Shown here: piece after piece, positions 1-64,000 of the stretch
How the letters are laid out: every line of letters starts with the position of its first letter
Numbering within the stretch: position 1 is the stretch's first letter
Assembly: GCF_000022485.1 (NCBI RefSeq)
Contig: NC_012623.1
Coordinates: forward strand, 62,001-126,000
Source: Sulfolobus islandicus Y.N.15.51
GTDB lineage: Archaea > Thermoproteota > Thermoprotei_A > Sulfolobales > Sulfolobaceae
Direction: 5' to 3'
Length of the DNA: 64,000 nucleotides
Program-made: the position numbers and the translations under genes
Notes under the pieces: model-generated
What the model saw: the letters and a program-made list of their open reading frames with translations, nothing else
Databases searched by the model: none
What the model was told of the DNA's origin: nothing

Positions 1-444
1 TTTGGATATTCTAGAAGCGCAGGCAAGGTTAGCTTACCTAGGGCAATTTCTTTCGTGGGTTCACTATATTCAATAGGAATACCACCAGAACTAATAGGAA
101 TTTCGTCTTTAAGCAATTTAGATGAGAAAGAGTGGGATATATTCAAACAGAATTACGTTAATTTTAAACATGATCTACAAACTGCTGCGAGATTCTTTAA
201 TTGGGAGTCGTTCGAATTAATTAAGGATATATGGAAAATTAGTGAGGATACTATAGCAAAGATCAAGGAAGATATCGATTACGCTGAGAGCGTGATAGGC
301 ATAAAATTAGGAGGCATAGATTACGATAGTAGAAAACATATCCTAATGTCTTCGCTATTTTTACTATCATTTAAAGAGAAAATCCTTCAAGAATCTAAGA
401 AGTATTTATATGAGATGGCATTAATTAGAAGATCCTTGGGATGA
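1..444 (+). CDS. ppcA: phosphoenolpyruvate carboxylase, archaeal type (C-terminal part)
   Basis: The reading frame is open from the first base, so this is the C-terminal end of a gene that starts outside the window. The first residues (FGYSRSAGKVSLPRAI, then YSIGIPPELIG) match the conserved C-terminal segment of the archaeal-type PEP carboxylase, a family of about 500 residues. The enzyme carboxylates phosphoenolpyruvate to oxaloacetate; in an autotrophic Sulfolobales cell it feeds the C4 pool linked to the CO2-fixation cycle. About 147 residues are visible. The stop overlaps the start of the next gene (ATGA), so the two are probably co-transcribed. The family call rests on recognition of the motif block, not on an alignment. 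Confidence 0.82.
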   Translation, partial: FGYSRSAGKVSLPRAISFVGSLYSIGIPPELIGISSLSNLDEKEWDIFKQNYVNFKHDLQTAARFFNWESFELIKDIWKISEDTIAKIKEDIDYAESVIGIKLGGIDYDSRKHILMSSLFLLSFKEKILQESKKYLYEMALIRRSLG

Positions 445-1250
445 GAATACTAGTAAACGGTCTACTACCACTGGATTCGGGTAAGACAACATTTTCATTA
501 TCCATTATTCGACTATTTAATCAAGTAGGAATCAGATTGTTTCCATTCAAGCCAATTGCCGGGCATAATGCTTGGTATAGCTTTAACACTCTCATAAGGA
601 GTGAAGAGTTAGGAATATTGGTTGGGAATGATGCTTTAAAGTATTATGATGAAACAAAATATGATATTAGGAGAATTAATCCATTTGCTGTTCTTTTCGT
701 TCCTATAGATTTGGAAAAGCTAAGCTACAACGTATCTCTATATAATATGATAATGGAGTATGGATTTCCATATTTAATAAGGTTAAGCGACTGCATTAAT
801 GGGATAGATCAGTATTTTGTAAACAGTAGTGCAGATATATATGTGCCGAAATCAATGCTGAAATTTACTAGAAACCTAGCCTTAAAATTTAATGCAAAAT
901 CATATGATAAAATGAGAGAGATAATAGACGCTTCTCCACAACTAGTAGACAATTGTACTATAGATGTATTTAGAAACTATGAAAACGTGATAATAGAGTC
1001 CTATAATGACTCAGCTTCTCCCACTTATAATTCGGCTGACGTAGATTACGTGTTTACAGTCTCCCCTACAAAAGCGTTTCTCATAAAAGGTGAGGAATTT
1101 AAGAAGGCCTTATCATTATTTTCAATCCCGGCATGGAATGTTAGAGTCTCCACTCTTATAAAGTATCTAAAAATAGGGAAAAGTTTTGAAATAGATGTAG
1201 GAGAAAGAGTAGCTAAAGACGAGATTCTAGATATATTACTCAAGTCTTAG
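441..1250 (+). CDS. predicted archaeal P-loop ATPase/GTPase
   Basis: A 269-residue protein whose start overlaps the preceding PEP carboxylase stop. Residues 6-17 (NGLLPLDSGKTT) form a Walker A P-loop of the kind seen in archaeal predicted P-loop ATPase/GTPase proteins (COG4028-like), related to the SIMIBI-class DsGKTT loops. No transmembrane segment or second recognisable domain is visible. The function is unknown. The overlap with ppcA suggests a shared transcript, although a functional tie to PEP carboxylase is only inference. The C-terminus overlaps the convergent DUF1641 gene by 11 bases. Confidence 0.6.
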   Translation: MRILVNGLLPLDSGKTTFSLSIIRLFNQVGIRLFPFKPIAGHNAWYSFNTLIRSEELGILVGNDALKYYDETKYDIRRINPFAVLFVPIDLEKLSYNVSLYNMIMEYGFPYLIRLSDCINGIDQYFVNSSADIYVPKSMLKFTRNLALKFNAKSYDKMREIIDASPQLVDNCTIDVFRNYENVIIESYNDSASPTYNSADVDYVFTVSPTKAFLIKGEEFKKALSLFSIPAWNVRVSTLIKYLKIGKSFEIDVGERVAKDEILDILLKS

Positions 1251-1908
1251 AGTTTTTCTCTGCTTCAAAGGCTAATCCCTTGTCGGGTACGTACAATTTT
1301 CCAATGTGTTTTAGTACAGATGCAGCTACTCCCAATCCTCTTTGAATATCTGGATCCTTTAATAACTTGTAAATTTCCCAAATACTAGTTATGGGTTTTA
1401 CATTTTCGGTTTTTAAGGCTTCTCCAGTTGCAGAAACCAATAAAGTATAATATTTGAAGTTAGTTAGATCTATTCTTGACAGATCATTAGTAATCTCATC
1501 CCAATGGTTAATTAGGCTTAATGTGAAATCGTTTATTAGAGAATTTATTATCTTTCCTAAGCTTTCTTCATCTTCTAATAGTCCAATTATGGGGTCTAAA
1601 ATACCTCTGCTCCTAACTTTATCTATAAGATTTATTAAGAACTGTATATTGTATATATTGTCATCATTAATAAATAACTTAGTGGTCTTTATGATTTTAT
1701 CCCAACTCGCTAATAATTCTAAGACATCATCACTAGTAAGTGACCCTATTATTTTTCCTATTGTGTTTTCATCTTCTAATATCCCTTTAATTACGTCAAG
1801 TATGCCAAGTCTATCAGTAGTGTTTATTACGTCTAGGATTTTGTTAAGACTGTTAAGTTTTTCATCTTTCAGTAAATTGTCTAAAGCATAGAATTCTCCA
1901 TTAGTCAC
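1240..1908 (-). CDS. DUF1641 protein, partner of sulfide:quinone oxidoreductase
   Basis: A 222-residue, mostly helical protein with two internally similar helical repeats: ILDVIKGILEDENTIGKII near residue 35 and ILDPIIGLLEDEESLGKII near residue 100. This repeated LxxIxxLLEDExxLGKII pattern and the conserved RGLGVAASVLKHIG segment near residue 190 are typical of the DUF1641 family. DUF1641 genes commonly sit next to FAD-dependent sulfide:quinone-oxidoreductase-like genes, as here: it starts 6 bases after the SQR stop on the same strand. An accessory or membrane-docking role for SQR is plausible but inferred. No transmembrane helix is evident. Confidence 0.7.
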   Translation of the reverse strand: MTNGEFYALDNLLKDEKLNSLNKILDVINTTDRLGILDVIKGILEDENTIGKIIGSLTSDDVLELLASWDKIIKTTKLFINDDNIYNIQFLINLIDKVRSRGILDPIIGLLEDEESLGKIINSLINDFTLSLINHWDEITNDLSRIDLTNFKYYTLLVSATGEALKTENVKPITSIWEIYKLLKDPDIQRGLGVAASVLKHIGKLYVPDKGLAFEAEKNSKT

Positions 1909-1914
1909 TTTAAT

Positions 1915-3168
<1,254 letters not shown>

Positions 3169-3172
3169 TTAA

Positions 3173-3184
3173 AGTTTATAAAGG
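3173..3184 (-). promoter_or_regulatory. TATA box of sqr
   Basis: On the minus strand the sequence CCTTTATAAACT forms a clear archaeal TATA element. A transcription start 25-27 bases downstream falls near 3153, giving a near-leaderless mRNA beginning a few bases before the ATG at 3144. This supports the choice of that start codon. Confidence 0.6.
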
Positions 3185-3292
3185 TTTGTTTCTATAAACT
3201 TTATTATCTCCCTTTTTCTAAAGCCATCATTAAGTATTTCATTCTGTTAAAAATGTAAAAAAGCTTATAACTTTTTGAACCAGTAATTATTC

Positions 3293-3886
3293 ATGCAGCA
3301 GTTAATAGATAAGTTCTTAGAGGTAAAAGGACGTAAAATACATTATATTGAGAGTGGAGACGGCTCTCCAGTTCTTTTATTTCACGGTGCGAGGTTCAAC
3401 GCAAGAACGTGGGTAGAGACTAATACAGTTGACTCAATTTCGAATATAGGGTACAAGGCAATTTCGGTGGACTTTCCAGGATTTGGATCTTCCGAAAAGA
3501 TTGAAGGCATTAGTCTCTCAGAGTTCATAAATCTCTTCATGAATTCTCTAGGTATCAGTAAGGCAATATTGCTGGGTGCCTCGATGGGTGGAAAGGCAGT
3601 ACTAGAATTTAGTCTTAAATATACTGAATCTGTTTATGGGCTAGTACTAGTAGGTGCTGTTGGTGTAGAGGAGTTTGAGGACCAAATATCAAAACTAAAT
3701 AAGATTCCCTTATTATTAATTTGGGGTTCTCGTGATACTGTTTCTCCTAAAAGAAATTATGAGTTAATATTAGATAAAGTGAAAAATGCGAAACTAGAAA
3801 TTGTAGGTAAAAATCACGCTTGTTATTTAGATGATCCAAATACGTTTAATGAAAAAATTGTTAATTTTCTCAAGGGGATGAAATGA
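3293..3886 (+). CDS. small alpha/beta hydrolase (ABHD14/CIB-like)
   Basis: A 197-residue alpha/beta hydrolase without a lid domain. Visible features are the oxyanion-hole HGARF near residue 32, the DFPGFGSS strand, the nucleophile elbow GASMGG near residue 95 (Ser nucleophile), the acid in WGSRDTV near residue 147 and the catalytic His in GKNHACY near residue 176. The short, lidless layout resembles CIB/ABHD14-type hydrolases; the substrate is unknown. A TATA-like AAGCTTATAAC about 28 bases upstream of the ATG predicts a leaderless transcript. The stop overlaps the start of the DUF2250 gene, so the two form an operon. Confidence 0.75.
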   Translation: MQQLIDKFLEVKGRKIHYIESGDGSPVLLFHGARFNARTWVETNTVDSISNIGYKAISVDFPGFGSSEKIEGISLSEFINLFMNSLGISKAILLGASMGGKAVLEFSLKYTESVYGLVLVGAVGVEEFEDQISKLNKIPLLLIWGSRDTVSPKRNYELILDKVKNAKLEIVGKNHACYLDDPNTFNEKIVNFLKGMK

Positions 3887-4524
3887 GTGATAAAGAGGAA
3901 TTAAGTGCTAAACTTAGGATAATATTGAGAGATATAAGATATCTTACTATTCTAAAACACTTGAAAATTGCTAATGTAGACTATGGTAAGTCGATAATGC
4001 TAAACACCAGGATTCCATTGGCTGAGATAGTTGAGATATTGGATGATCTTGAAAGATTAGGTTTAATAGAGAGAGTTCACGGTGCAACCCTAAAGAATAC
4101 TGAAGCCAAATTTAAGCTTAGTTCTGAGGTACATAAGCATCACACGTATTATAGGCTCACCAGAGAAGGAGATCATCTATTAAGGCATTTAGAAGATAGA
4201 ATGTTGATCGATGCATATATGGAGATCGTCAAAAATGATAATCTAGCGTTAAATATTCTTAGACTGGCAGATGAACTTAACGCAGATCATGCCCTAACGT
4301 ATGCAAAATTGACTCATAAGAGGCTAGAAGAGATTACACCAAAGATTGAGGAGCTAGTTAAGATGGGATTATTAGAAGAAAAGAATTCGAAAATAATTAA
4401 ATTTGCCGATAGAAAAGCCAAGCCGAAAAAGGAAACAAGGACTCACCATAAATATTACGGTCTGTCAAGGATTGGAGAATTGGTGGTTAGGGAGATGAAA
4501 AGAAGGGGGATTTTACCTAAGTAA
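3883..4524 (+). CDS. DUF2250 protein with two winged-helix domains
   Basis: A 213-residue protein made of two similar winged-helix modules. The first runs from about residue 15 to 105 (helix-turn-helix near IPLAEIVEILDDLERLGLI, ending in HHTYYRLTREGDHLLR). The second runs from about 110 to 210 (ending in THHKYYGLSRIGELVV). Duplicated HxYYxLxxxG wings are the hallmark of the DUF2250 family. It is a likely DNA-binding regulator with unknown targets, and it overlaps the upstream hydrolase gene by 4 bases (ATGA). Its 3' end overlaps convergent meaB by 12 bases. High Lys/Arg content fits nucleic-acid binding. Confidence 0.65.
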   Translation: MSDKEELSAKLRIILRDIRYLTILKHLKIANVDYGKSIMLNTRIPLAEIVEILDDLERLGLIERVHGATLKNTEAKFKLSSEVHKHHTYYRLTREGDHLLRHLEDRMLIDAYMEIVKNDNLALNILRLADELNADHALTYAKLTHKRLEEITPKIEELVKMGLLEEKNSKIIKFADRKAKPKKETRTHHKYYGLSRIGELVVREMKRRGILPK

Positions 4525-5460
4525 TTCTTTTACATTATGTATGACTTTGGGGACAGCTTCTGTAATATCTTCATTTATAATTGTGTTGTAGTTCTTTTTA
4601 ACTATTTCACTTATTATTTCATCTATTTTTCTTCTCGCTATTAACTCAACTATTTTAGCTCTTCTGTCTATTATTCTCTTTTTAAACAACTCTTTTTGTT
4701 TCAAATAATTAAGATGATCCTCTATTTTGTTCACTATTTCACTAATTCCTTCATTTTTTATTGCTACAGCCTTAACGATAAGTGGTTTCCATCCATCTCT
4801 GTAGGAAATCTCGGAGCTATCTATGGCGAATTTTAGTGTATTAAATGTCAATTCAGCATCTGGTCTATCAGTCTTATTTAAAACGTATATATCACCAATT
4901 TCCATTATTCCAGCCTTTAACGCTTGTATATCATCTCCCGCACCAGGTATTGTTACTACTAGAATTGTGTGGACACTCTGCTCTACTTCCGTATCTGTTT
5001 GTCCAGCTCCAACGGTCTCTATTATTATTTTATCATATCCTAATCCATCTAGAGCTTCAGTAAGCATTAGTGCCTCTGCTGAAATCCCACCAAGATATCC
5101 CCTAGATCCTATACTTCTCACGAAAACGTTCTTGAGCATTGTCTTATCTTGAAACCTTAACCTATTTCCCATAAAGGAACCCATAGTGTATGGGCTAGAT
5201 GGGTCTATTACTATCACTCCGACTCGATGTCCTCTAGATACGTACTCCTGGATCAGTCCCCCTATTAGGGTACTCTTCCCTGCCCCGGGGATTCCAGTTA
5301 TGCCAATCACATGTGCATTCCCTGATCTCTTTGAGAGAGCTCCTAATGCGCTTATTCCTTCATCGGTCATATACTCAATCTTTGTTAATAATCTGGCTAT
5401 TGCTAACTCATTTCCATTTAAGGCTTCTTCTATTAATTTTGGTAAATTATTATTCAACAT
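4513..5460 (-). CDS. meaB: MeaB-type G3E GTPase, methylmalonyl-CoA mutase chaperone
   Basis: A 315-residue G3E-family GTPase. Walker A is [12 protein letters not shown] near residues 53-64, the DPSSP segment of MeaB/ArgK proteins follows near residue 87, switch and Walker B elements lie at [13 protein letters not shown], and the base-recognition motif is LNKTDR near residue 195. MeaB proteins load and protect adenosylcobalamin in methylmalonyl-CoA mutase. The start overlaps the end of the B12-binding mutase subunit gene by 11 bases, which makes the assignment secure. Role: carbon flow from methylmalonyl-CoA to succinyl-CoA in the 3-hydroxypropionate/4-hydroxybutyrate cycle. Confidence 0.92.
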
Positions 5461-5875
5461 CTATACCTCTTTTTTGCCTTGCTACTTTTTTAACCTTCTC
5501 TACTATTTCTTTAAGACTACTTCCAGGTAGAAATACTTCATCCACTCCCATATCTTTCAATTTTTTAATATCATCTGGAGGAATTACTCCTCCCACTATT
5601 AGTCCTACATCATTTAACCCATTTTGTCTCATTATCTCTATTACTTTTGGTATTAACTCCAAATGAGCTCCACTTAATATACTAATTCCTATGACATCTG
5701 CGTCCTCTTGTAATGCGGCTTTTACTATCTGTTCTGGAGTTTGTCTTAATCCAGTATATACTACCTCCATTCCCGCATCTTTTAGCGCCCTTGCAACCAC
5801 TTTTGCTCCTCTATCGTGACCATCTAAACCTAATTTTGCTACGATCACCTTAATTCTTTTTGTCGTAATCATCAT
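5450..5875 (-). CDS. mcmA2: methylmalonyl-CoA mutase, small B12-binding subunit
   Basis: A 141-residue stand-alone cobalamin-binding domain. The base-off/His-on signature DGHDRG lies near residues 18-23, followed by ISILSGAH near residue 63 and the GGVIPP loop near residue 93. In Sulfolobales the mutase is split: the large catalytic subunit is encoded elsewhere and the B12 domain is separate, as here. It isomerises methylmalonyl-CoA to succinyl-CoA in the CO2-fixation cycle. It overlaps meaB. The cobalamin operon at 31-38 kb in this same window would supply its cofactor. Confidence 0.92.
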
Positions 5876-5986
5876 TATTACTAATACTTAAAACGTTTAA
5901 ACTTTTTGCTTGTTGTTTTGTCAAACCTAGAGGTCGATAAATATGGGTAAAAATTTAATAATGTCAGCTTGTTAATCATTCATCAT

Positions 5987-6274
5987 ATGTTTAAGATGTG
6001 GTATCTTCATATCTCTATTGCAATAATTGCACTGATTCTATCCAGCTTAGTAGTGTTGGAATTTGTAAGGATGAGAAAAGAATTTAGAGGGAAGTTGACT
6101 ACAGTTTTAGTATTACTTGGTAGCTTCTTAATTGCTCAATTTGGATCCTTTCTCCTAGACTTTATTATGTGGTCTAATGATAAGAATCCTATCTATATTT
6201 ATCCATCTTTGATAACTGTTTCTCTCTCCTTTATTACTATACTTTTATTCTATTATTACATTACAAAGATTTAA
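5987..6274 (+). CDS. small membrane protein, function unknown
   Basis: About 95 residues with three predicted membrane helices (roughly residues 3-24, 38-60 and 70-92) separated by short charged loops (RMRKEFRGK). I do not recognise a family. The ATG at 5987 is chosen over a TTG at 5969 because a TATA-like AAATTTAATA at 5951 places transcription start near 5980. It converges with the membrane winged-helix gene and overlaps its 3' end by 14 bases, so the two are on separate transcripts. Confidence 0.5.
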   Translation: MFKMWYLHISIAIIALILSSLVVLEFVRMRKEFRGKLTTVLVLLGSFLIAQFGSFLLDFIMWSNDKNPIYIYPSLITVSLSFITILLFYYYITKI

Positions 6275-6668
6275 GCTTTTTATATTTTCTAGTTACATCG
6301 TAAACTGAAATTATAGTGATTATGAAAACTACTACTAATGAAAATATGTCTGCTGAAAAGGGATGACTTATAATAAGATATATGAGAATTACAAGTGAGG
6401 AGACTAGAAAAGAAGTAAGAAAGATCGATCTAGGTACAAGTGCACTTCTAAACCTTATGTAATCTTCCAATATCACTTTAGTAACTATATATCCTTCATC
6501 AACTTCCTTAACAAGGCCATCTTCAATTAATTTCTTAATGTGGTAACTTACGACGGATGGAGAACTTAAATTAAGATCCTTTTGTATTTTCCTAATTCCA
6601 ACTGGTCTTTTCTGCCTAAGAAGGTAGAGGTATATTTTCCTAGCAGTCCCTGTCAACTCCTCTTCCAT
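6261..6668 (-). CDS. membrane-anchored winged-helix regulator (ArnR-like architecture)
   Basis: A 135-residue protein with an N-terminal winged helix (residues about 5-65: RKIYLYLLRQKRPVGIRKI, then SSPSVVSYHIKKLIEDGLV and a short wing) and two C-terminal membrane helices (about residues 80-100 and 106-125), ending in a basic tail. This layout, a cytoplasmic HTH tethered by two helices, is that of the Sulfolobus regulators ArnR/ArnR1, which act on archaellum genes. No archaellum gene is in view, so I claim the architecture, not the target. A nearby regulated gene could be the secreted protein at 6875. Confidence 0.65.
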   Translation of the reverse strand: MEEELTGTARKIYLYLLRQKRPVGIRKIQKDLNLSSPSVVSYHIKKLIEDGLVKEVDEGYIVTKVILEDYIRFRSALVPRSIFLTSFLVSSLVILIYLIISHPFSADIFSLVVVFIITIISVYDVTRKYKKLKSL

Positions 6669-6874
6669 TAACTACTTATAGTTTAACGTTACAAATAAGG
6701 TTTTCTATCTAAAAAATCTAGTTTCTCCCCATTCTAAATGTATTCTTCAGTTTATTCAAATAAGAAAACTGAAAGTTCTCATAACTTAATAAATGCCAAA
6801 AAGCTTACTAGGATAGGGCAGTTCTTATAATTTTTAATAATATTATAGTTGTAGCGAATAGATATATATACCAT

Positions 6875-7414
6875 GTGAATATCGTAGTTAATGTGAAACA
6901 GTACTTAATGGTTATCGCTGGCGTATTGGTCAGCTTAGCTATTGCGTCTTTAGTAGTTTATGTCTCTCATATGTTTATAACATATGCTATAAAAAAGCCT
7001 AACATTGTGGAGCGACAATCTGGCTATGCCCCACAAATGTATGAGTTAACTGTGAATGCAAGACCTCCCAATGGGAGCTATATAAATTCCTACTTTATTT
7101 ATTCCCCTCTTCAATCCTCTTTAGTAATTAACAAGGATCCAGTATTTCATGTTTATCCAAGTATAATTGATTTAAACTCATTCAATAATTCAGCTATAAT
7201 AACTATTTATTACTCAGCTCACGATAGAGTAAATATAGCTGTAACTCAGCAAATTTTTAATGTTAGCGTGATTAATACTACTGTGATTAATGATGAAATT
7301 GTATCTACTCAAGTGAAAATTACGTTTTATGATGCGTCTCCAAATACGATATATTTAATTCCAATATGGAACCAATATAATGTCACGTACTATGTTCTAA
7401 TATATTATGAATAA
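6875..7414 (+). CDS. membrane-anchored extracellular protein, unknown
   Basis: A 179-residue protein with one N-terminal membrane helix (residues about 10-35) followed by an extracellular, beta-rich domain carrying several N-x-S/T sites (NGS, NNS, NVS, NTT, NVT). This is typical of a surface-exposed, N-glycosylated Sulfolobus protein. The start is GTG; an AT-rich TATA-like TTTTTAATAATATT lies 30-45 bases upstream. I recognise no domain family. It is divergent from the membrane winged-helix regulator, about 200 bases away, so regulation by that protein is possible but unproven. Confidence 0.5.
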   Translation: MNIVVNVKQYLMVIAGVLVSLAIASLVVYVSHMFITYAIKKPNIVERQSGYAPQMYELTVNARPPNGSYINSYFIYSPLQSSLVINKDPVFHVYPSIIDLNSFNNSAIITIYYSAHDRVNIAVTQQIFNVSVINTTVINDEIVSTQVKITFYDASPNTIYLIPIWNQYNVTYYVLIYYE

Positions 7415-7468
7415 GTCAGTCCATCGACCTTTCTTCACTAGTCTAGACGATGTAGGCATCATCATGTA
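7414..7468 (-). ncRNA. C/D-box sRNA candidate
   Basis: On the minus strand the order is: C box ATGATGA (7465-7459), a 12-base spacer TGCCTACATCGT, a degenerate D' box CTAG, a C'-like box GTGAAGA (7438-7432), a 12-base spacer ending GGTCGATGGA, and D box CTGA (7419-7416). Both guide spacers are 12 bases, the length typical of Sulfolobales C/D sRNAs that direct 2'-O-methylation. The spacer before box D shares AAGGTCGATGG with the candidate at 10761. It lies between two convergent protein genes. The D' box is imperfect, and I could not confirm a target. Confidence 0.5.
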
Positions 7469-7497
7469 CCCCGTTCGGCTGTGAGCCTTCACGCGTT

Positions 7498-7974
7498 TTA
7501 TAACTTCTCGTCAGGCCCAGATAGGGAACGGGGCTTTCTCAATCTTTTATACAATCTATACAAGAATATAACAATTACTATCTGGCCTATATCCAGTTGT
7601 AATGTAGCAGCATGGTTATAACTTATTTCAACAAGAAAAGGTAGCATTTGTATCTGTGGTCTCCATACATACCATATTAGGTAATAATTAAGATAATTTA
7701 GAAATGCAAAACTTATACCAGATGCGTCTATGATCATATTGTAATAATCGTTTTTATAACCAGAGACTAATAAAATAGATATTATAAATATAATTAGCGC
7801 TATAAATGCAGAAAATGATACTCCTACCGGAATTGTGAGATTATATGTTACTCCACTACTTGCCCTATATACAAGTGGCTCATCTATTGGAACTAAGGGA
7901 GCCATGGAAAGTAGTATAATTGTCAATATTATTGATCCGACTAATACCCAAACATAATACTCAGAATCTTTCAT
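7498..7974 (-). CDS. four-helix membrane protein, unknown
   Basis: 158 residues with about four membrane helices (residues near 8-26, 50-70, 82-100 and 122-142), an extracellular loop between helices 1 and 2 with one N-glycosylation site (NLT), and a strongly basic C-terminal tail (RLYKRLRKPRS). I recognise no family. The start is ATG. A possible C/D sRNA lies just past its 3' end on the same strand, so processing from a read-through transcript is conceivable. Confidence 0.5.
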   Translation of the reverse strand: MKDSEYYVWVLVGSIILTIILLSMAPLVPIDEPLVYRASSGVTYNLTIPVGVSFSAFIALIIFIISILLVSGYKNDYYNMIIDASGISFAFLNYLNYYLIWYVWRPQIQMLPFLVEISYNHAATLQLDIGQIVIVIFLYRLYKRLRKPRSLSGPDEKL

Positions 7975-8063
7975 AAGCGATAATGGGTATATAATAAATT
8001 ATAACTTTATTCCTCAGCATTAAGTATATCTATATAAAATCCTTCAGCAAGTTATTTCATGTA

Positions 8064-8369
8064 ATGTCTACTACAAAAAAATTCTATGAACTTCAAGATT
8101 TAATTTTAGCTAAGATGTCTTTAGAAAAGGTGAAATTACATATTGAAGAGAGAAAGGATAGAACTATATTCAAATGGGTTAGGAAGGAACTAACGGGGTT
8201 CTTCAGAAAATTTTCTAATGTGGAAAGGTTTAGAGATTTGGTAAACAGTATCAATAAGGGTTTAGAGGAGGAAAATTATGAGTTAATACTTGAAAACGTC
8301 AAAAGATCATTGGTTATTATATCTGACGAAATTGAACAATACTATCAAGATTTACAGAAAATGCAATAG
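8064..8369 (+). CDS. small helical protein, unknown
   Basis: 101 residues, highly charged and predicted to be almost entirely helical (for example LEKVKLHIEERKDRT, LVNSINKGLEEENYE, SDEIEQYYQDLQKM). There are no cysteines, no membrane segment and no motif I recognise. Its 3' end overlaps the convergent TauE/SafE gene by 18 bases. It starts at ATG; AT-rich sequence upstream could hold a promoter. It may be a small cytoplasmic protein with coiled-coil character. Confidence 0.45.
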   Translation: MSTTKKFYELQDLILAKMSLEKVKLHIEERKDRTIFKWVRKELTGFFRKFSNVERFRDLVNSINKGLEEENYELILENVKRSLVIISDEIEQYYQDLQKMQ

Positions 8370-9233
8370 ATCTACTACTCCTACTCTATTTACGTACATA
8401 GTATATATAGCAACAAGAATAATAATTATTGCAAATAACTTTCTTAAAGTTTGCCTTGGCATTCTCGATGCAATCGCGGAGCCAGCATATCCACCTGCTA
8501 CTCCTCCCACTAGGTATAATAGGCTTATTACTATATCAACATACCCATACACTGCGTATGTAATGGCTGCGGCAACGCCAAATGTACCTACTGCAATAAG
8601 TGATGTACCTACAGCCCTAAGCATATCTAACCCAGTACTAAATAGTAAACCTGGGACTACTAGAAACCCTCCTCCTATCCCGAAATAGCCTGATGCGAAT
8701 CCTACTAGAAATCCTGCTGGGAGCACTTTATCTATTTTTATCCTTTCACGCAGAGTTAGTTTATGAGAGTTATTGCTTAATATACTTTTATTAGGATTGC
8801 ATTTAGATTTCCACATTCTAATTGCCACCGCTATCATCAGAAAGCCGAAGAGAAATAGTATTAATGCACCTGACATTAAATGACTTAAATAAGCACCTAT
8901 TATATCCCCTATTATCCCTGGAATTGTGAATACTATTCCCTCTGATACCCTAACGTTTCCTCTCTTGAAATGCATATAGGAATTAATATATGCGTTAATA
9001 CCAACGGCGAGTGCAGTAGTTCCTAAAGTAAGATGTGTTATGTAACTGTATTCTGGCGTACCTGGTGCAATTCCATTTGCTAGCCCAACAAAATACAATA
9101 GAAGCGGAATTGCAAGGATTGACCCTCCTCCTCCAATAAGACCAAGACTGAATCCTACTAATATTCCAGAAATAATAGAGAGTACGTATTGCAATGGTGT
9201 CACGGTTATTTGAAATGATGGGTCTTGAAACAT
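8352..9233 (-). CDS. TauE/SafE-family anion exporter
   Basis: 293 residues with about eight membrane helices in two similar halves. Each half starts with the glycine-rich family signature: GFSLGLIGGGGSILAIPLL near residue 23 and GFASGYFGIGGGFLVVPGL near residue 178. This is the TauE/SafE (DUF81) family, thought to move sulfite, sulfoacetate or related sulfur anions, which would suit a sulfur-oxidising cell; the substrate is not shown. The loop near residues 140-160 is basic. It overlaps the small convergent gene at 8064 by 18 bases. Confidence 0.85.
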   Translation of the reverse strand: MFQDPSFQITVTPLQYVLSIISGILVGFSLGLIGGGGSILAIPLLLYFVGLANGIAPGTPEYSYITHLTLGTTALAVGINAYINSYMHFKRGNVRVSEGIVFTIPGIIGDIIGAYLSHLMSGALILFLFGFLMIAVAIRMWKSKCNPNKSILSNNSHKLTLRERIKIDKVLPAGFLVGFASGYFGIGGGFLVVPGLLFSTGLDMLRAVGTSLIAVGTFGVAAAITYAVYGYVDIVISLLYLVGGVAGGYAGSAIASRMPRQTLRKLFAIIIILVAIYTMYVNRVGVVDLLHFL

Positions 9234-9436
9234 AATAACTTAATCTAGTTTTAACTTTAAAAAGTTTATGATTATGTAAAACTTTGTTAGTACTTTTAAA
9301 GTAAACATAGTTAAATTTGCTAAGGTTTATTTGGAATAAATGATTTTAACTCTCTATTTATGCGGAAGTCACAAATAGCTGACTTGATGTGTTGAGTTTA
9401 ATGTTTATTATTAAATTCTTGTTTAAATTTACGAAA

Positions 9437-9835
9437 TCAGAGTGGGATCTCCAATCCGTGTGGACAATAAGATGGCCTTCCCAAGTAATTATATAGTTTA
9501 TCAATGATTTCTCCAGGGACAAGATAGTCAAACTGTTTGGAATATTCGCAAGCCGTTTGCTTATCTATTCCAATATTAACTAGTAGTATCTCTATAACTC
9601 TATGAGCCTTTATTAGGTAATTTATACTTCTTGTTCCATTATTGGTAATCCATACTCCATCTTCTTTCTTTTCTACTAAACCTTTCTCTTCCAAATGGGA
9701 TACTTCCTCAAAAACGCTTGATGGGGCTATTTTTAGGTCTTTCGCAATCCTATTTATCTTGGCCCCCTCCCCACCGTCATTATACCTCTTTATGATAAGC
9801 AAGTATGAGAATTCTCTTCGTGATAAGTTAGACAT
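9437..9835 (-). CDS. DtxR/MntR-like regulator with altered metal site
   Basis: About 132 residues. The N-terminal winged helix (RREFSYLLIIKRYN, IAKDLKIAPSSVFEEVSHLEE) is followed by a dimerisation/metal domain with KAHRVIEILL, a Cys in TACEYSKQF and the C-terminal CPHGLEIP typical of DtxR/MntR/IdeR repressors. The usual Glu-His pair of the metal-binding helix reads Gln-Phe here, so metal sensing may be changed. The ATG at 9835 is preferred over a TTG at 9853, because the TATA-like CTTTATTTATTTT at about 9858-9869 gives a start of transcription near 9837. It is divergent from the aldolase gene, with about 55 bases between the two start codons. Confidence 0.75.
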   Translation of the reverse strand: MSNLSRREFSYLLIIKRYNDGGEGAKINRIAKDLKIAPSSVFEEVSHLEEKGLVEKKEDGVWITNNGTRSINYLIKAHRVIEILLVNIGIDKQTACEYSKQFDYLVPGEIIDKLYNYLGRPSYCPHGLEIPL

Positions 9836-9890
9836 CTGTGAAACAACTCTCAATAAAAATAAATAAAGTTTTGTTTTAAATCATATAGTC

Positions 9891-10760
9891 GTGAAAGACA
9901 ATATTTCCGCTCTTATTACACCCTTTGATGATAAAGAGAATATAAATGTCGAAGCATTACAGCAATTGTTGGATTTTTTAACTAGAAGTGGGATTAAGGA
10001 CTTTTGGGTTCTTGGAACTAGTGGAGAGTTTAATATGCTTTCTCAAGATGAGAGAATATTAATCGTCAGTAAAATACGTGAAATTACAAAAGGCAAAATA
10101 TACGCTGGTATTAATGAGAATTCACTCAAAAATAGTCTAATATTGGCTAAAAAATACTATGATATTGGTGTTGATTATATTTTTTCAGTCCCACCTATTT
10201 ATCATAAACCTTCAGAAAAAGGGTTAGTAACCTATTTCAACGAGTTACGTAACACGATAGATTTACCATTGTTCTTATACAACATACCCTCATTTGCTGG
10301 GTATAATGTTCCTCTTCGTATAGTTGAGAAACTAGCGGAAGAGGAAGTATTAAATGGTATGAAATACTCAACTACAGATTTCGTCTCTTTCCTAAAGTAT
10401 TTGAAGGGATTAAAAGGTGTAAATAAGAACTTTAAGGTATTCATTGGAGAGGATAGGATGATCCTTTCTGCTCTTATCTATGACGCAGATGGTGCAGTTT
10501 CTGGGATCTCTAATTTAGTTCCAGAATTGGTTACTAATTTATTCTTGGAATTTGATAGAGGTAATATTCAAAAGGCTATAGAGATTCAAAGAATGGTGAA
10601 CAAATTAGTAGATGTAGTAAGCTTAGGCGATTATCCAAGTGGGATTAAGATAGGTTTAAGGTATAGGGGGATTAACGTTGGCAGTGTTAGGAAACCGTTA
10701 ATGGAGGACAGTAGGGCTGAAGGGGAAATATATAATGCACTAAAAGAAATAGGTATATAG
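9891..10760 (+). CDS. DapA-family class I aldolase (DHDPS/KDG-aldolase-like)
   Basis: 289 residues forming a TIM-barrel of the dihydrodipicolinate synthase/N-acetylneuraminate lyase family. Visible landmarks are GTSGEFNMLSQDER near residue 43 (family GTTGE), the catalytic Tyr in LFLYNIP near residue 130, the Schiff-base Lys in NGMKYSTTD near residue 158 and a GEDRM loop near residue 189. The family includes lysine-pathway synthases and 2-keto-3-deoxy sugar-acid aldolases. I cannot tell which reaction it performs; it is not the well-known KDG aldolase of the branched Entner-Doudoroff pathway. The start is GTG, with an AT-rich promoter shared with the divergent DtxR-like gene. Confidence 0.8.
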   Translation: MKDNISALITPFDDKENINVEALQQLLDFLTRSGIKDFWVLGTSGEFNMLSQDERILIVSKIREITKGKIYAGINENSLKNSLILAKKYYDIGVDYIFSVPPIYHKPSEKGLVTYFNELRNTIDLPLFLYNIPSFAGYNVPLRIVEKLAEEEVLNGMKYSTTDFVSFLKYLKGLKGVNKNFKVFIGEDRMILSALIYDADGAVSGISNLVPELVTNLFLEFDRGNIQKAIEIQRMVNKLVDVVSLGDYPSGIKIGLRYRGINVGSVRKPLMEDSRAEGEIYNALKEIGI

Positions 10761-10818
10761 GGATGATGAAGGTCGATGGGAAATACTGGATAATGAAGAG
10801 AATTATCCCCGGCTGAGA
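10761..10818 (+). ncRNA. C/D-box sRNA candidate
   Basis: Directly after the aldolase stop: C box ATGATGA (10763-10769), first guide region starting AGGTCGATGGGAA, a D'-like CTGG (10786-10789), a C'-like TGAAGA (10794-10799), a 13-base second guide GAATTATCCCCGG and D box CTGA (10813-10816). The whole RNA fits between two protein genes, 3-6 bases from each. The first guide shares AAGGTCGATGG with the candidate at 7414. The C to D' distance (16 bases) is longer than usual. Targets were not determined. Confidence 0.55.
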
Positions 10819-10821
10819 ATT

Positions 10822-11472
<651 letters not shown>

Positions 11473-12318
11473 AGGTATAGGTTTAGCAATAGCCAAACGT
11501 TTTTTAGAAGAGGGCGCGAAAGTAATTATTTCATCTCATGAAGAATCAAATCTAATAAAAGCCTACAATAAACTAAGGGAGATTTATGGTGACAATGTAA
11601 GTTATATAAAGGCAGATTTGACGAATCCACAAGAAGTTAAGTATCTAGTTCATGAAGGATATAGAAAACTTGGAGGCTTAGAGGTTTTAGCTTACGTTAC
11701 CGGTAGTCCAAAACCTGGAAATTTATTTTCCTTAACAGATAGGGATTGGATAGACGCTTTTAACCTACTTTTACTCAGTGCAGTTATTGCAGTCAGAGAA
11801 GCTGGTCAGCTAATGCAAAGCGGAGGTAGGATAATTCTATCTACATCAACCACATTAAGGCAACCTATAGATAACCTCGATTTATCAAATGTTGTGAGAC
11901 TCTCATTAGCAGGCTTAATTAAGGTTGCGTCAAGAGAACTGGGACCTAAAGGAATTTTAGTAAATGGAATAATGCCTGGTTGGACAAAGACGGAAAGGCT
12001 GCTTCAGATTGTAAGAGATAGAGCGATGAGGGATAGTAAAAGTGAAGAGGAAGTTCTTAAGGCGATTGTCGCTGATGTACCTCTTGGTAGAGCAGGAGAA
12101 CCAGAAGAGATTGCTAACGTTGTAATATTTTTGGCATCCAATCTTGCTACTTATGTTAACGGTACCTTAATACCAGTAGATGGAGGTAGCATAAAAGGAG
12201 TCTTTTAAGCGTTTTTGCAGATAATACTCCGTTTTTTCTCTAACAATAGATTAACGTTAAAGAAGCCTGTTAACGATTATATTTTATTCTGCTAAGTATT
12301 ACCGTAGAGTGATCTGTA

Positions 12319-13806
12319 GTGAGGATTACTGAATTTTACGTGTCGAACTTTAGGAGTCTCAGTGAGGTGAATTTAAAAGATCTAGGTGGGTTTAACGTAG
12401 TCGTTGGCTATAACGGATATGGAAAAACTAATCTATTTTCATCCATCTTCTTATTTATTAAAAATTTGTCAGCCGGAATAGAAAAAAGGTCAGTAGAAGA
12501 TAGGAATCAGGAGTTCATATTATTATGGCAAGGTTATGATGTTTCAAAACCTATTATGATAGGAGGAAAAGTAGAATTTTCGCCCGAAGAAGCAAATAAA
12601 ATCGTAGGTAAAAATCAGAAGATAACATTAGAGATAGTAAATAAAATGAGGTATAATAATAAGTTTGTAGAATGGAATTTGGATACTCTTTATATAAACG
12701 GATCTCCTCCGGGAGAGGACGATTTGAAGGTTGCAAAGAAATTGGCTGAATACGCTTCACAAGCCATTGAGTATGTACCTATCTTCGACCAGGCGTATTT
12801 TGACGAAACGTTGAGGAGAATGACTGATATGAATAAGTCACCGATTAACTTAAGAAAGTACTGGTATGATTTCGTTAATTTGGTAGCTGCAACAATACCA
12901 GAAGTTAAAGGAATGGAATTTTGGGATGGAAGAAGATTGGTACTTAACGTGTATAATTTGCCGATATATGTAGATTTGGCTGCAAGTGGTTTCCAGAGAG
13001 TCATACTTATGTTATTTATAATCTGGCTCAGTGGGAATAAGATATTACTAATTGAAGAACCAGAGGTGAATATGCATCCAACTCTTCAAGCTAAAATCAT
13101 GAAATTAATTAAGAACTGGACGGATAATAACATATTACAGTCTTTCCTTACTACACATTCCCCATACATCGTGGAAATGTCAGCGGATAGTTATGTCGTT
13201 ATGAGAAGAGTTAACGGAAATTCCACTGCGATAACAGTGAAACCGACAGCAGATCTAAGGGGTACTATAAGCTTGTTAAATGCCAGTTTAAGTAGTATCT
13301 TGTTTAGTAGGATTATAATACTGACAAGTGAGTTAGCAGAACCCTCTGTAATAGTGAATTGGTTAAAGAGGCTTAACATAAATGTGGAAGATAATGGTAT
13401 ATCTGTCTATAAAGTATCATCAGACTTAGAATTACAACATTGGCTCAAATTGAAAAATATGTTGAACTTGGACGTGATATTCCTTGGATTATGTGACAAG
13501 CTTGATATGACCTTAAAGGATTATTGTGTTCCTTTAAGTCGTGAGGTGGAGAATTTCTATAGTAAACAAGCCCTATTAGAGGTCTTGAGAAGGCTTGGCA
13601 TATATCCAGATGAGAAGGAAATAAGAGATTTAGGCAAAGAGGAAAACTTGAGATGGATTATAAATGTTTTAAGAAAAAGAGGTATAGAGTACGAGAAGCT
13701 TAGGATGTCTATAGGAGAACTTATAACTAATGCTGACACGATTGAAATACCTAAGGAAATAGAGATATTAGCAAATAAAATTAAATCCCTCCAACCAACA
13801 CTATAA
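12319..13806 (+). CDS. OLD-like AAA ATPase with degenerate Toprim region
   Basis: 495 residues. The ABC/SMC-type ATPase has Walker A GYNGYGKTNLF (residues about 29-39), N-terminal FRSL typical of RecF/OLD proteins, a signature-like ASGFQRV near residue 233, Walker B LLIEEPEVNMHP near residue 250 and H-loop TTHSPY near residue 275. The C-terminal third sits where OLD proteins carry a Toprim nuclease, but the usual VEG and DxD acids read TSE and LGLCDKLD, so nuclease activity is doubtful. The start is GTG, with a TATA-like TTATATTTTATT about 35 bases upstream. The short DUF131 membrane gene follows 4 bases later. Confidence 0.75.
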   Translation: MRITEFYVSNFRSLSEVNLKDLGGFNVVVGYNGYGKTNLFSSIFLFIKNLSAGIEKRSVEDRNQEFILLWQGYDVSKPIMIGGKVEFSPEEANKIVGKNQKITLEIVNKMRYNNKFVEWNLDTLYINGSPPGEDDLKVAKKLAEYASQAIEYVPIFDQAYFDETLRRMTDMNKSPINLRKYWYDFVNLVAATIPEVKGMEFWDGRRLVLNVYNLPIYVDLAASGFQRVILMLFIIWLSGNKILLIEEPEVNMHPTLQAKIMKLIKNWTDNNILQSFLTTHSPYIVEMSADSYVVMRRVNGNSTAITVKPTADLRGTISLLNASLSSILFSRIIILTSELAEPSVIVNWLKRLNINVEDNGISVYKVSSDLELQHWLKLKNMLNLDVIFLGLCDKLDMTLKDYCVPLSREVENFYSKQALLEVLRRLGIYPDEKEIRDLGKEENLRWIINVLRKRGIEYEKLRMSIGELITNADTIEIPKEIEILANKIKSLQPTL

Positions 13807-13809
13807 ATT

Positions 13810-14055
13810 ATGGATCTTAGTATCTTATTCGATATAGGCATTCTCCTTATATTTATAGGGATAATTCTTCTTTTCGTAGGTATGATACGTGAAGCTAGCA
13901 ATTCATCTGATAGGAATCAAAAAACACATGTTGGTGGGGTAATTTTTATTGGTCCGATACCGATAGTATTTGGCTCATCAAAGGGTATAGCTAAATGGAT
14001 GCTGATAGTCGCGGTAATATTGGTCATTCTAATGGTGATATTTTACATCTTGTAG
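13810..14055 (+). CDS. DUF131-family membrane protein
   Basis: 81 residues with two membrane helices (about residues 8-26 and 60-79) and the central conserved GGVIFIGPIPIVFGS segment that defines the archaeal DUF131 family. Function is unknown. The start lies 4 bases after the OLD-like ATPase stop, so it is very probably translated from the same mRNA, and a functional tie (membrane docking of the ATPase) is possible but only inferred. Confidence 0.75.
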   Translation: MDLSILFDIGILLIFIGIILLFVGMIREASNSSDRNQKTHVGGVIFIGPIPIVFGSSKGIAKWMLIVAVILVILMVIFYIL

Positions 14056-14076
14056 CGTGATTATGATAAAAAATTA

Positions 14077-15366
14077 TTAATCCTTTTTACGTAATATTAC
14101 GAGTACTGCTACAATGATTATGGTAATTACTATAGAGATGGTAAATGAAAGATTAGGATTAATTACTTTGAATGGTAACGAAGTATTAGTATAGTTAAAT
14201 ACGTTAGGATAGGTCTCGTATGGACTTATATAATTGTTACCAACGAAGCTTAGGCTAAAAGATGGAATTTGCGTTGTGGAATTAATCATCTCAACTACTT
14301 CTTCCTTTATCAGTGTTCCATTAGGCGTGAAGTATAGAACTTGTTGTACTTGATTTTGTGAAATATTACGAACGTACTGGTATGCTATGAAGTTTCCAAT
14401 AGGAGTAGAAACTTTACTTTCACCAACTAATGTGAATACGTTATTATTCCACGTAATGTTTTTTGCACCTACATTGAGCGTAAAACTGGTAGGTATGTTT
14501 TGAGGTTGGTTAATATATAATACGAAATTTACTGAATCTCCCAATAATGAAGCCGGCAACGCTAATTGTTGCCCAGCTCTCATCTGTATTTGAGTTATCT
14601 GTGCAGTAATAGTATCATTTCCCAGAACAATTGGATAACTTATTTGCAAATAACCTTCAGGGATAAGAGAGTTTGATAATGCGGAGTAGTTGTACACGGC
14701 GTACAAATACGATCTATTTAGGAAGCTTGTATATTGACTGTTGACTATCGAGTTAAGCGGAATGGTTGATAAGTTCGAGAAGGAATGCAAGATTAGTTCT
14801 AAAGATCTATTTTCTAATTTTGATACTATACCATTTCCAAGTATATTTACACTTATTTGTTGATTGTTTATATTTACTGAGTAATTGTATGAAGTATAGT
14901 TTACTCCATTAGTAATACTGAACGTCTTACCTTTATAGACTAAGGCCATCGTCTCATTTGGTGTTATTATTCCATATGAAGTATTATAAATTAGACTAGG
15001 TTCTATGAAAGGATAATAAATCGATAATGGTTGATATAACAAATTTACCTCGTACTCTCCTTTCTTAATATAAACATCATTTCCTAGTTTTAAACTACCG
15101 TTAGTGAAGTTCCCACTTATATTAACGTAAATCACATTTTGAACAAATTTGGTCACCTGGTAAGTTAGCGTATAATTATAAACATGTGTTATTGTCTTAT
15201 TTGCAACAGTAGTACTATTTATTAGTTTTACAATGTATGTCATGGAAGTAGGTATAGTTATGGAATTAATGATAGTAGTGTTAGCTTGCGAAATTACCAA
15301 TGACCCTAAAATTCCCCACATGGTTATTAAGGCCAAGATTGCAACTGTTGTTGATCTCATACACAA
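14077..15366 (-). CDS. large secreted glycoprotein with C-terminal membrane anchor
   Basis: 429 residues: an N-terminal signal or membrane helix (residues about 6-27), a long beta-rich extracellular part with more than twenty N-x-S/T sequons, and a C-terminal membrane helix (about residues 403-424) ending in RKKD. This topology is common among Sulfolobus surface proteins. I recognise no catalytic domain. It shares a short intergenic region with the divergent Nudix gene, and an ATG two codons downstream (15360) is an equally possible start. Confidence 0.6.
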   Translation of the reverse strand: MCMRSTTVAILALITMWGILGSLVISQANTTIINSITIPTSMTYIVKLINSTTVANKTITHVYNYTLTYQVTKFVQNVIYVNISGNFTNGSLKLGNDVYIKKGEYEVNLLYQPLSIYYPFIEPSLIYNTSYGIITPNETMALVYKGKTFSITNGVNYTSYNYSVNINNQQISVNILGNGIVSKLENRSLELILHSFSNLSTIPLNSIVNSQYTSFLNRSYLYAVYNYSALSNSLIPEGYLQISYPIVLGNDTITAQITQIQMRAGQQLALPASLLGDSVNFVLYINQPQNIPTSFTLNVGAKNITWNNNVFTLVGESKVSTPIGNFIAYQYVRNISQNQVQQVLYFTPNGTLIKEEVVEMINSTTQIPSFSLSFVGNNYISPYETYPNVFNYTNTSLPFKVINPNLSFTISIVITIIIVAVLVILRKKD

Positions 15367-15407
15367 TACACCACAAATTACTTAATATTAACTTTTATCG
15401 TTATTTT

Positions 15408-15833
15408 ATGGATAGGCCGCTCGTAGCTGTAGGTTGTCTTATCGTTGAAGAAAATAAGGTTCTTTTAGTTAAAAGAAAGAACCCGCCAAATGCTGGGTTA
15501 TGGGCAATACCAGGTGGTAAGGTAGAGTATGGTGAGACATTAGAGGACGCATTGAAGAGAGAGATGAGGGAGGAAACTGGACTTGAAGTAGCTGTAAGTA
15601 ATATTATATCTATTGTGCAAGTAATAAATGAAGGTTATCATTATGTGATTCTAGACTTTGAGTGCAAACCAATAGGTGGGAAACTTCGTGCCTCCAGTGA
15701 TGCCTCAGAAGTAGAATATATACCTTTTAATAAACTGAAAGATATACCAACTACAAAAACTACCTATGATATGTTAATTATGTACTTTAAAGGGGAAAAG
15801 CCACCATACTCCATTATTCAAATCTCCAAGTAG
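15408..15833 (+). CDS. Nudix hydrolase
   Basis: 141 residues with a complete Nudix box (G-x5-E-x7-REMREETGL, residues about 41-63) beginning [11 protein letters not shown]. It hydrolyses nucleoside-diphosphate derivatives; ADP-ribose pyrophosphatase activity is the best guess from the overall archaeal type, but the substrate cannot be read from sequence alone. The start at 15408 (MDRPLVAVG) is chosen because the 36 residues upstream in frame are antisense to the secreted glycoprotein gene and unlike any Nudix N-terminus. The 3' end overlaps convergent cysS by 20 bases. Confidence 0.87.
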
Positions 15834-17226
15834 ATTTATCCTTACTATCAAGTATTCTAACTCCAGCCTTTAGTAACTCCTCCCTTATCTTATCGGAGAT
15901 TTCATACAATTTCATTTGCCTCAATTGATTTCTTATATCTACAACTGCGTCTATTACTTTATACATCTTATCGTAGGTAGGATAGAACTCCTCATCCATT
16001 ACTCCAAATACCTCATTGAATTGGCTAAGCGCCTCGAAAGCTAACATAGCACCAAGGAAATCTCTACTATACTGTAAAGTGGAGAATACTAATCTCACTA
16101 TCTCATGTATATATGACAGGGCGGTGGAAGTATCGAAGTCGTTACTCATTGCTGTATGGAAGCTATCTAAATTATTAAGTATTTCTCTATATACTTTGAT
16201 ATCATCATCTTTTGCATAGAACTTAGGTCCCTCAGATATTATGTTTCTAATTATTGCCATTGAATCCTTTATTCTCTGCAACGCGGATTTTGCTTGCTCT
16301 AGGGCTTCTTCAGAAAAGTCTATCGGTGACCTATAATGAGACGTTAAGTACCAATATCTTAAAACTGAGGGTCCCCATTTCTTTATAGCTTCGTTTAATG
16401 GTATTATATTGCCTAAAGATTTACTCATCTTTTCTTTTCTTATAGTCACAAAAGCACTGTGAACCCAATATGAGACCCATTTCTCCCCAGTTAACGCCTC
16501 AGTTTGTGCTCTTTCATTTTCATGATGTGGGAACACTAAATCGGCTCCTCCTCCATGAATATCAAATCTCTCACCTAGATACCTAGTTGACATAGTTGAA
16601 CACTCAATGTGCCACCCAGGCCTTCCCTTACCCCAAGGTGATTCCCAATAAGGTTCACCTGGCTTCCATGCTTTCCATAACGCGAAGTCATAGGAATGCT
16701 TTTTCTCCTTAACGAATTCTTCTCCTTGATTCCATTCTTCTTTTTTAGTGTTTGAAAGTTCCCCATAATCAGGATAAGTATCGACGTCAAAGTACACACT
16801 ACCGCTGGGTGCTACATACGCGTGCCCCTTATCTATTAGTTTCTGTACGAAGTTAATGATTTCCTTTATGTGATGTGTTACGCGAGGGTGTATATCTATT
16901 TTTACTTTGAGTTGAGATAACATGTCCAAGTAATCCTTTGTGTAATAGTTAACAATTTCATTCCAATCTTTTCCAGTATCTTGAGATTTTTTAATTATTT
17001 TATCATCAATATCTGTAATATTCTGAACCCTAATGACTGTATACCCTTTTAACCTTAAATATCTTGAAATTGCGTCAAATACAACGAAAGTTCTTCCATG
17101 ACCTATATGAACGTAATCATAGACTGTGGGACCACAAACATACATTTTCACTAAATTCGGATTTATTGTATTAAATTCCTCTAGCTTTCTCCCTAGCGAA
17201 TTATATACCCTTATTCTGAAATCCAT
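15814..17226 (-). CDS. cysS: cysteinyl-tRNA synthetase
   Basis: 470 residues, class I synthetase charging tRNA-Cys. HIGH motif HIGHGRT near residue 35, KMSKS motif KMSKSLGN near residue 273, and zinc ligands in [17 protein letters not shown] and HHENE are all visible; the C-terminal helical anticodon-binding domain follows. The start is the ATG at 17226 (MDFRIRVY); an in-frame TTG two codons upstream is less likely. The PGI/PMI gene ends 12 bases upstream on the same strand, so the two may share a transcript with the gene at 18122. Confidence 0.95.
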
Positions 17227-17238
17227 TATCAACTCACA

Positions 17239-18129
17239 CTAGTTTATTCTAAATAATTTTGAAGTTAATTGTCTAGCTTTTGGTATATTATAGAGTTTAT
17301 CCGGTTTTTCATTAATTTTTTTAGCCATTTCAAGTGATGTAACTCCAGCCAATGCTAGTAGGCTAGAAATATTCTTTAAATCATTACTAAAATATGGTTT
17401 TATAACTATTGAGTTTAATACATCTTCAGTAATTTTGTCTATTTCCGAGCTTTCAACAATGACTGATACAAGGGAAGGTCCGTGAACATAGCTTTCTATT
17501 TCATTATGGTTTATCTCTGGTATTTCACCATAAAACGCAGGGTGCTTAGCGTTCTCATTTATTTCTTGTTTGAATCTTTTCGCTATTGCCAAGTATTTTG
17601 ACGAGTAAATTACAGGAATTCTATTTATTAGCAATTCAGCCAATCTTGCCGCATCTGCCTTTATTTTCTCTTTAGCTTCTACTACTCCCTCTTTTAATTC
17701 AGTCTCATTTATTTTGATTCCTCTTTTTTTAGTAGTCATTTTTATTAAGGGTGTGAAAAGATATGGAAAAGCATATCTTGTCTGAAAACCTGATAGTACA
17801 TTGATAAGTTTCAAACTCTTCTCTTTAGCAAACTTTTCAAGTATCCCACCAGACGTTATTATTATGACTTCAGATCCAGCTTTTACTGCATTTTCTACAT
17901 CGACTATTGTCTCTGAAGTAGTCCCAGAATAACTTACGGCTACTAATGATTCTTTTCCCGTGAACTTTCTCTTGAATGAAAGTTCAACGCCTAAGATATT
18001 TGCTATTTCTCCAACGATTCCACTTCCGCCAATTCCGGAGAATACTATGTTATCGTTCTTAATTTCATGAATGGGAATTCTATATGCCTCATCAAACATT
18101 CTATCCCAATTAAGGTAAATTTCATCCAC
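17239..18129 (-). CDS. bifunctional phosphoglucose/phosphomannose isomerase
   Basis: 296 residues. Paired SIS-domain sugar-phosphate sites are seen at [10 protein letters not shown] (near residue 32) and [10 protein letters not shown] (near residue 65), with the catalytic segment [13 protein letters not shown] near residue 190 and INHNEIE just after. This is the archaeal PGI/PMI family, interconverting glucose 6-P, mannose 6-P and fructose 6-P for gluconeogenesis and glycan synthesis. The start overlaps the end of the upstream unknown gene by 8 bases; cysS follows 12 bases downstream. Confidence 0.92.
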
Positions 18130-18559
18130 CTTTTATCACCACAGATATAGACATGGATGGAGGATTAGAGGACATGTTAACAGTTATCGTATCTATACCT
18201 AGCGACTTATTGTTTTGCTTTAGTACTATGATCATTTCCGAAACAGAGAACGCCAGTGAATCTATAATATTCTCTATATTTTCTGAAAGTTTACTTCTAG
18301 AGATCATCGAGAAAACCGCTGGTTGCACTAAGTAACCGAAGATTGAGTTAACTCGTTGTGATATTTGAAAAGTGTAAGAGAGTACATCATCCCATCTCTT
18401 TTCATCAATACTTTTAGAGAAGGATTCGAATAGAGATTTGGATTTTGACAATTGGTTTTTTAAGAACCTTAAAAGATCTAACTCATTTATTCCTAGTTCA
18501 CTCTCATTTATTTTATTCAGCTCAGCCATAGTATTATCTAATCTTTCAACAGCTTTCAT
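18122..18559 (-). CDS. helical protein in PGI/PMI operon, unknown
   Basis: 145 residues, largely helical (heptad-like [21 protein letters not shown], then [16 protein letters not shown]), ending in a beta-like tail [15 protein letters not shown]. No family is recognised. It overlaps the phosphoglucose/phosphomannose isomerase start by 8 bases, indicating translational coupling. No membrane helix or cysteine motif is visible. It lies divergent from the CoA-disulfide-reductase-like gene with about 50 bases between the starts. Confidence 0.5.
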
Positions 18560-18611
18560 GTGATATATTTAGACCGTAAATATAATAAGGTTTCTGTGAA
18601 TTTAATCAGTT

Positions 18612-19937
<1,326 letters not shown>

Positions 19938-20011
19938 ACCTGAGCTTTCTGGGTCTTCTTTCAGTATTACCTCATATTTAAATATTACCATAATAAAATA
20001 TGATATGAAAG

Positions 20012-21130
20012 ATGGCTAAAAAGTTAGAGCTTCCGGTATTACTAAAGGACATAATCTCAAACTATATTGTGAATTATTTAACCTCTTCCAGCAGTATGAG
20101 TCCTGGGGCAGAGAATCTAGTTGGGGAGAATGATAATAGTGGAATTTTGGTCTCTCCTTTGAATGAGTTTATTAAAGTTGTAAGCGCTGAATCTAATCAA
20201 TCTTTAATTTATTCATTAGATGGAAGTAGTAGAAGTTTTATTTCGTCAAAAGGAATTATTAGCGTTGCATCTGTTGTAGTTTCATCAACTATTTCTCCTA
20301 TTTTTGGAGTATATCCTCCCATTTCTGGTTTCCCCGAATTGGATTTGAGAAAGCCCTTTTTAGCATTAGCATCATCTGCTCATCAGAGTCCTTTATTACC
20401 CTTCTTTTATAGCTCAGAATACGTTACAACCCTATCTCTAGACGGATCTTTCTTTACTTCAGTGAATTCTCCAGAAGAAATCGAGACTGAAATAAGGACT
20501 ATTCTTGAAACCGAAGCTCTTAAAAAAATACCAAATGATGGTTCTGTTATATTAGATGGTCCATTAATACCCCCGTTGATTTTCTTGAGAAGTAAGGTTA
20601 GGGACGACGTATTGAACTTACGTTTAGAAGCCATAAGGGGGAGGAATGTGATCGGTATTGTTAAGAGGTTAGACAAAAGCCGATTATTAATTTCTAGTCT
20701 CTACAAATTGTCATCCAAATTTATGGAGAAATTTAGAATAGATCCGAGGAGGTATTTCAGTGACGAGTCGTTTATACTTGATTTAATAAAAGCTAATTTA
20801 TCACCTCCTTATTCTCCCATATCTTTAGGTCCCATATTGAGAAATATAGTTAACACGCCAGTTTACGTTAATTACTTGATATATCCTCTCCACCCTTATG
20901 TTTATAAATTTGCCATATTGAGGGTAGAGAGTCTTAGTAATGATTCTAGAGTTATAGACCAGTTATCTTCATTAAAGTTCACTAAAGACGGTATTCCATT
21001 TGTACTCGCAATCGCTGATAGAACGGCAAAGGAGATAACCAACGCCATATTAAAGATTGTTATGACCTCACTAGAGAGTATGGGATTACAAGCCAGTTTT
21101 TACAGTAAGCTTGAGCAGGTGAGAATTTGA
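20012..21130 (+). CDS. NurA-family nuclease (second, stand-alone type)
   Basis: 372 residues. The NurA signature is present: SLDGSSRSF with metal-binding Asp 70, and a second acidic loop ILDGPLIPP with Asp 182. NurA is a 5'-3' exonuclease working with the HerA hexameric translocase in DNA-end resection. The stop overlaps the start of a HerA-like gene by 4 bases, so the pair is conserved here, but no mre11 or rad50 lies next to it. A TATA element (CATATTTAAATA, about 19974) precedes the ATG by about 35 bases. It is probably a paralogue of the canonical Mre11-Rad50-linked NurA. Confidence 0.75.
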   Translation: MAKKLELPVLLKDIISNYIVNYLTSSSSMSPGAENLVGENDNSGILVSPLNEFIKVVSAESNQSLIYSLDGSSRSFISSKGIISVASVVVSSTISPIFGVYPPISGFPELDLRKPFLALASSAHQSPLLPFFYSSEYVTTLSLDGSFFTSVNSPEEIETEIRTILETEALKKIPNDGSVILDGPLIPPLIFLRSKVRDDVLNLRLEAIRGRNVIGIVKRLDKSRLLISSLYKLSSKFMEKFRIDPRRYFSDESFILDLIKANLSPPYSPISLGPILRNIVNTPVYVNYLIYPLHPYVYKFAILRVESLSNDSRVIDQLSSLKFTKDGIPFVLAIADRTAKEITNAILKIVMTSLESMGLQASFYSKLEQVRI

Positions 21131-22956
21131 GCTCAGATGTTCCGTTATACAACGATATAAAAGACAAGATATCTAAGGCAAGGGCACTAGCCATAACGTT
21201 GGGTGATTTTATAGGAAAGGTTTCTAGATATGTTCCTAGCAGAGTTGATGAGGAAAATAATGTGGTTAACGTAACTATAGATCCCAATACTTATTATAAG
21301 TATCCTTTTCTAGGTAAGATAGGTATCTTCTTAGGAGCTATAGATATAAAGACACTGTACTTTATTTTGCTAAGAGTTATAGGTTATGAAAGAAACGATG
21401 CCTCTTCTTTATTCATTGGAGATTCTAATGTATTAAATAATATTGGACTAAGTGATGACGAACCTGGATCATTAATAACTAATGTTACTCTTAAATGTGA
21501 AATGCTAACTAAAGTAGACTTTCTTTCCTCTTCTGAGCCTGACGCTGCTGATATCATATTAGAGCCACAATCACCTGTGATAATACCTAAGCCAGAAGTC
21601 ATAGAGAGATCTCTAGGTACTACCAGAGGTTTGTTAAGATTAGGATTTTTAGACGTCGCGTATAGTAAGGTTAGAGTGAGCGCAAGCCTTGATGATCTGA
21701 ATTTTCATATGCTTATATTAGGTACTACGGGAGCAGGTAAAACTTCATTCATAAAAGACCTAATAGCCGGACTTAATGTGGCTAATGAAGAGGGTAGTAA
21801 GATCTTTATCCTTGATGCAACTGGTGACTATTATCATATTTTCCTTCCTCCGGATAGATCCGATAAGGTAGTTATGAGGGGCGTAGAGGAGTTTAATCAA
21901 CTTTATAGTGCAATAGTTAAGGGTATAAATCTCGACATCATTTACCCTGTCAGTAAATCGTGGGTGAAAAAGTATCTAGGTGGTGCCAAATCCGCTGGAT
22001 CCATAGCGAAAGTGTACTTTGACATGTTTGTGAAACCAATTCTCAATCACTTGAATAACAAGGGTATTTCCATATACGCTTCCATAATAAATAATAAAAT
22101 AATTATTTCCAATGCAGAATGGTCATCTCAAGTTACAATTTATCCATTTTATTTTAGATTTAAAGATGTGAAGACAATTTTACATAGGCTTAATCCTTAT
22201 TTTACTGAGCAAGCATCACATTTTATAAAAATAATGATAAGAAAAAAGGGTAAAGATATCGGAAAGCTAGAAGATCTGATAGATTTATTTAATGAGAATA
22301 GCCTGGAAGGTGTAGAAATTCATAGAAGCACAAGGGAAAACATAGTCAGAGGTTTATATTTACTAAAGGAGACCCAACTTTTTGATGTTAGTGTAGAGCG
22401 GTTTCCATTAAGCAAGATTCTTAAAGAGTCTTCGTCATCTACACTAGTTTTTGATCTATATAATAGTGAGCTTGATGATTTCTCACAGAAAATTTTAACA
22501 TATTATTTCTTAGACCGTTTATTTGAATTTAGAGAGAGGCAAATGCGAAGTGGAAACGTAAAAGGAAGAAACGTGATAATCATTGATGAGGCTCATAGGT
22601 TCTTTCCATCGTCTAAAGGAGGAGAAGAGGATACTAACTATATTAGAAGAGTTGCGGGCAAAATAGCTACCATGATGAGATTAGGTAGGAGGAGGAAAAT
22701 TGGTTTCGTGTTTGCCACTCATAATCCTAATGACTTAAGCGATATAATTATACAGTTAGCAAATACTAAGATTATATTTAGAATTAAGTCAGAAGTGGCT
22801 GAAACTCTAGGTCTATCTAAGACTGAGGCTAAGATTCTAAACTGGGAGAGAAATGGCGTAGCCTATTTGCTTACTCCTTGGCTTAGAGAAGGTAAAATTA
22901 AGATAAAAACTCCAGTGCCTCCTCCATTAGGTCATTATGATTTGTCTAAAACATAA
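21127..22956 (+). CDS. HerA-like FtsK/HerA ATPase
   Basis: 609 residues; a HerA/FtsK translocase. An N-terminal HAS-barrel-like region (about 1-180) is followed by Walker A GTTGAGKTSF near residues 199-208, Walker B VIIIDEAHRFF near residue 480 and a sensor segment FVFATHNPND near residue 528 with the arginine-rich RLGRRRK just before. It starts with TTG overlapping the NurA-like stop (TTGA). HerA pumps DNA and activates NurA; a paralogous module with another role (for example mobile-DNA defence or plasmid processing) is inference. Translation coupling implies equal dosage. Confidence 0.85.
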   Translation: MSSDVPLYNDIKDKISKARALAITLGDFIGKVSRYVPSRVDEENNVVNVTIDPNTYYKYPFLGKIGIFLGAIDIKTLYFILLRVIGYERNDASSLFIGDSNVLNNIGLSDDEPGSLITNVTLKCEMLTKVDFLSSSEPDAADIILEPQSPVIIPKPEVIERSLGTTRGLLRLGFLDVAYSKVRVSASLDDLNFHMLILGTTGAGKTSFIKDLIAGLNVANEEGSKIFILDATGDYYHIFLPPDRSDKVVMRGVEEFNQLYSAIVKGINLDIIYPVSKSWVKKYLGGAKSAGSIAKVYFDMFVKPILNHLNNKGISIYASIINNKIIISNAEWSSQVTIYPFYFRFKDVKTILHRLNPYFTEQASHFIKIMIRKKGKDIGKLEDLIDLFNENSLEGVEIHRSTRENIVRGLYLLKETQLFDVSVERFPLSKILKESSSSTLVFDLYNSELDDFSQKILTYYFLDRLFEFRERQMRSGNVKGRNVIIIDEAHRFFPSSKGGEEDTNYIRRVAGKIATMMRLGRRRKIGFVFATHNPNDLSDIIIQLANTKIIFRIKSEVAETLGLSKTEAKILNWERNGVAYLLTPWLREGKIKIKTPVPPPLGHYDLSKT

Positions 22957-22980
22957 ATACTATTGTACTAAGTTAGACTA

Positions 22981-23370
22981 GTGGAGTCTAACTTAGAAAA
23001 TGTTATAAATACGTTAAAGAGAAAGAAAGATAAGGAAGTTGTTATAGAGTTTTTGAAAACCGTTAGGAAATACTTGCCACCCTCAGACGACTTTTCCATA
23101 ACATTATGGAAATCGGGAATTTATGAGTATATTCTAGATAGAAATGGTGTAGCAATTATGAGAATAGCTGAAGACGAGTATTTACCTTATATGTCAGCAT
23201 ATGAGAAAAGAATGGATTACTCACAACTTCCTGATAATCTTGTAAACAACCTTGATTGGAAAGGAGTTTTAAGGCAACTAAGGGATATAGCCTTGGAGTA
23301 TGCAAAAAGAGATAAAAATTTTGACAAAATAGCTGAAATGGTTAATCATGTCATACTTGAAAATCTCTGA
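22981..23370 (+). CDS. small acidic protein in NurA/HerA-like operon, unknown
   Basis: 129 residues, charged, no membrane segment, no family recognised. It starts with GTG 24 bases after the HerA-like stop and overlaps the following thioesterase gene by 23 bases, so it is probably part of the same transcription unit. Visible segments include ITLWKSGIYEYILDRNGVA (a likely beta hairpin) and helical ends. It may be a subunit of the HerA/NurA-like module; that is inference from position only. Confidence 0.5.
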   Translation: MESNLENVINTLKRKKDKEVVIEFLKTVRKYLPPSDDFSITLWKSGIYEYILDRNGVAIMRIAEDEYLPYMSAYEKRMDYSQLPDNLVNNLDWKGVLRQLRDIALEYAKRDKNFDKIAEMVNHVILENL

Positions 23371-24304
23371 TACTACTATTGAAACATTTAGATTTATCCA
23401 TTATGAACAATCTAACTTTTTAAATAGACTACATGGGGGTGACATGCTATTCTTTCTAGTAGAGGCTGGTATGTTATCTGCTACTAAGGTTGCGATGGGT
23501 ACTACGGTTTTAGCCTCACTTGACGATGTTATATTTAAAAAACCAGTTAAACTAGGCGATATAGTTAAAGTAAGGGCTGAAACGGTATATGTAGGTAATA
23601 CTTCGCTTGAAGTAGAGGTCAGTGCGTTTGATAGAGATGAAGAAGTTGTTTCAGCTTACGCTACATACGTTAAAGTTGACGATTTGCTAAGGCCCGCTCC
23701 AGTTAACGTAAAGATCATAGCAGAAAGCGAAGATGATAAGAGAAAAATGGATGAGGCTAAGAGGAGAAGAGAGAATAGGCTATCTAAAATACTAAATAGG
23801 CAGAAGATGAGGTTTTATGTGGATGATATCACTGATGGATTAAGATATAGGATAAGCAATGTGGTCCACGTATCCCCAGAGTTAACATATGATGGCAGAA
23901 TAATGTCAGCTGGTAAACTACTGAAACTTATGGATGATCTTGGAGGGATAATTTGTTTAAACTATATGAACTATAATAGTAAAAATATTTATGATAATGT
24001 TTTCAACGCCGTAGTCACAGTAGCGGTAAAGGGATTAGCGTTTTACTCTCCCATAAGACTTAATGATATTGTAACAATCAGAGCAGGACTTATTTATGTA
24101 GGTAATACTTCTGCCGACATCTTAATTAACGTAATTAGAGAAGATGTAAATGGTACAAAGGAACACGTAGCTACTGCATATTTTACATATGTTAGAGTTG
24201 ATAAGGAAGGAAAACCCATTAAAATGCCAGAATATGTACCCGTTACGGAAAGAGAAAAAAGACTTCATGAAGAAGCACTAACACGTAGAGGTTTGCGTAA
24301 ATAA
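23348..24304 (+). CDS. double-hotdog acyl-CoA thioesterase
   Basis: 318 residues with two hotdog domains in tandem. The first (about 1-130) has the NFLNRLHGGDMLFF helix start and the strand AETVYVGNTSLEVEV; the second (about 150-300) repeats the pattern with ELTYDGRIMSAGKLLK and AGLIYVGNTSADIL. This resembles BFIT/ACOT acyl-CoA hydrolases, in which paired domains form the active dimer. The catalytic Asn/His of domain 1 is visible (N-x4-HGG); in domain 2 the equivalent reads less canonically. The acyl substrate is unknown. The 3' end overlaps the convergent MFS gene by 40 bases. Confidence 0.75.
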   Translation: MSYLKISDTTIETFRFIHYEQSNFLNRLHGGDMLFFLVEAGMLSATKVAMGTTVLASLDDVIFKKPVKLGDIVKVRAETVYVGNTSLEVEVSAFDRDEEVVSAYATYVKVDDLLRPAPVNVKIIAESEDDKRKMDEAKRRRENRLSKILNRQKMRFYVDDITDGLRYRISNVVHVSPELTYDGRIMSAGKLLKLMDDLGGIICLNYMNYNSKNIYDNVFNAVVTVAVKGLAFYSPIRLNDIVTIRAGLIYVGNTSADILINVIREDVNGTKEHVATAYFTYVRVDKEGKPIKMPEYVPVTEREKRLHEEALTRRGLRK

Positions 24305-25368
24305 ATATATATTAGGAATAATGAAAGCGCGAAAGAATAGAACGAAATTTGATACCCAGACACTATATTGTTAGTAGAACCCGATAAGAATCCTCCAACA
24401 ACATTTGCTATATCTTCACTGACGTTGAATATTCCAATAATTGTTGCCTTATTTCTCTTTAACCCCTTTATTAATAGTGAGAAGAAAGAGATATTATATA
24501 CTGGAAATAATGGACCGAAGACCAAAAATAATAACATGGTTCCTTCATATATTTTTAATCCCATAAGAATTATGTAAACTAATGATAAAACTATTAATGA
24601 TCTAGCAAATGTTACTAATAACATAAAGTATTCTTCCCTCCCTTTAACCACGCTTATTCCTTTACTGTAAATCACTTCTTCTATTAAATAAAGGAAAGTA
24701 TAACTGAGGAATATAACGTAAGACGGATTTAACATTAAATAATTTAAAGGTACGAATAAGATATAGAATATTTCGGCTGCCATATTAAACCAGAAATAAG
24801 ATATGATCGGAATGAGTAAAATTCTAAGTAATTTGTTCCTATCAGCAACATCATAATTAATTCCACCATCATATTTAGGAATATGAATTACATTGAAGAT
24901 AAGGGAAACTGAAAAGAATATAAGTATAAGGTAGTCGTTATGATAAAAAGCAGAAAGTAAACTACCAGTAACATTTCCGGCTAATGAAATTTGAGATATT
25001 CTAGTGTTTCCCAAAACTAATTTTTCTTGGGGAGTCGTTTCAAGCAGTATTGCCGAATATATAGGACCATCTAATGCTGAAACGAATCCACTTAATTCGT
25101 AAGCTATTAATTTATCGTAGTGATATATTAGGCCAATAACTACACCAAATAACGAGAGTATTACCGCGTACTCCTTTCTTAACGTCGTCTTATCAATTAG
25201 ATAACCCCATATATAAGATCCTAACGCATTTAACGCATTATAAATCCCAGTAATTACACCTAATAAGATCAACGATTTAGTCTCGCTATAGAACTCTACA
25301 GGGAATAATAGACCTATCATTGTGAAGCTCGTTATGATAAAGTATTGTCCCATATACTTTCTTATCAC
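24265..25368 (-). CDS. MFS-family transporter
   Basis: 367 residues with ten to twelve predicted membrane helices. The loop after helix 2 (GYLIDKTTLRKEY) is the MFS-type G-x-x-x-D-x-x-x-R-(K) region, and a repeated fold with NVSEDIANVVGG late in the sequence fits the family. Substrate is unknown. It is divergent from the SDR gene at 25425 with about 55 bases between starts. The protein is somewhat short for MFS (usually about 400 residues). Confidence 0.7.
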   Translation of the reverse strand: MIRKYMGQYFIITSFTMIGLLFPVEFYSETKSLILLGVITGIYNALNALGSYIWGYLIDKTTLRKEYAVILSLFGVVIGLIYHYDKLIAYELSGFVSALDGPIYSAILLETTPQEKLVLGNTRISQISLAGNVTGSLLSAFYHNDYLILIFFSVSLIFNVIHIPKYDGGINYDVADRNKLLRILLIPIISYFWFNMAAEIFYILFVPLNYLMLNPSYVIFLSYTFLYLIEEVIYSKGISVVKGREEYFMLLVTFARSLIVLSLVYIILMGLKIYEGTMLLFLVFGPLFPVYNISFFSLLIKGLKRNKATIIGIFNVSEDIANVVGGFLSGSTNNIVSGYQISFYSFALSLFLIYIYLRKPLRVSASS

Positions 25369-25424
25369 AATATTTCAACTAGTAAAGCAAAACGTTAATA
25401 AGAGATATGGTAGTGTCTTATCAT

Positions 25425-26186
25425 ATGAGGTTTAAAGATAAAGTTATTCTAATAACTGGAGGTACTAGAGGGATAGGAAGGGCAATTACGGAAGCGTTTT
25501 TAAGGGAGGAAGGATTACCAATAGTCCTTTATAATTCTGCGGAAAATGAGGCTAAAAAACTAAGAGAGAAAGGGGTTTTCACAATAAAGTGCGATGTGGG
25601 AAACAGAGATGAAGTTAAAAAGTCTAAAGAGGTAGTTGAGAAGGAATTTGGGAGAGTTGATGTAATAGTTAATAACGCGGGAATAATGGTCTTGATGCCA
25701 TTTGAGGAATTTGATGACGAGAAGTATAACAAGATGATAAAAATTAATCTGAACGGTGCGATATATACCACTTATGAATTTCTTCCCTTATTAAAGTTAT
25801 CAAAAAACGGTGCAATAGTTAATATAGCTTCAAATGCGGGTATTGGAACTGCAGCTGAAGGTACTACATTTTACGCAATAACCAAAGCAGGCATTATAAT
25901 TCTTACAAGAAGGTTAGCCTTCGAGTTGGGAAAATATGGGATAAGAGTTAACGCTGTAGCGCCAGGTTGGGTAGAGACTGATATGACGTTGTCTGGAAAA
26001 AACCAAGAGGATGCTGAGAAATTGAGGGAGTTATTTAGGAATAAGACAGTTCTAAAAACTACTGGAAAGCCCGAGGATATAGCAAATATCGTATTGTTCT
26101 TATCGAGTGATGAAGCGAGGTACATTACTGGGCAAGTCATAGTTGCAGATGGAGGGAGAATAGATAATTTAACTCATTCGTTATAA
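25425..26186 (+). CDS. SDR-family oxidoreductase (classical)
   Basis: 253 residues, complete classical short-chain dehydrogenase/reductase: NAD(P) loop GGTRGIGRA near residue 11, NNAG near residue 84, the catalytic Ser in NIASNAG and YxxxK as YAITK near residue 149, and the C-terminal VADGGR. It belongs to the FabG/glucose-dehydrogenase-like group; the substrate is unknown. The ATG at 25425 is preferred over an in-frame ATG at 25407, because family N-termini begin just before [11 protein letters not shown] and a TATA-like GTTAATAA lies about 30 bases upstream. The exonuclease III gene follows 10 bases later. Confidence 0.87.
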
Positions 26187-26196
26187 TCTTCTAAAT

Positions 26197-26940
26197 GTGA
26201 AGATAGTAAGTTGGAATGTTAATGGTATACGTGCAGCTTTAAAGAAGAATCTAATAGACTTCATAGAAAATAACATGTTTGAAGTGATAATGTTTCAAGA
26301 AACTAAAGGTGATATAGTTCCACTTGATTTTATTATGATGGGTTATGAAGTAATTTCGTTTCCAGCAAAGAGAAAAGGATATAGTGGGGTGATGACATTA
26401 ACTAAGATAAAGCCCATAAATGTGATTAAAGGTCTTCAAATTAAGGAATTCGACGATGAAGGAAGAACAGTTACCTTAGAACTGAAGGACTTCTACGTGA
26501 TTAATGCATACTTTCCTAGGGCAGGAGATAACCTAGAAAGGTTGGACTTTAAGCTAAAATTTAATAATGAAATTGAAAATTTTGTTCTTAAATTAAGAAA
26601 AGCTAAACCGGTAATACTTTGTGGAGATTTTAACATTGCACACCAAAATATTGATGGAGCTTTTTCTAACCCAACAATTCCCGGACTTACACCACAAGAG
26701 AGATCGTGGTTCTCTCACTTTCTCTCTTTAGGTTTCATTGATACTTTTAGATATCTACACCCAAATGTTAGAAAATATAGTTGGTGGAGCTACATGGGAA
26801 AGGCTAGGGATAAGAATTTGGGACTAAGATTAGATTATTGTATAGTGTCGGAAGAGTTAAAAGATAGGATAAAAATGGCTGATATTTTGATAGATATACA
26901 AGGCTCAGATCACGCACCTATTATCTTAGAATTAACGTAA
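26197..26940 (+). CDS. xthA: exodeoxyribonuclease III / AP endonuclease
   Basis: 247 residues, ExoIII/APE1 family. Visible motifs are [11 protein letters not shown] at the N-terminus, the metal-binding Glu in FQETKG near residue 34, YFPRAGD, GDFNIAH near residue 147 (catalytic Asp and Asn) and GSDHAPI near the C-terminus (catalytic Asp-His). It cleaves abasic sites and acts in base-excision repair, downstream of the glycosylases also encoded here. The start is GTG, 10 bases after the SDR gene; the 3' end overlaps the kinase locus on the other strand by 9 bases. Confidence 0.93.
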
Positions 26941-28597
26941 ATTATATTCTATAGTAGTATAGATTGTTCTAGCGTTAGTTCTTTGTAATAGCATGTCATA
27001 CAAGAGGTTAACTAACCATGATGGCATATTATTTATTTTAGGTAATATGGCGTACTGCCTAGCGAGTTTTAGATTATTCAAGTAATTTCCTCTACCCATT
27101 TGAAATTCTTCTATCGCCTTTTCTATTAACTCATAGTATTCTTTAGGATATACGTAACTATCGAATAGAAGCTTATAGGCTGTTGCGCCCAAGGCAAATA
27201 CGTCCATACTAGGTAATGCCCCTTTATTCTTTAGCATAGCAGCTTCTATTTGATCTATAGGGCGATAGAATTCCGTAAATTCAGCTACACTTTCGCCTAT
27301 TCTATTGGCTGAGCCCAAATCTCCTAATTTAACCACCACTTTACCACTAGTTAAATTACTGAGGATTTCTTTCTCTTTACTACCAGGGAATTTAGTGAAA
27401 TAGATATTTTGTGGTTTTACATCTAAATGAACATAACCAGATGAATGGATAATATCTAACGCCTTTGCTACATCTCTAATTAATATTCCAACAATTCTAT
27501 ACCAATCTTTACTTCTACTTATGTTTAAAAGCTGTAAAGCATTACCGCCCTCCATTAATTCTATTATTATATAAGGTGGCCTAGTTAGGTAGAAATAGCT
27601 CTTCCCTTTCTCAATTTTCATTATATTGCTAATATCTATTTCACTTATTGCAAATAACTGTACTGCATTTTGAGTTTTATATCCAATCCTGTAAATTGAT
27701 AAATTCCCTACTAAGATCAAATATTATATTACTAGCACTAATCCTAGTCTGTCCAGGGGTGCTCTTACTAATCTTCGGAATTTTCATCGCATATAACATA
27801 TTTCCCCTCTTGACTTTTAACACGTATGAGCTACCACCTATGGCTATTATATCAATAACTTCGTATTCATTTATCTTATTTCCTATCCATAACTTTGGAT
27901 CCCAGTTGCTAATATCTGGTATTTTGCTAATTTTTGTGAAATAAATTTCCAATAAGTTACTACTTATAATTCCACTATTAGGCTTTGGCATATAAGTATT
28001 ATATCCTTCTAAAATACTATCAACATAGAAGCTAGGTTTTTCCTTGTTAATTTTTACTTTTGCTTGAGAGTCAGAAAAAGTGTATTTTTGTCCTTCAATA
28101 TTAATTTTCCACTTTAGGTTATTTGGCAAGCCATAAACTTTTATCAAGACAGTCCTTAGACTTACTCTCCACGCTAATAATTGTATAGTGTTGCCTATCT
28201 CATAAAATCCTATCAAAACCCAACTCATTAGAAATTTTGGAATTAATTCCACAAAAAAGAGATTATACACATACAATACGATGTAAGATACTGATAGTGA
28301 AATAGCTATAATTCCATATTTTCTTAGAGTCTTGTATTTATAAGCCTTATAAAGAAATATGGAAGCTAGAAAATAAGATATGGCAGAAAGTGGTAGTAGA
28401 GAAGGGAAAAATATGAAAGGAGAGTATAATGTAAATGTATAGAGTATTCCAGCTAATGTGGAATATCCAATTGAAGGAAGGGAGCCTAAGGCTATCCCAT
28501 ACATTATGTATCCAAGAAGGGGAATGATAGTTGATACCAATATACCATTTTTAGCGAGAACGAATCTCACTTCATTACTTTTTACTCCTCGTCTCAT
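26932..28597 (-). pseudogene. membrane-linked Ser/Thr protein kinase, split by a frameshift
   Basis: Two overlapping minus-strand frames together make one eukaryotic-type kinase of about 550 residues. The first (28597-27677) carries five or six membrane helices, a beta-rich segment, then the kinase glycine loop IAIGGSSYVLKV and VAIK-like YAMKIPK. The second (27720-26932) continues with helix C onward: hinge IELMEGG, catalytic YVHLDVKPQN and DFG-equivalent GDLGSA. The join is near 27690, where one extra base would restore FINLQ-RIGYKTQN. As it stands the Lys and the HxD/DxG halves are in different frames. It could be a pseudogene, a programmed shift or a sequencing error. Confidence 0.75.
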
Positions 28598-28833
28598 TAT
28601 TTTCGTGTGTGAGTTAAAGTTAAAAATTTCTATTATGGCCCTTGGATGAGATTGGCACGAATAAATTATTCCAATTAAGATAGGTTGTTTTCCATAGATA
28701 ATAAGGTCTTATTGTTATTAGTATCATAGGGTAAGGCAGAATTTATTTATCTAAGTAAATCCCCTAGTGGAGATTTCCCTTTAAATTTTTGTGTCTAAGT
28801 AAAATTTATTAATCAAAAGTTTAGAGTGGCAAT

Positions 28834-30372
28834 ATGGAAAGAAAGCAGGTCTTTGTGAGGGAAACTTCTGGTCTCATAAAGCAAGTATCCCTTACTGATG
28901 CGGTAATGCTCAATTTAGCTAACATGTCAATAGGCATAGCCTTATTCCAATCCATATCTCCCTATATAACACAAGGTGGAGTGCTATGGATAGCATCATT
29001 GATAGGTATGTTCTTAGCGTTACCTCAAGCGCTAGTTTACACCATATTCAACAGAAAGGTTGGAAGAACCGGTGGGGATTACGTATGGATATCAAGGAAT
29101 TTAGGCGGAATAATAGGTACAATTTTCGCAGTAGCGTATCTTTTAGAATCAACTGCATTTTACGCTATCATCTCATTCTTCTCGGCGTCATCAATTAACT
29201 CTGCGTTGCTGACAATTGGCTATCTTAATCATCAAAATACGTTAATTTACGTTGCTGAAAATGTGATCGTTAATCCTTATGCCACTCCAACGCTTCAACA
29301 AAGGCTAATATTCTATGGAATTTCAGCACTTGCGTTTGTAATAATAGTGCTTATAAATATTCTACACTCCAAATGGGGGTATAAGTTAGTTACAAGTTTA
29401 GGAACGTTCTCAATTCTTACTGTAATGCTCGCGATGATAATAATTGCAATTAACGCTAAGCATTTTGATTCTTCAGTCATACCTTTACTTAAGGACTTTA
29501 ACGTAACTGTATCATCAAACCTGCCTAAAACTATATTACCTTATTCAATATCATTACTGGCTACACTTTCTCTCTTACCCCTCTTTTCACTGTACACATA
29601 TCCTTGGATGAATGCAGGTCCTGCAGTATCTTCAGAGTTTAGGGGAGATAAGGTCTCCAAATTCAATGTGTTCTTCTCGCTATTAATTACTGGAATTTTA
29701 GTAACATTAGGATTTCTGGAAATGGATGTTGTTGGTGGGTATTACTTTAATTTAAACGCCTATCCATCTGCGATTTATAACTTTTGGACAGTGGCTATGG
29801 CGTTATCCTTAAATCCAATTATAGAATGGATATTGGGACTTGGGTTAATACTCTGGAATTACTTCGTCTTATCATATGGTGTCTTAGTATTTTCAAGATA
29901 TGTATTTGCCCTATCATTTGACAGAGTGTTTCCTGAGAAATTATCGCAACTTAACGCACATGGATCTCCAGTTTACGCTCACCTCCTAGATATAACCCTA
30001 ACGCTATTATTCCTCTTAATTCCAGTATTTTCAATAGATGCTGCCATATCACTATATGGTGCTTCTATAGTTGGAATGTTGTATTTCTTGGCAGTAGGTA
30101 TTTCAGCCATAATATTTGGACAGAAGACTAAAAGTAGATTAATGAAGATTGCAGGTATCTTAACGACGATTTATTTCGTATATCTGACCTATGAAGCTGC
30201 GACAAATCCCTTGTTCGGTTTCTCAACGACGTCTGGTGTTAATATTATCACTTTGTCATTTGTTCTTGGGTCTTTTGTATCGGGCATAATAATCTGGAGT
30301 GTAACTAAGTACATGAATTCAAAGAAAGGAATAGATCTATCATTAACTTTTAAGGAAATTCCTCCAGAGTAG
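28834..30372 (+). CDS. APC-family amino-acid permease
   Basis: 512 residues with about twelve membrane helices; the N-terminus VRETSGLIKQVSLTDAVMLNLANMS and the early GGDYVWISR motif are typical of Sulfolobus APC amino-acid transporters. The C-terminal cytoplasmic LTFKEIPPE is shared with the permease at 48970 (NLIFKEIPPE), so the two are paralogues. The substrate is unknown. The 3' end overlaps the convergent HEPN gene by 30 bases. An AT-rich TATA-like AAAATTTATTAATC lies about 33 bases upstream of the ATG. Confidence 0.87.
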   Translation: MERKQVFVRETSGLIKQVSLTDAVMLNLANMSIGIALFQSISPYITQGGVLWIASLIGMFLALPQALVYTIFNRKVGRTGGDYVWISRNLGGIIGTIFAVAYLLESTAFYAIISFFSASSINSALLTIGYLNHQNTLIYVAENVIVNPYATPTLQQRLIFYGISALAFVIIVLINILHSKWGYKLVTSLGTFSILTVMLAMIIIAINAKHFDSSVIPLLKDFNVTVSSNLPKTILPYSISLLATLSLLPLFSLYTYPWMNAGPAVSSEFRGDKVSKFNVFFSLLITGILVTLGFLEMDVVGGYYFNLNAYPSAIYNFWTVAMALSLNPIIEWILGLGLILWNYFVLSYGVLVFSRYVFALSFDRVFPEKLSQLNAHGSPVYAHLLDITLTLLFLLIPVFSIDAAISLYGASIVGMLYFLAVGISAIIFGQKTKSRLMKIAGILTTIYFVYLTYEAATNPLFGFSTTSGVNIITLSFVLGSFVSGIIIWSVTKYMNSKKGIDLSLTFKEIPPE

Positions 30373-30732
30373 ATCAAACATTTTCTCAGAGAAAGCAATC
30401 AGTTTCTCAATATCCTTTTCGTTAAGCTCCAAGGGTATTGAATATCCTAATCTAATTTTGATGTCGTCTAACAATCTGATGATATCCCTTTCTTTAATTC
30501 TAATTTCGGAGAGTCTATCATCATGTGAATATCTCGATACTACTCTAAAAAGCACATCAAAATCAAGATACCATGGTATGTCAGCCCCTAACTTGATTAA
30601 TGTTGCATTTAACATTAAGTATAGAGACTCTTCGGCAGCTATTGCTGCTATTTCATAAAATCCTGAATTAAAATTGAATTTTGATGCACGTAAAAGCTCA
30701 TTTGCCCTTTGGAATAATGGTTCTAAGTTCAT
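30343..30732 (-). CDS. HEPN-domain protein
   Basis: 129 residues, all helical, with the HEPN-type N-terminal ANELLRASKFNFNSGFYEIAAIAAEESLYLML and a C-terminal helix pair. HEPN proteins are often RNase toxins with an Rx4-6H motif or partners of a MNT nucleotidyltransferase. Here the expected motif near RLGYSIP has no His, so RNase activity is doubtful. No MNT gene is adjacent. It overlaps the 3' end of the permease by 30 bases and lies 47 bases from the thioesterase gene on the same strand. Confidence 0.7.
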   Translation of the reverse strand: MNLEPLFQRANELLRASKFNFNSGFYEIAAIAAEESLYLMLNATLIKLGADIPWYLDFDVLFRVVSRYSHDDRLSEIRIKERDIIRLLDDIKIRLGYSIPLELNEKDIEKLIAFSEKMFDLLWRNFLKS

Positions 30733-30779
30733 AATATTAACAATTAAATTACGCTTTTTAAGTTCTTTACGCCTAGTCT

Positions 30780-31184
30780 TTACTTTATTGACAGTTTATC
30801 CATAATTTCCTTGGGCATCTCAGTTGATTTCCATATTTTTGGATTAATTGCTATTTGTATTAAATACCCTTCAGTTGTCAGTTCCCCATCCCTTAAAATT
30901 CTAAAGTCAAACTTTATCGTTTTATTAGACAAGATTTTTGGGTTTAATAAAATAGTAAGCCTATCACCTAACTTCACTGGTTTACGATATATGGCATGGG
31001 ATTCCGCTATAACAAACCATAAATCGTCATTGACTATGGGATATGGTATTCCAACTTTTTCTTTAATAAATTTTTCTATCGTATTGGTAAAAAATCTATA
31101 ATATGCGGCGTAGTGTGCTATACCTTGAGCGTCAGTATCATATATTCTAACTACGTCTTCAAAAATATATTCGATATTCTCCAT
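30780..31184 (-). CDS. YbgC/4HBT-type hotdog acyl-CoA thioesterase
   Basis: 134 residues, single hotdog domain. The 4-hydroxybenzoyl-CoA-thioesterase signature is YDTDAQGIAHYAAYYRFF (residues about 14-31), containing the catalytic Asp. The strand pattern with YRKPVKLGDRLTI is typical. It would hydrolyse an acyl-CoA; the acyl group is not known. It is followed by the HEPN gene, while the cobalamin operon ends about 50 bases upstream on the same strand. Confidence 0.83.
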   Translation of the reverse strand: MENIEYIFEDVVRIYDTDAQGIAHYAAYYRFFTNTIEKFIKEKVGIPYPIVNDDLWFVIAESHAIYRKPVKLGDRLTILLNPKILSNKTIKFDFRILRDGELTTEGYLIQIAINPKIWKSTEMPKEIMDKLSIK

Positions 31185-31233
31185 ATTCTATGCGTTATTC
31201 ATCATGGTTTTTATCTTTTTACTCTAAAACGCA

Positions 31234-31917
31234 CTAGGATTTAGGAAATATGGCCATTATTGTAAGGTCACCGAATTCATTGTTTTCATTCAATAACGAT
31301 ATTAAGTTATCATAATCCCTCCTTCTCTCATCATCGTAACTGAGTTTCTCAAATACCACTATTCTACAGTTTAAATTATTATCATAGAGGAATTTAGCTA
31401 CTTTTTGTGGCCCATCTTTGTAAGGTTCTGGTATTACCACGGCTACACGACCCATCTTCAATATGTTAAGAAGGTCATTCAAAGATTTCGATATATCTCC
31501 CCTTACATGTAAGGTTACAAATCCAATAAAATTTATGTCAAGACCCAGTCTAGAAAGGGCAATATTTAGAGAGGATACTCCAGAGATTATATTTACCTTA
31601 ACACCTTTACTTGTAGCTATGTTCCTTATCTTTTCCACAAATTGCCAGTCAGATACTGAAGGATCTCCATGATCAAGTATTGCAACGTTCTCAGTTTTCC
31701 CTATTTCAATAATCTCTTCTAGCGTTTCGCTCTCTATTTTATATGTTAATACCACCGTTCGTTTACCTTCTAATATTGGCCAAAATCTTTCTAAGACTGA
31801 TTTCCATCCAGCTACTATTGAACTATCCTTTATGGCCTTATATCCCTTTAATGTAAGATACTCTGGATCTCCAGGGCCTACTCCAACGATGTAAACTGGA
31901 ATTTCACTCACCCTCAT
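31234..31917 (-). CDS. cbiE: cobalt-precorrin-7 C5-methyltransferase
   Basis: 227 residues, tetrapyrrole (SAM) methyltransferase fold. N-terminal YIVGVGPGDPEYLTLKG and the glycine loop ILDHGDPSVS near residue 80 identify the family; ISGVSSLNIAL and the VTLHVRG segment match CbiE. It methylates C5 of the corrin ring, completing the job shared with CbiT (C15). It is the last gene of the cobalamin operon and overlaps cbiG by 14 bases. Confidence 0.87.
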   Translation of the reverse strand: MRVSEIPVYIVGVGPGDPEYLTLKGYKAIKDSSIVAGWKSVLERFWPILEGKRTVVLTYKIESETLEEIIEIGKTENVAILDHGDPSVSDWQFVEKIRNIATSKGVKVNIISGVSSLNIALSRLGLDINFIGFVTLHVRGDISKSLNDLLNILKMGRVAVVIPEPYKDGPQKVAKFLYDNNLNCRIVVFEKLSYDDERRRDYDNLISLLNENNEFGDLTIMAIFPKS

Positions 31918-32893
31918 AAGTTGCTACTGCAATAGTGGAATTTCTACTTATGGCTATTTTTCTCAATATCAATTTTGAATTAATTCCACCAGCTATTAGG
32001 GCGGAAATTTCAGCTACTCCTTTCAAGCCAACTTCAATGAGGGTTTTGCTAGGAGGAGTAAGGCATGGATTTGTAAAGTTGTTTATCTCCTCCTCGTTTA
32101 CTAATCTAAATTTAACATTAATTTCATCGGCAATTTTCTTGACCTCTTCTCGAATAGACGCAATTATGCCAATCCTCTCTCTTTTTAAGTTAAGCCTTTC
32201 TAGTACCTTGTATATTCCATCTCTAATCTCATCTATTTTCACGTCTTTTTTAGACCCTACACCTATTGATATCTTTAGTGGTTTCAGCCATACTACTATC
32301 TTATCCTTATACTCCTTATCGTTCCTCAACGATACGATGTAATTGCACTCCTCACTATTTATCCTTATATTTTCGGGGAACGTAACGTTAATATCAACTC
32401 CATCCACACAAACATACTCATCTCTTAATAGGACTGCATTTATCTTAACTATATTTTCGGGATTTAATATTTTAGCAACTAAAATGTTCGCTATCTTTTC
32501 AACACTTAACTTGCCTTTTAATTCAGCAGCTGTGGTTATTATCGGTGTTGAGTTTAAAATTACAGATAAGTCTCTTGCGATATCGTTAGCACCCCAATGC
32601 CCACCAAGAAGGGGTATAACGTAATTTATTTTATCGTCAATACATATTATTGCAGGATCCTTGGTCTTAGACTTCGCGTATTTGCAAATAATCCTAGTGG
32701 CTCCTTCTAGTGCCATTACAAATATAATCGCATCATAACATCTCCATACTGTTTCGATATCTGCGTCCTTATACTTGAAATGGACTACGGGTATCTCAAA
32801 TCTTTTTAACTTCTCCTTAACTATTTCGCCTGCTTTGAAACCGTCTTCAGAGGCTGAGATTATGGCAATTCCTCGCCATAAGTTTTCTATCAT
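31904..32893 (-). CDS. cbiG: cobalt-precorrin-5A hydrolase
   Basis: About 329 residues. The central CbiG signature is visible as LLGGHWGANDIARDLS near residue 92 followed by PIITTA; the C-terminal domain has IGVGSKKDV and the conserved LTPPSKTLIEVGLKGVAEISAL. It opens the delta-lactone of cobalt-precorrin-5A, losing the C20 fragment as acetaldehyde, the hallmark step of the anaerobic pathway. The ATG at 32893 lies 2 bases after the cbiF stop and is preceded by a purine-rich GAGGAAGA; an upstream in-frame ATG at 32917 is less likely. It overlaps cbiE. Confidence 0.88.
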   Translation of the reverse strand: MIENLWRGIAIISASEDGFKAGEIVKEKLKRFEIPVVHFKYKDADIETVWRCYDAIIFVMALEGATRIICKYAKSKTKDPAIICIDDKINYVIPLLGGHWGANDIARDLSVILNSTPIITTAAELKGKLSVEKIANILVAKILNPENIVKINAVLLRDEYVCVDGVDINVTFPENIRINSEECNYIVSLRNDKEYKDKIVVWLKPLKISIGVGSKKDVKIDEIRDGIYKVLERLNLKRERIGIIASIREEVKKIADEINVKFRLVNEEEINNFTNPCLTPPSKTLIEVGLKGVAEISALIAGGINSKLILRKIAISRNSTIAVATYEGE

Positions 32894-32895
32894 TC

Positions 32896-33684
32896 TTAGT
32901 CTTCCTCTACTTTCCAAGGCCTATATGAATGATTATGCTTAGGATCATATACACTAGATCTTACCATATTCTTGATCTGTTGTGGATCTGATGCTAGTCC
33001 TACTATTATTACTGAATCCCTATATATCTTAGCTTCCCTAACCTTACTCACGATGTCAGCCAAAGTTCCTTTAATTATCCTTTGCTCTGGCCAAGTTGCG
33101 CGATAGACCACTATCACTGGAGTATCATCAGTTAATCCTCCCTCCTTAAGCTCATTAACTACTCTGTCTATGATATGTATTCCAGTATAGATTACCATAG
33201 TAGCTCCAATCTTTACCATTTTGGCGAAATCTTTTATGGAACCTTGCATTGGGACTCTCAGTGAGGCTCTTGTTATAATAACAGTTTGGGAAAGCTTGGG
33301 GACTGTTAACTCAATGGGTATTACAGAAGCCGCGGCAATAGCTGCAGTGATACCTGGCACAACTTCGAATGGGATTCCAGCAGCTTCTAATGCCCACATC
33401 TCCTCAAATAACGCTCCGTAGATTGATGAGTCCCCGGATTTGAGTCTAACAACTAGTTTTCCTTCACTCGCTTTTTTGACCATTATCTCCACTATCTCAT
33501 TTAATGTAAGCGATGAACTATTGTATACTTCGGCATCCTTTCGAGACCATTTCAATATTTCTGGATTTACAAGGGAACCTGCGTATACTATTACATCAGT
33601 TGTTTCTATGTATTTCTTGGCCTTTACTGTAATTAGCTCAGGATCTCCTGGGCCAGATCCAATGAAAACCACTTTTCCTACCAT
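32896..33684 (-). CDS. cbiF: cobalt-precorrin-4 C11-methyltransferase
   Basis: About 262 residues. N-terminal VFIGSGPGDPELITVKAKK, the YAGSLVNPEIL segment specific for the CbiF/CobM group, VRLKSGDSSIYGA near residue 83 and VPGITAAIAAA near residue 110 are visible. It methylates C11. The ATG at 33684 is preferred because AGGTGA, a good ribosome-binding site, sits 5 bases before it; an in-frame GTG three codons upstream overlaps the cbiL stop. It is the sixth gene of the operon. Confidence 0.92.
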   Translation of the reverse strand: MVGKVVFIGSGPGDPELITVKAKKYIETTDVIVYAGSLVNPEILKWSRKDAEVYNSSSLTLNEIVEIMVKKASEGKLVVRLKSGDSSIYGALFEEMWALEAAGIPFEVVPGITAAIAAASVIPIELTVPKLSQTVIITRASLRVPMQGSIKDFAKMVKIGATMVIYTGIHIIDRVVNELKEGGLTDDTPVIVVYRATWPEQRIIKGTLADIVSKVREAKIYRDSVIIVGLASDPQQIKNMVRSSVYDPKHNHSYRPWKVEED

Positions 33685-33689
33685 TATTG

Positions 33690-34358
33690 TCACCTTTTCT
33701 TTCTCAAAGCTATTATCATTGAGAAGTAATCCTTATCATTAACGATCTCTTTTTCCATATTAACTAACTTTTCGTCGTTCATGAAACATCTTCTAGCATA
33801 AAGTAAGTCGTATTTGTTGGAAAGCATTTGAGCTATTTCCTTAATGTTCTCGTTAGCCTTAAGTACTATTATAGTCTCGAATATTTCGCTAGCTTTTTCA
33901 ATAGAGTCTAGTCTTGAAGCTGGTATTATACTTATCGAATCCTCAGAATTCGCTAAAGATATCATAGCTTTTGAGGCACAAGCGGTTACGGAAGAGACGC
34001 CGGGGATAATTTCCACGTTAACATTACATGGTAATTTATCCTTTATTCTGAAGAATGTGCTATATAACGTTGGATCACCTAAGGTTACAAATGCGGAGTC
34101 GCCTTCACTTTCATTACAGATCTTTTCTCCTATCTTTTTCAACTCATTCTCATTAACGTCCTTTGCCATGGGAAAACCTAATAGAACCAGCTTTGAATTA
34201 CTTTTAGCATATTTCTTGACTATGTTCTCTGCCAGACTTCTATTGGTTCCAGTGGAATAGGGAATGAAGATAGTTCTAACCTCCTTAAGGATTTTCGCTC
34301 CTCTCATAGTTATTAACTCCTCATCACCTGGTCCTAATCCAACCACGTAAAGTTTCAT
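33690..34358 (-). CDS. cbiL: cobalt-precorrin-2 C20-methyltransferase
   Basis: 222 residues, tetrapyrrole methyltransferase. YVVGLGPGDEELITMRGAK, the IFIPYS segment, VTLGDPTLYSTF near residue 90 and IIPGVSSVTACAS near residue 118 match the CbiL/CobI group. It methylates C20 early in the pathway, after cobalt insertion by the CbiX domain encoded first in the operon. The start overlaps the cbiT stop by 4 bases (ATGA). Confidence 0.9.
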   Translation of the reverse strand: MKLYVVGLGPGDEELITMRGAKILKEVRTIFIPYSTGTNRSLAENIVKKYAKSNSKLVLLGFPMAKDVNENELKKIGEKICNESEGDSAFVTLGDPTLYSTFFRIKDKLPCNVNVEIIPGVSSVTACASKAMISLANSEDSISIIPASRLDSIEKASEIFETIIVLKANENIKEIAQMLSNKYDLLYARRCFMNDEKLVNMEKEIVNDKDYFSMIIALRKKR

Positions 34359-34954
34359 TGCTTTTCACCCGAAATTATAAATATTGGATTTCTCGTCATC
34401 ATTGCAGTACCTACTTTTGTTTTCATACCTTTTGCAATAATTACCTCCGTTATCTCTAAATTTATGAATCCAATGTTCTCCATCGCAGATATGGCATTAT
34501 TTACAGTTTCCAATAGTATAGCGTCAATAACTACTCTTCCACCTTTTTTTATTATTTCCCAAGAGGCCGATATAATTTCCTTAATTTTCTCTGATCCACC
34601 TCCTATGAAAATCCTATCGAATTTCTCATTAATCGTAAACAATATCTCCGGCGCTTCACCTTTTATGAGTACTATGTTGTTTAAAACTCCAAACTTTTCT
34701 GCATTTCTCCTAGTTAAGTTAATAGCTTTTTCCTCCTTATCTACACCGTAAACCTTCCCAGTACTTCCAACCAGTAATGAAGCCTCTACAGTAACGCTAC
34801 CCGTTCCACATCCAATATCTAAGATCATATCACCTTTTCTTATCCTCAATTTGGATAAAGCCAAAGCCCTTATCTCCTCTTTAGTCATTGGTATTTCCTC
34901 ATCCCTTTCAAAGAAGTTATCTGGAATCCCTGGTATAACGTATTTCCATTCCAT
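34355..34954 (-). CDS. cbiT: cobalt-precorrin-6B C15-methyltransferase, decarboxylating
   Basis: 199 residues, Rossmann-type class I methyltransferase unlike the other Cbi methylases. N-terminal GIPDNFFERDEEIPMTKEE is the CbiT signature, followed by the SAM motif LDIGCGTGSVTVEAS (residues about 43-57) and the acidic VYGVDKEEKA. IFIGGGSEKIKE lies near residue 116. It methylates C15 and decarboxylates the C12 acetate chain. It begins immediately after the cbiD stop codon. Confidence 0.92.
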   Translation of the reverse strand: MEWKYVIPGIPDNFFERDEEIPMTKEEIRALALSKLRIRKGDMILDIGCGTGSVTVEASLLVGSTGKVYGVDKEEKAINLTRRNAEKFGVLNNIVLIKGEAPEILFTINEKFDRIFIGGGSEKIKEIISASWEIIKKGGRVVIDAILLETVNNAISAMENIGFINLEITEVIIAKGMKTKVGTAMMTRNPIFIISGEKQ

Positions 34955-36004
34955 TTAACATCCCACCCTACTCAAAGATTCACCATCGTAATCGAAGATA
35001 ATTACGCAGAAGTTTATATCACCATTAAAACTTTTTATCCTACTCAATATTTTCTCGGCTACAATTTTCATCACTTTCCTTCTCTGCTCTTTTGTCATAT
35101 ACGTGAAAGCTTCCTCCACTGATAGAGCGTTTGTTATTTTAGTCAGCACATCGTAGGGGAGTCCTGCTAGAACTGAAGCATGGGTTAATGATTCCAGTCT
35201 AGCGTCACCTTGTGAATAATGAGTGTTAAAAATGCCTGCATATACTTTAAGAAGTTTTGCAGGTAATCCAGCTAGTATTACCTTCCTAAAAACACTACTT
35301 GCTAACTTTATCGAATCCCCTATCCTATCCCCTACTTTTATAATGCTGTTACTATCAAATAACTTTGATGCATACTTTGCTGCGGAATTTCCTGGAGCAA
35401 TCACTACGAAGTCGTAAGACTGCCTAATTACGTTAAGCTCACATTTAATATGCTCTAAGTAATCATCATCGCTAACAGGCGTCTCAATACCCGTCGTACC
35501 CAGTATGGAAATCCCACCCACTATTCCAACCATTTTATTTAAGGTATTTTCAGCAATGATATCTCCATTTGGTACTTCAATCGTTATCTGTATTCCCTTA
35601 TCTGTAACTTCCCTTATTGCGTTGATTACCATATCCCTTACAGTAGGGCTTATTGCCGTCTCCCCCATGGTTGCCTTTAACCCACTCCTTGTAACTTTAC
35701 CAACTCCCTTTTCTCCAACTATAACAATTTCATTACTCTCATTTAGTTTAGCACAACATCTTATCACTAACCCATCTAGAATATCTGGATTATCGCCCGA
35801 AAATTTCTTAACTTCAGCACATGCAATTCCACTATCTATCTCAACTTTTTCCACGGGTATTTCCAGTCTTAATCCTATAGGTGTCGGTATTACCACTGTG
35901 TTTCTTTTCTCTCTATTAAGTAATCCCATAACTGCTGCCTTTGCGGCTGCAGAGGCTGCAGCTCCAGTGGTTATTCCAAATCTCTTTAAAGAGTTTATTA
36001 TCAT
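34955..36004 (-). CDS. cbiD: cobalt-precorrin-5B C1-methyltransferase
   Basis: 349 residues. The CbiD hallmark [16 protein letters not shown] is near residue 9; downstream are [36 protein letters not shown] and PGNSAAKYA. Normally the motif reads TTGTCA/TTGxCA; here it is TTGAAA, a common archaeal variant. It methylates C1 of the corrin ring. The start overlaps the cbiH stop by 4 bases (ATGA). Confidence 0.92.
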
Positions 36005-36753
36005 AGCTCGTATTTCCTCTCGTAACCTCTTGGTGTTATCATGTAATTTTTATAACTATAAGTTAGCGAATTTCCTATTATCATTGTAGTAGTCATACCT
36101 ATCTCATTCATATGTTCTTTCCACGACGACAAGGTCGTTATTACTATGTTCTCATTATTCCTATACGCACTCTTAACTAATCCCACTGGGGTATTCGGCT
36201 TCCTATGCTTTGAAACTATATCCATTACTTCTATTAATAAATTCTCATTAATTAAATTATAAAATACTATTACGAAGTCAGCCTCTGCAGCCTTGGTTAC
36301 TTTATGTAAAATCTCCTCTCTTGGTATTAATAAATCACTTAGGCTTATTACGACGAAGTCGAGAGAAAGGGGGCTTCCTAGTCTAGCAGCAGCTGCTAAT
36401 GCAGCAGTTACTCCAGGTATCACTTCAACGTCTAAATCCAATTTTCTTCTGGATATCAAGTCAAATACTAAACCAGCCATTCCATAGACCTGTGGATCAC
36501 CACTGGATACTAAGGCAACAATATTATCTGACTCTAAGGCTTTTTCTATTGCAGTGTTAGCCCTAAATATTTCCTCTTTCATTCTGGCTCCTATTACTTC
36601 CTTTTTTCCATCTAGGACGTCAGATATTAACCTTAAGTATGTATTATATCCAATTATTACGTTTGACTTTTCCAAAACTTCTTGTGCCTTTATAGTTCTT
36701 TGTTCTTTTGATCCTGGTCCAATTCCTACAATGTATAATTTCCCCATTTTCAT
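36001..36753 (-). CDS. cbiH: cobalt-factor III / precorrin-3B C17-methyltransferase
   Basis: 250 residues, tetrapyrrole methyltransferase. [20 protein letters not shown], the YNTYLRLI segment, [14 protein letters not shown] near residue 81 and [19 protein letters not shown] near residue 111 identify the CbiH/CobJ group. It methylates C17 with ring contraction. No ferredoxin-like Fe-S extension is present, so the domain stands alone. The start overlaps the cbiX-cbiC stop (ATGA). Confidence 0.92.
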
Positions 36754-37748
36754 CCCTCCATTGCCATTTTAATAATCTCATTAATAATCGCCACTGCTAT
36801 ACCGCTTCCACCATAAGTCCCAGTTAATACTACAGATGGAATTTTACTCTCTATCAATGCTTCCTTGGACTCCTTGGCGTTTGTGAAACCTGGAGGTGTT
36901 GCTACTATAAATGGTATATCAACTCCTTGTTTAACCAATTTAATCGTTTCTATAAGTGCAGTCGGAGCGTTTCCTATAACCACCACTTTGCCACCTTGTC
37001 CAATTGATAACCTCATGGCAGCTGCGGCCCTAGTTATCCCCAATTCCTTTGATAACTCCTTCGTCCTTTCATCATCTATCATACAAGTAACCTTTTTCCA
37101 TCTAATACCTACAGAGACCATTTTCACATCGGCTACGATTTCGCTTTCAGATCTTATTGCCTCAATCCCCATATCCAAGTTGGTCACCTTCAAGTATTTT
37201 GCTACTTCTGGATTTCCAGATGCGAAAACGGCTTTTCCTATTACTCTTTTCTCCCTCGCATCTTTAACATCTAAATTTGGTAGAATATAGTTCATACTTC
37301 TCTCTTCTATCTCATAAGGATCCTCCGTGTATTCAAGAGTTGGAAGCGCATCTAATGCCCTTGCCAATCTGTAATATAGTGCCAATCCAATCAAGGGTGA
37401 TGACGAAAGCGGTTCGGTAACGTAAAACTCCACTTCCTTTCCACTTATCTTACTTACCTCCCAACTGTTCAACCTTTGGATTCCTAGCTCTCCCATGATG
37501 TCTCTAAAAACATGATTTCCTCTTCCTAGAAACACTAACCCTATTATTACTCTCCTATACCCTTCTTTAATGATCTCATTTAGTAGAGATCTCCAGTCAG
37601 GCTTGGCGAATTCGTTGTAAGTTAAGTATATAGGTATTGAGATTTTTTCCTTCAAGTAATTTATCATTCCTTCAATATCACTATTATACGTCTCCCTTCT
37701 CGAACCATGACCTATTAACATTATTGCAGTATTGGATTGTCTATCCAC
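36750..37748 (-). CDS. cbiXC: fusion of small CbiX cobaltochelatase and CbiC precorrin-8 methylmutase
   Basis: 332 residues with two enzymes in one chain. Residues about 7-125 are the small archaeal CbiX type (MLIGHGSRRETYN; metal-binding His in GHG and GRGNHVFRD), which inserts Co into sirohydrochlorin. Residues about 140-325 are CbiC (YEIEERSMNYI, ITRAAAAMRLS, VVIGNAPTAL, ATPPGFTNAKESKEAL), which moves the C11 methyl to C12. The fusion links an early and a late step. The start is GTG, about 25 bases behind a TATA element, so the operon mRNA is probably leaderless. It is the first gene of the operon. Confidence 0.9.
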   Translation of the reverse strand: MDRQSNTAIMLIGHGSRRETYNSDIEGMINYLKEKISIPIYLTYNEFAKPDWRSLLNEIIKEGYRRVIIGLVFLGRGNHVFRDIMGELGIQRLNSWEVSKISGKEVEFYVTEPLSSSPLIGLALYYRLARALDALPTLEYTEDPYEIEERSMNYILPNLDVKDAREKRVIGKAVFASGNPEVAKYLKVTNLDMGIEAIRSESEIVADVKMVSVGIRWKKVTCMIDDERTKELSKELGITRAAAAMRLSIGQGGKVVVIGNAPTALIETIKLVKQGVDIPFIVATPPGFTNAKESKEALIESKIPSVVLTGTYGGSGIAVAIINEIIKMAMEG

Positions 37749-37767
37749 ATATTCATTTCCTTTATCC

Positions 37768-37779
37768 AGTATTTAAGGA
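37768..37779 (-). promoter_or_regulatory. TATA box of the cobalamin operon
   Basis: On the minus strand ATCCTTAAATAC lies 25 bases before the GTG of the cbiX-cbiC gene, the normal spacing for a leaderless Sulfolobales transcript. I see no cobalamin-riboswitch-like structure in the short upstream region. Confidence 0.45.
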
Positions 37780-38085
37780 TTGTTAATATACGTGCTTTGT
37801 TGATCTCTTCAATTTATTTCATAAGCATGATATGATACACTGAGAATTTTTCAGTAATTAATATTTATTTCAACGTTATTCGCAAGCTCACACCCTAATA
37901 CCCGGAGCTCTACCAACTAAAGAATTAGCCAAGTGGACCATCCATGCATAAGCCCAGAACTTGAGCTTAGCCTCAACCACTTGTCCTAAAAAACTCCTAC
38001 GGGGCAATCCACGCAAAACAAGAGAACGAATAAAACCAAGTATTACAAGAGAAAAGGAAATAAACAAGTAAGGAGAAAAACAACA

Positions 38086-38212
38086 TAAGCTCATAGAAAA
38101 CATGGGGATAAAACCCCATCTACAAGGCTAGCTGTGAAGCCCCTAGAACGATCTAACAAGAGGGGATAAAAACCCCCGAGTAGGAGGTTGTAACAAAATA
38201 CTCTAGGGGCTG
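38086..38212 (+). ncRNA. IS110 bridge RNA candidate, copy A
   Basis: Upstream of and in the same sense as the transposase. Loop 1: stem AGCT (38088-38091)/AGCT (38130-38133), capped by hairpin GGGG-ATAAAA-CCCC (38104-38117). Its 3' side holds CTACAAG (38120-38126), exactly complementary to CTTGTAG at the occupied target (39479-39485, core CT first). Loop 2: stem GCCCCTAGA (38139-38147)/TCTAGGGGC (38202-38210), inner hairpin GGGG/CCCC, with GTAGGAG (38180-38186) complementary to the element's left end CTCCTAC (37994-38000). All stems covary with copies B and C. This two-loop target/donor layout is that of the IS621 bridge RNA. RNA ends are approximate. Confidence 0.75.
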
Positions 38213-38289
38213 AAACACTTAACACTATGCAAAGAAAACAAGGTATTATGAGAACAAAAAATATCTCGAGAAACGCGTAATACACAAGC

Positions 38290-39450
38290 ATGGAATTAAA
38301 AGTTACAAACAAGGCCTTCGCAATTGATATTTCACAAAGCAAACTAACAGCAGCAAAGGGAGAACTAGTAGTAGAACAAGAAAAATCAGCAGTATACGTC
38401 AAGGAGGTAAAGGAATTCAACCACGACAACGAGGGAATAGAGGAACTAATTAAATTCCTAGGAGAATATAAGGAAGGAATAATAGAGGCAACTGGAATAT
38501 ATTACTTCTACCTACACGAAAAACTAACGGAAAAAGGATACAAGGTAACAGTAATAAACCCACTACACCTAACAGAAATACTAGGGAAAAAGACAGACAA
38601 ACTCGACGCACAAAGGTTACTAGTAGCACACATGACCGGAGTAATCAAGGGATCATACATACCAACAGGAGAAATAATGGAGCTAAGAGAACTAACGAGA
38701 TATAGGGAAAGCTTAGTAGAGAAGACAACACAAGTAAAGAACGAGATAAGGAAAATATTAGAATTCGCGGGATATAAAATACAACCATTCGACAAGAAGG
38801 GAAGAAAACTACTTGAAAAGCTAGTAAAGGGGGAGGGACTAAGCAAGGAAGAGAAGGAGGAACTAAAAGAAAAACTAGGGAGAAACTTAAACGACGCGGA
38901 AAAACTAGCGTTAAAACAATTAGTTGAACTGTTAAAAAACTTGGAGAAAATGATTAAGGAGGTTGAGGATATGATAATTTCCAAGATTCCAAAACCAGTA
39001 ATTGAGTTGAGTAAGATCCCCGGAATTGGTTTGATTAGTGCTGCAACTATTTACGCTGAGTTCGGTGATGTTTCCCGTTTTTCCAGTTCTAAGGCTGCTA
39101 GGGCTTATGCAAGCTTTGCACCCAAAACTAAGCAGAGTGGTGATAGCGAGTCTCACTCCGGTATGATTAGGGGTAATAAGTATTTGCGTAGAGCTCTCTA
39201 CTTGGTTGCCAAGGTTGCTAGGGGTCTTGAGCCTTTTAAAGGGTATTATGAGAGGCTTATTGCTAGGGGGAAGAGTGTTACTCAAGCTACTTGTGCTCTT
39301 GCCGGAAAGCTTGCAAGCATTTGTTATCATGTTATAAAGGACGGTGTTTACAAGGGAGTTGTCAAGAAGAGTTTTAGGATTCCTAGGGGTAAGGAAGTTA
39401 ATGTCAAGGACTTCGACGTGGGAGACGCGCTAGACTCGTTATCCCCATAG
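38290..39450 (+). CDS. IS110-family transposase (copy A)
   Basis: 386 residues with the two-domain IS110 layout. The N-terminal RuvC-like DEDD domain has Asp 13 (FAIDIS), Glu 66 (IIEATG), Asp 103 and Asp 106 (KTDKLDAQRL). A central charged coiled region spans about residues 130-235. The C-terminal Tnp (transposase_20) domain has KIPGIGLISAATIYAEFG and the catalytic Ser 283 in TKQSG. It appears complete. The C-terminal 12 bases overlap the remnant frame of the IS5 transposase. It recombines DNA via a serine intermediate guided by a bridge RNA in the best-studied relative, IS621. Confidence 0.95.
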   Translation: MELKVTNKAFAIDISQSKLTAAKGELVVEQEKSAVYVKEVKEFNHDNEGIEELIKFLGEYKEGIIEATGIYYFYLHEKLTEKGYKVTVINPLHLTEILGKKTDKLDAQRLLVAHMTGVIKGSYIPTGEIMELRELTRYRESLVEKTTQVKNEIRKILEFAGYKIQPFDKKGRKLLEKLVKGEGLSKEEKEELKEKLGRNLNDAEKLALKQLVELLKNLEKMIKEVEDMIISKIPKPVIELSKIPGIGLISAATIYAEFGDVSRFSSSKAARAYASFAPKTKQSGDSESHSGMIRGNKYLRRALYLVAKVARGLEPFKGYYERLIARGKSVTQATCALAGKLASICYHVIKDGVYKGVVKKSFRIPRGKEVNVKDFDVGDALDSLSP

Positions 39451-40337
39451 GTTTGTTAGAGGCGTCAGCATGTAGTGCCTTGTAGCCCTAACAGATTCCC
39501 CAAAAGTACGCTTCACAGCAGATAATAAGGACTCAATCCTCCACCTAACACCGTAACCCTTCTCCTCCCTCCAACGATTATAACCCAACCTCTTGAACTC
39601 CCTTACAGCCTTTCTCCTAGCAGGATGGCCACGCCTAGTAGAAGCGTTCTTCCTAGGTGGGGCAACAACCTCAACCCCAGTCTTGTAAACCTCATTAGCA
39701 TCATAAGCTTTATCTCCATAAAACTTCTTTCCCTTATCTTGTAAATCCTTAACTGTCTTAACTGCAGTCTCAACCTCGTTGCTGGTTACTTCAGCGTTTA
39801 TTACGTTGAATTGGTCCTTATCCATTACTATTTCGATCTTGAGGAATTTTGAGTCCTTGGTTTTTCCCCATTTTGCTATAATGTATTGTCCTCCCTTGTT
39901 TGTGCTTATTCCCGTTGCGTCTGCTATTACTTCAAGTTGGTCATTTGCCTCTGGGAATTTTATGTTCATGTTTCTTACTCTTTCCCATATTGTTGAGTAG
40001 TCTAGGCTTGTTGGGATGATTTTCAGTCTCTCTAGTGCTCTCAATACTCCTTCTATGGCCCTATAAGGTAGGAACAAGTGCAGGAACGCTAGGAAGTCGT
40101 TGAACTCCTTTGGCGCCTTGTAGGTTTTCTTGGCATTCCTATTCTCTTCTGCTAGTAATTCCCACCAGTGTTCGAAGACGTAGAAGGGGAACATTAGGGT
40201 ATATCTCGTTATAACGTTCTCGTCGTACTTGTGCCAATCCCTCTTGTACTTACTCTTTCCCATGAGTAATACTCGGTATAATTATTTATAAATTTTTGTA
40301 TAATTCTGAAGTAGCCCACAAAGCAGTGTGACTATCA

Positions 40338-40349
40338 AAGTTTATAAAC
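40338..40349 (+). promoter_or_regulatory. TATA box of structured RNA copy 1
   Basis: AAAGTTTATAAA is identical to the element in front of RNA copy 2 (50881-50892). Transcription start 25-30 bases on would fall near 40370, just before the first base of stem 1 of the RNA. Similarity between the two loci begins at this box, so the promoter belongs to the duplicated unit. Confidence 0.55.
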
Positions 40350-40371
40350 CTTCACATTAACATTTTATTGA

Positions 40372-40530
40372 AGGGTGCCACTATGAAGTCTATGAGCAAT
40401 GTGAGGCGGAGTAAGGCACCCAATGAAACTCCCCATGTCCTTGAAGGGAGTTAGTCCCGTAGACGGCATGGGGAGGGAAGAAGAGTGATGAGGCCGAGTG
40501 ATTAATAGTCACGATGAAGGCCGAACTCTA
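40372..40530 (+). ncRNA. three-stem structured RNA, copy 1
   Basis: It shares conserved blocks with 50921-51103: ATGAGCAATGTGAGG, CTCCCCATGTCCTTGAAG and CCCGTAGACGGCATGGGGAG. Stem 1 GGGTGCC (40373-40379)/GGCACCC (40415-40421) reads GAGCCC/GGGTTC in copy 2. Stem 2 CTCCCCATG (40429-40437)/CATGGGGAG (40467-40475) is identical, enclosing a variable inner stem. Stem 3 GAG...GGCC (40483-40495)/GGCC...CTC (40519-40528) reads GGGG...GGAC/GTCC...CCCC in copy 2 and encloses a variable hairpin. Such compensatory changes support a real RNA. Identity is unknown; a TnpB omega-RNA-like or other mobile-element RNA is possible. A T-rich stretch follows. Confidence 0.65.
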
Positions 40531-40686
40531 ATTTTTATGCTTAGTTTATATTTTGTGTATTCCCTATGTATTATGCCCTATGTATTATGTGTCATTAGCT
40601 TTGATACCTATTGATTATAAAATTAAAAATAAAAATTATTTATAATAATGATTATTATATAAAATGTTTACATCGTATAAAAATGT

Positions 40687-40890
40687 TTATCGTTTTATAA
40701 ATTTATCAACTACATCTTTATAATCATTACATGAAACACTATGTTTAGATACTAAAGGCCATTTTCCATGATATATATAACACTCTATGCCAATATTTTG
40801 TCTTAATCTAATTGCAAGCCTGCCTGGCATTTTACATTTATTGCAAATAACCTCTATCTTAGTATTAATGAATTTACTTTTCCTTTCCAC
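40687..40890 (-). CDS. small Cys-rich protein, unknown
   Basis: 67 residues with CNKC near residues 16-19, a third Cys near residue 37 (GIECYIYHGKW), His residues in YHGKW and SKHSVSC, and a fourth Cys near 54. The C-x2-C ... H ... C spacing suggests a small zinc-binding fold. Segments CKMPGRLAIRL and YIYHGKWPLV resemble small crenarchaeal zinc proteins that I cannot name. It is flanked by RNA copy 1 and the mer locus. ATG start. Real coding is likely but not certain. Confidence 0.45.
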   Translation of the reverse strand: MERKSKFINTKIEVICNKCKMPGRLAIRLRQNIGIECYIYHGKWPLVSKHSVSCNDYKDVVDKFIKR

Positions 40891-41130
40891 ACATTACTCC
40901 CAATGATATTAATATTAAATTTTATTCCCTTTCTTTGATTTGTGGGTTAGTTGAACTTTCTTAGTTCTTAAGCTAGATGAATTGCAATAAATTCTAAACT
41001 AATCCAGATTAAAAGTTAGTTATCGTTCTCTCTGAGAAAAATTGAATGATTCATAAAGAACCTTTTCTTTCATCTAATTAGATAATTTAATAAAAAAACT
41101 ACTTATGTCTTATTATCGTTAACAACAATG

Positions 41131-41247
41131 TTAGTGAGAATGGCCATGATGTTCATGGGAATGATGTTCTCTCATGTGTTTCTCTGCTTCTTCTTTTGAT
41201 TTGAATGTCATTCCACATGCCTCACATTTGTATTCCTCTTTTGCCAT
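41131..41247 (-). CDS. 38-residue C2H2 zinc-finger protein with His-rich tail
   Basis: Too short for routine ORF calling: ATG at 41247, stop TAA at 41131. It contains a classical C2H2 finger (Cys 8, Cys 11, His 24, His 28; spacing C-x2-C-x12-H-x3-H; YKCEACGMTF) followed by an HHSHEHHGHSH tail of seven His in eleven residues. A ribosome-binding-like AGGTGA sits about 7 bases before the ATG. It is divergent from merA with a 20-bp palindrome between them. It could be a regulator or metal chaperone of the mercury locus, in the position where known Sulfolobus mer operons have small metal-binding genes; that role is inferred. Confidence 0.7.
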   Translation of the reverse strand: MAKEEYKCEACGMTFKSKEEAEKHMREHHSHEHHGHSH

Positions 41248-41289
41248 TCATATTTCACCTAAATTAACATATCTTTAAAAAATATAAAG

Positions 41290-41309
41290 TTTACCACCAT
41301 GGTGGTAAA
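41290..41309. promoter_or_regulatory. perfect 20-bp palindrome, candidate mer operator
   Basis: TTTACCACCATGGTGGTAAA is its own reverse complement over all 20 bases. It lies between the divergent zinc-finger gene and merA. A TATA-like GCTTAAATAAC (about 41318-41328) lies 25 bases before the merA GTG, with the palindrome just upstream. On the other strand CTTTATATTT (about 41279-41288) abuts the palindrome. A bound repressor or activator dimer could control both directions. The cognate regulator is not in the window. Confidence 0.65.
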
Positions 41310-41821
41310 TGAAAAAGCTTAAATAACTGTATATATGAATATATGTTCATAGGTGAAAATATTGAAGAAATATGATCTTTTAATTATAGGTTGTGGGGCA
41401 AGCGGATTTGCTGCTGCAATAAAAGCTTCAGAACTTACGGAGGGTAAGATTAAAATAGGGATGGTCTGCAAGGGATTATTGGGTGGAACATGCGTTAATG
41501 TAGGTTGTGTCCCAAGTAAATATTTAATAGAAATTACAAATAAATATTACTTATCCAGAAAAAAATTTATTGGATTAGAATTATCTGCAAAAATAAATTT
41601 CACTGATATTATGGGTGGATTAAAAAAGGTTGTTAAGGAATTAAGAGAAGAGAAGTATGAGAAAGTTCTTAATTATTATTCCAATGTGGATTTAATAAAA
41701 GGAGATGTAACTTTCATTGAACCTAATAAAATAAGAGTTAATACAGAAAAAGGAGAACAAGAATTAAGTGGTTCTAAAATTATAATAGGGGTAGGCTCCA
41801 CATGCTTTGCCTCTAACATGG

Positions 41822-42973
41822 CTAGGCGATGGCTTGAAGAGCCGAAGGAACTACTTGATTGGGGTCAACTTGAGGGCCTTCACCACCTCCTCCCCTATAC
41901 CTAGTCTTCTTAGTCTCACCCTTGTATTCCCCATCCTTGAGTACGTGATAAACTATCCTACATATCTTGTTGGCCAAGGCTAATGTAGCCTTTTTGGAAT
42001 TACCTGTCCTCTTCAACAAGGCTTGATAGAAGCCATTAAATTGGACCGTGTTCTTAGCGGACCTTGCAACAAGGAATAGAACGCGGGATAAGTGCTTATT
42101 CCCCTTGATGAGACCGTTGTGAAATTCGGTCTTCCCGCTCTGCTTAGTCCTTGGAGAAACTCCAGCATAAGAAGCAGCTTGTTTCGAAGACTCAAACCTG
42201 CTCACGTCTCCAAGCTCAGCGTAAATTGTGGCTGCAGAGATTGGGCCTATTCCGGGTATCTTAGTCAACTCTACTGCTTCCTCGGGTAGGAACTTCATTA
42301 TCTCGTTCTCCACTTCCTTGATTTGTTCTTCTATAATGTTCAGTAGGTCCAGGAGTTGTTTTAGGATGAACGCTTCTATTCTAGTTAATTTTCTTCCCAA
42401 TAATTTGGAGTACTCCTTGATCTCTTCGTCAGTTAGCTTCTCATCAGTGGCTAGTTTTCTCACTATTTCCTTTGTCTTCTTTTCGAAGGGAGGTAGCTTG
42501 TATCCTGCTGTTTCTAGAACTTTCCTTATCTCGTTCTTTACTTGTGTCTTTCTCTCTACTAGTCCTTCTCTGTGTCTTGTCATTTCTCTTAGTTCTTGCA
42601 TTTCTCCCGTTGGTATGTACGATCCTTTTACTGTGCCTGCAGCGTAGGCTATTGCGAGTCTTATGGAATCGTTCTTGTCTGTCTTCTTGCCTAGGACTTC
42701 AACTGTTTGTACAGGGTTTATCACGTTTACTTTTAGTCCCTTGTCTCTCAGTACGTTGTATACGTGGTAGAAGTATACTCCTGTTGCTTCCATTATTCCT
42801 TCTTCGTATCCTTCTAGGAATTTTATAAGTTCTTTGAGTCCTTCCTCGTTGTATTTGAATTCTCTCGTATCAGCTTCTTTTACTGTGTTGTTGTTTATTT
42901 CCATCTTGGTTGCAACAAGTCTTGATTCCCCCACATCTATTGCAAATACTTTAGGCTTTATCTTCCTTTCCAT
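41822..42973 (-). CDS. IS110-family transposase (copy B)
   Basis: 383 residues, same layout as copy A: DEDD residues Asp 13 (FAIDVGES), Glu 62 (IMEATG), Asp 99 and Asp 102 (KTDKNDSIRL); central helical region; C-terminal domain with KIPGIGPISAATIYAELG and catalytic Ser 279 in TKQSG. It seems complete and probably active. The two transposases differ throughout, mainly in the central region, while the motifs are conserved. It is read opposite to the merA gene it interrupts. Confidence 0.95.
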   Translation of the reverse strand: MERKIKPKVFAIDVGESRLVATKMEINNNTVKEADTREFKYNEEGLKELIKFLEGYEEGIMEATGVYFYHVYNVLRDKGLKVNVINPVQTVEVLGKKTDKNDSIRLAIAYAAGTVKGSYIPTGEMQELREMTRHREGLVERKTQVKNEIRKVLETAGYKLPPFEKKTKEIVRKLATDEKLTDEEIKEYSKLLGRKLTRIEAFILKQLLDLLNIIEEQIKEVENEIMKFLPEEAVELTKIPGIGPISAATIYAELGDVSRFESSKQAASYAGVSPRTKQSGKTEFHNGLIKGNKHLSRVLFLVARSAKNTVQFNGFYQALLKRTGNSKKATLALANKICRIVYHVLKDGEYKGETKKTRYRGGGGEGPQVDPNQVVPSALQAIA

Positions 42974-43065
42974 GTGTAATACTCTTTTTCTGATTCTTGA
43001 ATTTTTCTATAATAATACGCGTTGTATTGTTAATTTTGTTAGGAGATAGTGCGAACTAACTATGA

Positions 43066-43185
43066 GAACGTCCCCTTAAATTTTTGCACACTCCTACTCG
43101 GGATGTTGTCCCACATGTTAGATCGCGGGGGACGTATAGCCAGCCTACCCCATGGGGTTTTATCCCCATGTTCACTTTCGGCTTG
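43066..43185 (-). ncRNA. IS110 bridge RNA candidate, copy B
   Basis: In transposase sense (minus). Loop 1: stem AGCC/GGCT capped by the same GGGG-ATAAAA-CCCC hairpin as copy A (43152-43169). Its 3' side reads GGGGTAG (43151-43145), exactly complementary to the target half CTACCCC in merA (plus strand GGGGTAG at 41788-41794). Loop 2: stem ACGTCCCC/GGGGACGT (3' strand at 43075-43068), inner hairpin GGGA/TCCC, and GTAGGAG (43097-43091) complementary to the element left end (43276-43270). Stem pairs differ from copy A but keep pairing. UCUAACAUG in loop 2 is also complementary to the right end (41812-41820). RNA ends are approximate. Confidence 0.75.
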
Positions 43186-44273
43186 TGTTATTTTCTTGTT
43201 CTCTTTATAAAAGTTTTACTCTTGTAAAGCTTGTCTTCTTGTTTAGGAGTGTTGTTCGTGAAAATCGCCGTAGGAGGTTCTAGACCAGCGATACCCCCTA
43301 TACAAGGACTTCAAAATGTAGGTTATATAACAAGTGATACGGTTTGGGATTTAAAAGAACTTCCACATTCTCTATTAGTGATAGGAGGTGGAGCTATAGG
43401 ACTTGAAATAGGGCAAGCTTTAGCTAGATTAGGATCTGAGGTTACAGTAGTAGAGGTTATGGATAGAATACTGCCTAGTCCTTATTTTGAACCAGAAATT
43501 AGCTATGCATTAACTGATTATTTAGAAGATGAAGGACTAAATATTTACACTAAATCTACAGTGACTATGGTTAGTAAAGAAGGAGACACGAAAGTAGTAG
43601 AGATTAGTACTAAGCGTGGAAAACAAAGACTAGAAGTGGATGAGATATTAGTAGCTACAGGGCGTAGACCTAATACAGAGAATTTAGAGCTTGAAAAAGC
43701 TGGAATAACAACAGATCAAAAAGGCTATATTTTAGTAGATAAATTCTTACAAACATCTAACCCTATAGTATATGCTGCTGGCGATTGCATAGCTAAAAGT
43801 TTAATGCTTGAAACTCTTGCAGCCAAGGAAGGTGTATTAGCAGCTACTAACGCTATAAAAGGGAATATAGAAACCATAGATTATTCTACCACGCCAATAG
43901 TAGTATTTACAGATCCTCAAGTTGCTTCTGTTGGTTTAACGGAAGATGAACTTATGAAGAGGGAAAAAGTATGCTCTTGTAGAATCTTAAAATTAGATTA
44001 TGTTGCTAAAGCTAGGTTAATCGGAGATACTAGGGGTTTCGTTAAACTAGTTGTTAATCCTAAAGATGGTACAGTAGTTGGTGTTCATATCCTTTCTCCC
44101 CTAGCCTCTGAAATAATAATGGAAGGCGTAATGCTTGTAAAAAATAAAGTTAAATTAGAAGAATTAGTAGAAACTACTCATGTATTTCCTACAATATCAG
44201 AAAGCATAAAGTTAGCTGCACAATCCTTTATCAGAGATCCATCTAAGATGAGCTGCTGCGTGGAGTGAGTCTT

Positions 44274-44411
44274 ATGACAATAAAAAGAAGTAAATATTAT
44301 ACGATAAGAAGAACGTTTATTTGCAATTCTGGTTACGGAATTTTTGAATGTGAAGATGAAACTAAATGCGCCCTAATAGCCTGTACTTACACAAGAGATG
44401 AGACTACATGA
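44274..44411 (+). CDS. 45-residue Cys-rich protein of the mer locus
   Basis: ATG at 44274, five bases after merA, stop overlapping the merB-like start (ATGA). Four cysteines at residues 17, 26, 32 and 37 in a short, basic protein (N-terminus MTIKRSKYYTIRRTF). The size and cysteine content suggest a metal-binding chaperone or an extension of the neighbour. It is too short for standard ORF lists. It is not recognised as MerP or MerH; the role is inferred from position between merA and the merB-like gene. Confidence 0.6.
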   Translation: MTIKRSKYYTIRRTFICNSGYGIFECEDETKCALIACTYTRDETT

Positions 44412-44833
44412 GCGAAGAGATTCTCAATAAGATAACTTCACATAGACCAACTAACTTTAAGATAATTGAGCAAGATAGTAAGGAAATATATGTCTATTGC
44501 GCATTGGATGTACTTCTATATGCTGCACTTACTTGTAATGATATTATAGTAGAAACTACATTATCGGGTGAAAATACCAGGTTTAAATTAGATGCTAACA
44601 GTGAACTTATATTATCATTTATAAATCCACATGATGCAGAAAAACTTCCACCTTCATATAATACACCATCAACTATTTGCCCTTATTCAAGATTTTTCAC
44701 TAATTTAGAGGAATTCGAAAGCTGGAGAAACACTCTCCCAGAAGAGATTAGACATTTAGTTATTCCCATAAGTGTAAAGGAGGCCCTCTTCATAATCAAA
44801 AGATACGTTATCTCTTCATTAGATAATGGATGA
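44408..44833 (+). CDS. MerB-like alkylmercury lyase domain
   Basis: 141 residues. The MerB core is visible: YCALDVLLYAALTCND near residues 30-45 corresponds to the WCALDTLxxPAL block with catalytic Cys and Asp, and the second catalytic Cys is in STICPYSRFF near residue 97, aligned with the FCCHVHFF block, followed by the W of FESWRN. MerB breaks the C-Hg bond of organomercurials, delivering Hg2+ to MerA. The N-terminal helix-turn-helix-like extension of bacterial MerB is reduced here. The place directly after merA supports the call. MerB is uncommon in Sulfolobales as far as I know. Confidence 0.72.
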   Translation: MSEEILNKITSHRPTNFKIIEQDSKEIYVYCALDVLLYAALTCNDIIVETTLSGENTRFKLDANSELILSFINPHDAEKLPPSYNTPSTICPYSRFFTNLEEFESWRNTLPEEIRHLVIPISVKEALFIIKRYVISSLDNG

Positions 44834-45008
44834 GATTATGAATTCCTCACTTTTCATAAGTAATACTATAGTATTAATTGTAGGATTGATACTGATAAGT
44901 TTAGGACATAGTAATGGATTAAGGGCAGTAGCAGGAGCATTAGTTATCTTAATATTTAGTATAATATTTAGTAAGATATTTAAGAATTTTTCTGTGAATT
45001 TCATTTAA
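44826..45008 (+). CDS. small two-helix membrane protein
   Basis: 60 residues with two predicted membrane helices (about 9-27 and 33-52) and a short charged end. It overlaps the end of the merB-like gene by 8 bases, so it is co-translated. It has no cysteine, which argues against a MerT/MerF-type mercury carrier. No family is recognised. It may be a partner of the larger membrane protein that follows. Confidence 0.5.
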   Translation: MDEIMNSSLFISNTIVLIVGLILISLGHSNGLRAVAGALVILIFSIIFSKIFKNFSVNFI

Positions 45009-45028
45009 ATATGAAGAGGTCATAATAG

Positions 45029-45790
45029 TTGAATTTTTTGTTAGATTACTGGTATGTATTCCCTATTTCAGCGCTTACATCTTTATTTAGAAATAAAACA
45101 AGATATAAATATGCATCACTATTATGTATACTCCTTATTTTAACTGTGCCTCCTTTATTTCCACCAAGTCCTTTAGGACTATTGGCAATTACTAACGTTC
45201 AAATTAACGATTACATTGCATTAAGGAAATTCATCAAACAAAAAATTAATCGTTTATCTTCTCTTAACTTTACAGAATTAGTTGAGATTCTTTTACCTGT
45301 AAGTATCGGATCCTTATTGTTATTATTTTATGGATGTAAGGAAGGGTTTGTATTATACTCTTTTGCTTCGACATCATTTACATTGTTATATATGCTAAGA
45401 TTACGCATTAAAAATCTAGGTAATACAGGGCCAAAAGAATATAATCCCTTAGGAATTATGATAGCTAAATATTTCTCTTTAATAGTACTTTCAACTTCTT
45501 CATATGGATTTCCCTATTGTCATTTAGAAAGATACAAACTTGAAAAATTAGCCTTAGCAACGCTAAGTGCAGCGTTAATTAACGTAATAATAACATTAAT
45601 AAAAATAGGTCCATCATTTCTCCAAATTAACTTGCTAATATTAATAATTGGAGGAACCATGACTGGTAATTACATTTCTAATGTATGGGGAAAAGAAGAG
45701 TTACAAGCACTATCTACTTTATACCATTATATATCGCTTATAATAGGTTTTATTACAATATTCTTGGAAATATTTTTAAAAATTATTTAA
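45029..45790 (+). CDS. multi-spanning membrane protein of the mer locus, unknown
   Basis: 253 residues with six or seven predicted membrane helices (near 8-18, 30-55, 85-105, 106-125, 155-175, 180-200, 205-250). Two cysteines lie in or near membrane segments (YGCKEG near residue 106 and FPYCHLER near 163), so metal transport is conceivable. No family recognised. Start is TTG, 20 bases after the previous stop. It ends the mer transcription unit; the next 400 bases are empty. Confidence 0.5.
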   Translation: MNFLLDYWYVFPISALTSLFRNKTRYKYASLLCILLILTVPPLFPPSPLGLLAITNVQINDYIALRKFIKQKINRLSSLNFTELVEILLPVSIGSLLLLFYGCKEGFVLYSFASTSFTLLYMLRLRIKNLGNTGPKEYNPLGIMIAKYFSLIVLSTSSYGFPYCHLERYKLEKLALATLSAALINVIITLIKIGPSFLQINLLILIIGGTMTGNYISNVWGKEELQALSTLYHYISLIIGFITIFLEIFLKII

Positions 45791-46194
45791 AAGTAAAAGT
45801 TAGGAAAAATTTGTATTTTAATAATTAATATATCGGCTTTAATTCTCATATTCTCTGACCATTTTCTAAAGTATATTTTGTCTTAAATTTATCCTCAACA
45901 ACTAATGTGAGAATTAGTTAGCTAATCGAGTTTATTACCCTTTATCAATATAGATATTGTAGTATTTATTATAGTTAACTCTAAGAATAAATCACTACGA
46001 ATCTTAAGTAGCAATTATTTACTAAATAGAAGCCTAGATTTAAATTCTGCTTTTTATAATGTTTTGTTATTGAGATTGATTCCCTTAAAATTTTATAAAT
46101 TCTAAATCTTACACATAATTGAAGATTAATTTTTCGTTAAGTGTGATAAAATTGAGCATAAAGCATTATAAAAAAGATGATTAATATAAAATGA
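45791..46194. other. AT-rich gene-free stretch
   Basis: About 400 bases of strongly AT-rich sequence between the mer locus and the transposase-less IS110 copy. I see no credible open frame, tRNA, conserved hairpin or long repeat. It may hold transcription termination signals for the mer unit (several T-rich runs near 45810). Confidence 0.5.
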
Positions 46195-46526
46195 GACCCT
46201 ACTGCTTCGCCTCTAACAGACTTGGGGGGAATCGAGAATCTATGCGTGTTAACCATGTTTCCTTATATATTCTTTGTGATCATAATACCTTGTTTTCTTT
46301 TTATAGTGTTAAGTGTTTCAGCCCCTAGGGTAATTTGGTTACAACCTCCTACTCGGGGTTTTATCCCCTCTTGTTTTCTAGGGGCTTCACAGCCAGCCTT
46401 TCAAATGGGGTTTTATCCCCTTGATGTAATTGGGCTTATGTTGTTTTTCTCCTTACTTGTTTATTTCCTTTTCTCTTGTAATGCTTGGTTTTATTCGATC
46501 ACTTGTTTTGCGTGGATTCCCTATAT
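46195..46526 (-). mobile_element. transposase-less IS110 derivative, copy C
   Basis: On the minus strand this 330-base unit repeats the left end of copy A nearly throughout (AATCCACGCAAAACAAG ... AACAAGGTATTATG) up to the transposase ATG, then jumps within about 35 bases to the IS110 right end (GTTAGAGGCGAAGCA, 46217-46203). The whole transposase gene is deleted, leaving left end, bridge RNA region and right end: the form of a non-autonomous element. Its outer left end (CCTATATAGGG) differs from the CTCCTACGG of copies A and B, so it may be a decayed or rearranged copy. Boundaries are approximate. Confidence 0.7.
46318..46438 (-). ncRNA. IS110 bridge RNA candidate, copy C
   Basis: It has the same two-loop fold as copies A and B: stem AGCC/GGCT, hairpin GGGG-ATAAAA-CCCC, then loop-1 guide position TTGAAAG (46404-46398); second stem AGCCCCTAG/CTAGGGGCT with inner GGGG/CCCC hairpin and the invariant donor segment GTAGGAG (46352-46346). 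The loop-1 guide is different from both A and B, as expected for a reprogrammable position, but it does not match the present flank, and the 5' side of loop 2 is shortened. So the fold is kept while function is uncertain. Confidence 0.55.
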
Positions 46527-46821
46527 AGGTTTATTAGTCGGGGAGAGTAATACTCTCCTCGACTGGGGAAACATGGTCGACGTGAGTTCTGAAGCAAAGT
46601 CTTCGGCTACGGGCGTGACTCACCCCTACCGTCGGACTGAACATTGTGATAAAATTCACGAATATAGGTGTGACAAAGAGGTAGGGGTAATAGGAATAGA
46701 TATATCAAAAGAACATTTAATAACTAGTAGGGGGAGGGTGAGAAAATACGAGAACAACTTGAAGGGTTATGAGGAAATCCTCAAGATGAAACCTTGCGTA
46801 ATAGTCCTAGAGTTGTGGTAA
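46527..46821 (+). mobile_element. left-end fragment of a second IS110-type element
   Basis: A different IS110 lineage from copies A-C. It begins with a strong hairpin (GTCG-GGGAGAGTA/TACTCTCC-TCGAC, 46537-46563), a second stem GTGAGT/ACTCAC (46582-46623), then the N-terminal 45 or so residues of a DEDD transposase (VGVIGIDISKEHLITS, from about 46681) ending abruptly at VIVLE near 46815, where permease sequence on the other strand takes over. No clear start codon is in frame, so the gene is broken. The leader probably holds this element's own guide RNA, but I have no second copy to test it. Confidence 0.65.
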
Positions 46822-47256
46822 AAATGAGCCTAAGTTTATTAATGCTTGATCATTGTAAAAAAGCCCTAAGCCACTAAATAAATAAGCAAACCATTGCGCG
46901 CCTAAATAGCTATATAATCCCAAGGATAGCGCAAAGGCTATCCATAACGCCCAATAATTGACAAATGCAACTAGGGGATGTGATGATCTAGCTTGAAATA
47001 CGTAATCTCCACCTGATCTAGGGGTTGAGATTGACGCAACGTAAAAAAGAAATGCCATTCCTAAAGTGGGTAATAGTGATATTAAGTAAGATACGGTCCA
47101 ATTTGCCCCCGGAGCGAGATAAAGCCATGATACTATTAATATAGGTATTCCACCCGTTACCAGTCCAAATGTAGCGAAGAACGATGCCCAAGGACTAACT
47201 TCTCTTACTAAACCAGAGGATTGTCTTATGAAAACAGATTGGTTTTTATCTGGCAT
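46807..47256 (-). pseudogene. APC-family permease, truncated
   Basis: The first 150 or so residues of an amino-acid permease ([21 protein letters not shown], then helix 1 and the [10 protein letters not shown] motif), paralogous to the permeases at 28834 and 48970. The frame ends in LGSFLPQL where it meets the IS110 fragment, so about two thirds of the protein is missing. The ATG at 47256 matches the starts of its paralogues; an upstream in-frame start at 47304 is unlikely. Truncation was probably caused by the insertion or a later deletion. Confidence 0.8.
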
Positions 47257-47569
47257 TTTGAGTAGTGTGGTATGTAAAGTGCTTAAAAACCTTACTACTA
47301 TCAAATTTTTAAAGTATTTAAAGTTATATGTGGATTCGAATTTTCTTTTTTTAACAAAAATACCTTACCTCGATGACGAGAAAAATTATATTGATTCCTT
47401 CAATTTCTATTTGACAATATTTCCAATTGCCACTTATAAGTTATTGTACTAGTATAAGCTGTAACTATTTTAGAAATTATTACAACTTTCTTTTCCTTGA
47501 CAAGGATGGTCAATTTCATATAGGTGAGTAGATGATCAGCTTTTAAGCAGTGCTAGGAAAGTTAGTTAT
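47257..47569. other. intergenic region between truncated permease and aminotransferase
   Basis: AT-rich and without a credible gene. On the minus strand ATATAACTTTAAATACTTT could be the old promoter of the truncated permease; on the plus strand CAGCTTTTAAGC (about 47537-47548) lies about 25-30 bases before the aminotransferase ATG and is a likely TATA element. Confidence 0.45.
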
Positions 47570-48892
<1,323 letters not shown>

Positions 48893-48969
48893 CATTTTTT
48901 AAAAACTGTACAACTGTTTGAATATTAAAGCTTATTATTCTTATTTTATTTTATTCCTATTGATTTCCT

Positions 48970-50529
<1,560 letters not shown>

Positions 50530-50535
50530 TTAAAG

Positions 50536-50834
<299 letters not shown>

Positions 50835-50880
50835 ATTTTATGTCATTTGATATCATTTAACATTCCTAGCTCTTCTCATG

Positions 50881-50892
50881 AAAGTTTATAAA
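50881..50892 (+). promoter_or_regulatory. TATA box of structured RNA copy 2
   Basis: AAAGTTTATAAA, identical to the box before RNA copy 1. A start of transcription 25-30 bases on would lie near 50918, a few bases before stem 1. Confidence 0.55.
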
Positions 50893-50920
50893 TTTTGTAG
50901 TTACATACTAAAATGTAGAA

Positions 50921-51103
50921 GAGAGCCCTACAGTGAACTCGATGAGCAATGTGAGGGGGAGGATGGGTTCGATGAGGCTCCCCATGTCCTTGAAGGGAGT
51001 GGTTTAACTACCGCTCCCGTAGACGGCATGGGGAGCTGGACAGGGGGAATGAGGACGAGAGGTTGAATACAAATTCATGAAACCTCAATGAAAGTCCGAC
51101 CCC
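50921..51103 (+). ncRNA. three-stem structured RNA, copy 2
   Basis: Paralogue of the RNA at 40372. Stem 1 GAGCCC (50923-50928)/GGGTTC (50965-50970); stem 2 CTCCCCATG (50978-50986)/CATGGGGAG (51027-51035), enclosing GGGAG...CTCCC, an inner stem that is shorter in copy 1; stem 3 GGGG...GGAC (ending 51056)/GTCC...CCCC (51094-51103), enclosing a longer hairpin GAGGTT...AACCTC. Single-stranded blocks are almost identical in both copies. The 3' end of stem 3 coincides with the break in a truncated ATPase gene, so the RNA unit may end a mobile element whose boundary is its own 3' end. Confidence 0.65.
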
Positions 51104-51223
51104 TATTCGTCTTGTCCCTATTAAACCTACAAGTTGACCTAATTTGTACAGTCTTATTAGTGATTCTGTTTCCTTTTCCCTTCCGAATGGATTATTTGTT
51201 GGTTTTCCGTAAACAAACCACAA
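51104..51223 (-). pseudogene. archaeal AAA ATPase, N-terminal fragment
   Basis: About 39 residues (TTG start) of the archaeal ATPase family PF01637 type: the NPFGREKETESLIRLYK lead-in and then LVGLIGTRRIG, which is the beginning of a Walker A loop (normally GTRRIGKTS). The frame is cut exactly where the structured RNA ends (51103), so the rest of the gene was lost or moved. No continuation is visible on the far side of the RNA. Confidence 0.7.
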
Positions 51224-51242
51224 TCTACTGGTACCACTAATT

Positions 51243-52160
51243 TTAAAGATTTAGTGAGAGTACGCTCATTCCTTCATAGATGATATTCGCAGCTAACATT
51301 GTGGTGATTTCGCTTACATCATATGGTGGGGCAACTTCTACAACATCAAATCCAACTAGTTTATCAAATCTCAGCTTTCTGATAATTTCTATAATTTCGA
51401 AGCTTGTCAAACCACCCACTTCTGGCGTACCAGTCCCAGGGGCAAACGCCGGATCTACAACATCTATATCAATGGAAACGTGTGTGGGACCAGATAGGGA
51501 ATTTATTTCCCTTATAACAGAATCTAAATTATACTTTAAATCTCTAATTGTGAAACTCTTCACTCCTAACCTCTCCTTATCTTTAAGATCTTCTTTCGAG
51601 AACGTTGAGGCCCTAATTCCTCCTTGTATAGCTTCTTTGATTAAGCCCTCTTCAATTGCCCTCCTCAACCACGTACCATGCGTATGTTTCTTACCCCAAT
51701 AGGAATCCCAGAAGTCGTAATGTGAATCCAAGTGTATGATATTTATTTTTCCATACTTCTTATGTAAAGCCCTTAAAACGGGTAACGTGATTGAGTGATC
51801 TCCACCAGTTATAAAGGGCACTAGGTTTTTTGATGATATTATTTCATAAAGATTCGTTTGTATTATGTTCATTGTATCCTCAATGTACCCCGGAATAATG
51901 TTTATATCACCCATATCACAAGCGTTAAGCTTATCAAAAGGATAAGTATCTAGGAATTGATTGTAAGGTCTTAATAATCTAGATCCTTGTCTTATTCCCA
52001 TTGGTCCAAATCTGGCTCCCGGTCTATAAGTTACAGCATCATCGAAAGGTATTCCTAAAAACGCCGCCTTTATTTCCTCATCTCTTCCGCAAATTGGTAA
52101 TCTACCGAAGGTAGAAATTTGTGTGAAGCGTGGAGATTTTAACGCGTCTATTTGCCTCAT
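51243..52160 (-). CDS. speB: agmatinase / arginase-family ureohydrolase
   Basis: 305 residues. The binuclear Mn site is visible: GGDHSIT near residue 118, LDSHYDF (Asp, His, Asp; usually DAHxD) near residue 140 and SIDIDVVDPAFAPGTGTPE near residue 220. The GARFGPMGIRQGS segment is typical of agmatinases. It makes putrescine and urea from agmatine for polyamine synthesis. An alternative guanidino substrate cannot be excluded. The Ala to Ser change in DAHxD is conservative. Confidence 0.88.
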   Translation of the reverse strand: MRQIDALKSPRFTQISTFGRLPICGRDEEIKAAFLGIPFDDAVTYRPGARFGPMGIRQGSRLLRPYNQFLDTYPFDKLNACDMGDINIIPGYIEDTMNIIQTNLYEIISSKNLVPFITGGDHSITLPVLRALHKKYGKINIIHLDSHYDFWDSYWGKKHTHGTWLRRAIEEGLIKEAIQGGIRASTFSKEDLKDKERLGVKSFTIRDLKYNLDSVIREINSLSGPTHVSIDIDVVDPAFAPGTGTPEVGGLTSFEIIEIIRKLRFDKLVGFDVVEVAPPYDVSEITTMLAANIIYEGMSVLSLNL

Positions 52161-52342
52161 AACTATATCTTACTTTTATGATATTTTTAATTTAACGTTA
52201 TAAGATAGTCCTTCTTATAAACGAGTCTTTACTTCTTTGCCATAACTAATGTTATTGTGTAATTTCTCAATATTTCGTCCCTCAAAAGTTTAATTAGACT
52301 TTATGATACAAATTTCATGAGTTAGGAGAGTTAATTAATTAA

Positions 52343-53029
52343 TTAGGTAATTCTTTCCTTATTACTCACCAACTTTTTAGCAGTGCTAAATATTTCAACC
52401 AGCATATTCATTGTTAGCCTTCCAGTTTTCATATTCCTTGGACTTGGATGATAGCTTCCTATTAGCCATATTATTGACATATCTGGCTTTGTAACCTTTA
52501 CTAAAGCACCATGATAAAATTTTACGTTAGGAACGCTATATCCAATTTTTTTAAAAACGTAAATGATTGAATCCCATGCGACTTTACCAAATGCGATATA
52601 AACTTTTGCGTTTTCTAGCATCCTTACCTCCTCTTCCAAGAATGTTGAACAGTTAATTATCTCATCCTTATTAGGCTTATTTTGTGGAGGTGCACATTTC
52701 ACTGCAGAGGTAATGTAAACACGAAACAACTTTAAGCCATCATCCTTAGAAATTGAAAACGGCTGATTTGCAAATCCAACTGCATATAAAGCATTGGTAA
52801 GATTATTAGAACTCTCATCTCCGGTAAACATTCTTCCTGTCCTATTTCCCCCATTCGCTGCTGGTGCTAAGCCTATTATCACTATTTCAGCATTAATCTC
52901 ACCATTTGGAGGAACTGGCTTTTTCCAGTAATTATCGGGAAAGGAGTTTCTATATTGTGTAAGTCTAGGGCACTTGTTGCACGAAATTAGCCTAGATATA
53001 AAGTTTTCCACTAATCTCTTTTGTAACAA
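52343..53029 (-). CDS. type 5 uracil-DNA glycosylase (UDGb)
   Basis: 228 residues. Family 5 hallmarks: GLAPAANGGNRTGRMFTGD near residue 54 (the catalytic Asp of other UDGs replaced by Ala) and GSYHPSPRNMKTGRLT near residue 193. Fe-S cysteines fit CNKC near residue 17, VKCAPP near residue 112 and NCSTFLEE. It removes uracil, and in related enzymes hypoxanthine and other deaminated bases. Together with the family 4 enzyme at 10822, the window encodes two uracil-excision systems. Confidence 0.92.
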   Translation of the reverse strand: MLQKRLVENFISRLISCNKCPRLTQYRNSFPDNYWKKPVPPNGEINAEIVIIGLAPAANGGNRTGRMFTGDESSNNLTNALYAVGFANQPFSISKDDGLKLFRVYITSAVKCAPPQNKPNKDEIINCSTFLEEEVRMLENAKVYIAFGKVAWDSIIYVFKKIGYSVPNVKFYHGALVKVTKPDMSIIWLIGSYHPSPRNMKTGRLTMNMLVEIFSTAKKLVSNKERIT

Positions 53030-53048
53030 AAGAATTTTAAGCTTTTAT

Positions 53049-53312
53049 TTACAATTTAGTGGCAATATACCTAATTATTGTTTTCTTTAGAAAATTAACA
53101 ATAACAAGATTATTACTATTATCATCAACTACCTCACATTCACCAGTATCCTTATTACATTTTATCCAATAGTTTTCAATCTTTATGCCATTCTGTTTGA
53201 CGTCAGTTATCAAAGTGTTAAATTCGGTATCCTTTCTAATAGTTTCCAGTTTGAATCCGAAAATATCTGGTCTCTCCACGAGATACTTAATGTCAGAGAT
53301 TGAAACTCCCAT
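53049..53312 (-). CDS. small protein, unknown
   Basis: 87 residues, alpha/beta, ATG start. Contains DIKYLVERPDIFGFKLETIRKD and a basic C-terminus (LKKTIIRYIATKL). Two cysteines (IKCNKDTGEC) suggest a disulfide or metal site. No family is recognised. It lies between the UDGb gene (20 bases) and another small gene on the same strand, so a small operon is possible. Confidence 0.45.
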   Translation of the reverse strand: MGVSISDIKYLVERPDIFGFKLETIRKDTEFNTLITDVKQNGIKIENYWIKCNKDTGECEVVDDNSNNLVIVNFLKKTIIRYIATKL

Positions 53313-53349
53313 TATAAATAGAAACTACATAGTAAAATATAAGCTCTAT

Positions 53350-53637
53350 TCAATCTGAGAAGAGAGACTCGTCTACGTTATATGCGTAAATATCATCGCT
53401 GACTTTAAACACTTTTATATCACTATCTATATCACTTATCGGTATTTCATACTTTACATTATCATTTCCCTTTTCATTAAATCTTATGGAATTTCCATTC
53501 ACTTCCCCATAATAAATCATTCTCTCGCCATTGCAGACTGTTATAAATATGAATTTCTCATTTTTACAAAGACTTAGAAATGATTGGCATTCCCTTTTAT
53601 CTTTAATTAATGTTCTTAGAATTGCAGAATAATCCAT
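53350..53637 (-). CDS. small acidic protein, unknown
   Basis: 95 residues, predicted beta-rich in the middle (KFIFITVCNGERMIYYGEV) and very acidic towards the end (SDIDSDIKVFKVSDD). No motif or family recognised. It is on the same strand as the gene at 53049, with 37 bases between; both may be first genes of a unit running into the UDGb gene. Confidence 0.45.
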   Translation of the reverse strand: MDYSAILRTLIKDKRECQSFLSLCKNEKFIFITVCNGERMIYYGEVNGNSIRFNEKGNDNVKYEIPISDIDSDIKVFKVSDDIYAYNVDESLFSD

Positions 53638-53793
53638 AACTAATAGTTTTTAATATGGTTTAAAAAGCATTATCCCTAATAATACCAAAATACTAAGATA
53701 TGAATATTATTATAGCGCAATGTTATTTTAATCTTGTGTATCATTGTTTAAATCTTTAATAGATATTTTCTTAATAAATGTTTAAATTCACTT

Positions 53794-54426
53794 ATGTCCG
53801 TATATAGTGGGATGAAGTTAGTTGTTTCTTGTATGGATAGGAGATTAAATTCTTATCTGAAGAAAAAGTATCCAGATGCTATAGTCATTAGAAATGCTGG
53901 AGCCAATGTTAATTCACTTTTGATAACGTTCGAAAAATACAAGGATAGAGTTGATGATGTGATTTTATTACCCCATACCGATTGTGGGGCAATGAAGGTT
54001 GTTTACTCCTCCTTAAAAGAAGGAAAGAAAATAACATCGCTTGTTGAGGAGAAGCTAGTGAGTCAGTTTAGCTCAAAGAAATTTAGCTCCCTTTCAGAGT
54101 TGGAAAGGTTGAACATGGAAATTCAAAAGGAAAATCTGAAAAGAATATTTGGAGATAAAGTAAGGACTGAGTTAATAGATGTAAATAAGATAGAAATTCC
54201 ACCTTCTAACGAGCCTTACATGGCCTACGTAAGTAAACCTTCCCAGTTAGCTGAATTGAGTTCAAATATCTACCATATTTCAGCTGAAGATAAGGAAATT
54301 TGGGACAGTTTAGATATAGCAGTCTACGCTATGAAGATAAATAAAATTATAACTCCAGACGAGAAAACTGTTGAAAAGATAAAAGCTGCCTACCCTTCAG
54401 TTATCGTCTCTACTACTTCTTTCTAA
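53794..54426 (+). CDS. beta-class carbonic anhydrase-like protein
   Basis: 210 residues. The zinc site of beta carbonic anhydrases is visible: SCMDRRL (Cys and the Asp-Arg dyad, C-x-D-x-R) near residue 12 and LPHTDCGAMK (His-x2-Cys) near residue 65, with IRNAGANVN between. This set is complete for catalysis of CO2/bicarbonate interconversion, useful for an autotroph using bicarbonate-dependent carboxylases. The central region (SSKKFSSLSELERLN) is unlike typical enzymes, so a related function is possible. The ATG at 53794 may be preceded by a TATA-like GTTTAAATTC. Confidence 0.75.
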   Translation: MSVYSGMKLVVSCMDRRLNSYLKKKYPDAIVIRNAGANVNSLLITFEKYKDRVDDVILLPHTDCGAMKVVYSSLKEGKKITSLVEEKLVSQFSSKKFSSLSELERLNMEIQKENLKRIFGDKVRTELIDVNKIEIPPSNEPYMAYVSKPSQLAELSSNIYHISAEDKEIWDSLDIAVYAMKINKIITPDEKTVEKIKAAYPSVIVSTTSF

Positions 54427-54964
54427 TATAGTTAAAGGATTCAATTACTACTGAAGCAGGATCCTTGAACTCAGATAACGATAAGTGAAAATCATCTATA
54501 AGTGAAGCAGAGTAGAGAATTGACTCAATTACGGCCTCTTTGGGTATACTTAGCTCCTCAGTTACTTGTGAAATTTCCTTTCCTTCATATAGTTTGTTTA
54601 GAACATCTACTACTTTCACATTAGAATTTTTTATTGTAGGATCATATTTATTATTTTCATTTTCCTTATCTATGAAAGCGTAGCTAGTAGGTCCTAATTT
54701 TCTCTTCAACCGTCTTGGGACTTTCGGCTTTACTTTCTTATAATATTTTAATATTTTCATCACATCAATGGCGTATTTTATACACTCCTTGATTTGTTTT
54801 AAGTTTATTTGATTGTAAAACGCCTTTGAAACTTCGTCAAATGTTTTATCTTTTGCAAGTTCATATAGTACGCTTTCCGGCCTGATTAAAGTTCCAGCTA
54901 TATGTGGTCTCCCAAAATGAATATCCTTATATACTACGATGTAATCGTAACCTGGAAGGTCCAC
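54413..54964 (-). CDS. DUF433-domain protein
   Basis: 183 residues. The N-terminal DUF433 domain (about residues 8-75) begins VYKDIHFGRPHIAGTLI with an HTH-like helix set; a second, more divergent copy (VVDVLNKLYEGKEISQVTEELSI) occupies about residues 105-165. DUF433 proteins are often antitoxin-like or DNA-binding. No toxin gene is adjacent. Its 3' end overlaps the carbonic anhydrase gene by 14 bases on the other strand. Confidence 0.7.
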   Translation of the reverse strand: MDLPGYDYIVVYKDIHFGRPHIAGTLIRPESVLYELAKDKTFDEVSKAFYNQINLKQIKECIKYAIDVMKILKYYKKVKPKVPRRLKRKLGPTSYAFIDKENENNKYDPTIKNSNVKVVDVLNKLYEGKEISQVTEELSIPKEAVIESILYSASLIDDFHLSLSEFKDPASVVIESFNYIRKK

Positions 54965-55002
54965 ATTGAACTTTTTACTTTCTTATTTATTAAGATTATA
55001 TA

Positions 55003-56316
55003 TTATAGTGTCGAATATAATTTTAGAAATTCCTCAGTATGTTTTATAGCTTTATAGTAGTCATCTATCCTAATATTTTCATTAGGCGCATGCGCATTCG
55101 AGTAATACCCTCCAGCACCTATTGCACTGACTGCATCCCTTATCCCCAACTTATAAACAAAAAGCCCCATGGGTTGCGTACCAGCAGAATTAGGAATAAC
55201 TTGTGGTTCAGTGCCATATACTCTTCTAGCGGATTCTATCATTGCTTTGACTACTGGAGAGTTAACTGATGTCCTAACAGGATATTCGAAGCCATGAGTA
55301 ATTATTTCCCCATTAAAGCCAACCTTTTGGAGGTGTTTCTTCAACAGCTCGAAAATCTTGTAAGGATCTTGATTAGGGACTAGCCTAAAATCCAATTTCG
55401 CAAATGCTCTATGCGGTACGATTGTTTTACTGCCCTTTCCAGTATATCCACATTCGAATCCATCAATATTACAAGTTGGATAAGTTAGTAATGCTTCAGC
55501 AATCTTTTCCCTATCAGAATACCTTAATTCTTTAAACCCTAACGCTTTCCTTAGTTCCTCTACATCGATATCATATTTCTTTATTAACTCTCTTTCTTCT
55601 TCCGTTAATTCTCTTACATCATTATAAAACCCCTCAATCAACACTCTTCCTTCCATATCTACCAATGTAGATATTACCTTAGATAGGTCTATGCATGGAT
55701 TTCTAACCAAGGGCGCATTTGAAGAGTGTAGATCTTTAGTTCCATAGTCAAGCACTAGTTCAACATATAATAACCCTTTTACTCCTAGCACTATTTGTGG
55801 TCTTCCTTTAGGGTCTAAACCAGCACCCTCCATTATCACTGAATCTGCCTTTAGTTTATTATCATTCTTTTCGATATAGTCTTCCAAATTTACACTGCCA
55901 ATTTCCTCCTCTCCCTCGTAAAGTAATTTCACATTAACATTCAATTCGTGCTTATCTATTAAGTGCTTAATAGCAAATAACCTTGCCATTAAAGTTCCTT
56001 TATTGTCCGAGGCTCCTCTGGCGTAGATTCTGTCATTTTCAATTGTTGCTGAAAAGGGTGCTCTTTTCCACTCGCTTATTGGATCCACTGGTTGAACGTC
56101 ATAATGGTTGTAAACAAGTAGCGTTTTTTTAGCATTAACGTTAATTTCAGCATACACTACCGGATGACCCTTAGTCTTCTCAATATTTGACTTTACGCCC
56201 AATAATTTCTCGATGGTTTCCTTGAGATAGTTCGCCGTTTCTTCTATTCCTTCTCCAGTTGCAGATATAGAGGGTTTCTTTAAGAATTCAATTAAAGTAT
56301 AAAGTTCCTCATCCAC
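55003..56316 (-). CDS. M20-family metallopeptidase/amidohydrolase
   Basis: 437 residues, M20 (ArgE/DapE/carboxypeptidase) family. Metal ligands: YNHYDVQP (His-x-Asp) near residue 70, RGASDNKG (Asp) near residue 99, LYEGEEEIGS (catalytic Glu and metal Glu) near residue 131, DLHSSNAP, and the late His in SNAHAPNE near residue 414. It cleaves a C-terminal or acyl-amide bond; the dipeptidase/carboxypeptidase type is likely, with substrate unknown. Cytoplasmic, no signal peptide. Confidence 0.87.
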   Translation of the reverse strand: MDEELYTLIEFLKKPSISATGEGIEETANYLKETIEKLLGVKSNIEKTKGHPVVYAEINVNAKKTLLVYNHYDVQPVDPISEWKRAPFSATIENDRIYARGASDNKGTLMARLFAIKHLIDKHELNVNVKLLYEGEEEIGSVNLEDYIEKNDNKLKADSVIMEGAGLDPKGRPQIVLGVKGLLYVELVLDYGTKDLHSSNAPLVRNPCIDLSKVISTLVDMEGRVLIEGFYNDVRELTEEERELIKKYDIDVEELRKALGFKELRYSDREKIAEALLTYPTCNIDGFECGYTGKGSKTIVPHRAFAKLDFRLVPNQDPYKIFELLKKHLQKVGFNGEIITHGFEYPVRTSVNSPVVKAMIESARRVYGTEPQVIPNSAGTQPMGLFVYKLGIRDAVSAIGAGGYYSNAHAPNENIRIDDYYKAIKHTEEFLKLYSTL

Positions 56317-56445
56317 TAGAGAATAATGTATTCTGTCTTTTTAAGTATGTTGGTTTGAATTTTAAAAATGTCAGTCATAAAGTTTTTATGATTATATTTA
56401 TTGGCATATATCTAACTTTATAAACTAGTTCTACTATTATATAAT

Positions 56446-57963
56446 ATGGTTCTAAGAACTGGGGAAGAGTACGTTAATGCAATTAGACATAGGAATAAGG
56501 TTGAAATTTACGTTATGGGGAAGGAAGTAAAGGATGTAACAGAGCACCCTTTCTTAAAGCCTTCAGTACTTGCATTTAAAGCAACTTATGATGCAGCCCA
56601 TGAGGAGGATAGTAAATCTTTAGGTAGAGCATGGAGTTCCTTTATTAATGAAGAGGTAAATAGATTCACCCATATCCATAGATCTCCAGAGGATTTGGCA
56701 GTCAAGGTTAAACTTCTGAGAAAGATTAGTCACAAAACGGGAGCTTGTTTTCAAAGATGCGTAGGTTGGGACGCACTAAATACAATATACGTCACCTCCA
56801 GACTTATGGCGGAAAAGGGTAAAAAGGAGTATTATGAGAGATTTGTTGAATATCTGAAATACGTTCAAAAGAATGATATAGCGTTAGCTGGAGCCATGAC
56901 CGATGTTAAAGGTGTAAGAACGTTAAGACCTAATGAACAACCTCACGCCTACTTAAGAGTAACTCAGGTTACTAAAGATGGTATTTATGTCTCAGGTGCT
57001 AAGGCCAATATAACCGGAATAGCAGCATCTGAAGAAATTATTGTAATGCCAACTAGAGCAATGGGTGAGAAAGATAAGGATTTTGCGGTAGCCTTTTCCA
57101 TCCCCTTAGATACTGAGAGTATTAAAGTTATAATAGGAAGACAAGTTAATGATGGGAGAAGGTTAGAAGAAGGGGAGATAGATGGATTGCCCTATCGCAC
57201 TAATCATGAGGGCTTGGTAATATTTGATAACGTCTTCGTCCCAATGGAAAGAGTGTTTATGTTAGGGGATTGGCAGATGAGCGGAATCCTAGTTGAAATT
57301 TTCAGCTCCTATCATAGGCAAGGCTATGGAGGTTGTAAATCTGGATTAGGGGATGTGATAATTGGCGCAGCATATAATTTAGCTAAACAAATTGGAGTTG
57401 AAAAAGCTCCACATATTCAGAACAAGCTGAATGAAATGGTTTTGTTGAATGAGAACATGTATGGAAGTGGTATTGCTGCCAGTCTAGACGCAGTTAAGTT
57501 ATGTGAGGATGGGTGCTGGTGGGTGAATCCCATGTTTGCAAACGTTACTAAGCAATTAGTTACGAGATTTCCTTACGAGATTACTAAGTTTTCAACAGAT
57601 ATCGCAGGAGGTATAATAGGCACTGCTCCTAGTGAGTGGGACTTAAAGAACCCTAAACTTAAACCATATATTGAGAAGTACCTACAAGGTATGATGGACT
57701 ACAGTACGGAAGATAGGCTAAGAATGGTAAGATTATTGGAGAATATAGGGTTTAGTGTAGCGTTTCTCATTGAGTCAGTTCACGGAGCAGGTAGTCCAGA
57801 GGCTCAGAGAATTGCAATAAATAGGGTTTATGATTACGAGTATGCTGAAAAGATTGCTAAATACTTATCACAAACAGAGAAGAGAATTGAGTTTAAGGAA
57901 AACGCAGAGCCTTGGAGAAGTACAGATACGGAAAAGCTAGCTAATAATGGAGGCCAAAAATAA
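56446..57963 (+). CDS. 4-hydroxybutyryl-CoA dehydratase
   Basis: 505 residues, Fe-S/FAD enzyme of the HpaB fold that turns 4-hydroxybutyryl-CoA into crotonyl-CoA, the defining step of the 3-hydroxypropionate/4-hydroxybutyrate cycle. The four cluster ligands are all present: Cys 101 and Cys 105 (CFQRC), His 290 and Cys 297 (HRQGYGGC), with the same local spacing as Cys99/Cys103/His292/Cys299 of the Clostridium aminobutyricum enzyme. Completeness of the cluster argues for the active form and not a flavin-only relative such as HpaB. A TATA box (CTTTATAAAC, about 56413) lies 25-30 bases before the ATG. Confidence 0.92.
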
Positions 57964-57978
57964 ATAATTAAAAAGTTT

Positions 57979-58731
57979 TTATACTATGTTAATGTATGCA
58001 TACATAAGGTCTCTTTCAGTAACTATTCCAACTAATTTTTGATTCTCCATAACTGGTAATGTGCCTATTCTCTTTTCTATCATCAATTTAGCCGCATTTA
58101 ATATACTGTAATATCTGCTAATAGTTATTGGGTTTTTAGTACCAGCATCTAGGACTTTTCCTATGTTTTTATTCTTAGCTAGATATTTAACTATATCAGC
58201 TGCAGTAATTATGCCAATCAGTTTGTTATTCTTGCTAAATACTGGTAATCTCCTCACGTTATTCATGGCCATTAGTTTGGCAGCTTCTAATATTGTGCTT
58301 TCCTCACCTATGGATACTACGTTACTTGACATCACGGAATCAACTAATCCAGAGAACATCGAGGATGCTATTAGTTTCAAGACCTCTCTTTCAGTAAAAA
58401 TACCCACAATAGCGTTATTATCAACTACTGGAATTCCTCCAATATTGTTCATTAACATTATTCTAACTACATGATTGACGTCATCATTGGGCCAGACAGT
58501 AATTAAATCCTTACTCATTAAATCCTTAACCTTTAAATCGTATATATTAGTCCCGTATTCGCTGAAAGAGGCAACAACATCCCTAGTAGAAACCATTCCA
58601 ATAGGCTTTTCCTCCTTCAAAACAACAATTCTACCTGTTGGATTATTGGAAAGTATATCAATTGCCTCCTTTAAGGAGGACTCTGGGAAAACAGTTATTA
58701 CAATAGGATTTGCTACATCAAGCACTTTCAT
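57979..58731 (-). CDS. protein with four CBS domains
   Basis: 250 residues made only of four CBS motifs (two Bateman modules). Each shows the GxxxVxDxxxxxGIxTxxD pattern: GRIVVLKEEKPIGMVSTRDV, GGIPVVDNNAIVGIFTERE, RRLPVFSKNNKLIGIITAAD and GTLPVMENQKLVGIVTERD. These bind adenine nucleotides and sense energy state; the partner is unknown. It converges with the dehydratase gene, 15 bases apart. Confidence 0.87.
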   Translation of the reverse strand: MKVLDVANPIVITVFPESSLKEAIDILSNNPTGRIVVLKEEKPIGMVSTRDVVASFSEYGTNIYDLKVKDLMSKDLITVWPNDDVNHVVRIMLMNNIGGIPVVDNNAIVGIFTEREVLKLIASSMFSGLVDSVMSSNVVSIGEESTILEAAKLMAMNNVRRLPVFSKNNKLIGIITAADIVKYLAKNKNIGKVLDAGTKNPITISRYYSILNAAKLMIEKRIGTLPVMENQKLVGIVTERDLMYAYINIV

Positions 58732-58764
58732 ATATAATATATTGTCATGATAGTTAAAAAAGTT

Positions 58765-59298
58765 TCAAATGACGACTCTTGTGTTTTTCCCTACCTTCTC
58801 CACATTTCTCAACAATTCCCTATAATCACTTACAAAGGTAAAATTGTGCAATTTCATGTTTATCTCATAATATCCCTCTCTATCCTTAGCCTTGATCATC
58901 AGCCTATCGTTCCTATAACTTACACTATAGTAGTATGAGCTTGACGACAACGTTGTTTCATTATCTCCATATTTTGAAATTGGGTTTTCTGCTAAAATAA
59001 TAGATCTTATTTCAAAAAATGTTTTCGATAATATTAGTTCCACAAAGCCTTCGATGTCCTCCTTTTCGGAAACGAATATTGCTATGGAACTAGTAGCTGA
59101 GAGAAACGGATCATTTCTCAACGCGTAATCCAAATTCTCGAACAAGTGAATGCTATTTAAGCCGTCTAATGGGAAGTTCCACAACTCCTCATAACTAGCC
59201 ATATAAGGCTTTCCATTAACTATAGCCCTTATTTTGAAATTATATGATGAGCATACAACATTAGCTGGTATCCTTTTCCTATCGTCAAGACAGTACAT
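58765..59298 (-). CDS. hypothetical protein
   Basis: 177 residues, alpha/beta, no membrane segment. Visible pieces include VCSSYNFKIRAIVNGKPYM, a Ser-rich SSSSYYYSVSYRNDRLM beta region and a basic C-terminus. I recognise no family. It is divergent from the GH15 gene with about 105 bases between the starts. Confidence 0.5.
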   Translation of the reverse strand: MYCLDDRKRIPANVVCSSYNFKIRAIVNGKPYMASYEELWNFPLDGLNSIHLFENLDYALRNDPFLSATSSIAIFVSEKEDIEGFVELILSKTFFEIRSIILAENPISKYGDNETTLSSSSYYYSVSYRNDRLMIKAKDREGYYEINMKLHNFTFVSDYRELLRNVEKVGKNTRVVI

Positions 59299-59405
59299 CT
59301 TTAATCATAATATTTCTTATCAACTTATATCTTAAATAATGATTATAATCTAGTTGCCTTATTTGGCTAATGACTTATATAGTTGTTTAACCTTTCTTGA
59401 TAGTT

Positions 59406-61142
59406 ATGAAAACACTTGGATTCATATCAAATCAGATAACATCAGCCCTAATTGATTTATCCTCAATTGTTTGGTTTCCAGTACCCAAGTTCGACTCTCC
59501 GTCAGTGTTCACTAGGTTGTTAGATGAAGATGGAGGAGAGTTTTCCATATTACCAGAAGGACAAGAAATAATAGCTGTTAAACAAGAATATGTTTATCCA
59601 TTAGTAATAATGACTGTCATACGTACTAAGCAAGGCGAAATAAATATTACTGATCTCATACCATTGGGTGAAACAGTAATTATAAGAAAGGTTGAATCGG
59701 AAATTCCTTTTAAGGTCGTGTTTAGACCTAGATTCTATTATTCTCTATACAAGCCCATAATCGGTGGTAGTAAATTTGTAAATCCAAGAGGAAGGGATTG
59801 TATAGCGTTTCTTTACGACTTTTCAGGCAAGGTCAAAAGATCCGGAAATTACGTTTGGAATTTTAGTAATGGGAAAGGATATTTAATAGCCAACTATGCC
59901 TCTGACGTTAAACACGGCGTTTTTAGCGAAAGGGGTTCAACGTTAAATGCCATGTATGAAAGATCATTTGAAAATACGATAAACTATTGGAAAAGTACTG
60001 ATGTGAAAGACGTTAAATCATTTAATGACCTTTATAAGGCATCCATATATACAATGCTAGGCTCTATTTATGCGCCTTCTGGAGGAGTAGTTGCAGCTCC
60101 TACAACTTCTTTACCAGAAGTTGAAGGTGGAAAGAGAAATTGGGATTATAGATTTGCATGGATAAGAGATTCTTCGATTATAGCTGAAGCCTTGTTAGAA
60201 GCTGGATTCATTGTAGAAGCTAGAAGAATAATAAACTTCTTACTTTCACTCATAAATTTCTCGTCAAAGCCATTTTACTATCCCCTATATACAATAGAAG
60301 GTACAATTCCTCCCCCTGAAAGGAAATTACGATGGCTATCTGGATACAAGAATTCTAAACCAGTAAGAATAGGAAACGGGGCTTCTTCTCAGATTCAATT
60401 AGATATCGAAGGATTTTTCATTTCGGCTCTTTATAAATATGTAAAGTTGACTAATGATCAAGTGTTTCTGAAAGACGTTTTTAGTAAAGTGAAGTACATT
60501 GGGGACTGGATAGCAGAGAATTGGAGCTTAAAAGATTCTGGTATTTGGGAGGATAGGGGGAGTCCTCAACACTATACTCACTCTAAAATTATGATGTGGA
60601 TAGCACTGGATAAAATAGGGAAACTAGCAAACTTAATCGGATATGCTGACATTTGGGCTAAAGAGAGGGATAAGCTTAGAAACTGGATATTCACTAACTG
60701 TGTAAAGAACAATTATTTTATCAGATATTGTGGGAATACTGATGATGTAGATTCATCATTACTATCAGCATCATTATATGGGTTTATTGAAGTTAACGAT
60801 AATATATTTATTAATACCCTGACGAAAATTGAAAATGACCTAAAAACTGATGTATTTGTGAAAAGATACAAGACCGATTTCATGGGAGAAGCGAAACACC
60901 CATTTTTACTGACTACAGTATGGCTTGCTAGAGTTTATATGCGATTAGAAAAAATAGATGGTGCTATAGAAATATTGGATAAGATCAATAAGATTTCAAG
61001 AGAACTACATTTAGTGGGTGAACATATCGACGTAGAAAAAGGGGAGTTTACTGGCAACTTTCCTCAAATTTTTGTACATGGGCAGTTAGTAATTGCAATA
61101 AAAGAGCTTAACGAGATGTTAACTGATAAAAATATTATATAG
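59406..61142 (+). CDS. GH15 glycoside hydrolase (trehalase/glucoamylase)
   Basis: 578 residues, an archaeal GH15 with an N-terminal beta-sandwich (to about 190) and an (alpha/alpha)6 barrel. Landmarks: RNWDYRFAWIRDSS near residue 235 and the two catalytic glutamates in GIWEDRGSP near residue 380 and VGEHIDVEKGEFTGNFPQ near residue 540. Archaeal GH15 members of this type act as trehalases or glucoamylases; trehalase activity is known in Sulfolobus paralogues. No signal peptide, so cytoplasmic. The ATG at 59406 follows a TATA-like CTTATATAG by about 30 bases; an in-frame TTG three codons upstream is the alternative. Confidence 0.87.
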   Translation: MKTLGFISNQITSALIDLSSIVWFPVPKFDSPSVFTRLLDEDGGEFSILPEGQEIIAVKQEYVYPLVIMTVIRTKQGEINITDLIPLGETVIIRKVESEIPFKVVFRPRFYYSLYKPIIGGSKFVNPRGRDCIAFLYDFSGKVKRSGNYVWNFSNGKGYLIANYASDVKHGVFSERGSTLNAMYERSFENTINYWKSTDVKDVKSFNDLYKASIYTMLGSIYAPSGGVVAAPTTSLPEVEGGKRNWDYRFAWIRDSSIIAEALLEAGFIVEARRIINFLLSLINFSSKPFYYPLYTIEGTIPPPERKLRWLSGYKNSKPVRIGNGASSQIQLDIEGFFISALYKYVKLTNDQVFLKDVFSKVKYIGDWIAENWSLKDSGIWEDRGSPQHYTHSKIMMWIALDKIGKLANLIGYADIWAKERDKLRNWIFTNCVKNNYFIRYCGNTDDVDSSLLSASLYGFIEVNDNIFINTLTKIENDLKTDVFVKRYKTDFMGEAKHPFLLTTVWLARVYMRLEKIDGAIEILDKINKISRELHLVGEHIDVEKGEFTGNFPQIFVHGQLVIAIKELNEMLTDKNII

Positions 61143-61164
61143 ATAAGAAAGTAAGATTAGATTA

Positions 61165-62358
61165 GTGATAAGGCCAGAATTATGCATAAGGTGTAGAGGA
61201 GCAAAGTACCTTTGCGGTCTTTCATACTGTCCAATCATAGTTAATACTAAAACGGTAAGAATAGATTTCAAGGAGGTATATGGTTCTTCCCCACCAACCG
61301 TCTTTGTAGGTAGATTTAGTTATCCCAAAATTACAATTTATCCCTCTACTCCGCCAATTTTGGGTGATACAACTAAGTTTGAAGACTCCAAATATTGGCT
61401 TAATACTGACTTAAGTGAGTTCTTATCGATGAGGCTTTCCTTAGTTAGAGGTGGTGTCAAATATCACAGAGATGATGCAAGATTACCAGATAGGTTTTTA
61501 CTGGATATTCAGAGTATAACAATATCATCGAGACCAGTTGAATTGGATTTAAGGCTGAAGAGAATACCTTCTGGAGGTATTTTAGATGAAAGTCTGCCAC
61601 CTCTAGGTCCTTCAGCACCATTGGAAAAGCTTGAAATAGCTACATTGCCTCCTCCCTTAGCAGTAGTAGAGAAGGTTTATGATGATAACGATATGAGAGC
61701 TAAAGATGGTATAATGAAATTATATAATGCAGGGATTGACGTAGAAAAAATATCCAGGATATTAAGTATTGGTGGAATTGGGAAGGAAAGAAAATTAGTA
61801 CCTACTAGATGGAGTATAACAGCAGTGGATAAGGCTATTTCCGATACTCTAATTGAGAATATAAAGAGTTATGACACGATAGACAAGGTTGAAGTATATT
61901 TCAGAAAACATAATAAGAATATTTTCATCGCAATTCTTCTTCCTAGAGATTGGAGCTTTGAATGGGGAGAAGCCTGGTATCCTGGAAGTACTTGGAATAA
62001 GTTTGGCAACTATGTTGATATAGAAGTGGATAACGAAAGGTATCATGGTAGATCTGATTATCCAGAAATAGGTGGCTGTTATTACGCTTCTAGATTAGGG
62101 GTGACGGAATTCTTGGCAAGCAGAAAGAGACAAGCCACTGCAATACTATGGAGGGAAATATATGGAGGATTCAACTTGCCATTAGGTGTTTGGTTTGTTA
62201 GGGAAAACGTTAGGGAAATGTTTAAAGGCAAGCCAGTAGTATTTGACGACATAACTACTGCCTTAAATTTCGTTAAGAGATTATTAAGGTCTGATTTAAA
62301 GCAGTGGTTAAGCAAGTCAGTACTCTCCTTTAATACCATTGATAAGTGGTTAAAATGA
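61165..62358 (+). CDS. nreA: NreA DNA-repair protein
   Basis: 397 residues, Nre family (DUF650/DUF651). The N-terminal zinc motif is CIRCRGAKYLCGLSYC (residues about 7-22), followed by VGRFSYP and the conserved KYHRDDARLPDRFLLD; the C-terminal domain has RSDYPEIGGCYYASRLGV. NreA proteins act in DNA-damage response with PCNA in archaea; the C-terminal tail TIDKWLK resembles a weak PCNA-binding peptide. The start is GTG, 22 bases after GH15. The stop overlaps the radical SAM gene by 4 bases. Confidence 0.87.
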   Translation: MIRPELCIRCRGAKYLCGLSYCPIIVNTKTVRIDFKEVYGSSPPTVFVGRFSYPKITIYPSTPPILGDTTKFEDSKYWLNTDLSEFLSMRLSLVRGGVKYHRDDARLPDRFLLDIQSITISSRPVELDLRLKRIPSGGILDESLPPLGPSAPLEKLEIATLPPPLAVVEKVYDDNDMRAKDGIMKLYNAGIDVEKISRILSIGGIGKERKLVPTRWSITAVDKAISDTLIENIKSYDTIDKVEVYFRKHNKNIFIAILLPRDWSFEWGEAWYPGSTWNKFGNYVDIEVDNERYHGRSDYPEIGGCYYASRLGVTEFLASRKRQATAILWREIYGGFNLPLGVWFVRENVREMFKGKPVVFDDITTALNFVKRLLRSDLKQWLSKSVLSFNTIDKWLK

Positions 62359-63131
62359 TTGTAAAGTCCATTAGGGTGAAATCTGCTTTAAGTAAATCTG
62401 GATTGAAAGAGTTAAACTATAGTCTAAATCCTTATTTAGGTTGTGTATTTTCTTGCCCCTATTGTTATGCCCCCAATTTCACTCCAGATAGGGAGGCTTC
62501 AGAAAATTGGGGGAAAGTTGTAGCCGTTAAGGAGAACTTGCTTGAGGTTTTAGAGAGAGAAGTGAAAATCTATAAGAGGGGAGTAGTTGGGATATCCACG
62601 ATAACTGATGCTTATCAACCAATAGAGGCTTTAAGAAAGCTCACTAGGGAAAGTCTAAAGATATTATTAAAAAATGGTTTCAGAGTTTCAATTCAGACCA
62701 AGTCACCCTTAATTTTAAGGGATATTGACTTACTCTTAGAATACAAGGATAGAGTTGATGTTGGATTTACAGTTACTAGTTTAAATAATAAGTTAGAACT
62801 TAACGCACCTCCAGCTAAAGGTAGATTGAGAGCCTTAGAGAAACTCAGTAATGAAGGGCTAGAAACTTGGATTTTCCTAGGGCCTATTATTCAAGGTGTA
62901 AATGATGCTGAGATAGAGAATATAATCCGAGAAATTTCAAATATTAAGGTAAGGGTAATTTTCGACAGTTTCCATTACTATAGGGGGTTAAAATTTAAGG
63001 AGGGTTCTACGCAGTGGTGGGTTAATTTGAGGAATAGAATATTGGAGAATTGTAAGAGATATGGTATGGAATGCCATGAAGAAAGTGAGGATTGGATTTA
63101 TGAAAAAAGAAGATATTATAAAACTTTTTAG
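62355..63131 (+). CDS. radical SAM protein, SPL/COG1533 type
   Basis: 258 residues. The radical SAM cluster motif CVFSCPYCY (C-x3-C-x2-C) is near residue 30, after NYSLNPYLG, the pattern of the spore-photoproduct-lyase-like (COG1533) family; ISTITDAYQPIE and IQTKSPLILRD are further family blocks. The start overlaps the nreA stop (ATGA), suggesting a joint role with NreA, perhaps in DNA repair, though COG1533 proteins also modify other substrates. An in-frame GTG three codons upstream is less likely. Confidence 0.83.
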   Translation: MIVKSIRVKSALSKSGLKELNYSLNPYLGCVFSCPYCYAPNFTPDREASENWGKVVAVKENLLEVLEREVKIYKRGVVGISTITDAYQPIEALRKLTRESLKILLKNGFRVSIQTKSPLILRDIDLLLEYKDRVDVGFTVTSLNNKLELNAPPAKGRLRALEKLSNEGLETWIFLGPIIQGVNDAEIENIIREISNIKVRVIFDSFHYYRGLKFKEGSTQWWVNLRNRILENCKRYGMECHEESEDWIYEKRRYYKTF

Positions 63132-63133
63132 CC

Positions 63134-63472
63134 TTAGATTCCAGCTACTTCTCTTAATGTCTTAAATATTTGATTGAAATCTGCCTCAGTAAGTCTAACG
63201 AACACTCCATAATTTCCCATTACGCATACTACATACTCTCCTGCAGCTACAGCCCACCCTAAGAATGGTGTCCATCTCATTCCAGAAATCTTTGTGAAAG
63301 ACTCTGCTTCCACAGTTCCCATTAAAGTGTTAGCTGCTACCATCTTTGCTATCATCTCAGCCATCTCCTTAGGCATTGGTCCCTTATACTCTACAAGTTT
63401 TCCATCTGGTGTATATTCTCCAGCAGCTATTGCTCCTTTTAATTGCATTAGTTTATCGAGCTTTTCACTCAT
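63134..63472 (-). CDS. DUF2173 (roadblock/LC7-like) protein
   Basis: 112 residues (MSEKLDKLMQLKGAIAAGEYTP). The early LxxLxxLxGAIAAGEYxPDGKLVEY pattern and GWAVAAGEYVVCVMGNYGVFV are typical of the DUF2173 family, predicted to have the roadblock/LC7 fold. Function unknown. The ATG at 63472 is preferred; an upstream in-frame start adds 11 atypical residues. It converges with the radical SAM gene, 2 bases apart. Confidence 0.75.
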   Translation of the reverse strand: MSEKLDKLMQLKGAIAAGEYTPDGKLVEYKGPMPKEMAEMIAKMVAANTLMGTVEAESFTKISGMRWTPFLGWAVAAGEYVVCVMGNYGVFVRLTEADFNQIFKTLREVAGI

Positions 63473-63678
63473 TTTTTCACCTCTACTAAATATTAGATAA
63501 ATCATTTTAATAAATTTTATGATTAAACATTATAAAAAAGTATAACATATCAAGTTTTATTTTATTTATTTTCTCTAAAGTTTAACAAAATAACGTATAA
63601 AATCATCCTAAAGTTTACGTCGATAAAATGTCATAAAGTTTAAATATTAGTCTATTTTTAATAAAAATTAAGATAAAA

Positions 63679-64000
63679 TCATCCTTCCTCCAGATATCTA
63701 AATATCCATGAAGCAATTAAGAGTATAATCCCTGCAACTATAAAATCTATACCGTAACTAATATAGTGCGTGATATAACCAGATAAAAGTGACCCCACAA
63801 ATAATGATATCCCTACTACTGTACTATAAACTCCAAGTCCAGTTCCTTGTCTTCTCTCCCCAACAATTTTGAATATTAAGGTAGTAGATGAGGAGTAAAA
63901 TACTGCATAGGCAATTCCGGCTGCCAATGGATAGAATATTAATCCAGAGATTAATATTGGAATACCTAAAAATAGTTGGGCAAATATACCAAGTAAAACG
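63679..64000 (-). CDS. MFS transporter, C-terminal part
   Basis: The frame is open to the end of the window, so the N-terminal part lies outside. About 107 residues are visible with three to four membrane helices and the MFS-type loop [15 protein letters not shown] between them (the G-x-x-x-D/G-x-x-x-R region of the second half). Substrate unknown. Confidence 0.75.

Follow-up and report, generated by a model that had tools for sequence, protein, structure and literature searches.

Archaeal IS110-family elements of Sulfolobus islandicus carry a bridge-RNA-like leader whose guides match their insertion sites

Sulfolobales-type hosts live in hot, acid habitats. The window analysed here, a stretch of 64,000 nt from S. 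islandicus Y.N.15.51, harbors two IS110-family elements (copies A and B, Table 1) and raises the question of whether their insertion is addressed by an RNA encoded in front of the transposase gene. In bacteria, IS621 of the IS110 group is a bridge-RNA recombinase, as described in the accessible parts of PMC11208160 and PMC11208158. A sequence-only reading had described A and B as full elements with a leader RNA of two-loop fold and had ascribed to them the target-loop/donor-loop logic of IS621. The coordinates are confirmed and the folds were computed; the guide matches, protein domains, catalytic residues and predicted fold support the IS621-like logic, and A and B are almost certainly archaeal IS110-family (IS621-type) elements addressed by a bridge RNA. 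No paper on bridge RNA together with Sulfolobus was found in the literature searched, which was mostly without subscription papers, and the partial texts on bridge RNA, IS110 and archaea within the same scope yielded no archaeal experiment. Archaeal elements may already figure in the family-wide prediction given in the supplements of PMC11208160.

The transposases of A and B exceed the Pfam and NCBIfam cut-offs for the DEDD_Tnp_IS110 and Transposase_20 domains. Catalytic residues of transposase A are D13, E66, D103, D106 and S283, the first Asp being placed by motif position alone; together with G284 they are invariant among five relatives, B included. In the alignment with IS621 the Glu, both later Asp residues and the Ser-Gly of A line up; for B, Glu and Ser-Gly line up and the phmmer alignment ends before the later Asp residues. 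For L065, a relative that shares 91% of its residues with A, the AlphaFold model has a mean pLDDT of 76.8, with values below 50 in the serine loop 279-293, and its best PDB matches in Foldseek are IS621 (8wt6, E 7.8e-17; 8wt9) and ISCro4 (9t56, E 2.2e-16), the latter having the same fold at a sequence identity of about 25% across the structural alignment. The fold predicted in this way is RuvC - coiled coil - Tnp, as in IS621-type IS110, and the domains, catalytic residues and predicted fold of A and B are those of the bacterial IS621-type members. The non-coding ends of copy A measure 296 nt upstream of the start versus 28 nt past the stop, and the guides lie upstream. An IS1111-type element with a downstream seekRNA has the recombinase superfamily in common with A and B; given the position of the guides and of the long non-coding region, we regard this assignment as practically negligible, the least probable of the alternatives. 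According to the available text of PMC11187229, IS1111 members carry their RNA downstream, whereas the A and B leaders are upstream as in ISEc21, and in the seekRNA elements ISEc11/ISEc21 insertion is likewise guided by a non-coding RNA that matches both the top and the bottom strand.

Table 1. Positions of the IS110 elements, their leaders, guides and target sites within the window
Feature	Position	Strand	Remarks
IS110 element copy A, 1485 bp	37994..39478	+	CT core at 37994-37995, repeated at 39479-39480
IS5-family transposase gene split by copy A	39439..40263	-	frame resumes in 37888-37993; NF033579 2.8e-42
Bridge-RNA-like leader, copy A	38074..38221	+	covariance model 147 bits (model includes copy A); fold z -5.4
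Left target guide, A (TAGAAAA, then C opposite core)	38094..38101	+	flank matching
Right target guide, A (CTACA + AG)	38120..38126	+	exact complement of 39479-39485
Right donor guide, A (GTAGGAG)	38180..38186	+	complements left end CTCCTAC at 37994-38000
IS110 transposase A, 386 aa	38290..39450	+	PF01548, PF02371; NF033542 4.4e-68; IS621 phmmer 7.6e-19
Core + right target, A's occupied site (CTTGTAG)	39479..39485	+	complement of CTACAAG
Core + right target, B's occupied site (CTACCCC, minus strand)	41788..41794	-	complement of GGGGTAG
IS110 element copy B, 1482 bp	41795..43276	-	in mercury(II) reductase-like gene (merA)
IS110 transposase B, 383 aa, 54% identical to A	41825..42973	-	D13, E62, D99, D102, S279
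Bridge-RNA-like leader, copy B	43057..43197	-	covariance model 98.3 bits (model includes copy B); fold
Right donor guide, B (GTAGGAG)	43091..43097	-	complements left end CTCCTAC at 43270-43276
Right target guide, B (GGGGT + AG)	43145..43151	-	exact complement of site 41788-41794
Left target guide, B (AAGTGAA + C)	43170..43177	-	flank matching
Third leader RNA copy, short relic without transposase	46310..46450	-	covariance model, 147 bits; sequence outside model

Copy A has spread recently. Its genome holds 15 intact copies, 14 of which (window copy counted) show 0 to 3 mismatches to the window copy, the remaining one being 1 nt shorter, and 11 of the 15 occupy the same site in the IS5-family transposase gene that hosts the window copy. 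This site also exists without insertion in seven empty copies, 98-99% identical over the joined 130 nt, and the two sides of an occupied IS5 copy, aligned to the empty site, have only its two core bases in common; insertion is thus precise and leaves one CT per junction. Empty sites were found for L079 and L065 as well. For L079 a GT target core, suggested by its left junction GTC, was rejected on account of same-genome empty sites, which show a CT core with the left flank TTTGAAGTC. In favour of guidance, the pattern TANAAAACTTGTAG derived from the guide occurs exactly 10 times in the genome, and nine of these occurrences are in IS5-family sites that are still empty, eight of full length and one partial. 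On the other side, 16 copies of the one-mismatch site TAAAAAACTTGGAG, with coordinates within A's own transposase, are all without insertion. Copy B is present three times, each time with the right flank CTACCCC. The sequence-only reading had overlooked the left target guide, the 14 further intact copies and one broken copy of A, two more copies of B, and the third leader.

Leader A folds into two domains with a stability that none of 200 shuffled sequences equals (z -5.4), and the full-length leader B does so with 4 of 200 shuffles equal (z -2.6). The relative L078 (z -1.2; 25/200) and a truncated stretch of the B leader (z -1.4; 20/200) are barely above their shuffles. On the leader alignment RNAalifold reported no pair with two-sided changes; one such change between the A and B leaders was spotted by eye, and the covariation signal in the stems is very weak. 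No Rfam family covers the leader, and the sole match, Sso133 at 40413-40475, was rejected as coverage since it lies outside the elements. RNA-257 of S. solfataricus derives from ISC1904 and not from an IS110 element according to the accessible text of PMC3674436.

The central claim of the earlier reading, that the loop-1 guides CTACA-AG and GGGGT-AG complement the occupied sites, holds as exact 7-nt matches to CTTGTAG and CTACCCC. The comparison of guides with flanks in other copies, which it had proposed, was run on 25 distinct guide/site pairs drawn from eight same-family genomes, identical pairs being merged. Outside this set are L072, L081, L089 and L092 (right end not found), L024 (truncated on the left), L084, L087 and L094 (without a guide row), as well as the relics of L125, L126 and window positions 46310-46450. 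Between right guide and right flank 97 of 125 non-core bases match, against a shuffled mean of 40.9, and no shuffle out of 20,000 attained the observed value, so the match is beyond chance, as had been asserted. For the 23 pairs new to the earlier reading the count is 87/115 versus 38.0, again with 0/20,000 shuffles reaching it. Sliding the register lowers the mean of 3.88 matches in 5 to no more than 2.0. An intact copy with a right guide unrelated to its flank, which would have spoken against guidance, did not appear: the 11 pairs in which the transposase reads through as a single open frame match at 50 of 55 bases, each at 3 to 5 of 5. The lowest values belong to L090 (0/5), L093 (1/5) and L074 (2/5), all with a broken transposase; L074 was rejected as an intact counter-example, its transposase being split over two frames. 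By eye, the right guide of the third leader matches its right flank at 0 of 5 non-core bases.

Such a correspondence might also arise by common descent, if a conserved leader stood beside conserved or co-travelling flanks and guiding were absent. The single IS5 site shared by most intact A copies agrees with this, as does the grouping of the guides into just six clusters (more than 2 differences). In genome G136, furthermore, L085, L086 and L088 have some 12-20 bp in common past the presumed right end, their left flanks being different, so that the element may carry its right target along. However, the result holds without this trio (84/110 versus 34.9), the slid registers fail to reproduce the match, and with the first-listed pair of each cluster 27 of 30 bases match versus 10.0 (23/20,000 shuffles reach this). 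Moreover, identical A leaders are found in unrelated genes (IS5-family, ISH3-like, HTH_10 and ThiC) with flanks beginning CTTGT, and joining the flanks restores the reading frame for the HTH_10 and ThiC insertions; the right flank begins CTTGT in 16 of 16 genome copies bearing A's guide. Descent without guiding is therefore highly improbable.

The left target guide is located immediately 5' of the hairpin and matches the left flank more loosely than the right guide matches its own. In one fixed register 83 of 175 bases match versus 54.7 (1/20,000 shuffles), where the stripping rule removed GTC as well as CTC at the junction; stripping CTC alone gives 97/175 versus 61.5 (0/20,000), and the 11 open-frame pairs give 44/77 (27/20,000 as good). 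An extra CTC stands at the left junction in some copies. The register is variable: A's guide matches 7/7 in the left flank of L022 and 6/7 at the IS5 site, and 2/7 at L018, or 6/7 when shifted by one. B's guide matches 6/7 in L026 and L027, and 1/7 at the merA copy, or 4/7 shifted; L068 reaches 2/7 in the fixed register. The left guide thus matches as a group, but loosely. This looseness, together with a leader RNA known from DNA alone, is what might be expected if the transposase protein read the flank and the leader were a regulatory RNA or a decoy mimicking the site. Against this stand L078 and L079 of genome G155, close relatives differing chiefly in their guides: their proteins are closely related, yet the right flanks differ with the guides (CTTGTAT expected and present for L078, CTTGTAC for L079). 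IS621 and ISEc21, moreover, use RNA guidance as far as described in the accessible parts of PMC11208160 and PMC11187229. Recognition by the protein is accordingly very unlikely, if slightly less so than unguided descent.

For an element addressed by bridge RNA, the region 5' of the transposase would act as this RNA. Its first loop, consisting of left guide, hairpin and right guide, would pair with the bottom and top target strands flanking the CT core, and the second with the element's own end, and the DEDD/serine recombinase would join the circular element to the target with one CT left per junction. By homology with IS621, the leader is probably transcribed and assembled into an RNP, with a circular intermediate and catalysis as in that system. 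As far as PMC11208160 and PMC11208158 are accessible, A and B resemble IS621 in the DEDD and serine recombinase, the upstream leader RNA, the order stem - left guide - stem loop - right guide, the part of the CT core in pairing, and a right donor guide that fits the end of the element. They differ in the archaeal host, a protein about 60 residues longer that shares roughly 25% of aligned residues in the fold comparison, a right guide of 7 bases including the core (4 in IS621) and a left donor guide that was not recognised; some orthologues are reported to have longer right guides, as in A and B. ISC1229 of Sulfolobus solfataricus is an IS110-family element of a related archaeon for which Cbp1 occupancy is reported, and the available part of PMC10883916 does not mention a guide RNA. 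The elements described here extend bridge-RNA logic to archaea, where natural evidence allows guide and target to be read directly, and provide candidate recombinases from a group of hot, acid habitats with guide variants supplied by nature.

Seven of the 11 assigned target sites lie within other transposons, the target-gene family scans having taken in 8 of 14 frames. We suggest tentatively, as a possibility with less than even chances, that the IS110s of these Sulfolobales make their living mainly as RNA-addressed parasites of other transposons, with guides naturally rewritten for sites that are conserved among elements of high copy number (IS5-, ISH3- and IS1-like elements, TnpB genes, a second IS110 subgroup's leader) and swapped between copies by recombination, and that the donor may be recognised via one guide arm only, unlike in IS621. 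The bridge-RNA reading itself offers a testable account of the IS110 pile-up inside other insertion sequences of these genomes. In the second subgroup the right guide matches at 37 of 70 bases, a weak result (552/20,000 shuffles as good) with a register picked after inspection; its left test permitted offsets of 0-2 for the shuffles as well. A plasmid-collection search and a related-locus search with protein A alone were unproductive, and among the matches listed from a phage collection all were below 60% identity.

On the donor side, the earlier observation that GTAGGAG in loop 2 is complementary to CTCCTAC, the left end of the element itself, was borne out in both copies. Counted by eye, the right donor guide is exact in 20 of 23 aligned leaders, has one mismatch in another and is absent from two degenerate ones. 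Among these leaders CTCCTAC pairs with GTAGGAG in 17 and the variant left end CTCCCAC with GTGGGAG in L073, L074 and L082. By-eye comparison of the aligned leaders revealed neither a left donor guide nor covariation pointing to one; CATGTGG, seen in the same manner, is common to the donor region and the right end of B, and of B alone.

Both copies, A and B (Table), are complete IS110-family elements in a host genome of 2.85 Mb, copy A lying within an IS5-family transposase gene and copy B within a gene resembling mercury(II) reductase (merA), which is thereby interrupted in this strain. Both family-defining domains were found in their transposases, which align with the IS621 recombinase, a bacterial IS110-group bridge-RNA recombinase, at the catalytic residues; these are kept in relatives. 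The predicted fold of a transposase 91% identical to that of A (locus L065; L numbers denote element copies and relatives) is nearest to IS621 and ISCro4, followed by TasR and box C/D Nop proteins. Including the window copy, 14 of the 15 intact A copies show 0-3 mismatches to it and one is a base shorter, and this near-identity indicates a recent spread. The Sulfolobus sRNA Sso133 (Rfam) is located just past the IS5-family transposase gene.

Table. Coordinates of the elements and neighboring features (window positions)
Feature	Position	Strand	Length
Copy A, complete IS110-family element	37994-39478	+	1485 bp
Copy B, complete IS110-family element	41795-43276	-	1482 bp
Mercury(II) reductase-like gene	41353-44268		
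Sso133 sRNA (Rfam)	40413-40475	+	
Third leader copy, relic	46310-46450	-	

The leader 5′ of each transposase (140-150 nt) comprises two predicted fold domains, the first with a short stem around a GGGG-AUAAAA-CCCC hairpin and the second with a longer stem and a second hairpin. The predicted folds are more stable than those of shuffled sequences for A (z -5.4), full-length B (z -2.6) and the relatives L065, L069, L073 and L082 (z -3.0 to -4.4); the L078 leader does not beat its shuffles (z -1.2). Among relatives the leader is kept except for short blocks flanking the first hairpin, which are the target guides. From 5′ to 3′, a left guide, a stem loop and a right guide follow one another as in IS621, where the core dinucleotide is included in the pairing (PMC11208160, PMC11208158). 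A third leader copy lies in a short relic without transposase adjoining a fragment of a second IS110 subgroup; comparison of its right guide with its right flank gave no match.

In the home genome, the right flanks of 15 intact and one broken A copies all start with CTTGT (16/16), continuing as CTTGTAG in 13, CTTGTAA in two and CTTGTCC in one; the B copies show CTACCCC in 3/3 cases across two kinds of site. Relatives were taken from nine other genomes, and eight genomes including the home genome gave 25 different guide/site pairs in which the ends could be read. Over five non-core bases each, 97 of 125 right-guide bases match the flank (mean 40.9, maximum 68 in 20,000 trials with guides permuted among sites), with ten pairs at 5/5, eight at 4/5, four at 3/5 and one each at 2/5, 1/5 and 0/5. 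The sequence-only reading had claimed from two pairs that the guide complements the flank, and the claim holds with those pairs removed (87/115). With the guides grouped into six clusters and only the first-listed pair of every cluster kept, the score is 27/30 vs 10.0 (reached by 23 of 20,000 shuffles). Sliding the register lowers the mean match from 3.88 to 2.0 or less. Pairs with a transposase in a single open frame (n=11) reach 50/55 vs 22.4 (shuffle maximum 49), and the transposase is broken in all three failures (L090, L093, L074). In L085, L086 and L088 (genome G136), about 12-20 bp past the presumed right end are common to the copies while the left flanks are unrelated, so that their right targets may travel along with the element; leaving them out gives 84/110 vs 34.9. 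L087 shares this stretch too; the sequence that follows it differs among the copies, and the stretch may be the real right end of the element or captured flank.

The left target guide, directly 5′ of the first hairpin and not reported in the earlier reading, resembles the left flank. In one fixed register 83 of 175 bases match vs 54.7 (one of 20,000 shuffles as good), rising to 99/175 vs 62.7 when extra junction CTC or GTC units are stripped, 97/175 vs 61.5 with CTC units only, and 130/175 vs 89.5 with the register left free. One pair per left guide (n=17, fixed register) gives 58/119 vs 36.4 (8 of 20,000 shuffles), and the 11 open-frame pairs 44/77 vs 30.6 (27 of 20,000). The clearest matches are L069 and L022 (7/7) and L065, L082 and L075 (6/7); poor ones in the fixed register, copy B in merA (1/7), L018 (2/7) and L068 (2/7), become 4, 6 and 4 upon a shift by one. 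Additional CTC units separate the left flank from CTCCTAC in L011, L065-L067, L070, L071 and L093, and may represent core slippage on the CTC repeat.

On the donor side, GTAGGAG in loop 2 is the complement of the left end CTCCTAC, and a natural compensating change exists in L073, L074 and L082, where the left end CTCCCAC is paired with GTGGGAG. This donor guide is exact in 20 of 23 aligned leaders, with one mismatch in L092 and the segment gone in L083 and L091; no left donor guide was recognised in the leaders compared. L083, L090 and L091 (genome G167) are degenerate relatives which have lost the right donor guide from the leader.

A 130-nt query joining both flanks of the IS5 site of A detected empty sites in the home genome: seven at 98-99%, one on the small contig, and a further four at 85-92%. 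At occupied sites, 12 left halves stop at base 62 and 12 right halves begin at base 61, thus only CT is repeated at the junctions. A genome search with TANAAAACTTGTAG, a pattern built from the guides, gives 10 exact matches, nine of them within matches of the empty-site query (eight full-length, one partial), and with one mismatch allowed 38 matches vs 12 for a reversed control pattern. Since the exact matches concentrate in IS5-site copies, the best match of the guides of A is a site in a high-copy transposon. Sixteen of the 38 one-mismatch matches are TAAAAAACTTGGAG, with coordinates within copies of A itself, and are unoccupied. The B copies L026 and L027 are inserted at GTGAA|CTACCCCGCCCTCACCGGTAGACCCAA; this short sequence occurs at each of the two places and may be the terminus of another mobile element.

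Fourteen target sites were joined and translated, and eight frames were scanned. NCBIfam assigned ISH3-like (1.9e-13), IS1-like (1e-14) and TnpB (5.7e-32) transposon genes, ThiC and a zinc ferredoxin, with weak matches to IS5_4-like (6.7e-4) and IS4-like (7.6e-6) families; the eighth frame is HTH_10 (Pfam). Several matches lie under the curated cut-off, as expected because the queries are fragments. Further assigned targets are IS5 for copy A, merA for copy B and, for the L065 group and L082, the leader of the second IS110 subgroup. Transposon sequence holds 7 of the 11 assigned sites, a set which excludes, among others, L026/L027, L073, L074, L085, L086 and L088. That natural guides are aimed so often at other transposons is the less expected part of the finding.

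By analogy with IS621, the mechanism is most likely the same: loop 1 would read both target strands around CT, loop 2 would read the element's own end, and serine-mediated strand exchange would integrate a circular element, all steps beyond the sequence matches being taken from bacterial work. Bridge RNAs are established in bacterial IS110; of the IS110s examined with covariance models, 85.7% were predicted to carry one (PMC11208160). The NCBI model name for the family already says RNA-guided. In the open-access literature searched, no paper coupling bridge RNA with Sulfolobus was found, nor, judged from passages or titles, an archaeal experiment on an IS110 bridge RNA.

The second IS110 subgroup comprises the elements struck by L065-type insertions (L102: NF033542, 2.1e-48) and has its own variable leader, the left end CCTATATAGG, the right end ACTGAACG and the core CC. 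Its left guides match the left flanks at 106/154 bases vs 64.4 (0 of 20,000 shuffles). The right guides reach 37/70 vs 26.9 (552 of 20,000) in a register picked after inspection; among these 14 pairs, L003/L098, L040, L099 and L114 match at all five bases, and the remaining ten score 0 to 3. A hypervariable leader, left-flank matches, the CC core and the same left end were observed at L097, L102, L103 and L113-L124. In L097 and L103 the guides appear swapped, which probably reflects recombination between copies.
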